NCBI GenBank assembly: GCA_905234125.1
Contig: CAJOGQ010000020.1
Location: 1 to 34,063, forward strand
Source: an uncultured Bacteroidaceae bacterium
GTDB taxonomy: Bacteria; Bacteroidota; Bacteroidia; Bacteroidales; Bacteroidaceae
Direction of reading: 5' to 3'
Length of the DNA stretch: 34,063 nucleotides
Part shown: positions 1 to 34,063 of the stretch, in pieces
Numbering within the stretch: position 1 is the first letter of the stretch
Layout: each line of letters opens with the position of its first letter
The notes under the pieces: model-generated
What the model saw: only the letters and a program-made list of their open reading frames with translations
What the model was told of the DNA's origin: nothing
The model's database searches: none
Made by a program: the position numbers and the translations under genes

Positions 1-1
1 G

Positions 2-121
2 TGGAAGCAGGAGCACGGCGAGGGCACGACTGGCGACACCACTGGTGGTGACAACAACGGTGGCAGCAGCGACCAGGGCAATGATGGTCCTCCACCAGAG
101 GGAGGCGGCTTCGGAGGTTAA
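2..121 (+). CDS. C-terminal end of a Gly/Asp/Asn-rich protein (partial)
   Basis: The frame is open from the window edge to a TAA at 119-121 and gives 39 residues. They are low complexity, rich in Gly, Asp, Asn, Ser and Pro, and end in a PPPEGGG-type tail. Nothing catalytic is visible, so no function can be assigned. Such acidic glycine-rich tails occur at the C-termini of some Bacteroidales proteins, including some HU-like DNA-binding proteins, but that is only a guess here. The stop codon is followed two bases later by a heptamer repeat array and then a hairpin. Confidence 0.6.
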   Translation, partial: WKQEHGEGTTGDTTGGDNNGGSSDQGNDGPPPEGGGFGG

Positions 122-123
122 CA

Positions 124-151
124 AGTTGACAGTTGATAGTTGACAGTTGAC
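124..151. repeat. Heptamer array, AGTTGAC class (4 units)
   Basis: Four consecutive 7-bp units can be read: AGTTGAC, AGTTGAT, AGTTGAC, AGTTGAC. They begin two bases after the TAA of the upstream partial gene. In the direction of that gene every frame meets a TGA within the array. Confidence 0.85.
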
Positions 152-186
152 AAAGCTGACGCGATGCACGCTGGTAGGGCATCAAT

Positions 187-222
187 GAGAAGGGAAGGTT
201 GCATGGATTGTGCGGCCTTCTC
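187..222. terminator. Probable hairpin terminator between convergent genes
   Basis: GAGAAGG at 187-193 pairs with CCTTCTC at 216-222. A short GCA/TGC pairing is possible in the 22-base loop. On the plus strand it is followed by a T-rich stretch (TTTGTTT). It lies between the end of the partial plus-strand gene and the end of cobL on the minus strand, so it could serve both. The stem is short and the loop long, hence moderate confidence. Confidence 0.4.
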
Positions 223-227
223 TTTGT

Positions 228-1463
228 TTAACGACTTGCTTTCAGTATCTCGATGGGATTGTGCTGTTCCAATTGCACCCGCAGGGATGCGGACGGATGG
301 AGACCTAACGTGTGGCAGGCTTCGTCCCAGAGTTGGCGGCTGTTGGGGCGGTCGGTCAGCTGGTCAACCACCGGCGAGGTGACGCTGTTGAAGACAATGA
401 TGCCGTCGGGGGAAAGGACGGTGAGGACTTTCTCCATGATTTCCTTCAGATGGCCTCCATGCCCTCCGATGAAGACGGCATCTGGATGAGGGAGATTGGA
501 GAGGTCGGCATCGAGGAAATCGCCAATATGGACATTGATTCCTGGCGCGTGAAAACGTCGGGCATTCTCGTGGATGAGGGCTTCGCACTCAGGACGTATC
601 TCGAAGGCCTCGATGTGGAGATGGGGGAACTGCAGGCGTGCTTCGATGGAAACGGAACCCGTGCAGAAGCCGATGTCCCAAAAGGTGTGGCGATGGGGCA
701 GGTCGAGAGCCTGAAGGGTGAGCAGACGGATGGGCATCTTGGTGATCATCTTCTCACGTCCGTTGAGGAGCGAGAAGGAGGCATCGGGGAGGCCGAAGGG
801 GGTTGTGGCGGAAGAATGCTCGCAGTTGAGGATGAGGCAGTTGGGAAGGGCAAACGATTGTTGGGCAGCCTCATCAAGAGAGAGCGTGGCGACCCTTTCG
901 AGAGAGGGGTTGCCGAGGTGCTCGCCGATGTGCATCAGATAATCCGTGTAGCCATAATCGAGCATGCGCTGGGCGATGGTGGCAGGGGTGTGCTCTTTGT
1001 CTGTCAGAACCCCAATCTTGGGCGTCCCCTCGATGAGGGCACGGTCGAACTCCTGCCATGGACGCCCCGTCAGCGAGACGATGCGCATGTCGTGATAAGG
1101 CATCACGAGGCGGTGTGCCAGCATCTGCAGGGAATTGAAGGAGGGGAAGACCTGAATGTCTGCATCCGGATGTTTCCGCTTGATGGTATTGGCAAAGCCG
1201 AAGAACAGCGGGTCGCCTGAAGCAAAGACGATGATAGTTGATAGTTGAGAGTTGAGAGTTGAGAGTTGGTACTGCTCAAACACCGAATCAAGAGGAACGG
1301 TGATGTCTATCCATTCTGCTCCATCGGGCAGGAAAGGAGCCACAATCTCATGGTGGCGCTTGCCTCCTGAGAAGACTTTCCCGTTCTTGATGACCCCCAA
1401 GACTTCAGGAGGAAAGAATGGCTGTGGATTGTCTGATATACCTATGACTACGAACCTCATCAT
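228..1463 (-). CDS. cobL: Precorrin-6Y C5,15-methyltransferase (CbiE-CbiT fusion)
   Basis: The protein methylates C5 and C15 of the corrin ring and decarboxylates the acetate side chain, in cobalamin synthesis. The N-terminal CbiE-type tetrapyrrole methylase domain carries the family motif ASGDPLFFG at about residues 81-89. The C-terminal CbiT-type Rossmann domain has the SAM-binding motif WDIGFCTGSVSIEA at about 262-275. I start it at the ATG at 1463 (ATG-ATG-AGG); a TTG three codons further out falls in a repeat array and is less likely. The size of 411 residues fits CobL fusions. Residues 66-77 (QLSTLNSQLSTI) are encoded by a heptamer repeat inside the gene, in a linker just before the ASGDP strand. 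Its neighbour upstream is cobJ-cobH, 34 bp away with another array in the gap. Confidence 0.93.
   Translation of the reverse strand: MMRFVVIGISDNPQPFFPPEVLGVIKNGKVFSGGKRHHEIVAPFLPDGAEWIDITVPLDSVFEQYQLSTLNSQLSTIIVFASGDPLFFGFANTIKRKHPDADIQVFPSFNSLQMLAHRLVMPYHDMRIVSLTGRPWQEFDRALIEGTPKIGVLTDKEHTPATIAQRMLDYGYTDYLMHIGEHLGNPSLERVATLSLDEAAQQSFALPNCLILNCEHSSATTPFGLPDASFSLLNGREKMITKMPIRLLTLQALDLPHRHTFWDIGFCTGSVSIEARLQFPHLHIEAFEIRPECEALIHENARRFHAPGINVHIGDFLDADLSNLPHPDAVFIGGHGGHLKEIMEKVLTVLSPDGIIVFNSVTSPVVDQLTDRPNSRQLWDEACHTLGLHPSASLRVQLEQHNPIEILKASR
1233..1268. repeat. Heptamer array inside the cobL coding sequence (5 units)
   Basis: Units on the plus strand are GATAGTT twice and GAGAGTT three times. 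The array lies wholly inside cobL, which is read on the other strand as AACTCTC/AACTATC. In that direction all three frames are open, so the array is translated as an LSTLNSQLST-type peptide. It sits in a linker between the start of the CbiE domain and its ASGDP motif. Confidence 0.88.
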
Positions 1464-1495
1464 AACTGTCAACTATCAACTGTCAACTATCAATT
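1464..1495. repeat. Heptamer array at the cobJH-cobL junction (4+ units)
   Basis: Units on the plus strand are AACTGTC, AACTATC, AACTGTC, AACTATC and a partial AATTA. The array fills nearly all of the 34 bp between the cobJ-cobH stop and the cobL ATG, so it forms the whole intercistronic spacer. Read along the genes it is in the stop-rich AGTTGA orientation. Confidence 0.88.
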
Positions 1496-1497
1496 AC

Positions 1498-2907
1498 CTA
1501 AAGGTCGCGCCCTGGTTTCAACTGTTCCGCATCGTCGAAAGTAAGGATGGCGTTGCAAAGCGTGGCGGCGAGATTGCTTCCCCCTTTGCGTCCCTCGATG
1601 ATGATCTTGGGGATGTCCTTGAAGGGCTTCACCATGTGCTTCGACTCTTTCACATGAACGAATCCAACGGGAGCAGCGATGATGCCGGCGGGATGAGCCT
1701 TCCCCTTGCGGATCAGGTCGCAAAGCTCCATCAGCGCTGTGGGAGCATTGCCGAAAGCGAAGAGCGCATCGGGATGTTCATCGACGGCGAGACGGATTCC
1801 AGCCTGGGTGCGGGTGATGTTGTGGGCTGTGGAGAACTCTGCCGCACGAACGTCGGAGAGATAGCACTTGGCCTCGATGCCGAGACGTTGGAGAGCCCCC
1901 TTGCGGATGCCACTCGTCACCATTGTCACATCGGTGATGATGGTCTTGAGCTCGCCCGTCTTGACCTTATGATATAATAGAGAGACTGCATCGAGGTCTG
2001 TGTGGAGAAGATTTTCCATTTCGAAGTCGGCTGTGGTGTGAATGGCATGGAGAAGCGCCCATTTGTGGTCGAGCGGATAGTCCTTCCGCTTCAACTCTCC
2101 TTCGATGGTGCGAAACGATTCCATCATGATCTGTTGTCCCTTCTTCCCTACCCCAGCTTCTTGCTCCTCGCTCCTATAATACCCACGAGGGGTGATCATC
2201 TTGCCGTTCACCACATACGACTGTGAATTGCCAATCAATATCACAGTAAACATATCCACATCTTCGGGATTGAAGGCACCAAGCGTCGTCACTTTCACCT
2301 CCTGTTCCTCTCGTCCCGCCTGACGTACATAGCCAACGGGAGTTTCGGCCGAGCGCTCTTGCAGGAAGATTTCTTGCAAACGATAGAGTTGCCAATAGCG
2401 TCCGTGTGACTTGGGGTTGTAGATGGACGTGACGAAATCACCTTGGGCAGCTGCCTTGATGCGCCGCTCTATCACCTCCCAAGGGGTCATCAAATCAGAA
2501 AGCGAGATGGTGCAAAGGTCGTGACCGATGGGCGCACCTAATAGGGCAGCAGCTTTCTGGAAGGCTGAGATGCCAGGCAAAGAAACGATCTCAATGTCCG
2601 ACTGACGGGCATACTTCATTTCATAGATGAGCGGCGTCATTCCATAGATGCCAGCATCACCCGAAGAAATCACCACGACATCCTTACCCTGCTCTGCCAA
2701 CAAGAATGCCTGTTCGGCACGTTCACGTTCTTTCTTCATGCCCGTGTCGATACACTCACATCCCTCCTTGGCGAAAGGCTCGACAAATTGGAAATAATAC
2801 TTATATCCTACAATCGCATCAGCCTTTTGCACTGCCTCCAAAACAGCGGGAGTGATATCCTCCTTACAGCCAGATCCTATGCCTGCAACGATAATCTTTC
2901 CCATCAT
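1498..2907 (-). CDS. cobJ-cobH: Precorrin-3B C17-methyltransferase fused to precorrin-8X methylmutase
   Basis: This is a two-domain corrin ring enzyme of 469 residues. Residues 1 to about 245 form a CobJ/CbiH SAM-dependent methylase, with SSGDAGIYGM near 81-90 and the family end motif TPRGYY at about 239-244. Residues from about 270 to the end are CobH/CbiC, the mutase that moves the C11 methyl to C12. They include IHTTADFEMENLL with the candidate catalytic His at about 290, TMVTSGI, and a PAGIIAAPVGFVHVKESK block. I chose the ATG at 2907 because it overlaps the TGA of the upstream small gene (TGATG) and begins the typical GKIIVAGIG strand. A further-out start is possible but would overlap that gene by 37 bp. 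The two joined activities are not consecutive in the pathway. cobL follows downstream. Confidence 0.93.
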   Translation of the reverse strand: MMGKIIVAGIGSGCKEDITPAVLEAVQKADAIVGYKYYFQFVEPFAKEGCECIDTGMKKERERAEQAFLLAEQGKDVVVISSGDAGIYGMTPLIYEMKYARQSDIEIVSLPGISAFQKAAALLGAPIGHDLCTISLSDLMTPWEVIERRIKAAAQGDFVTSIYNPKSHGRYWQLYRLQEIFLQERSAETPVGYVRQAGREEQEVKVTTLGAFNPEDVDMFTVILIGNSQSYVVNGKMITPRGYYRSEEQEAGVGKKGQQIMMESFRTIEGELKRKDYPLDHKWALLHAIHTTADFEMENLLHTDLDAVSLLYHKVKTGELKTIITDVTMVTSGIRKGALQRLGIEAKCYLSDVRAAEFSTAHNITRTQAGIRLAVDEHPDALFAFGNAPTALMELCDLIRKGKAHPAGIIAAPVGFVHVKESKHMVKPFKDIPKIIIEGRKGGSNLAATLCNAILTFDDAEQLKPGRDL

Positions 2908-3251
2908 CAATCGTTCTTCTTGCCAAAAACGCCTTTCACCCAACTGCCCACAGCAGAGGCGCCACGTTTGGTGCGGAACACAGCGACGGATTTTTGGTAC
3001 TTGGCCTTCAGATTGTAATACTTCTCCAACTGAATCTGAGTCATCTGCTTCTTGTGTGTCTTGTACTCTTTGGTCAATGCCTTATACACCACCGTCAAGG
3101 AATCCATCGTCTCAGCCTCAGTGGTCTTGCTGTCCAAAGCAGCCACACCATTGACGAACAACTCATACCTGTTCAGGAAGTCGCTCACAGGGTCGGCCAT
3201 CAGGGACGAAGCGAACCACAAAGCCAGTGCGAAAAGTAGTAGTTTTCTCAT
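2907..3251 (-). CDS. Small secreted Lys-rich protein, unknown function
   Basis: I do not recognise the family. The 114-residue product starts with a clear signal peptide (RKLLLF, a hydrophobic stretch, then about residue 19 MADP), so the mature part of about 95 residues should be periplasmic or surface exposed. The mature part looks helical and charged, with many Lys (KEYKTHKKQ, LKAKYQKS), and ends in SWVKGVFGKKND. No cysteines are visible. It starts 28 bp after ligA ends, and its TGA overlaps the cobJ-cobH ATG (TGATG), which suggests translational coupling to the cobalamin gene. That is context only and does not give a function. Confidence 0.8.
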   Translation of the reverse strand: MRKLLLFALALWFASSLMADPVSDFLNRYELFVNGVAALDSKTTEAETMDSLTVVYKALTKEYKTHKKQMTQIQLEKYYNLKAKYQKSVAVFRTKRGASAVGSWVKGVFGKKND

Positions 3252-3279
3252 ATAGTTTGAATAAAAAACGGTATAGCAA

Positions 3280-5292
<2,013 letters not shown>

Positions 5293-6330
5293 TTAGATGA
5301 GAGGCATGCCTGCGGCTACACATTCCTTGCGCATTTCCTCTGGCCAAATGGAGGCTTGAATTTCACCCACATGAGCCTTGTGAAGCAGCACCATGCAGAG
5401 ACGGCTTTGTCCAATTCCACCACCTATCGACAATGGTATTTCATCATTCATCAACTTCTTATGGAAGAAGAGGTTAAGTCTATCCATCTTATTCTCCAAT
5501 TCAAGTTGACGGAGAAGAGCCTCCTTGTCCACACGAATACCCATGGAACTGAGTTCAATGCTACGTCCCAATACTGGATACCAAATGAGGATGTCGCCAT
5601 TCAATCCCTTGTAGCCATCCTCGTTAGGTGTGCTCCAATCGTCATAGTCAGGGGCACGTCCATCATGCTTCTCGCCATTAGAAAGCTTGCCTCCAATACC
5701 CATGATGAACACAGCACCGTATTTCTTGCAGATGGCATCCTCACGCTGCTTGGATGTCATGTCCGGATACATCTGCAGAAGTTCTTCAGAATGGATGAAA
5801 TGTATCTCTTCTGGCAGGAAAGGCTTGATTTGAGGATATGATTCACACACCAAATATTCTGTGCGCATGATGGCAGAATAGATGTCACGCACAATCCGCT
5901 TGAGAAAGGTAAGATTGCGGTCTTCTTTGCGAATGGTACGACACCAGTCCCATTGATCCACATAGAGGGAATGGATGTTGTCCAATTCTTCATCACCACG
6001 AATGGCGTTCATGTCGGTGTAGAGTCCGTAGCCTGGCTGAATGTCATATTCAGCCAACATGACACGCTTCCACTTGGCAAGTGAATGAACCACTTCGGCA
6101 ACCTGCTCACCCATATCCATGATAGGGAACGACACCGGACGTTCCACCCCATTCAAGTCATCATTCAGTCCCAATCCACGCAGCACAAAAAGAGGTGCAG
6201 TCACACGACGCAACCTCAAAGCAGTGGAAAGGTTCGCTTGGAAAAAGTCCTTTATCTGCTTAATTCCCAATTCTGTTTGTATGGGGTCAAGCAACTGTTT
6301 GTAGCCCTCAACCCTGATGAGTTTGCTCAT
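5293..6330 (-). CDS. asnA: Aspartate-ammonia ligase (asparagine synthetase A)
   Basis: It makes asparagine from aspartate, ammonia and ATP in the cytoplasm. The 345-residue product has the family length and reads like AsnA throughout, for example the TALRLRRVTAPLFVLRG segment near 36-52 and the GIGQSRLCMVLLHKAHVGE block near the C-terminus. AsnA resembles class II tRNA synthetase catalytic cores. It is the first gene of the minus-strand unit asnA-ligA-small protein-cobJH-cobL. A Bacteroidetes promoter lies about 65 bp upstream. Only 3 bp separate it from ligA. Confidence 0.97.
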   Translation of the reverse strand: MSKLIRVEGYKQLLDPIQTELGIKQIKDFFQANLSTALRLRRVTAPLFVLRGLGLNDDLNGVERPVSFPIMDMGEQVAEVVHSLAKWKRVMLAEYDIQPGYGLYTDMNAIRGDEELDNIHSLYVDQWDWCRTIRKEDRNLTFLKRIVRDIYSAIMRTEYLVCESYPQIKPFLPEEIHFIHSEELLQMYPDMTSKQREDAICKKYGAVFIMGIGGKLSNGEKHDGRAPDYDDWSTPNEDGYKGLNGDILIWYPVLGRSIELSSMGIRVDKEALLRQLELENKMDRLNLFFHKKLMNDEIPLSIGGGIGQSRLCMVLLHKAHVGEIQASIWPEEMRKECVAAGMPLI

Positions 6331-6394
6331 ATCTTTAGTTTGTTTTGTCTTTATTGTGTGTCTTGCCCAACACGAGCCTTTGTCAAAAGTGCTG

Positions 6395-6426
6395 CAAAGG
6401 TAGGGTAATTTTAATAATAAAACAAA
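6395..6426 (-). promoter_or_regulatory. Bacteroidetes-type promoter for asnA
   Basis: On the minus strand, TTTG (6423-6426) is followed after 20 bases by TACCTTTG (6395-6402). This matches the Bacteroidetes -33/-7 consensus TTTG and TAnnTTTG. The asnA start is about 65 bases downstream. Confidence 0.75.
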
Positions 6427-6591
6427 TTTATTTGCAAAAATAATTGCAAAATGTAAGAAAAAAGAGTGTTTTTCCTTACACTATTGCACAAAAAGGGCAC
6501 ATTAGACGAATAATCTGCTACATGCCTTGTTCTTGTCCCCAAATTCAAAAAGGGAGGATATTAGGATGCTTGATGACAACTTTTCAGAATG

Positions 6592-6621
6592 TTTCACATT
6601 ATTTATAATAGATGTGTGAAA
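6592..6621. repeat. Inverted repeat upstream of lon
   Basis: TTTCACA (6592-6598) and TGTGAAA (6615-6621) form perfect 7-bp arms separated by 16 bases. The right arm ends 9 bp before the lon -7 element, so the repeat covers the place where RNA polymerase would contact the -33 region. It could be an operator. It is not the CIRCE sequence. Confidence 0.45.
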
Positions 6622-6630
6622 GTTTTTTCG

Positions 6631-6638
6631 TAACTTTG
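6631..6638 (+). promoter_or_regulatory. -7 element of the lon promoter
   Basis: TAACTTTG matches the Bacteroidetes -7 consensus TAnnTTTG, about 57 bases before the lon ATG. No clear TTTG lies at the usual distance upstream. The inverted repeat occupies that place, which would fit a promoter that needs or answers to a regulator. Confidence 0.6.
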
Positions 6639-6695
6639 CACCCGTTTTGTAAAATGTTTTAGGAATAAGCGAAAAAACAAACAAGGAGATTGAAG

Positions 6696-9113
6696 ATGGA
6701 TTTCAATTTTGACGGAATAATAGAAGAAGAGCCTGTAGAGGGCAAAATCAGTTTCATCACCAGCATCGACAACCCCATCAAGGGTGACATTGAGCAGGAA
6801 ATATCGGCTGAGGATTTCATCCCAATCCTGCCCTTACGCGGTGTGATGCTGTTTCCCGAAACGATGGTGCCCATTTCAATTGGGAGAGACTCTTCGCTCA
6901 AACTATTGAAAGAAGCACAGAAGAAAAACGCGTCGATTGCCGTGTTCACACAGATAGATGATTCTACAGATGAACCCGATTATGACCAGTTGTATCATAC
7001 CGGCGTGATTGGCAAGGTACAAAAAATCATCAAATTGCCAGATGGAAGCAAGACGGCACTCATTCAAGGATACACACGTGTTCGCCTGATTGAATTGGGT
7101 TGGAACGGCAACTACAACATTGGCCGCGTGGATAATTTTCCAGAGACGGTGCCCGAAAGAGGAGATCGTGAGTTCATGGCTGTAGTGGATGCTTGTCGCG
7201 AAACAGCCATCAAACTGTTGCGCACCAGCGAGCAAACTATCGGCTCTGCTTTTGCGCTCAACAACATTACTGACCGCACCCTCATCATCAATTTCATCTG
7301 TTGCAACCTGAACATCAGCAACAAGGAACGAATTGTGCTTCTGGAAGAGAACAACCTCTTCGACCGTGCCTATCGTCTGTTGGGCATCCTGCAACGCGAA
7401 TATCAGTATGTGACGTTGAAGATTGACTTGCAGATGCGTACCCGTGAGGAACTTGACAAACAACACAAGGAATATTTCTTGCGCCAGGAGATGGAAGCGA
7501 TTCAGGAGCAGTTGGGTGAGAAAGGCGAAGACGAAATCAGGGAAATGCGTGAACAGGGAAAGATGAAGAAGTGGGACGAGGCGACAGCCAAGGTTTTCAA
7601 TGACACATTGGACAAGATGTCGCACATGAGCAACCACTCTGCTGACTATCAGACGGAATACACCTGGGCACAGACCATGCTCGAACTTCCATGGGGCGAA
7701 ACAACCAAGGACAACCTCAACCTGACCAACGCAGAAAAGGTGCTGAACAAGGATCACTACGGAATGGAAAAGGTGAAGGAACGCATTGTGGAACATTTGG
7801 CTGTCCTGAAAATGCGTGGCGACTTCAAGAGCCCCATCCTCTGTCTGTATGGTCCTCCAGGAGTCGGCAAGACTTCGTTGGGCAAGAGCATTGCGAAGGC
7901 GATGAAGCGAAAATATGTCAGGATGTCGTTAGGTGGACTGCACGACGAAGCAGAAATCCGAGGTCATCGACGCACGTATGTAGGTGCTATGGCTGGTCAG
8001 ATCATCAAGAACATCAAGAAGGCAGGCAGTAGCAATCCTGTGTTCATCTTGGACGAGATTGACAAAGTGACCCAGCAGACCAATAACGGCGACCCTGCAT
8101 CGGCACTGTTGGAGGTCCTCGACCCTGAACAGAATGTGGCTTTCCACGACAACTACCTCGATACGGATTACGACCTGTCGAAAGTGATGTTCATTGCCAC
8201 AGCCAACAACATATCCACCATCCCTGCCCCACTCCTCGACCGTATGGAACTGATTGAGGTGAGTGGCTATCTGACGGAGGAGAAACTCGAAATAGCCAAG
8301 CGTCATCTGGTACCCAAGGAGCTTGACAATTTGGGAATGAAAGACAGTGGTGTGAAGATTTCGAAGGCCGCCATTGAGAAAATGATAGAGGACTATACAC
8401 GTGAGTCTGGCGTGCGCGACCTCGACAAGAAAATCAACAAGGTGCTTCGCAAAGTGACACTCAAGTATGCCAAGGATGGCATTCTGCCTGAGAAAGAATT
8501 GAGTGTGGAAGACGTGAAAGAATATTTAGGTACGGAACCATTCAGCCGTGACAAGTATCAGGGCAACGACTACTATGGCGTTGTGACTGGCTTGGCTTGG
8601 ACGAGCGTGGGTGGAGAGATTCTTTTCATCGAGACTTCCATTGACAACGGCAAGGGCGGCAAGTTAGGTTTGACAGGAAACCTGGGCGATGTGATGAAGG
8701 AATCAGCTACGATCGCTCTGCAATATCTGAAAGAGCACTGCGACCTCATCGGCATCGAACCCGACTATTTTGAGAACCACAACATTCACATCCACGTGCC
8801 AGAAGGTGCAACGCCTAAAGATGGTCCATCAGCAGGCATCACCATTGCCACTTCATTAGCCAGTGCCATCACGAAACGTAAGGTGCGCAAGAACATCGCA
8901 ATGACTGGTGAAATCACCTTGCGCGGAAAAGTGTTGCCAGTAGGTGGCATCAAGGAGAAGATTCTGGCCGCCAAACGTGCTGGCATTACTGACATCCTCA
9001 TCTGCCACGAGAACAGGAAGAACATCGAGGACATTCCCGCCAAGTATGTGAAGGGAGTGACGTTCCACTATGTGGAGAATGTGAAAGATGTACTTGATTT
9101 TGCCCTGCTGTAA
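6696..9113 (+). CDS. lon: ATP-dependent protease La (Lon)
   Basis: It is a cytoplasmic AAA+ protease that unfolds and degrades damaged and regulatory proteins. The 805-residue product has an N-terminal substrate-binding domain (about 40-240) and a coiled helical linker. The AAA+ core has Walker A GPPGVGKT at 386-393 and FILDEIDK as Walker B. The protease domain carries the catalytic dyad Ser712 (in GPSAG) and Lys755 (second Lys of GGIKEK). I use the ATG at 6696 because AGGAG at 6684-6688 sits seven bases before it, an unusually good Shine-Dalgarno site for this phylum. A TTG two codons earlier is not needed. tgt follows after a 54-bp gap filled by a heptamer array. Confidence 0.98.
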   Translation: MDFNFDGIIEEEPVEGKISFITSIDNPIKGDIEQEISAEDFIPILPLRGVMLFPETMVPISIGRDSSLKLLKEAQKKNASIAVFTQIDDSTDEPDYDQLYHTGVIGKVQKIIKLPDGSKTALIQGYTRVRLIELGWNGNYNIGRVDNFPETVPERGDREFMAVVDACRETAIKLLRTSEQTIGSAFALNNITDRTLIINFICCNLNISNKERIVLLEENNLFDRAYRLLGILQREYQYVTLKIDLQMRTREELDKQHKEYFLRQEMEAIQEQLGEKGEDEIREMREQGKMKKWDEATAKVFNDTLDKMSHMSNHSADYQTEYTWAQTMLELPWGETTKDNLNLTNAEKVLNKDHYGMEKVKERIVEHLAVLKMRGDFKSPILCLYGPPGVGKTSLGKSIAKAMKRKYVRMSLGGLHDEAEIRGHRRTYVGAMAGQIIKNIKKAGSSNPVFILDEIDKVTQQTNNGDPASALLEVLDPEQNVAFHDNYLDTDYDLSKVMFIATANNISTIPAPLLDRMELIEVSGYLTEEKLEIAKRHLVPKELDNLGMKDSGVKISKAAIEKMIEDYTRESGVRDLDKKINKVLRKVTLKYAKDGILPEKELSVEDVKEYLGTEPFSRDKYQGNDYYGVVTGLAWTSVGGEILFIETSIDNGKGGKLGLTGNLGDVMKESATIALQYLKEHCDLIGIEPDYFENHNIHIHVPEGATPKDGPSAGITIATSLASAITKRKVRKNIAMTGEITLRGKVLPVGGIKEKILAAKRAGITDILICHENRKNIEDIPAKYVKGVTFHYVENVKDVLDFALL

Positions 9114-9122
9114 GGACCAACG

Positions 9123-9164
9123 ACATCTCACATTTTACATTTAACATTTTATATTTAACATCCA
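9123..9164. repeat. Heptamer array, ACATTTA class (6 units), lon-tgt gap
   Basis: Six degenerate 7-bp units can be read: ACATCTC, ACATTTT, ACATTTA, ACATTTT, ATATTTA, ACATCCA. They fill the gap between the lon stop and the tgt ATG at 9168. The array is stop-rich (TAA, TAT/TTA) in the sense direction. Confidence 0.8.
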
Positions 9165-9167
9165 TAA

Positions 9168-10298
9168 ATGACATTCACCCTCCAACATAACGACCCCAAG
9201 ACCAATGCCCGTGCAGGTCTCATCCACACGGATCATGGCGATATACAAACGCCCATCTTCATGCCCGTAGGTACACAAGCCTCCGTGAAGGCCGTGCATC
9301 TGCATGAACTGAAGGATGATATTAAGGCACAAATCATCCTCGGCAACACCTACCACCTCTACTTGCGACCAGGACTCGAAGTGCTGGAGGCAGCAGGAGG
9401 TTTACACAAATTCAATGGTTTCGACCGTCCGATGCTCACTGATAGTGGTGGTTTTCAGGTCTTCTCACTGTCTGGCATCCGCAAAATCAAAGAGGAAGGT
9501 GTGGAGTTTCGTAGCCACATCGATGGCAGTAAGCACTTCTTTTCTCCTGAAAAGGTGATGGATATTGAGCGAACGATCGGTGCAGATATTATGATGGCTC
9601 TCGACGAGTGTCCTCCGGGCACCAGTGACTACGAGTATTCGAAGAAATCGCTGGCACTGACGGAACGATGGCTCGACCGTTGCATCCAACGCTTCAACGA
9701 GACGGAGCCTAAGTATGGTTACCAGCAGAGCCTCTTCCCCATCGTACAAGGTTGCACCTACAAGGATTTGCGTACCCAAGCCGCTGAATATGTGGCAGAG
9801 AAAGGAGCTGATGGCAATGCCATTGGCGGACTGGCCGTGGGAGAACCAACGGAGGTAATGTACGAAATGATAGAAGTGGTCAATGCCATCCTGCCCAAAG
9901 ACAAGCCCCGTTACCTGATGGGCGTGGGCACCCCCATCAACATTCTGGAAGCCATCGAACGTGGCGTGGATATGTTCGACTGTGTGATGCCAACCCGAAA
10001 CGGACGCAATGCCCAAATCTTCACCAAGCATGGCACCATCAATCTGCGCAACCAGAAATGGGATTTCGACTTCTCCCCACTCGACCCTGAAGGGACATCA
10101 TACGTGGACACCACCTATACAAAAGCATACGTTCACCATCTCTTCAAGGCTCAAGAAATCCTCGCTTTGCAAATTGCATCTATCCACAATTTGGCATTCT
10201 ACCTTTGGTTGGTAGGAGAAGCACGTACACACATCATTGCTGGCGACTTCTGCGTGTGGAAGGCGAAGATGGTAGAAGAGTTGAGCAGGAGGCTGTAG
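9168..10298 (+). CDS. tgt: tRNA-guanine transglycosylase (queuine tRNA-ribosyltransferase)
   Basis: It exchanges guanine-34 of GU(N) anticodon tRNAs for a queuosine precursor. The 376-residue product shows the TIM-barrel motifs of the family: LTDSGGFQVFSL near 90-101, DECPPGT, IGGLAVGEP and the active-site stretch DMFDCVMPTRNGRNA. The family usually carries a C-x-C-x2-C...H zinc site close to the C-terminus. Here the aligned stretch reads PEGTSYVDTTY at 307-317, so all three Cys are replaced, while the SIHNL His remains. The product otherwise reads as full length. lptF follows after 59 bp. Confidence 0.96.
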   Translation: MTFTLQHNDPKTNARAGLIHTDHGDIQTPIFMPVGTQASVKAVHLHELKDDIKAQIILGNTYHLYLRPGLEVLEAAGGLHKFNGFDRPMLTDSGGFQVFSLSGIRKIKEEGVEFRSHIDGSKHFFSPEKVMDIERTIGADIMMALDECPPGTSDYEYSKKSLALTERWLDRCIQRFNETEPKYGYQQSLFPIVQGCTYKDLRTQAAEYVAEKGADGNAIGGLAVGEPTEVMYEMIEVVNAILPKDKPRYLMGVGTPINILEAIERGVDMFDCVMPTRNGRNAQIFTKHGTINLRNQKWDFDFSPLDPEGTSYVDTTYTKAYVHHLFKAQEILALQIASIHNLAFYLWLVGEARTHIIAGDFCVWKAKMVEELSRRL

Positions 10299-10357
10299 GA
10301 CTGCCACACCAGTAATTACACATTATATATAAATATAAAACAAAAAGATTTGACACT

Positions 10358-11617
10358 TTGGTTTTATTCGAAGAAGTAGACGGCAAATTGGTTCCCAAGG
10401 GAAGCGAGGAAGACATCAAGGCTTATCTCGACTACAAGAAGGGACTGAAGACGAGGGCGAGACGTCGTTCATTGCGCGAACGGTATGCCCGTCGGTCATC
10501 GGCCTTCAGATGGTTGGGTGAACACATGCCCTTGTCGCGCCTTGACCGCTACATCGTGGGCAAGTTTCTGGGCACCTACTTCTTCTCCATCGTGCTGATC
10601 ATTAGCATCGCTGTGGTGTTCGACATCAATGAAAATGTCGACAAGTTCCTGCAACATGATGTACCCATGCACGAGATTCTGTTCGATTACTATCTGAACT
10701 TCATCCCGTTCTACTCCAACATGTTCAGCCAGTTGTTTGTGTTCATTGCCGTCATCTTCTTCACCACAAAACTGGCAGACAATTCCGAAATCATTGCCAT
10801 GCTGTCAACAGGCACCAGTTTTGCTCGGCTGGTACGTCCCTACATGATTTCTGCCGCCATCATCGCATTGCTCAACTACGGGTTAGGGGCATATATTATC
10901 CCAAAAGGAAATGTCAAAAGAGTCCGATTCGAGAACAAATACAAGAATCGCGGACGCCAAGACTTCACTTCCAACGTGCAGTTGGAGGTTGACTCAGGGG
11001 TCATTGCCTACTTTGGACGTTATGAGGAAAGCCACAAGATGGCGTTCGACTTCACCCTCGACAAGTTTGAAGACAAGAAGCTGGTGAAGCATCTGCAGGC
11101 GATGTCCATCCAATACGACACTCTCTCGTATGAGCCATATCACTGGGTCATCACGAGTTATCAGACACGTGATTTGCAAGGCATGCGAGAAATCATCACG
11201 AGTGGCAACAAACTCGACACCATTATCAAGATTCAGCCTCAAGACCTGATGGCATCGAGAGACATGGAAATGACGCTTACCACTCCAGAACTGCGTCGCC
11301 ACATCGAACGACAGAAAGCACGTGGATTTGCCAACCTCCAACAATTCGAGGTGGAATACTACAAACGTGGTGCAACGGCCTTTGCCACCTTCATCCTCAC
11401 CCTTATCGGCGTGTCCATCTCTGCACGAAAGCGCAAGAACGGTATGGGTATCGCACTCGGCATTGGCTTGGCGCTTATCTTGGCTTACATCATGTTCCAG
11501 ACCGTTGTGTCCAGCCTTGCCATCAATGCAAACTTTCCAGCTGCCATCGCTGTCTGGATTCCCAACTTCGTTTATGCCTTCATCGCTCTCTACTATTACA
11601 AGAAAGCACCAAGATAA
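10358..11617 (+). CDS. LptF/LptG-family permease (YjgP/YjgQ)
   Basis: This is an inner-membrane permease subunit of the Lpt ABC transporter, which extracts lipopolysaccharide for transport to the outer membrane. The hydrophobic segments are typical: YFFSIVLIISIAVVF near 73-87, more around 115-135 and 165-180, then a soluble periplasmic domain, and three C-terminal membrane spans after GATAFATF. The only start that gives the full frame is TTG at 10358. It adds about 56 charged residues (KGSEEDIKAYLDYKKGL, RARRRSLRERYARR) before MPLSRLDRYIVGKFLG. An ATG at 10526 would give the usual family start. The extension looks like real coding sequence, so I keep it with doubt. Its neighbours are tgt and a DEAD-box helicase on the same strand. 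I cannot tell LptF from LptG. Confidence 0.88.
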   Translation: MVLFEEVDGKLVPKGSEEDIKAYLDYKKGLKTRARRRSLRERYARRSSAFRWLGEHMPLSRLDRYIVGKFLGTYFFSIVLIISIAVVFDINENVDKFLQHDVPMHEILFDYYLNFIPFYSNMFSQLFVFIAVIFFTTKLADNSEIIAMLSTGTSFARLVRPYMISAAIIALLNYGLGAYIIPKGNVKRVRFENKYKNRGRQDFTSNVQLEVDSGVIAYFGRYEESHKMAFDFTLDKFEDKKLVKHLQAMSIQYDTLSYEPYHWVITSYQTRDLQGMREIITSGNKLDTIIKIQPQDLMASRDMEMTLTTPELRRHIERQKARGFANLQQFEVEYYKRGATAFATFILTLIGVSISARKRKNGMGIALGIGLALILAYIMFQTVVSSLAINANFPAAIAVWIPNFVYAFIALYYYKKAPR

Positions 11618-11620
11618 TGA

Positions 11621-11655
11621 ACATCAGACATTTAACATTTGACATTTAACATTCA
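11621..11655. repeat. Heptamer array, ACATTTA class (5 units), lptF-helicase gap
   Basis: Units are ACATCAG, ACATTTA, ACATTTG, ACATTTA, ACATTCA. They start three bases after the permease TAA and end five bases before the helicase ATG, so the array fills the gap. In the sense direction TAA and TGA occur in rotating frames. Confidence 0.85.
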
Positions 11656-11660
11656 AGACG

Positions 11661-12935
11661 ATGTATTTCGACGAACTAAACATATCAGACGAATTGCTCG
11701 ATGCGCTCGACGCCATGAATTTCGAGGAATGTACCCCCATTCAAGAGCAGGCTATCCCCAAGATTCTTGAAGGACACGACCTGATGGGCATTGCGCAGAC
11801 AGGCACAGGAAAGACAGCAGCTTACCTGCTTCCCGTTCTCGACGAACTGAGTCATGGAAATTATCCCAAAGACTCCGTCAACTGCATCATCATGTCCCCT
11901 ACCCGCGAACTGGCACAGCAAATTGACCAGCAGGTGGAGGGTTTTGCTTACTATTTGGATGGCGTTTCATCTGTGGCCGTCTATGGAGGCAACGATGGCA
12001 TCCGCTTTGAGCAGGAACGCAAAGGGTTGGAATTGGGAGCAGACATTATCATTGCCACCCCTGGCCGACTGATCAGCCACCTGAATGGCGGACACATTGA
12101 CCTGAAGAAAGTCTCCTTCTTTATTCTCGACGAGGCAGATCGTATGCTCGATATGGGTTTCTATGACGACATCATGAAGATTGCGTCTTATCTGTCTGCT
12201 GACCGCCAGACAATCATGTTCTCTGCCACCATGCCCGACAACATTCAAAAGTTAGCACAGAACATTCTGCGCAATCCTGTGGAGGTGAAGATTGCCGTGT
12301 CGAAACCAGCAGAGAAGATTCAGCAGATTGCTTACATTTGCTACGACGGCATGAAGGAACGCATTGTGGAACAAGTGCTCAGCGACGAAACACTCGACCG
12401 TGTCATCCTCTTTGCATCCTCCAAGCAGAAGGTGAAGGAATTGAGTCTCACCCTCAAACGGAAAGGTTTCAATGTAGGCGCCATGCACAGCGATTTGGCT
12501 CAGCGCGAACGAGAGGAGATGATGCTGGGGTTCAAGAACCGTCGCATCCGCATACTTATCGCCACCGACATTGTAAGCCGAGGTATCGACATCGACGACA
12601 TCCAGATGGTCATCAACTTCGACACACCACGTGACCCTGAGGACTATGTGCATCGCATCGGACGCACAGCACGCGCCAATCGTGATGGCCAGGCCGTCAC
12701 ATTGGTCACTCCCAAAGACTGGCCACACCTGATGAAGATTGAGAAGCTCATCGAGAAGGAAATTCCCAAGCCCGACCTTCCTGAAGGATGTGGAGAGAAA
12801 CCTGAAATCAGTGCCAGCAGCCGTCGCCATACACCTGGCAGACATGGCGGAAAGGGAAGGCACCACCGAAAAGGGAACGGAAAACATCGCAGTAAAAACA
12901 AAAACAAGTCTTCAAACCAAGGCGAAAAAGCATAA
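11661..12935 (+). CDS. DEAD-box RNA helicase (RhlE-like)
   Basis: This ATP-dependent RNA helicase probably acts in ribosome assembly or RNA turnover. All core motifs are visible in 424 residues: Q motif FEECTPIQ near 21-28, Walker A AQTGTGKT at 45-52, PTRELAQQ, TPGRL, DEAD at 157-160, SAT, and in the second RecA domain ATDIVSRGIDI and HRIGRTARA. The C-terminal 40 residues form a basic tail rich in Gly, His, Lys and Arg, typical of RNA-contacting extensions in RhlE-type helicases. I cannot fix the exact subfamily. It ends the lon-tgt-lptF run. A T-rich stretch (12964-12970) lies shortly after it, but no convincing stem precedes it. Confidence 0.95.
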   Translation: MYFDELNISDELLDALDAMNFEECTPIQEQAIPKILEGHDLMGIAQTGTGKTAAYLLPVLDELSHGNYPKDSVNCIIMSPTRELAQQIDQQVEGFAYYLDGVSSVAVYGGNDGIRFEQERKGLELGADIIIATPGRLISHLNGGHIDLKKVSFFILDEADRMLDMGFYDDIMKIASYLSADRQTIMFSATMPDNIQKLAQNILRNPVEVKIAVSKPAEKIQQIAYICYDGMKERIVEQVLSDETLDRVILFASSKQKVKELSLTLKRKGFNVGAMHSDLAQREREEMMLGFKNRRIRILIATDIVSRGIDIDDIQMVINFDTPRDPEDYVHRIGRTARANRDGQAVTLVTPKDWPHLMKIEKLIEKEIPKPDLPEGCGEKPEISASSRRHTPGRHGGKGRHHRKGNGKHRSKNKNKSSNQGEKA

Positions 12936-12991
12936 ATGAGCACCCAAAATGCCCTCTTTCAGTTTTTTTAACTCGCTTAAAGAAGATATTA

Positions 12992-13023
12992 TTTGACGGA
13001 CTCCTCAAAAAGGTGTAATTTTG
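12992..13023 (+). promoter_or_regulatory. Bacteroidetes-type promoter for the barrel protein gene
   Basis: TTTG (12992-12995), a 20-base spacer and TAATTTTG (13016-13023) match the -33/-7 consensus, with the same spacing as the asnA promoter. The ATG is 31 bases downstream. Confidence 0.75.
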
Positions 13024-13054
13024 CAGTCAAATTGAATATTCGACATCAAAAAGA

Positions 13055-14422
13055 ATGAATAAACTCACACTTACCATCATTGCAACGACCTTCGCGACAG
13101 CCCTCCATGCGCAGAACGGCATCAACTCGCCCTACTCTCGCTATGGATTTGGCATACAGTCCGAACGTGCGATGGGGTTCAACAAAGGCATGGGTGGTGT
13201 TGCCCAAGGATTCCGCAACGGACAGCAAATCAACATTGCCAACCCTGCTTCCTATTCTGCTGTTGACTCTGTTACAGCTCTCTTCGACATAGGCATATCC
13301 TTACAGTATGCCAATCACAAGATGGACAATCTGCAACGAAACATGCGTAACACCAGTTTCGACTACTTTGCATTCCAGTTTCGTGCCTTCAAGCATGTGG
13401 GCATGACCATAGGACTGATGCCCATCACCAACATCAAATACGATTTCGAATCCTCCTCCGAGACCCTGCAAGGCACGGAAAACATCACATCTTCCTACGC
13501 TTTCAATGGTGACGGTGGCCTGCGCGAAGTGATCTTTGGAACAGGATGGAATCCTTTCAAACCCATCTCCATCGGCTTCAATGTCGGCTACATTTGGGGT
13601 GACTACACCCACAATATGGGGATGTCTTTCAGCGATAACGACGCATTCAGTTTGAAGCGCACCTATTCAGCAGAAATCAGCACCTACAATATCCAAGCCG
13701 GATTGCAATACATCCAGCCCATCAGCAAGAAAGACCAGATTGTATTAGGTGTAGCCTACAGACTGGGACATAATATGGGCAACGAAGCCTATCGAACCAC
13801 GGAGACGCTTGCAGGCGATGCGGTAGGAACACAAACCAACGACACCATCAAGAACGCCTTCCACTGGCCAACTGATGTGGCCGCCGGCATCACCTACTAC
13901 CACAGCAACACCCTCCGCATCGGAGCGGATTTCGAGATAGAACGATGGAGTGGTACGCGATTCCCCAATCATCAGACAGGAATCTCTGGAAGCACCATCT
14001 CTCAGAACTACATTTCCACCACTGGACAACTGAACGACCGCATAAAGGTATCTTCCGGATTTGATTGGACGCCCAATCCGCAGTCAACCAAATATCTTAG
14101 CAGATGCACCTACAAGATGGGCGGTTACTACTCACAATCATACGCCAAGGCCGACGGGACAGGCACCGTCACCAAGAAGCCCTACGAATTGGGCGTGTCG
14201 GCAGGAATATCCCTTCCCATTGCCAATGCACACATCACAGCCCTCGACATGAGAAAGAGAAACATTCCCCGCATCAACATGTCGGTGCAGTGGGTACACA
14301 CCAACATTCCCTATCTCAACGCCTCCACCATGCGGCCAGGCACCCTTACAGAGAACTACTTCAAGTTCTGCTTGGGCATCAGCTTCAGCGAACGCTGGTT
14401 CTACAAGTCGAAACTGGATTAA
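13055..14422 (+). CDS. Outer-membrane beta-barrel protein, conserved in Bacteroidetes
   Basis: A 19-residue signal peptide ends in ALHAQ and should deliver the 455-residue product to the outer membrane. The mature N-terminus NGINSPYSRYGFGIQSERAMGFNKGMGG and the following NIANPASYSAVDSVTALFDIG resemble the start of FadL/PorV-like barrels, which are rich in Gly and Asn plug sequence. The rest alternates short hydrophobic strands with polar turns. It ends in a strand with aromatic residues (YFKFCLGISFSERWFYKSKLD), as barrels do. The transported substrate is unknown. It has its own promoter and is followed by the TPR protein and lptC. From what I know of Bacteroidetes genomes, this gene order is common near lptC. 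Confidence 0.85.
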   Translation: MNKLTLTIIATTFATALHAQNGINSPYSRYGFGIQSERAMGFNKGMGGVAQGFRNGQQINIANPASYSAVDSVTALFDIGISLQYANHKMDNLQRNMRNTSFDYFAFQFRAFKHVGMTIGLMPITNIKYDFESSSETLQGTENITSSYAFNGDGGLREVIFGTGWNPFKPISIGFNVGYIWGDYTHNMGMSFSDNDAFSLKRTYSAEISTYNIQAGLQYIQPISKKDQIVLGVAYRLGHNMGNEAYRTTETLAGDAVGTQTNDTIKNAFHWPTDVAAGITYYHSNTLRIGADFEIERWSGTRFPNHQTGISGSTISQNYISTTGQLNDRIKVSSGFDWTPNPQSTKYLSRCTYKMGGYYSQSYAKADGTGTVTKKPYELGVSAGISLPIANAHITALDMRKRNIPRINMSVQWVHTNIPYLNASTMRPGTLTENYFKFCLGISFSERWFYKSKLD

Positions 14423-14423
14423 A

Positions 14424-14461
14424 AACTCTCAACTCTAAACCCTCAACTCTAAACTCTAAAC
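14424..14461. repeat. Heptamer array, AACTCTA class (5 units)
   Basis: Units are AACTCTC, AACTCTA, AACCCTC, AACTCTA, AACTCTA, then a partial AAC. The array starts one base after the TAA of the barrel gene. Relative to that gene it is in the opposite orientation to the arrays at 124, 1464, 22361 and 33745. Confidence 0.85.
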
Positions 14462-14500
14462 ACCATAGGACATCCCCCTCAAAAAAATCGGTATTTCCTA

Positions 14501-14530
14501 TTTGCATGTGACAGACATTCACTACTTTTG
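14501..14530 (+). promoter_or_regulatory. Bacteroidetes-type promoter for the TPR protein gene
   Basis: TTTG (14501-14504) and TACTTTTG (14523-14530) with an 18-base spacer match the -33/-7 consensus. The start codon follows after about 60 bases of AT-rich leader. Confidence 0.65.
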
Positions 14531-14590
14531 CATCACAAAATCAAAACATAGTCATTAGATTAACAGTATTAACAACCAATAAATAGAAGT

Positions 14591-16042
14591 ATGAAGAAGA
14601 TTTTATTTGCATGTGCCCTTGCATTCGTTGCTGTTGCTGCATCAGCTCAGGACCTCAAGGGAACTTCACTCAACGACCGCATTGGTCATGGCCAAGACTC
14701 CATCGATGTGCTTGGTAGCCTCTCACTCTATCAGGATGCGTTCAAGCGCCAGAGCTATGTCGAGGCGCTCGAGCCATGGGAGTACGTGTTTGAAAAAGCA
14801 CCGCTGTCTATGGTACGCGTTTACACCGATGGTGCATGGATGTTCGAGCAACTCATCCAGAAAGAGACAGATGCAGGCAAGAAGAAAGAGTATTTCGACA
14901 AGCTCATGGCCATCTACGACCAGCGCCTCAAGTATCTCGATGCACTCAACTCCTTCGCCACCCCCAAGACCACCTCAACCAAGGGTAACATCATCTGCCG
15001 CAAGGCTTATGACTACTACTACTTCTGCCCAACGGTGGACAACAACGTAGCCTACAAGATGTTCAAGGAAGGTATTGACGACATGGGTCCCAACACGGAG
15101 GGCTTCGTCCTCTACGGATTCATCGAGTGCTCCTACAACCGTTTCCTCCAGAACAAGGACAACATCGACGTGCGCCAGGAGTTCATCCAGGACTACATGG
15201 AGACCAACGACATCTGCGACCGTCTGCTCGATCAGGCTAAGGAATTCCCATCTGAGACCATTCCTGCCGATCCAGACTCTCCAGACTCCACCAAGTGGGT
15301 TGACCAAGTGGTGCTCTCTCCAGAGGCTCAGAAGATTGTGGACAACTACCAGCCCGTGCAGATCAAGGCCAACGAACTCTTCGTTTCTTCTGGCGCTGCT
15401 GATTGCGACGCCCTTGAGAAGATTTATGGTGCACAGGTAGAGGCCAACAAGACCAACCTCCAGTACCTCAACGCCGTGCTCGCCATCCTCACCAACTTCG
15501 AGTGCGACAAGTCCAACATCTACTATGTGGCAGCCGACTACGCCTACCAGATCAACAAGACCCCACAGGCAGCCATTGGTAAGGCTTCCAAACTGCTGAA
15601 GGAAGGCGATGTGAACGGAGCCATCAAGTACTTCGACGAGGCACTCAGCCTGGAGACCGACAACGCCAAGAAGGCCAAGTACTCCTACATCGTGGCAGCC
15701 CTCATGTATCGTAAGGGCAACCTCGCACAGTGCCGTGCTTACTGTCAGAAGACCCTCCAGTACAATCCTTCCAACGGTGGTGCATACCTCCTTCAGGCCA
15801 GCTGCATCGCACGTGCCGCATCGGGTGACCACCTCCAGAAGAGCTATTACTACTGCCTCGCCTACGACTATTGCAACAAGGCCAAAGCCGTTGACCCATC
15901 TTCAGCCGCCAAAGCCAACCGCGCAGCAGCAGGTTATGCAGCTCACTTCTATCCCAAGTCTGAGGCCTTCTTCGCTGGCATCAAGGCTGGTCAGACCGTC
16001 AGCGTTCCCGGCTACGGAACCACCACACTGCGACTCAGATAG
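14591..16042 (+). CDS. Secreted TPR-repeat protein
   Basis: A signal peptide of about 19 residues (KKILFACALAFVAVAASAQ) precedes a 464-residue helical mature protein. Several helix pairs have the TPR look, clearest near 330-400 (KASKLLKEGDVNGAIKYFDEALSLE and ALMYRKGNLAQCRAYCQKTLQYNPSNGGAYLLQA). The protein should sit in the periplasm, probably as a scaffold for other proteins. Its codons are strongly biased to C-ending forms (AAG, GAC, TAC), more than most neighbours, which suggests high expression. It has its own promoter and lies between the barrel gene and lptC, so a role in envelope assembly is a fair inference but not shown. Confidence 0.85.
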   Translation: MKKILFACALAFVAVAASAQDLKGTSLNDRIGHGQDSIDVLGSLSLYQDAFKRQSYVEALEPWEYVFEKAPLSMVRVYTDGAWMFEQLIQKETDAGKKKEYFDKLMAIYDQRLKYLDALNSFATPKTTSTKGNIICRKAYDYYYFCPTVDNNVAYKMFKEGIDDMGPNTEGFVLYGFIECSYNRFLQNKDNIDVRQEFIQDYMETNDICDRLLDQAKEFPSETIPADPDSPDSTKWVDQVVLSPEAQKIVDNYQPVQIKANELFVSSGAADCDALEKIYGAQVEANKTNLQYLNAVLAILTNFECDKSNIYYVAADYAYQINKTPQAAIGKASKLLKEGDVNGAIKYFDEALSLETDNAKKAKYSYIVAALMYRKGNLAQCRAYCQKTLQYNPSNGGAYLLQASCIARAASGDHLQKSYYYCLAYDYCNKAKAVDPSSAAKANRAAAGYAAHFYPKSEAFFAGIKAGQTVSVPGYGTTTLRLR

Positions 16043-16045
16043 TTG

Positions 16046-16073
16046 ACACTTAACATTTAACATTTGACATCTA
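16046..16073. repeat. Heptamer array over the lptC start (4 units)
   Basis: Units are ACACTTA, ACATTTA, ACATTTG, ACATCTA, preceded by TTG from an AGTTGACA that links this class to the AACTGTC class. The array begins four bases after the TPR gene stop. The TTG that ends unit three (16064-16066) is the start codon of lptC, so unit four is translated. Confidence 0.85.
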
Positions 16074-16693
16074 AGATCACACATACATTCAGCGTTGCAG
16101 CAGTCATCATGGCTGCTGCAATGCTCATGTTATTCTCGTGCAACAACGAGGAGGAGAAGAAAGGGCCACATCTCGCAGAGCGTGACTCCCTCCCCACCCT
16201 CCGCACTTTAGGTGTCAGCACATTGGTGAGCGACTCAGGCATCATCCGCTATAAGATCATAGCCGAAGAGTGGTTCATCTACGACAAGAAAGACCCGCAA
16301 TACTGGTCTTTCCAGAAGGGGCTCTTCATCGAGACCTTCGACCGTTCTTTCCAAGCCGAAGCATTCATCTCGTGCGACACCGCCTACCACTTCTACAATC
16401 GCAGTCTTTGGGAACTGCGTGGACGTGTGCTTGCCAAGAACGTCAAGGGTGAGACCTTCAAGACCACCCTCCTCTACTGGGACACCCGTGCCCACCGCAT
16501 CTACTCCCCTGCCTACATGGAGATTGACGGCGAAACCCAGAAGCTCTCCGGCTACGACTTCAGCAGCAATGAGCAGATGACCGAATACATCATCCACTCC
16601 TCCAAAGGCCAGTTCCCGCTCGAGGACAACACACCTACCCCTGAGCCCGATCCGGCAATGATGGCCGAACAAGACAGCACAAAACAGAAATAG
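16064..16693 (+). CDS. lptC: LPS export ABC transporter periplasmic protein LptC
   Basis: LptC is the bitopic periplasmic subunit that passes lipopolysaccharide from LptBFG to LptA. The 209-residue product starts with a hydrophobic segment and a lipobox-like LMLFSC (Cys at about 26), so in this organism it may be a lipoprotein. The beta-jellyroll region follows, with SDSGIIRYKI, WSFQKGLFIETFD, ALFISCDTAYHF-like strands and WELRGRVLAKNVKGETFKT. The only start that gives a workable signal sequence is TTG at 16064, inside a heptamer array; a TAA lies two codons upstream in frame. The next ATG (16109) would leave about 11 residues before the Cys and no positive charge. It is 21 bp after the TPR gene. 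A strong hairpin overlaps its stop codon. Confidence 0.9.
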   Translation: MTSKITHTFSVAAVIMAAAMLMLFSCNNEEEKKGPHLAERDSLPTLRTLGVSTLVSDSGIIRYKIIAEEWFIYDKKDPQYWSFQKGLFIETFDRSFQAEAFISCDTAYHFYNRSLWELRGRVLAKNVKGETFKTTLLYWDTRAHRIYSPAYMEIDGETQKLSGYDFSSNEQMTEYIIHSSKGQFPLEDNTPTPEPDPAMMAEQDSTKQK

Positions 16694-16728
16694 CCATACA
16701 GCACTGAACTGTATGGCTATTTCATTTT
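16691..16728. terminator. Bidirectional hairpin terminator
   Basis: TAGCCATACAG (16691-16701) pairs perfectly with CTGTATGGCTA (16709-16719) around a 7-base loop. The stem begins with the lptC stop codon. TTTCATTTT follows on the plus strand, and a T-rich stretch follows on the minus strand too. It separates lptC from the convergent uxaB, so it probably ends both. Confidence 0.88.
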
Positions 16729-16756
16729 ACTTCATCATTCGCTTATCACCGCTTTT

Positions 16757-18235
16757 TTACAGGATCGTCTTGACTGCTTCAAACATGCCCTTCTCCTGAA
16801 TGAGGTCGAGGTCTTTCTTCACAAGGGCTGTGAGGCCAGGAACGGTCTTGTTGAGATCCTCGTGCCAGATGTTCTCTGCGGCAAGAACGCCCTCTGCCAC
16901 CTTCTGCGTGTCGCCTGTAGCCCAGAGGTCTTTGAGCAACTGCATGATTTCAGGTGCATCGTTAGGCTCGATGGGAGCGCCGTCGGCACGGGTGCCACCC
17001 TTGTAATAAGTGATGATGGCAGCGAGTCCGAAGACGAGACCCTGTGGAAGTTCGCCTTTACGCTGGAGATACACCTTCACGCCTGGCAGGTCGCGCGTCT
17101 CGTACTTGGGGAAAGAGTTGAGCATGATGCTCGTCACCTGATGGTCAACGTATGGGTTGTTGAAACGCTCCAGCACGTCGGAAGCGAACTGCTTCAGCTC
17201 GTCCATCGGGAGGTTGAGGGTCTGCATGAGTTCGTCGAACTGCACCTTGTGGATGTACTTGCCCACCACCTCATCGTTGCAGGCATCGCGCACGATGTTG
17301 ATGCCACTGAGGTAAGCCACAGGAGAGAGCACGGTGTGGGGACCATTGAGGAGGGTCACCTTGCGCTCGTGGTAAGGTTTCTCGCTGGGCGCAATGAGGA
17401 CGTTAAGTCCTGCCTTCTCAGCAGGGAACTCAGCCTTGAGGTCGTCGATGTCCATGTTCTCAGGCTTCTCGATAACCCAAAGATGGAAGGCCTCACCCTG
17501 CACGACGAGGTTGTCGGCATAGCAGATCTTCTGCTGAATCTCTGCAATCTCCTTGCGTGGGAAGCCGGGCACGATGCGGTCAACAAGCGTGGCGCACACA
17601 TAATTATATTGAGTGAACCAGTTCTTGAAGGCTTCGTAGTCGGCACCAAAGTCATCCTTCCAAAGCTCGATGTACTGGTAGATGCAATCCTTCAAATGGT
17701 GGCCATTCAGGAAAATCAGCTCACAAGGCATGATGATGAGTCCCTTGTCGGCAGCGCCGTTGAAGGTCTTAAAGCGACGATAGAGCAACTGGGTGAGCTT
17801 GCCTGGATAGGATGAGGCAGGGGCATCGGCCAACTTGCAGGCTGGATCGAAAGCGATGCCGGCCTCTGTGGTGTTAGAGATGACGAAGCGAATCTCTGGT
17901 TGCTCAGCCAATGCCATGAAGGCCTGGTTCTGGCTGTAGGGATTGAGGGCACGGCTGATGCAGTCGATGCGTGTGAGCGAGTTGACCTTCTCGCCGTTGA
18001 GCCGACCTTGCAGATTGACGTGGTAGAGACAATCCTGGCCATTGAGCCAATCGACCATACCCTTCTCAATGGGCTGAACCACCACAACGGAAGCGTTGAA
18101 GTCGGTCTTCTGATTCATGTTGTACACAATCCAATCGACAAAACAGCGCAGGAAGTTGCCTTCGCCGAACTGGATGATTCTCTCAGGTGCATGGCTCTTC
18201 GGAGCCGTGCGAGCGTTCAATGCTTTGAGTGCCAT
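16757..18235 (-). CDS. uxaB: Tagaturonate reductase (altronate oxidoreductase)
   Basis: It reduces tagaturonate to altronate with NADH in galacturonate breakdown. The 492-residue product belongs to the mannitol dehydrogenase superfamily: an N-terminal Rossmann part begins with IIQFGEGNFLRCFVDW near 20-35, and FVISNTTEAGIAF, LIIMPCELIFLNGHHLKD and VTLLNGPHTVLSPVAYL follow. The last of these is the family's substrate-binding Lys/Asn/His region. Length is normal for UxaB. No other uronate genes are in the window, so it works with distant partners. It starts 61 bp after valS ends. A possible -7 element overlaps the valS stop codon. Confidence 0.95.
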   Translation of the reverse strand: MALKALNARTAPKSHAPERIIQFGEGNFLRCFVDWIVYNMNQKTDFNASVVVVQPIEKGMVDWLNGQDCLYHVNLQGRLNGEKVNSLTRIDCISRALNPYSQNQAFMALAEQPEIRFVISNTTEAGIAFDPACKLADAPASSYPGKLTQLLYRRFKTFNGAADKGLIIMPCELIFLNGHHLKDCIYQYIELWKDDFGADYEAFKNWFTQYNYVCATLVDRIVPGFPRKEIAEIQQKICYADNLVVQGEAFHLWVIEKPENMDIDDLKAEFPAEKAGLNVLIAPSEKPYHERKVTLLNGPHTVLSPVAYLSGINIVRDACNDEVVGKYIHKVQFDELMQTLNLPMDELKQFASDVLERFNNPYVDHQVTSIMLNSFPKYETRDLPGVKVYLQRKGELPQGLVFGLAAIITYYKGGTRADGAPIEPNDAPEIMQLLKDLWATGDTQKVAEGVLAAENIWHEDLNKTVPGLTALVKKDLDLIQEKGMFEAVKTIL

Positions 18236-18291
18236 ATATGACTGAAAATTAATTAATTAGTTATTTACAGTTTTTTCTATTAGAAGAATTG

Positions 18292-18299
18292 CAAACCTA
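18292..18299 (-). promoter_or_regulatory. Possible -7 element for uxaB
   Basis: TAGGTTTG on the minus strand fits TAnnTTTG and overlaps the valS TAG. No TTTG is found at the right distance upstream, so this may be chance. It would give a leader of about 50 bases. Confidence 0.3.
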
Positions 18300-21050
18300 T
18301 TTTTTAAGTTTTGCGATGCTCTCTGTGAGTGTGGCAATCTTGGTCTCGGCATCGCTCTGCTTCTTGCGTTCCAATTCCACCACATGAGCAGGGGCGTTGG
18401 CCACGAAGCGTTCGTTGCTGAGTTTCTTCTTCACACCCATCAGGAAGCCCTGCAGATGCTTCAGTTCTGCCTCCATCTTCTGGATTTCAGCCTCTGTGTC
18501 GATGAGGTTGCCAAGCTGAACGGCATACTCGGTGGTGCCCAACATGAAGGCAGAGGTGCCGTCGCTCTTGGCCTGCACATAGAGGATGTCGGAGAGGGAT
18601 GCCATCTTCTTGATAATAGCTCCCATAGCAGGACACTTGGTCACATTCTTGTCATCAGGAGAACCGATAACCACTTCGAGCACCAAAGGCTCGCGTGGAG
18701 AGATGTTCTTGCTCTGACGAACGGCACGCACACCAGAGATGACCTGCTTGGCCTCTTCATATTGTGCCATCAACTGCTTGTCGGCCTCCGTGGGCGCATC
18801 GAGGATGAGGGTGTCAACCATGATGCTCTCACCGTCCTTACGCTCTGCGATGTGCTGGTAGAGCTCTTCTGTGATGAACGGCATGAAGGGGTGGATAATC
18901 TTCATCAACTGCTCGAAGAAGTTGAGCGTAGCCTTGAAGGTATCAGCATCAACAGGCGCCTGATAAGCTGGCTTGATCATTTCGAGATACCAACCAGAGA
19001 ACTCATCAGTAAAGAGCTTGAAGACAGCCATGAGGGCTTCGTTGAGACGATACTTCGAGTAAAGGTCGTTAATCTCGACGAGCGCCGTCTTGATGGTAGC
19101 CTCCATCCAAGCGATGGTCTTCTTGTTCTCCTCAGGCTGTGCCAACGAATCGGACACTTCCCAACCCTTCACAAGACGGAATGCGTTCCAAATCTTGTTG
19201 CAAAAAGCAGCACCTTGCTGACAGAGTTGCTCGTCGAAGAGGATGTCGTTGCCAGCAGGAGCAGACAGGAGCATGCCCATACGCACACCATCGGCACCAT
19301 ACTTGTCGATAAGGCCAATGGGGTCGGGAGAGTTACCCAACGACTTGGACATCTTGCGACCTAACTTGTCACGCACAATACCCGTGAAATAGACACTGCG
19401 GAACGGCACGTCCTTCAGATATTCCTCACCAGCGATGATCATACGAGCCACCCAGAAGAAGATGATATCAGGACCTGTCACCAGAACAGATGTGGGATAG
19501 TAGTAGTTAATTTCCTCATTGCCAGGATGGTTGATGCCATCAAAGAGGGAGATAGGCCAGAGCCATGAAGAGAACCAGGTGTCGAGGGCATCTTCGTCGT
19601 GACGCAGTTGGTCGATGGTGATGTTCTCGTATCCAGGAATCTTCTTGGCCTCTTCAAGTGCCTCCTCAGCTGTGAGCGCCACCACATACTTCTCCTCCTC
19701 GTCCTCAGCTGTAGGCAGGAAGTAGGCAGGAATGCGGTGTCCCCACCAAAGCTGTCGGCTGATACACCAATCCTGAATGTTCTCCATCCAGTTGCGATAG
19801 GTGTTGACGTATTTGGTGGGATAGAACTTGATGTCGCCATTGAGCACAGGAGGCAGGGCGATGTCGGCAAAGTGCTTCATCGAGAGGAACCACTGCTTGC
19901 AGAGACGAGGCTCAACCGCTGTGTCCTGATTGCGCTCTGAATAGCCCACCTTGTTGTCGTAGTCCTCAATCTTCTCCATGAGACCCGCATTCTTGAGGTC
20001 GATGGCAATCTGCTTGCGCACCTCCATACGATCCATGCCCACATAGAGTCCAGCTTCCTCAGAAAGCGTTCCATCAGGATTAAAGATGTCGATGGTTTCG
20101 AGGTTGTGCGCCTTACCCAAAGCATAGTCGTTCACGTCGTGGGCAGGAGTGACCTTCAGACAGCCCGTACCAAACTCGATGTCCACGTAGCGGTCTTCAA
20201 TCACAGGAATGACACGATTCACCAAAGGCACTATCACCTTGTGACCATGCAGCCACTGGTTCTTGGGGTCTTTGGGGTTGATGCACATGGCCGTATCGCC
20301 CATAATAGTCTCAGGACGGGTCGTGGCAACCACAGCATAGTAGCCCTTGGCATCCTTGTGGATGATGTTACCTTCCTTCTCCAAAGTGTCGATGGAGACC
20401 TTACCTCCTAAAGACTGAAGGTTTTCAGGGTCAGCCACATAATACTTCAGATGGAAAAGATGGCTCTTCTCATCACGATAAATCACCTCCTCAGTAGAAA
20501 GCACGGTCTGCGCCTTCGGATCCCAGTTGACCATGCGGAGACCACGATAGATGAGTCCCTTCTTGTAGAGGTCAACGAAGACCTTGAGCACACTTTCGCT
20601 ACGCTTCTCGTCCATCGTGAAGGCGGTGCGATCCCAATCGCAGGATGCACCCAAACGGCGCAACTGCTTGAGAATGATGCCTCCATGTTCGTCAGTCCAA
20701 GCCCAAGCATGCTTCAAGAACTCCTCACGAGTGAGGTCACGCTTCTTGATGCCCTGTTCGGCCAGTCGATTCACCACCTTTGCCTCTGTGGCAATGGATG
20801 CATGGTCTGTGCCAGGCACCCAACAAGCGTTCTTACCGTCGATGCGAGCCTTGCGAATCAGGATGTCCTGAATGGTGTTGTTGAGCATGTGACCCATGTG
20901 AAGCACACCCGTCACGTTGGGGGGCGGAATCACAATCGTGTAAGGTTCACGACTATCGGGTTTACTGGCAAAGAGTTTGTGGTCAAGCCAATACTGGTAC
21001 CACTTACCTTCCACATCGGAAGGATTATAATTTTTTGCTAATTCCATCAT
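18297..21050 (-). CDS. valS: Valine-tRNA ligase
   Basis: It charges tRNA-Val in translation and edits misactivated threonine. The 917-residue class I synthetase has the HIGH signature as HMGH at 51-54 and KMSKS at 566-570. The inserted CP1 editing domain ([13 protein letters not shown] region) lies between them. An anticodon-binding helical domain follows, and a C-terminal coiled coil ([21 protein letters not shown] onward) is typical of ValRS. The ATG at 21050 and the next codon, also ATG, are equally possible. lolC/E lies 58 bp upstream, with an AT-rich repeat between, so the two are likely cotranscribed. Confidence 0.98.
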
Positions 21051-21052
21051 GA

Positions 21053-21098
21053 ATATTTACAATTTAGCAATTTACAATTTACTATTTATCAATTTATT
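21053..21098. repeat. AT-rich array of TAAATTG-like units, lolC/E-valS gap
   Basis: On the minus strand the gap reads as degenerate units of 7 or 8 bases around TAAATTG (TAAATAG, TAAATTG, TAAATTGC, TAAATTG). The period is less regular than in the other arrays. It occupies most of the 58 bp between the lolC/E stop and the valS start, in the stop-rich direction. Confidence 0.6.
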
Positions 21099-21108
21099 AT
21101 CTAATTCT

Positions 21109-22356
21109 TTATTCGTAACGAATGGTTTGCGAGGGCTTGCCGATGCTGATGAGATGCGAACTTCCCCAGATGACCAAGGTGGAGACAAGCAACGTGATGG
21201 CGTTGATGGCCAGAATCAGCAACCAGTTGAACTGAATAGGCACGGAGTCGATGTAATAGACCGAAGCGTCGAGCGAAATGAAGTGGAACTGTTGCTGAAG
21301 CCAGCAGAGAAGCAAACCCACGACATTGCCCCAAAGCATCCCCTGCCCTACCAGCATGATGCTGAACTGGATGAAGATGCGTCTGACAGAGACGTTGGTC
21401 GCACCCAAGACTTTCAGCGTTCCAATCATGTTGATGCGTTCGAGCATGATGATGAGCAGTCCGCTGACCACCGTGAAAGCACTAACCAAAATCATCAGCA
21501 CGAGAATCATCAACACATTCATGTCGAGCACAGCCAACCAAGCAAACGTGTGCGACGCAATGTCCTTGATGCTGAACACACCGTAGGTCACACCATTGCG
21601 ATCGGTGCCCTGATGGATGAACTGGAGCTTCTGAGTCAACTCCTCCACCCTATCGAAATCGTTCACCGTCACTTCCAATCCTGACGACATCTCCTCCTCC
21701 CAATTATTCAACTTCCGCACCGTGTAGATGTCAGTAATGACGTAATTCTTGTCATAGTCGTTCATGTTGGTGGCAAATATGCCTGCCACCTTGAATCGAC
21801 GTGCCCGCATCGCTTCCTCACCCATGAAATAGGCAAAAATCTTATCGCCCGTCTTCACACCCAAGTCTCCTGCCACCTTCTGCGAGAGAAGTATCTCGTT
21901 AGAGGCTTTCTTGGCAGAGAACTTTGGCATTTCCCCATCCACAAGGCATCGCTGAAAGAACGAAAGGTCGTAATCCTCCCCCACTCCCTTGAAGGTCAAA
22001 CCCCTGAAGTTCTCCTCGGTCTTCAAGATGCCGATTTTGGTGGCAAAACGCTGAACGCGCTGAATGCCCTTCACCTGCTTCACCTTACGAATGAGCGTGT
22101 CGTTGGTCAGGATGGGCATTATCTCGTAGTTCTGGTCTTGGGTCAGACTCAGCACCTGAATGTGACTGCCAAAGCCAACAACCTTCTCGCTCACCTCATG
22201 CTTGAAGCCCAGTACCACAGCCAGACTCACCAGCATAACCGCCACACCAATGGCTACACCCAACATCGCTATACGAATAGCAGGACGAGAAAATCGTTCC
22301 CCGTCCTCTGCCTTGTCAGCATAAATTCGTTTCGCGATGAAAAGTTCGAAATTCAA
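21109..22356 (-). CDS. LolC/LolE-family ABC transporter permease
   Basis: This inner-membrane permease of the MacB/FtsX type likely releases lipoproteins for the outer membrane (LolC/E family). The 415-residue product has one N-terminal membrane span (AIRIAMLGVAIGVAVMLVSLAVVLGF, about 27-52). A large periplasmic domain (about 55-265) follows, then three C-terminal spans, including VLMILVLMILVSAFTVVSGLLIIM near 270-293. The family N-terminus FELFIAKRIY fixes the start region. The only available start there is TTG at 22356; no ATG is in frame before a TGA in the adjoining repeat array. The ATP-binding partner is not in the window. valS is downstream and the aminotransferase is 41 bp upstream. 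Confidence 0.92.
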   Translation of the reverse strand: MNFELFIAKRIYADKAEDGERFSRPAIRIAMLGVAIGVAVMLVSLAVVLGFKHEVSEKVVGFGSHIQVLSLTQDQNYEIMPILTNDTLIRKVKQVKGIQRVQRFATKIGILKTEENFRGLTFKGVGEDYDLSFFQRCLVDGEMPKFSAKKASNEILLSQKVAGDLGVKTGDKIFAYFMGEEAMRARRFKVAGIFATNMNDYDKNYVITDIYTVRKLNNWEEEMSSGLEVTVNDFDRVEELTQKLQFIHQGTDRNGVTYGVFSIKDIASHTFAWLAVLDMNVLMILVLMILVSAFTVVSGLLIIMLERINMIGTLKVLGATNVSVRRIFIQFSIMLVGQGMLWGNVVGLLLCWLQQQFHFISLDASVYYIDSVPIQFNWLLILAINAITLLVSTLVIWGSSHLISIGKPSQTIRYE

Positions 22357-22360
22357 TGTT

Positions 22361-22413
22361 AACCTTAATCCTAACCTTAACTGTCAACTCTCAATTATCA
22401 ACTCTCAACTCTA
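22361..22413. repeat. Array of 6- and 7-bp units between aminotransferase and lolC/E
   Basis: On the plus strand three hexamers (AACCTT, AATCCT, AACCTT) are followed by five heptamers (AACTGTC, AACTCTC, AATTATC, AACTCTC, AACTCTA). The heptamer part encodes the last three or four residues and the TGA of the aminotransferase. The hexamer part lies directly before the TTG start of lolC/E. Confidence 0.85.
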
Positions 22414-23600
22414 CCAGGATATGCCTCAAGTGCCTTACGCAAAACAAAGAGCGCCCTCACCAGATCTTCCTTCTTCAGCACGTAGGCGATACGGACTTCG
22501 TTCTTGCCAGCTCCAGGTGTGGTATAGAAACCCGATGCAGGAGCCATCATCACCGTCTCACCCTCATAGTTGAAGTCAGAAAGGCACCATGCACAGAACT
22601 TTTCGCAGTCATCAACAGGCAACTTCGCCACTGTATAGAATGCTCCCATCGGAATCGGCGAATAAACGCCAGGGATGCGATTCAGTCCATCAATCAGACA
22701 CTTACGTCGTTCCACATATTCATCGTAGATGTCACGACTGTACTCCTCTGGCGCATCCAGGCTGGCTTCTGCAGCAATCTGTCCGATGAGTGGAGGAGAA
22801 AGACGAGCCTGACAGAATTTCATCACCGCCTTGCGAATCTCCTCATTCTTCGTGATGAGCGCACCAATGCGGATGCCGCACTCGCTGTAACGCTTCGACA
22901 CAGAGTCAATCAGCACCACATTCTGCTCGATACCTTCGAGGTGGCAGGCAGAGATGTAAGGAGAACCCGTGTAGATGAACTCTCGATACACCTCGTCGGA
23001 GAAGAGATAGAGGTCGTACTTCTTCACGAGGTCACGAATCTGATTCATCTCACGGCGTGTGTAGAGATAGCCTGTGGGGTTGTTGGGATTGCAGATGAGG
23101 ATGGCACGTGTGCGCTCATTGATGAGCTCCTCAAACTTCTCCACCTTTGGCAGGGAGAAACCCTCATCGATAGTGGTGGCAATGGTGCGAATCACGGCAC
23201 CGGCCGAAATGGCGAAGGCCATGTAGTTGGCGTAGGCTGGTTCTGGCACGATGATTTCGTCGCCAGGATTCAAGCATGCCAAAAAGGAGAAAAGCACAGC
23301 CTCACTACCGCCACTGGTGATGATGATGTCATCAGCAGTCAAATGAATGTCGTACTTGGCATAGTAGTTCACCAGCTTCTCGCGATAGCTGCGATAGCCC
23401 TGCGAAGGGCTGTACTCCAGAATCTTTCTGTCAATGTTCTTAATGGCATCAAGCGCCACCTGAGGAGTGGGCAGATCGGGCTGTCCAATGTTCAGATGAT
23501 AGACTTTGATGCCACGCTTCTTAGCGTCTTCAGCAAGAGGAGCCAGTTTGCGGATTGGCGAACTGGGCATCTCTGTTCCTCGTATGGAAATTTTAGGCAT
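22398..23600 (-). CDS. PLP-dependent aminotransferase, class I/II (AspC-like)
   Basis: This is a fold-type I aminotransferase that probably moves amino groups between aspartate or another amino acid and 2-oxoglutarate. Of its 400 residues, NPNNPTGYLY (171-180) and SDEVYREF (201-208) are family motifs. Lys236 in DSVSKRYSECGIRIG is the Schiff-base residue. The true substrate cannot be read from sequence. The last residues (RVES) and the TGA stop come from the heptamer array at 22361-22413, so the C-terminus has probably been changed by the array. The ATG at 23600 has a good -7 element 50 bases upstream. lolC/E and valS lie downstream on the same strand. Confidence 0.92.
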   Translation of the reverse strand: MPKISIRGTEMPSSPIRKLAPLAEDAKKRGIKVYHLNIGQPDLPTPQVALDAIKNIDRKILEYSPSQGYRSYREKLVNYYAKYDIHLTADDIIITSGGSEAVLFSFLACLNPGDEIIVPEPAYANYMAFAISAGAVIRTIATTIDEGFSLPKVEKFEELINERTRAILICNPNNPTGYLYTRREMNQIRDLVKKYDLYLFSDEVYREFIYTGSPYISACHLEGIEQNVVLIDSVSKRYSECGIRIGALITKNEEIRKAVMKFCQARLSPPLIGQIAAEASLDAPEEYSRDIYDEYVERRKCLIDGLNRIPGVYSPIPMGAFYTVAKLPVDDCEKFCAWCLSDFNYEGETVMMAPASGFYTTPGAGKNEVRIAYVLKKEDLVRALFVLRKALEAYPGRVES

Positions 23601-23649
23601 ATCTAATCAGATAAAGTTGTTTACCATTGAAAATATTGCAATATGAGTG

Positions 23650-23657
23650 CAAAGGTA
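23650..23657 (-). promoter_or_regulatory. -7 element of the aminotransferase promoter
   Basis: TACCTTTG on the minus strand, in the context TCGTACCTTTGC also seen before ravA. A TTG lies 16 bases upstream (23674-23676), a weak -33. The start codon is 50 bases downstream, and the promoter probably serves aminotransferase, lolC/E and valS. Confidence 0.6.
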
Positions 23658-23753
23658 CGAATTTCTCATGGCACAACATCCCTATCCGATTAACTTTTTG
23701 CCTTTTCCTCCATGAAAAAAGTAAAATGCAGGAAGAAATAGCGGACATTGAGG

Positions 23754-25673
23754 CTAATCCTTCAACGGCATGGTGAGAATGAAGCGGGCACCATCATGGT
23801 AAGTGTTGTCGTAGTAGAACGTACCACCCTGCACCTCGGCACTACGACGAACAAGGTTGAGTCCAATGCCCAATCCCTCGCTGTAGTAGTCGAGCTTGAA
23901 GAATGGGATGAAGATACGCTCCTCATCTGCTTCAGCGATACCAATACCCGTGTCTGTCACAGTGAAGGTGACGGTATTGTCATCATCCTGACGGCATGAC
24001 AATGTGATGCTTCCCTGCTTGGTGAACTGGTTGGCATTGTCAAGCATCTGCTTCAGCATCTTCGGGAAAGCTTGTTTATGGGCGATGATGGTCAAACTAT
24101 CAAGCACAGAAGTCTCGAAATTCAATTTCACCGTCTCTGGACACTTCAGCTTGATTTTGCTCATGATCTCACGGCAAAGGTCATTACAAGCAAACGGGGT
24201 GTCCTTGGTGATACTTGTCCTGTTCTCGAGGTAACCTGCCGTCAGCATCTTCTCAATGATTTCTTGGATGTTTTCCGAGTTCTCCTGCATCGCATCGAGA
24301 ATCAGTTCCATCTCCTCTTCAGGAATGGATTGGTGGTCATCGCGAATCACCTGCGAGAAGCCGATGATGATGTTCAGAGGAGTACGCACCTGATGGGTGA
24401 CGTCCTGCATGAAGGCAGTCTTCTTCTCCAATGCCACCTGCGCCTGCTCGTTGGCTATCGTCAGCTCGACATTACGCTTCTTGATTTCTTCGTTCATCAT
24501 CCGAATATCGCTGATGTAGCCAGAGATAAACTTCTGCATCTTGCAGAAACTGTTCTGCAACAGTCCCACAGCATCAATACGGTCACTCGGCTCCATGTGG
24601 TCGTCGAAGTTTCCAGCTGCGATGTGACGCGCCTGACGTGCCAGTTGATTGACGGGCACAAGGGCACTCTTGACGATCTGTCTGCACAAGATGAGCAAGA
24701 GTAACAGTCCGACGATGATGATACCCATCACAATGTAGAACAGACGGTTATAGCCTTTGAATATTTCACTTTCCGGATAGACGATGGCAATACTCCAACC
24801 CGTCTGGGGCAAGTGGCGATAGAACACATAACAGTATTCACCATCGTGCATCAGCGACATCATGCCAGACTGACCACTCACCATCGCATTTCCCAGTTTA
24901 ATCTGGTCTACATCTTTGTCAGGGTCTGTATCGGAGAAAATGGTTTTGTAAACCAATTTCGTTGAGTCAGGATGGATAAAGTAGTTGCCTTCCTTGCCCA
25001 GCATGAAGCAGTAGGAGCGTTCCGATGGACGTGTCTCATTCATGGTTCGAGACAACCACTTCAAGGAGAGGTCGGTGGAAACAACACCGATAAATTGCCC
25101 ATCATCATTGAGAATCGGCTTGCTGTAGGATGTAATCATCTCCTGCACATAGATATCGTCTAAATAGAAGTCGAAGAACGGGTCTATCCAACTCGACTGC
25201 TTTGTACGCTTGGGGATGGTGTACCAATCCATGTCGAAGTAGTTGTATTCCTTGCTTCCCTCCTGCTCCGTCTGGATGGTGTCTGACTCATGACCCGAAT
25301 AGATGGAATAGTATAGACCCTTATCTGGGAAGAAATTGGGCTCGAAAGCGATAGAGCAACCATTGAATCGAGGATTCAGTTCGACAATGCGTCGAGAATA
25401 TTTCACCACAGAGTCTGGATCCTGATGGGTACGCACCAACCACTCTGTATTGGTGGTGGCGATTTCTACCTCTGTGAGGATTTCCGTCATACGAAGGGTC
25501 GTATTATCGAGCACCTTGGTGGCACGTTGCAAGGCATCATCACGCACATAATTACGCGATCTGATATACATGAAGCCAAGCGAAGCCACAAACACCACGA
25601 CCGCAAAGAACAATATCCAGAGACTGAGCCTCAGGGACAGGGAATGTCGTATTTTCGTCAGAGGATTCTTCAT
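23754..25673 (-). CDS. Cache-HAMP sensor histidine kinase
   Basis: This membrane sensor kinase of 639 residues has a first span at about 17-37 and a periplasmic double-Cache-like ligand domain at about 40-305. A second span lies at about 311-330 and a HAMP region at about 331-385. A coiled coil leads to the dimerisation domain with the phospho-acceptor His427 in THQVRTPLN. The ATPase domain is complete: N box with Asn546 (LDNANQF), DTGIG at 574-578 and GLGIGL at 600-605. It has no receiver domain, and no response regulator lies in the window. Its ATG overlaps the TGA of the upstream paralogue by four bases (ATGA). The ligand is unknown. Confidence 0.95.
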   Translation of the reverse strand: MKNPLTKIRHSLSLRLSLWILFFAVVVFVASLGFMYIRSRNYVRDDALQRATKVLDNTTLRMTEILTEVEIATTNTEWLVRTHQDPDSVVKYSRRIVELNPRFNGCSIAFEPNFFPDKGLYYSIYSGHESDTIQTEQEGSKEYNYFDMDWYTIPKRTKQSSWIDPFFDFYLDDIYVQEMITSYSKPILNDDGQFIGVVSTDLSLKWLSRTMNETRPSERSYCFMLGKEGNYFIHPDSTKLVYKTIFSDTDPDKDVDQIKLGNAMVSGQSGMMSLMHDGEYCYVFYRHLPQTGWSIAIVYPESEIFKGYNRLFYIVMGIIIVGLLLLLILCRQIVKSALVPVNQLARQARHIAAGNFDDHMEPSDRIDAVGLLQNSFCKMQKFISGYISDIRMMNEEIKKRNVELTIANEQAQVALEKKTAFMQDVTHQVRTPLNIIIGFSQVIRDDHQSIPEEEMELILDAMQENSENIQEIIEKMLTAGYLENRTSITKDTPFACNDLCREIMSKIKLKCPETVKLNFETSVLDSLTIIAHKQAFPKMLKQMLDNANQFTKQGSITLSCRQDDDNTVTFTVTDTGIGIAEADEERIFIPFFKLDYYSEGLGIGLNLVRRSAEVQGGTFYYDNTYHDGARFILTMPLKD

Positions 25674-27205
25674 TGCTTTGCGTTTTCAGGGTTTGACATT
25701 GTAGTGTTGTCACCACCAGTTGATGCTTGGTGCTCAGGCCCATGATAGGCCATAGCCCTCTCTGAGGCATCCAATATCTCATTGAGCAAACGGGTGACGT
25801 TCTCCGTGTTTTCGAGCATGCGATCCACGTGTCCTGCCATCTCTTCGCTTGTAAATTCTTTGTAGCCCTTGCGGATGGCTTCATTCTCCGTCACAATGAT
25901 GCGGACAGGTTCCACCATCTGGTCAGTCATGTTGTTGATGACAGCCGACTTCGCACGGTCATCCTCCTTAGCCAATTTGCTGGCTTTCACCAGTTCGTTG
26001 TTGCGTTCGGTCAACGTGTCAGTCGTGTTGCGCAGTTCATTGATGTAGTCAGACAGCGACTTCTGCATCATCGAGAAGCTGTGTTGCAGATGACCCACCT
26101 CATCTCGACGTTTACTGTCAGGAATCTTCTCATCAAAGTTTCCGCCGGATATGTGGCGGGCACTTCTCGCCAGTCGTTTGAGCGGACGCAGGTTATGACG
26201 GATGATGAGTACGCAGAAAAACAAGAGAAGCACCAAGCCCACCACCGTGATGATCATCAGACTCGTCTGCAACTGCTTGAAGGGTTCCACGATATCGGAT
26301 TCCTCGCACACGATGGCAACGCTCCAATCAGTATGAATGAATGGACGGTAGAAAACGTAGTTGGTTTCACCATCGCGCTGGAAGGAGCGGTAACCTGTCT
26401 CTCCCGAAATCATGGCCTTGCCGATGGCAGTCATGGCTGTGTCAGGATGCTCCAACGTAGAGGTGAAGATGGTCTGATAGAACAATTTGGTAGAATCTGG
26501 ATGCACCAAGAACGTACCGCCTTTTCCCACCAGAATACTGTAGGAATGGGGGAATGGCTTGGAATCAGCAATCGTATGTGAGAACCAGTCGAGAGACAAA
26601 TCGACGGACAAGATGCCGACACTATTGCCCTGCTTATCGCGGATGGGTTGGCAGAATGAGGTGATGGCCTCATTCGTAAGGAGTCCACCTGTTTCAGTCT
26701 CTATGAATGGTTCCACCCAATAAGGCTTGTCGAGCAGTTTAGGAATAAGATACCAATCCAAATAATAATATTGGTATATGTCTGTGCCTTCTTGTTCCGT
26801 CTGTATCGAGTCAGGGCCATTGTAGGAGTAAGCCGAGAAATACTGTCCCCATTTCTCATAAAAGAAGGGGTCGAACGCAATGGAGCACCCGATGAGATGG
26901 GGATTGTTCTCCAGAATCTTGCGGCTGAACACAAACATGGAATCTGGCTCGTCAATATGCTGTTCCACCAACCACTTCATGTTATTGGCGGCCACCTCCA
27001 CTTCATGCAGCGTATTGCCCACTCTCAGCATCGTTCCTTCCAGCGTCTGCGAAGCCTTTTCGATAGCCTCTTCCTTCACAGCAAGACGTGAATAGTAGAA
27101 CATGATGCCAAGCGCGGCCATGAAGAGCACCACCACGCTGGCAAAGACCCAGAAACTGAGCCTTGCTGCTAATGATTGGCGGACGTATGTGACTACACTC
27201 ATCAT
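25670..27205 (-). CDS. Cache-HAMP pseudo-kinase, paralogue of the downstream sensor
   Basis: The 511-residue product has the same layout as the downstream kinase through residue 480: a span at about 17-37, a periplasmic Cache-like domain (with the shared GCSIAF, DSIQTEQEG, VDLSL, FLVHPDSTKL), a second span at about 314-334, HAMP, and a dimerisation-like helix pair. The phospho-acceptor site is altered: THQVRTPLN of the partner is TDQMVEPVR here, so Asp428 stands where His is needed. The ATPase domain is absent. The frame is intact and ends in a Gly/Asn-rich tail of about 25 residues, coupled by ATGA to the kinase. It should not phosphorylate itself. It may dimerise with or regulate the neighbour. 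The upstream gene is 14 bp away. Confidence 0.9.
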   Translation of the reverse strand: MMSVVTYVRQSLAARLSFWVFASVVVLFMAALGIMFYYSRLAVKEEAIEKASQTLEGTMLRVGNTLHEVEVAANNMKWLVEQHIDEPDSMFVFSRKILENNPHLIGCSIAFDPFFYEKWGQYFSAYSYNGPDSIQTEQEGTDIYQYYYLDWYLIPKLLDKPYWVEPFIETETGGLLTNEAITSFCQPIRDKQGNSVGILSVDLSLDWFSHTIADSKPFPHSYSILVGKGGTFLVHPDSTKLFYQTIFTSTLEHPDTAMTAIGKAMISGETGYRSFQRDGETNYVFYRPFIHTDWSVAIVCEESDIVEPFKQLQTSLMIITVVGLVLLLFFCVLIIRHNLRPLKRLARSARHISGGNFDEKIPDSKRRDEVGHLQHSFSMMQKSLSDYINELRNTTDTLTERNNELVKASKLAKEDDRAKSAVINNMTDQMVEPVRIIVTENEAIRKGYKEFTSEEMAGHVDRMLENTENVTRLLNEILDASERAMAYHGPEHQASTGGDNTTMSNPENAKQ

Positions 27206-27219
27206 GGTTTTTTCTCTAT

Positions 27220-28206
27220 TTATTTGGTTTGGCCCATCAATTCTTCATAACTCACCTCACGGTCGATGCGGTTCGTTTGCATCAGTATCTGACTCGCCTT
27301 CTTCACCATGTCTGGACGCAGACGATACTCACGTTTGCCCGATTCGTGGTTAACCTGCAGACGCAGAATCTCCTGCAACATCAAACGCTGTATCACACGG
27401 TTGGTCTGCACCTTGTTGGCCACCACATATTTCATCACAATGGACAGCGCCTCCTCCTGATGAGTCAACGTCCACTCCCAACCACGCTTGGTGGCTTCAG
27501 CAAAACGTTTCACCTGATCGCGATGCGTATCGTAATAAGCGCGCTTCACATACACACCATTCTCCTGAATGTTGTAGCCATGATCGGCAAAACGATAGAC
27601 GCTATTCTCTGGCATATCGAAACCTGCTTGTTTCAACAACAGATATTCGCTATAGCTGACTGCCGACACCATGTCCACACCACCAGACAGGAAGACATTG
27701 ATGTTACTCGAAAAATATACCCACTCATAATTGAGCTTCTTCTCCTTGTTCAGGATAGTCACCAGGTAGTTGGGCTCCGACAGATAAACAGCCAGTCGCT
27801 GTCCCTTTTGTGTCAGAGGATCCTTGCCCCAACGTGAAATGAGCAAGTAACTGCTGTTCATCGAAGTCTGTAGGATGTTGACCAATGGCGTACCATTGGA
27901 GACAATATCGATAGCCGACATCAATGCCAACACACCAGCGTCACTCTCATCGTTTTCAATGCGATGATAGACAGAACTGGCCAACGAAGGGTGCTGAATC
28001 TTCACGTCAAGCCCAGCATCTTTATAGAAACCCTTCTCCTTTGCCACATAATAGCCAGCAAATTCTGCCTGAGCTGACCAAACCATCGTGATCGAGAAAG
28101 GATCCAACGGCTTCTTAGCAGCAGACGTCTGACCCTTCACCATCATCAGGGAAGGGGAACAAACCAACAAGGCTATGGCCAAAAAGAAAGTCTTCATTTG
28201 TCGCAT
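27220..28206 (-). CDS. NMT1/THI5-like (SsuA-type) periplasmic substrate-binding protein
   Basis: The mature protein is a type II solute-binding protein. After a signal peptide (MKTFFLAIALLVCSPS...) comes the NMT1/THI5 signature FSITMVWSAQAEFAGYYVAKEKGFYKDAGLDVKI. The two-lobed body follows, with SDAGVLALMSAIDI, SGGVDMVSAVSYSEYLLLKQAGFD and a helical C-terminus. This family binds pyrimidines, sulfonates, nitrate or similar small molecules; the ligand here is unknown. I prefer the ATG at 28206, or MKTFF at 28197; an earlier ATG at 28287 lies upstream of the promoter. No ABC permease or ATPase gene is adjacent. It is first in a tight operon with two sensor proteins, so it probably delivers ligand to them rather than to a transporter. 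Confidence 0.88.
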   Translation of the reverse strand: MRQMKTFFLAIALLVCSPSLMMVKGQTSAAKKPLDPFSITMVWSAQAEFAGYYVAKEKGFYKDAGLDVKIQHPSLASSVYHRIENDESDAGVLALMSAIDIVSNGTPLVNILQTSMNSSYLLISRWGKDPLTQKGQRLAVYLSEPNYLVTILNKEKKLNYEWVYFSSNINVFLSGGVDMVSAVSYSEYLLLKQAGFDMPENSVYRFADHGYNIQENGVYVKRAYYDTHRDQVKRFAEATKRGWEWTLTHQEEALSIVMKYVVANKVQTNRVIQRLMLQEILRLQVNHESGKREYRLRPDMVKKASQILMQTNRIDREVSYEELMGQTK

Positions 28207-28247
28207 AATAAATACATCATAACACCCGATAAGAGCTTCGAGCGATG

Positions 28248-28255
28248 CAAAGTTA
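28248..28255 (-). promoter_or_regulatory. -7 element of the sensory operon promoter
   Basis: TAACTTTG on the minus strand matches TAnnTTTG, about 42 bases before the ATG at 28206. No TTTG is seen at the usual distance upstream. It lies in a divergent control region shared with the amidase gene. Confidence 0.6.
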
Positions 28256-28297
28256 TAACTTTTTTCGCCAAAAAAATAATATATCAAGAAAAATTCT

Positions 28298-28305
28298 TAA
28301 TTTTG
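28298..28305 (+). promoter_or_regulatory. -7 element of the amidase promoter
   Basis: TAATTTTG on the plus strand matches TAnnTTTG, 38 bases before the ATG at 28344. No clear TTTG precedes it. The two -7 elements of this divergent pair are only about 45 bp apart. Confidence 0.55.
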
Positions 28306-28343
28306 TGCCCAAATTCATCAAAAAAAACAAAACAAGCGTCAAA

Positions 28344-29219
28344 ATGAAAGTTGGAATTATACAACAATCGTGCAAGGAAGCCATTGCGACGAACATTTCA
28401 AACCTCGTCAGCAAGATACGCAAAGCTGCCATCGAAGGGGCTGAGCTGGTGGTGCTTCAGGAGCTCCACAATTCCCTCTACTTTTGTCAGGTCGAAGAAA
28501 CGAGGAACTTTGACCTCGCAGAGACCATCCCTGGGCCTTCCACCGACCTCTTCGGGAAGCTGGCCAAGGATCTCGGCATCGTCATCGTCACATCCCTCTT
28601 CGAGCGTCGTGCTCCAGGACTCTACCACAACACAGCCGTGGTGATTGAGAAAGACGGCACTATCGCTGGCAAATACCGCAAGATGCACATCCCTGACGAC
28701 CCCGCCTACTACGAGAAGTTCTACTTCACCCCAGGCGACCTCGGTTTCCACCCCATCCAGACCAGCGTCGGACTCCTCGGCGTGCAGGTGTGCTGGGATC
28801 AGTGGTATCCTGAAGGAGCACGCCTCATGGCTCTGCAAGGAGCCGAACTCCTCATCTACCCCACCGCCATCGGCTACGAATCGTCCGACACTCCCGAGGA
28901 GCAAGCCCGCCAACGCGTGGCATGGATGACCGTCCAACGGGGGCATGCCGTCGCCAACGGACTCCCTGTCATAGCTGTCAACCGCACAGGCCACGAGCCC
29001 GACCCTTCAGGACAGACCAATGGCATCCAGTTCTGGGGAAGCAGTTTTGTTGCAGGACCACAGGGCGAACTTCTCTATCAAGCTCCCATCGACGAGGAAG
29101 CAGTGGCTGTCGTCGACATCGACCTCCAGCGCAGCGAGAATGTCCGTCGCTGGTGGCCATTCCTCCGCGATCGCCGTATTGAAGACTTTGGCGACCTCAG
29201 CAAACGTTTCATTGACTGA
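28344..29219 (+). CDS. aguB: N-carbamoylputrescine amidase (nitrilase superfamily)
   Basis: It splits N-carbamoylputrescine into putrescine, ammonia and CO2 in the agmatine route to polyamines. The 291-residue product has the nitrilase triad: Glu40 in VVLQELHNS, Lys113 in KYRKMHIPDD and Cys150 in VQVCWDQWYPEGAR. The flanking YHNTAVVIEKDGTI and FYFTPGDLGF blocks are characteristic of the AguB branch. I use the ATG at 28344; an earlier ATG at 28245 would put the promoter inside the gene. The usual partner, agmatine deiminase (aguA), is not in the window. The gene is convergent with the MFS gene, 24 bp away, with no clear hairpin between. Confidence 0.93.
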   Translation: MKVGIIQQSCKEAIATNISNLVSKIRKAAIEGAELVVLQELHNSLYFCQVEETRNFDLAETIPGPSTDLFGKLAKDLGIVIVTSLFERRAPGLYHNTAVVIEKDGTIAGKYRKMHIPDDPAYYEKFYFTPGDLGFHPIQTSVGLLGVQVCWDQWYPEGARLMALQGAELLIYPTAIGYESSDTPEEQARQRVAWMTVQRGHAVANGLPVIAVNRTGHEPDPSGQTNGIQFWGSSFVAGPQGELLYQAPIDEEAVAVVDIDLQRSENVRRWWPFLRDRRIEDFGDLSKRFID

Positions 29220-29243
29220 CGTTGACCATCATCCTGAGATTTC

Positions 29244-30482
29244 TTATCGGAGGCGATTGCGAAGATAGTGTCCCTTTACATATATATAATAAAAGAGGAC
29301 ACCCAAGAGGTTGATGGCGAAAGCAAACCAGAAAGCCGAAGAATAGCCCGTGTGATGGATGGCCAAACCACCACACACGACACCAAGCCCCATGCCGATG
29401 TCCCAACAAGTGAGCTGGGAGGAATTGGCTGTGCCTCGCTTGTTATTGGGAGCAAGATTGATGAACATCGTCTGCATGCCCGGCCAAATATGACCATTAC
29501 CCAATCCAATGATAATGGCAGCGCCGTAATAGCCCCAATCATTCTTGAGCGTAGCGAAAAGCAGATAGCCGAAAAGACTGATGAGGATGCCATGATTGAC
29601 ATTCTCCACCACTCTACCCTTTCGCAACGAACGGGCACCAATCAGACGGGACAGGATGAGTCCACCACTCAACACGGCGAACCATAATCCTGTGCCAGCC
29701 GTGATGTTCAAGACCTCCTTTCCATAGATAGCCAAATAGGTTGCAAGGACTCCATAAGAGGTTCCAACACAAGCCATTACGAGTCCTTCGCTCCAGCCTT
29801 TCACGAGGAAGAAACGGTCGAACGACAGCGGGTCTTTATTGGGCACAATCTCCTTCGTGGGGAAATGCACGGTGGCGTTGATGATCAATCCGATACAGGA
29901 TGTGCAGAGGGCAATCAGAAAGATGACATGATAATTGCTGATGGTGTCGTAGATGAGGAGTCCAACAGTTGGGGCGATGCTGGTGGCAAGGTTGTTGGAG
30001 AGACCATAATAGCCGATGCCTTCAGCCCTGCGAGAAGATGGAAGCACATCAATGGCCGAGGTGCTGTTGGCCACCGTCACTGCCCCCATCGGAGCTCCAT
30101 GAGCCGTACGAATGATAGCAAACAACGTCATGGTGCCAGCAATCAGATAGCCCGCAAAAAACGCGAAGAAAAGGAAGTAACTGGTGAGCAACACGATGCG
30201 ACGTGGAAAACTGTCCACCAGATAGCCAGCGATGGGACGAGCCAAGAGTGCCGTGAGCGTGTAGCCCGACAGCACTAGTCCGATGGTGTCCTTGTCCGCC
30301 TGATAAGTCTCGCTCAGGTAGAGCGGCAACAAGGGCGTGACCACCATAAACGAGAAGAATATCATGAAGTTGGCACTCCACACCTTCACATAATTTGCAT
30401 TCCAAAGCCTTTCCACTTTCTTCCTACTTGCAATATCCTTTATACTTAATAACGTATTCTTTCCCCATTTATTGCATGCCAT
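29244..30482 (-). CDS. MFS transporter, probable drug or sugar efflux type
   Basis: The 412-residue product has about 12 hydrophobic segments and the major-facilitator look: LSGYTLTALLARPIAGYLVDSFPRRIVLL around 70-97 matches the conserved loop between helices 2 and 3 (G-x-x-x-D-x-x-x-R). A second set of six spans begins near 225. The substrate cannot be told. The first 35 residues are unusually charged for this family, and the true start could be a later codon. It lies 23 bp after viaA and is likely cotranscribed with ravA-viaA. The link to them is not understood. Confidence 0.85.
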   Translation of the reverse strand: MACNKWGKNTLLSIKDIASRKKVERLWNANYVKVWSANFMIFFSFMVVTPLLPLYLSETYQADKDTIGLVLSGYTLTALLARPIAGYLVDSFPRRIVLLTSYFLFFAFFAGYLIAGTMTLFAIIRTAHGAPMGAVTVANSTSAIDVLPSSRRAEGIGYYGLSNNLATSIAPTVGLLIYDTISNYHVIFLIALCTSCIGLIINATVHFPTKEIVPNKDPLSFDRFFLVKGWSEGLVMACVGTSYGVLATYLAIYGKEVLNITAGTGLWFAVLSGGLILSRLIGARSLRKGRVVENVNHGILISLFGYLLFATLKNDWGYYGAAIIIGLGNGHIWPGMQTMFINLAPNNKRGTANSSQLTCWDIGMGLGVVCGGLAIHHTGYSSAFWFAFAINLLGVLFYYIYVKGHYLRNRLR

Positions 30483-30505
30483 TAACCTTTGGGATGTCTT
30501 TCAAA

Positions 30506-32017
30506 TCAATATCGGCGAAACGGAACATAGTGAATCTCATAAACCTTGTCAAAGTATTGTTCCCAATCGGAATGACCATCACCAATCTTGAAACCATAAA
30601 ACTTTGTGCCAGTCTTCTGATATTCTTTGAACCGTAGCATGAGTTCCTTGTCTGTTCGTGGAATCAAGAAATCTGTAATCCATAGCACATCGGCATTCAT
30701 ATAGCGGTCATCATTATTGTCAAGCAAAGCAAAAGTCAAGTTCAACATCTTCTGTGCATCTGTTCCCCCTCCGATGAAGGGAAATACACCTTTTGCAAAG
30801 TTCTCTTGATCTTCCTCTCTCATACCCATTCGCTCCATCGATTTCTTTTGTCGTCTGGAACGTAATTCAATGGGATGGATGCCAATAGAGAAGTCTATCA
30901 AGAAACAATCTCTGTTCAATGTTTCTGCTGTTTGTTCCAATTTGGCGAGCAAAGATGCCTCAATCTTCTGAGGGACACCACTCATGCTGGCAGACGAATC
31001 CACACATACAATCATAGGTCCACGTCGTGATGCTCTTTCTGATCGAAGGCGACGTGCAGGTTTAGCTATTTCTGATTTATAGTGGAACACTTGCAACTTG
31101 CTCGTCATGTATTTGTGAATAAACAGTTTCTCCATGTCCCTATCTGTGTATTGTGCCCATTCCATCGGCATCAAAGCATTGAGATCTCTACCTATGCCGA
31201 CTCCTTCTATGTCACTACCAGAAGAGTGCGAGAGTTGCATGCTCCTGCCTGTCTGTGTTGTCAGTCTGTCTTTCCCATCGGCATCCGCTATTCGTCCCAT
31301 TCTTTTCGCCACATCACCAATCTCCGGGTATTGATTCTGAATCCTGACAATGTTCAGTTTTTTCTCAAATTCAGTTTCCGTCCACTGTCCTTCCATCATG
31401 CTCCATGCTTGCAGGGCTTCTTCTTCAGACACTCCTTCATTTCTCAGCTTTTGAGTGTGTCCAAGTTGTTGTTGCAGACTCTTTGCCACCAAGCTTTTCT
31501 TCTTCTCAAGATGTTCCTTCATCTTTTGTTGTACGTGTCTGTCCAGCGCACCGCCCCATTCGTGTCTCAGCATCTCCCAGTTCTCTGGATCTGTCCATCC
31601 ATCACGTTGAAATCTTTTCTTCAAAAAGTCAATGTCGAATCCATCTTCTTCATGCTTATCAGCAATACTCTTGACAAGCGATTGCCAATTCCCTCTTTTT
31701 TTCTGCATTGACCATTCCTTCGTTTTTTCTATTTGTTCTCTTTCTCCACTGACGCGCTGACTGGCAAATTTCACTTGATGCATACATTCAAGCACAAAAC
31801 GTCCAACCGTTTCATAGAAGAGTTGACCCGCGAAACGACTCGACAGCACCTTTGCTTGAATCAGAGGATTACTCATGACAGAGGCAAGATATTCCAAGAT
31901 ATAATCTCTCTTCACATCAGGAACATCCGTTTCAATGCTAAACACGTCACCCTTATTGACGAACAACCTAATCAGATGAAGATAATCGCCAGGCTGAAGA
32001 AGTTCTGGTTCCGACAT
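30506..32017 (-). CDS. viaA: VWA-domain protein, ViaA-like
   Basis: ViaA pairs with the AAA+ ATPase RavA as a chaperone-like complex. The 503-residue product has a helical N-terminal part (residues 1-330). It is followed by a von Willebrand A domain with a MIDAS-type metal site D340-x-S342-x-S344 (VCVDSSASMSG), and FIGGGTDAQKML further on, where the usual Thr/Asp metal ligands would be. RavA lies 2 bp upstream and the order ravA-viaA is that of Escherichia coli, so the assignment is firm. In E. coli the pair affects respiratory complexes and aminoglycoside uptake; whether this applies here is unknown. The TGA is 23 bp before the MFS gene. Confidence 0.9.
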   Translation of the reverse strand: MSEPELLQPGDYLHLIRLFVNKGDVFSIETDVPDVKRDYILEYLASVMSNPLIQAKVLSSRFAGQLFYETVGRFVLECMHQVKFASQRVSGEREQIEKTKEWSMQKKRGNWQSLVKSIADKHEEDGFDIDFLKKRFQRDGWTDPENWEMLRHEWGGALDRHVQQKMKEHLEKKKSLVAKSLQQQLGHTQKLRNEGVSEEEALQAWSMMEGQWTETEFEKKLNIVRIQNQYPEIGDVAKRMGRIADADGKDRLTTQTGRSMQLSHSSGSDIEGVGIGRDLNALMPMEWAQYTDRDMEKLFIHKYMTSKLQVFHYKSEIAKPARRLRSERASRRGPMIVCVDSSASMSGVPQKIEASLLAKLEQTAETLNRDCFLIDFSIGIHPIELRSRRQKKSMERMGMREEDQENFAKGVFPFIGGGTDAQKMLNLTFALLDNNDDRYMNADVLWITDFLIPRTDKELMLRFKEYQKTGTKFYGFKIGDGHSDWEQYFDKVYEIHYVPFRRY

Positions 32018-32019
32018 CC

Positions 32020-33555
32020 TTATCCCTCCAACTTCTGAAGTTCGTATCTTGTATAAGCAATCTCAGTATAGATGGTTTGGACTATTTCTTGAAGCACCTT
32101 CTTGTCCTCATCCGATACGAAGATATTTTCCTCGATTTCTTTTTCCCTCTTACTGATCGCATTGCTCAACTCATCCACTTCTCCATAATAATCTCTGCCC
32201 GACACGTTTCTGTTAGATGGTGGCAATATCGTTTGTGTCTCACCCCGTTTCAAAGTCTCTATTTCGAAGCGTACCCCATCAATGAAGATGTGCTTGTCAC
32301 TTCTTGTCAGGTGAACTTGCCTTGCCCCGCGTGGCTCTTCACCTTGATACAGTCGAATAATAGATCGAACAGGATTCTTTGGGTCTTGATAAATGACAGC
32401 GAGAATGCCCACGTTTTGTTTCGACACCACAGGCAATTTCTGATAATCTGCCACAAAGATATAGGTGTTGCCCGTATCGTGGTCGTGCAGATGATAATAA
32501 TAGTTGTCAAAAATCTTTTTGTTGCTGTCCGCCTCTTCCATCATTCGTTGTGCAGCAGTCGTCGCCTTGTGCAGTCTGGTCACTCTGATGTCATCATCAA
32601 TAGCCACTTTCATTCCTTCCAATTTTGAAGAAAACTCGTTGAACAAAGTTCTGATGATGATGCGGCGCACATCGTTTGCTTCCCCTGGTTCTTGCCATAA
32701 GCAATGAAACATCGGCACCAAATCCGCCACTGTGACCTCATTTCTGTCATTTACCAACGCAGAAGCGCGCATCAATCGCGCAATCTTCTTCCAGCGACGG
32801 TCACTCACATAAACATCATGACGTTCATCAGAGAAATCAACCGCCACACTTCCTAACGCCTTCCTGATGGTAGCGATGCATTTCAGAACACGCTCAGGGA
32901 TGGCTATCGAATCAATCTTCCGAGTCCATTCTTGATATTCATCTTCCTTGATTTGCAATTCAGAGGGAATTTCGGCATTCCCTTCACCTTGCTCATCAGC
33001 CAGCATCGCATTGAAGTTCTTCTCCTGCTTGATGTTTCCACATTCCATCCTGATGATGAACCTGTCCCACAACGCCTCCAATCCTTCTCCCTGTGCAGGA
33101 AGTTCGTTACTGGCTGCAACCAGCAACTTCAGAGGCACACGGATTTCCTTGTCACCATTGCGAAAAAGCTTCTCATTCATCACTGTCAGCAATGTGTTTT
33201 GAATAGCAGGCCCAGCTTTCCAGATCTCATCAAGGAACACCACATCTGCAGTCGGCAAGTATCCCTCAATACTCCGTTCATACTTGTCTGAATCCTTCAA
33301 CTTGCTGATGCTCACAGGGCCGAAAATCTCATCAGGGGTCGAGAATCTCGACATCAGATACTCAAACGACCTACCCTTATGAAAGGCAGCCTTCACCCTT
33401 CGGGCAACCATCGACTTCGCAACTCCAGGAGGCCCCAGCAGAATCAAACTCTCACCAGCGATAGCCGCCAACAGCGACATCGCCAGCTCTGTATCCTTCT
33501 CATAAATGCCCTTGCCCATTTCTTGCAAGAGGCTCTGTATTCTTTCTTTCATCAT
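32020..33555 (-). CDS. ravA: MoxR-family AAA+ ATPase, RavA-like
   Basis: This 511-residue AAA+ ATPase of the MoxR branch carries Walker A GPPGVAKS at 41-48 and Walker B VVFLDEIWKA at 105-114. The sensor 1 region LLVAASNELP and a C-terminal region of RavA type follow, with a helical stretch that ends at RYELQKLEG. It should drive its partner ViaA, whose gene starts 2 bp downstream. I start it at the double ATG at 33555, since the reading frame upstream (to 33711) has a poor sequence for a protein. A TACCTTTG -7-like element ends only four bases before this ATG, so the message may be leaderless. Confidence 0.92.
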   Translation of the reverse strand: MMKERIQSLLQEMGKGIYEKDTELAMSLLAAIAGESLILLGPPGVAKSMVARRVKAAFHKGRSFEYLMSRFSTPDEIFGPVSISKLKDSDKYERSIEGYLPTADVVFLDEIWKAGPAIQNTLLTVMNEKLFRNGDKEIRVPLKLLVAASNELPAQGEGLEALWDRFIIRMECGNIKQEKNFNAMLADEQGEGNAEIPSELQIKEDEYQEWTRKIDSIAIPERVLKCIATIRKALGSVAVDFSDERHDVYVSDRRWKKIARLMRASALVNDRNEVTVADLVPMFHCLWQEPGEANDVRRIIIRTLFNEFSSKLEGMKVAIDDDIRVTRLHKATTAAQRMMEEADSNKKIFDNYYYHLHDHDTGNTYIFVADYQKLPVVSKQNVGILAVIYQDPKNPVRSIIRLYQGEEPRGARQVHLTRSDKHIFIDGVRFEIETLKRGETQTILPPSNRNVSGRDYYGEVDELSNAISKREKEIEENIFVSDEDKKVLQEIVQTIYTEIAYTRYELQKLEG

Positions 33556-33559
33556 GATG

Positions 33560-33567
33560 CAAAGGTA
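33560..33567 (-). promoter_or_regulatory. -7-like element just before ravA
   Basis: TACCTTTG on the minus strand in the context TCGTACCTTTGC, identical to that before the aminotransferase gene. It lies only four bases before the first ATG. No TTTG is seen at the usual spacing. If it is active the transcript would begin at or near the start codon. Confidence 0.45.
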
Positions 33568-33689
33568 CGACTTTTTTATTTCTCTCACGAATATAGTATG
33601 CAAAAAATGAAAATGTTCCTTCCCCAAACTTACAAAAACAAAAAAATAACCAATTAACTTTGGGTTGCCTTCTGGCACAAACGCCCGTG

Positions 33690-33740
33690 AATGAGAAAAG
33701 AACCCGCACAACCTTGCAGCTGTACGGGCTCCTTTTCATT
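33690..33740 (-). terminator. Hairpin terminator after the P5-like gene
   Basis: The arms 33690-33710 and 33721-33740 pair imperfectly over about 20 positions around a 10-base loop. The core is CCCGCACA with TGTACGGG (one mismatch), extended by AAAAG/CTTTT and AATGA/TCATT. On the minus strand a T-rich stretch (TTCTTTTCTC) follows the GC core. It lies after the stop codon and the heptamer array of the P5-like gene. Confidence 0.8.
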
Positions 33741-33744
33741 TGTC

Positions 33745-33779
33745 AACTGTCAACTCTCAACTGTCAACTCTCAACTCTC
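33745..33779. repeat. Heptamer array, AACTGTC class (5 units), after the P5-like gene
   Basis: Units on the plus strand are AACTGTC, AACTCTC, AACTGTC, AACTCTC, AACTCTC. The last unit contributes two bases of the TGA stop of the P5-like gene (33778-33780). In gene direction it is the stop-rich AGTTGA orientation. It sits between the stop codon and the terminator. Confidence 0.88.
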
Positions 33780-34063
33780 ACCTCGTTCCAAACGCCAGAT
33801 ACATTCCCTCCTCCACCTCGCTGCGGTTGATGTCCTTCAGCTTGCAGCCATTCTCCACACAGGTCATTGCCATGACGAAGTCGATGGCTTCCTCCTGCTG
33901 GTCATGGTAGGGTGCGTTGGCTACGATGGTGTGGGTTTCAGGGAGATTGCCCATCAGTTCGCACACTCGGCGCGTGTAGGCTTGTGGGTCGTTCTTGCCG
34001 TCGCCTTTGGGTGCCCAGCGGTTGATGATCTGGCGGATGCTCCAGATGTTGTGCCTGCGGTTG
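33778..34063 (-). CDS. C-terminal part of a 'structural protein P5'-like protein (partial)
   Basis: The frame runs from the window edge to a TGA at 33778-33780 and gives 94 residues; the start is outside the window. The segment IRQIINRWAPKGDGKNDPQAY resembles the core of proteins annotated as structural protein P5 in Bacteroidales genomes, where a conserved I-x-x-W-A-P motif precedes a Tyr and a helical tail. The tail here (VCELMGNLPETH to FGTR) fits. The name comes from a phage virion protein, and the family's real role is unclear. The stop codon falls inside a heptamer array, and a terminator follows. Confidence 0.65.
   Translation of the reverse strand, partial: NRRHNIWSIRQIINRWAPKGDGKNDPQAYTRRVCELMGNLPETHTIVANAPYHDQQEEAIDFVMAMTCVENGCKLKDINRSEVEEGMYLAFGTR

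Follow-up and report, generated by a model that had tools for sequence, protein, structure and literature searches.

The locus described here raises the question of whether a periplasmic binding protein encoded beside two membrane sensors serves sensing or transport, and what a sensor devoid of kinase activity may do next to a complete histidine kinase. The stretch analyzed, referred to as the window, comprises 34,063 nucleotides of contig CAJOGQ010000020.1 from an uncultured Bacteroidaceae bacterium. Three genes follow each other on its minus strand in the order and at the coordinates given by the initial annotation. They encode an NMT1/THI5-like periplasmic binding protein (BP, 27220..28206), a protein of TM-dCache-TM-HAMP-DHp-like build that has neither phospho-acceptor His nor ATPase domain (pseudo-kinase, PK, 25670..27205) and a dCache-HAMP-HisKA-HATPase histidine kinase (HK, 23754..25673). 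The 14-bp gap between BP and PK (27206..27219) and the 4 bp (ATGA) shared by the PK stop and the HK start (25670..25673), both claimed earlier, were confirmed on the same strand. The proposed close likeness of the Cache domains of the two sensors also held, as PK and HK share 45% identity in the dCache, along with 52% in HAMP and 31% in DHp. The Bacteroidetes-type promoter pattern TTTG-N17-22-TAnnTTTG has three matches within the window and none before BP, and for that reason no promoter is claimed for the trio.

The domain composition of the three proteins was analyzed by Pfam, alignment and profile searches. BP matches Pfam NMT1 with an E value of 7.8e-27, and its start is uncertain because the reading frame stays open upstream to a TTG at 28287. 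A 10-row BP profile gave part-length matches to 4nmy, a solute-binding protein (6.1e-9), to 3ix1, which binds formyl-aminomethyl-pyrimidine (2.2e-7), and to THI13/THI5 of yeast (1e-6 to 6e-5). The SsuA family model matched only weakly, far under its cut-off; for the ligand class, the sequence thus gives weak matches to pyrimidine-precursor and sulfonate binding proteins. HK carries PDC, dCache_1 (3.2e-19), HisKA (2.6e-12) and HATPase_c (2.1e-19) domains, with a HAMP score of 23.2 bits, slightly below the cut-off of 25. Its phospho-acceptor, His427, lies in the motif THQVRTP (24393..24395, minus strand) as placed by alignment.

PK shows PDC (1.4e-16), dCache_1 (2.2e-14) and HAMP (2.9e-12) matches and a weak HisKA match (E 0.011) under the cut-off. 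Its periplasmic dCache covers approximately residues 46-305 (26291..27070, minus strand). No HATPase was found in the window PK by Pfam or in the other trio PKs by a home-made profile. The 10-row PK profile matches solved sensor domains such as 3lic and 3lib, and over residues 412-492 it matches the DHp of the histidine kinases 4jas, 2c2a and 3dge (1.7e-5 to 5e-4), indicating that PK ends just past a DHp-like hairpin. When aligned with the HK DHp, this pseudo-DHp spans residues 417-481 (25763..25957) and bears Asp428 at the place of the H-box His (codon 25922-25924, both minus strand). The NCBIfam SiaA model also matches PK near the HAMP region, far under its cut-off. AlphaFold models built from 10-row alignments were poor for both BP (mean pLDDT 48.3) and PK (48.9 overall); in the latter, the helical hairpin at 431-480 reached a pLDDT of 70-78, with values of up to 75 in some further helices. 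Judged by sequence, PK fits the description of a pseudo-histidine kinase, with a kinase-like domain, the residues for activity absent and the gene kept in a signaling operon, and it has probably lost kinase activity.

A BP match was found in 23 of the 45 genomes of the window's genus. In 20 of them, the own genome counted, BP is at least 59% identical, and all 20 possess the trio; the remaining three have the SpoIIE version only. With one locus from a sister genus, 21 trio loci were compared, and the order BP-PK-HK is kept in every one. The initial annotation had asked whether the pseudo-kinase is always present in this order, and PK was found in 21 of 21 close loci, with an open frame of 490-514 aa throughout. 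The 4-bp PK-HK overlap occurs in 15 of them when starts are taken from the longest ORF. At the H-box position, the trio PKs possess no His at all (Asp in 18, Asn in two, Gly in one), while the HKs retain the H-box His and the box residues N546, D574 and G576 in 21/21 and the G2 glycines in 20/21, the remaining HK being truncated by a contig end. Nine of these loci come from public relatives, namely MAGs titled Bacteroidaceae, Prevotellaceae or Bacteroidales. Rumen or omasum is named in three of these nine titles, and six carry RUG names.

The PK pseudo-DHp shows a mean identity of 65% and a median dN/dS of 0.123 among trios, against 72% and 0.128 for the true DHp of HK and 29% and 0.756 for the PK tail. 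These ratios are to be read at a high dS of about 1.2-2.2; they derive from 210 sequence pairs per domain (136 for the PK tail and 6 for the BP signal peptide), of which 100/210 for the pseudo-DHp and 106/136 for the tail were used after removal of saturated or too similar pairs. On these ratios, the PK DHp is under purifying selection.

BP is more widespread than the trio. It was matched in 51 of 393 genomes of the order and 76 of 399 of the family, and 141 BP loci were fetched with the window counted, 126 with a stand-alone BP and 15 in which the BP domain is part of a longer frame. These loci are partly non-independent, as some genomes contributed several. Of the 126 stand-alone BPs, 124 adjoin a Cache gene (123 by a stricter rule), the two others including one at a contig end. 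The Cache proteins outside the trio were typed by Pfam in eight cases and by home-made profiles in the others. Their most frequent form is Cache-SpoIIE (89 loci), often accompanied by RsbW-like and STAS genes, followed by PK with HK (21), Cache-HK with a receiver-SpoIIE gene (8) and Cache-HK (3); in three loci the Cache gene is cut short by the stretch. The 15 long frames measure 535-883 aa, and 13 have HisKA, HATPase or receiver matches. The conserved module in these sequences is thus BP with a Cache receptor, its outputs being swapped and the SpoIIE phosphatase commonest. The proposed trio stands as a unit to the extent that BP, PK and HK occur together in 21/21 loci, and it is at the same time one output version of this broader module. 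SpoIIE, RsbW and STAS genes, and with them a PP2C/SpoIIE output, are absent from the window trio according to Pfam and profiles.

Our principal reading, which we hold at about even probability from sequence comparison, is that the three genes specify a three-component receptor independent of transport, in which BP docks on the dCache domains, PK and HK form a mixed dimer and HK performs the phosphotransfer. For the docking, the mixed dimer, the direction of regulation and the regulator, we infer the following course. The periplasmic BP would bind a small molecule, and the loaded BP would dock on the dCache domains of both sensors, above all that of PK. The two paralogues, with their common TM-Cache-TM-HAMP-DHp frame, would dimerize with each other via HAMP and DHp. 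PK, possessing no H-box His, would give input and set the DHp conformation, while HK would bind ATP and phosphorylate its own His427, so that in the trio phosphotransfer would be carried out by HK alone. The phosphate would then pass to a response regulator encoded elsewhere. A profile search found no receiver-domain gene on the window's contig and ten matches elsewhere in the genome, and a one-seed profile found none in the other trio stretches.

The dCache of PK is better conserved among trios than that of HK (71% vs 60% identity), and residues 1-400 gave the same picture (67.5% vs 61.7%). In PK-HK pairs without BP the relation is reversed (PK 47.3% vs HK 56.8%), the two sets differing in depth. 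This reversal fits PK as the main contact of BP. Two loci (L111 and L112) also count for the principal reading; here a PK-type Cache, HisKA and HATPase make up a single protein of about 1005 aa beside BP, with no separate HK. The better conserved Cache of PK, together with its full TM-Cache-TM-HAMP-DHp frame, would also suit a scheme in which PK and HK form separate homodimers and PK acts as a decoy, competing with HK for loaded BP and so tuning the sensitivity of HK. A decoy by itself leaves unexplained the conservation of the cytoplasmic PK DHp at a dN/dS of 0.123, the matched His states of PK and HK in the wider family and the occurrence of PK-HK pairs without BP, and we regard it as rather doubtful.

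The matched His states emerged from 55 PK-HK pairs, comprising the 21 trios and 34 fetched pairs without BP. The H-box position of PK is never His in these pairs; it is Asp in 49, Asn in four, Gly in one and Glu in one. HK has the H-box His in 35 of the 55, and in the other 20 it is replaced by Leu, Met, Ile or Arg. All 20 His-less HKs keep the N-box Asn, the G1 Asp and Gly and the three G2 glycines, and all 20 partner PKs possess a His at -4, one helical turn upstream, which is found in only 4 of 35 PKs where HK has the canonical His. For comparison, PMC12632262 counts 722 HisKA domains without the His among 76,471 (0.9%). The losses on the HK tree amount to two or three changes, and therefore these are not 20 independent cases; an independent-pairs test found just one to three pairs. 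With few independent changes, the matching of His states between PK and HK suggests that the two DHp domains may work together.

The same pattern would accommodate an obligatory mixed-dimer kinase with divided catalytic duties. In the trio, the acceptor His would reside in HK, with PK as the receptor subunit bearing Asp, while in the paralogous branch HK would phosphorylate PK in trans on its -4 His. The -4 His is confined to PK in five pairs. In 15 of the 20 pairs with a His-less HK, this HK has it as well, with Asp or Glu as the next residue in every case, and these could accordingly be homodimers with a shifted acceptor. We consider such an obligatory division of duties unlikely.

The PK-HK pair is not bound to BP. 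The linkage originally proposed thus holds from the side of BP, which goes with a Cache receptor in 124/126 loci, and not from the side of the pair, as BP is missing from the fetched stretch in 34 of the 55. Among the matches listed for the genus, PK-HK tandems lacking BP were numerous, and the window's own genome has at least two (L180 and L181). No BP-profile match was found in the stretches of the 34 pairs, that of L180 having just 1.2 kb upstream. The 4-bp overlap was seen in 17 of 19 pairs checked. Outside the genus, one pair in a row of three Cache proteins and one fragmentary pair were among the matches listed from 121 genomes of the family and 247 of the order. Among eight BP-less loci for which 10 neighbor genes were checked, polysaccharide-type or ester-cleaving enzymes adjoin five. 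Both the BP-less majority and these enzymes would agree with Cache domains that bind their own ligands directly, like chemoreceptors, leaving BP as an accessory scavenger and not the signal carrier. The stand-alone BP adjoins a Cache gene in nearly all loci whatever the output, which stands against this idea, and we judge it distinctly unlikely.

The absence of an ABC permease from the window, claimed by the initial annotation, not only holds but extends to the genome, an 84% complete MAG without a BPD_transp_1 match at E<=0.001. For this analysis, the permease (PF00528) was searched genome-wide and the ATPase was looked for near BP loci. Among the other 20 trio genomes, all MAGs of 65-99% completeness, 17 gave no match, making 18 of 21 negative with the own genome; six of the negative ones are 97-99% complete. 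The matches in the three remaining genomes sit on contigs other than that of the trio, and one of them lies about 7 kb from a second BP of its genome, of the SpoIIE type.

The combination of ABC permease and ATPase in one operon with this BP, set beforehand as a refutation of the sensing role, applies in part by its wording, as such genes lie beside related BPs. An ABC ATPase lies within 4 kb of BP on the same strand in 9 of 126 loci, and a permease in 4 of 126, every one with an ATPase, although other permease types may be missed in this count since the phmmer queries were permeases of one type. At these four loci (L142, L146, L147 and L150), permease and ATPase are directly upstream of a BP that is 39-40% identical to that of the window. 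The PF00528 search, which covered 66 of the genomes, added L046, where the permease is two genes downstream of BP and slightly beyond the 4-kb limit. By family, L142 and L146 have permeases that look like amino-acid types, and those of L146 and L046 bear their own SBP_bac_3 domain, so they probably have no need of this BP. The ABC genes near related BPs point to a self-sufficient transporter that adjoins the module and may handle the same ligand.

These five loci and the weak SsuA match of BP are what would speak for BP as an orphaned importer subunit with its permease elsewhere and the sensors as unrelated neighbors. The lack of BPD_transp_1 in 18 of 21 trio genomes, six of them nearly complete, and the SBP_bac_3 domains carried by two of the five nearby permeases make this very improbable. 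BP as a receptor subunit, and not a transporter subunit, is the best supported reading.

The principle of a binding protein acting with a Cache receptor is already known. In LuxP-LuxQ of Vibrio, no transporter is involved, and a periplasmic binding protein acts via the two-lobed Cache/PDC domain of a histidine kinase. Similarly, the BP gene of the trio adjoins a sensor gene with a periplasmic dCache/PDC domain on which docking is predicted. LuxQ is, in contrast, a single hybrid kinase and is not known to have a conserved DHp-only paralogue such as PK, and LuxP belongs to a different binding-protein family. Cache-HAMP-SpoIIE phosphatases of the SiaA/RsbU type act with RsbW-STAS partner switching. 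The related BP and Cache modules of the order resemble them, as SpoIIE is the output of most of these modules, frequently with RsbW-like and STAS genes nearby, whereas the output of the window trio is a kinase. NspS-MbaA (PMC9993111 and PMC5646818) is another case where a binding protein signals via a membrane receptor and does not feed a transporter; its output is c-di-GMP turnover in place of a kinase pair.

PK resembles the pseudo-histidine kinases of Collins and Childers, a concept cited in PMC12632262, in being histidine-kinase-like, devoid of key functions and retained in a signaling system. It differs in that its family stands in tandem with a complete paralogue and has Asp replacing His in 49/55. 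Neither the BP-PK-HK operon nor the PK-HK family, with its DHp-only, Asp-bearing paralogue in tandem with a complete kinase, was found described among the open-access titles and abstract beginnings listed. The results suggest that the trio is a sensing unit of rumen gut bacteria in which a binding protein serves sensing and not transport. Annotation usually treats binding proteins as parts of transporters, and with one BP family tied to receptors across an order, such labels may often mislead. The PK-HK tandems are natural material for studying the control of a histidine kinase by a kinase-dead paralogue, and they let one ask whether a phospho-acceptor can shift position or move to the partner subunit.

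That PK is the decaying pseudogene of a duplicate, as the lack of acceptor His and ATPase domain might suggest, was rejected and is of negligible probability, given the frame open in 21/21 trios, a DHp at 65% identity under purifying selection (dN/dS 0.123) and an Asp at the H-box in 49/55 pairs. A phylogram of Cache domains (53 rows, including 7 of 21 trios and 10 of 34 BP-less pairs) grouped the PKs of trios and pairs together (94/92), with L111 and L112 inside, and likewise the HKs of trios and pairs (100/99). The HK clade was placed with SpoIIE Caches (99/97, and 96/95 in another tree). A recent tandem duplication within the trio is opposed by these trees, as trios and BP-less pairs occur in both the PK clade and the HK clade. 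PK and HK as one clade is not firmly excluded by the AU test (p 0.262; 0.0481 without long rows), and the nesting of L111 and L112 inside PK is not firm either (p 0.139 for PK alone as a clade). A complete HK with PK-type Cache and H-box His (L182) branches at the base of PK (92/80), which fits a putative origin of PK from a complete kinase by loss of the kinase part. PK and HK distances correlate across the 55 pairs (r 0.869), a linked inheritance that counts indirectly for a PK-HK dimer. In mirror trees on domains only, the BP distances correlate highest with the HAMP/DHp part of HK (0.881), followed by PK Cache (0.840), PK HAMP/DHp (0.836) and HK Cache (0.767), so that these correlations are unspecific and do not decide where BP would dock. 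The partial correlation is higher for BP-PK than for BP-HK, at 0.607 vs 0.141 in the first version and 0.628 vs 0.391 in the domain-only version.

The NMT1/THI5-like binding protein (BP) domain was found fused or joined to several outputs. Across the order, single proteins combine an NMT1-type domain with histidine kinase and receiver parts (fetched loci L075-L077, L170, L174 and others). In L060, L063, L067, L068, L070-L072 and L074, BP is arranged with a Cache histidine kinase (HK) and a receiver-SpoIIE protein, which in several of these loci is followed by RsbW-like and STAS genes. This arrangement is a kinase layer ahead of partner switching. In two distant genomes, the BP + Cache-SpoIIE module is adjoined by an amino-acid-type permease which possesses an SBP_bac_3 domain of its own (L046:3932-9343 and L146:4629-10091).

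The genome of the window's contig possesses at least two additional tandems of the kinase-less Cache-HAMP protein (PK) and HK without BP, L180 (contig C34:1212-4603) and L181 (contig C9, locus 5274-8695). In the HK of L181, Met occupies the H-box position and the ATP-binding boxes are intact. GH95, GH115, alpha-L-arabinofuranosidase or esterase genes adjoin five of the eight BP-less loci whose neighbours were checked (L181, L183, L184, L193 and L194), hinting that such PK-HK pairs control plant polysaccharide use. In another genus of the same family, three Cache proteins are consecutive, a Cache-only protein of 337 aa, PK and HK (L214:4684-9179).

Adjacent to the BP-PK-HK operon and divergent from it, the window gene at 28245-29219 (+) encodes a product with likeness to N-carbamoylputrescine amidase (TIGR03381, E 2.2e-88), its 296 bits being under the model's cut-off of 410.
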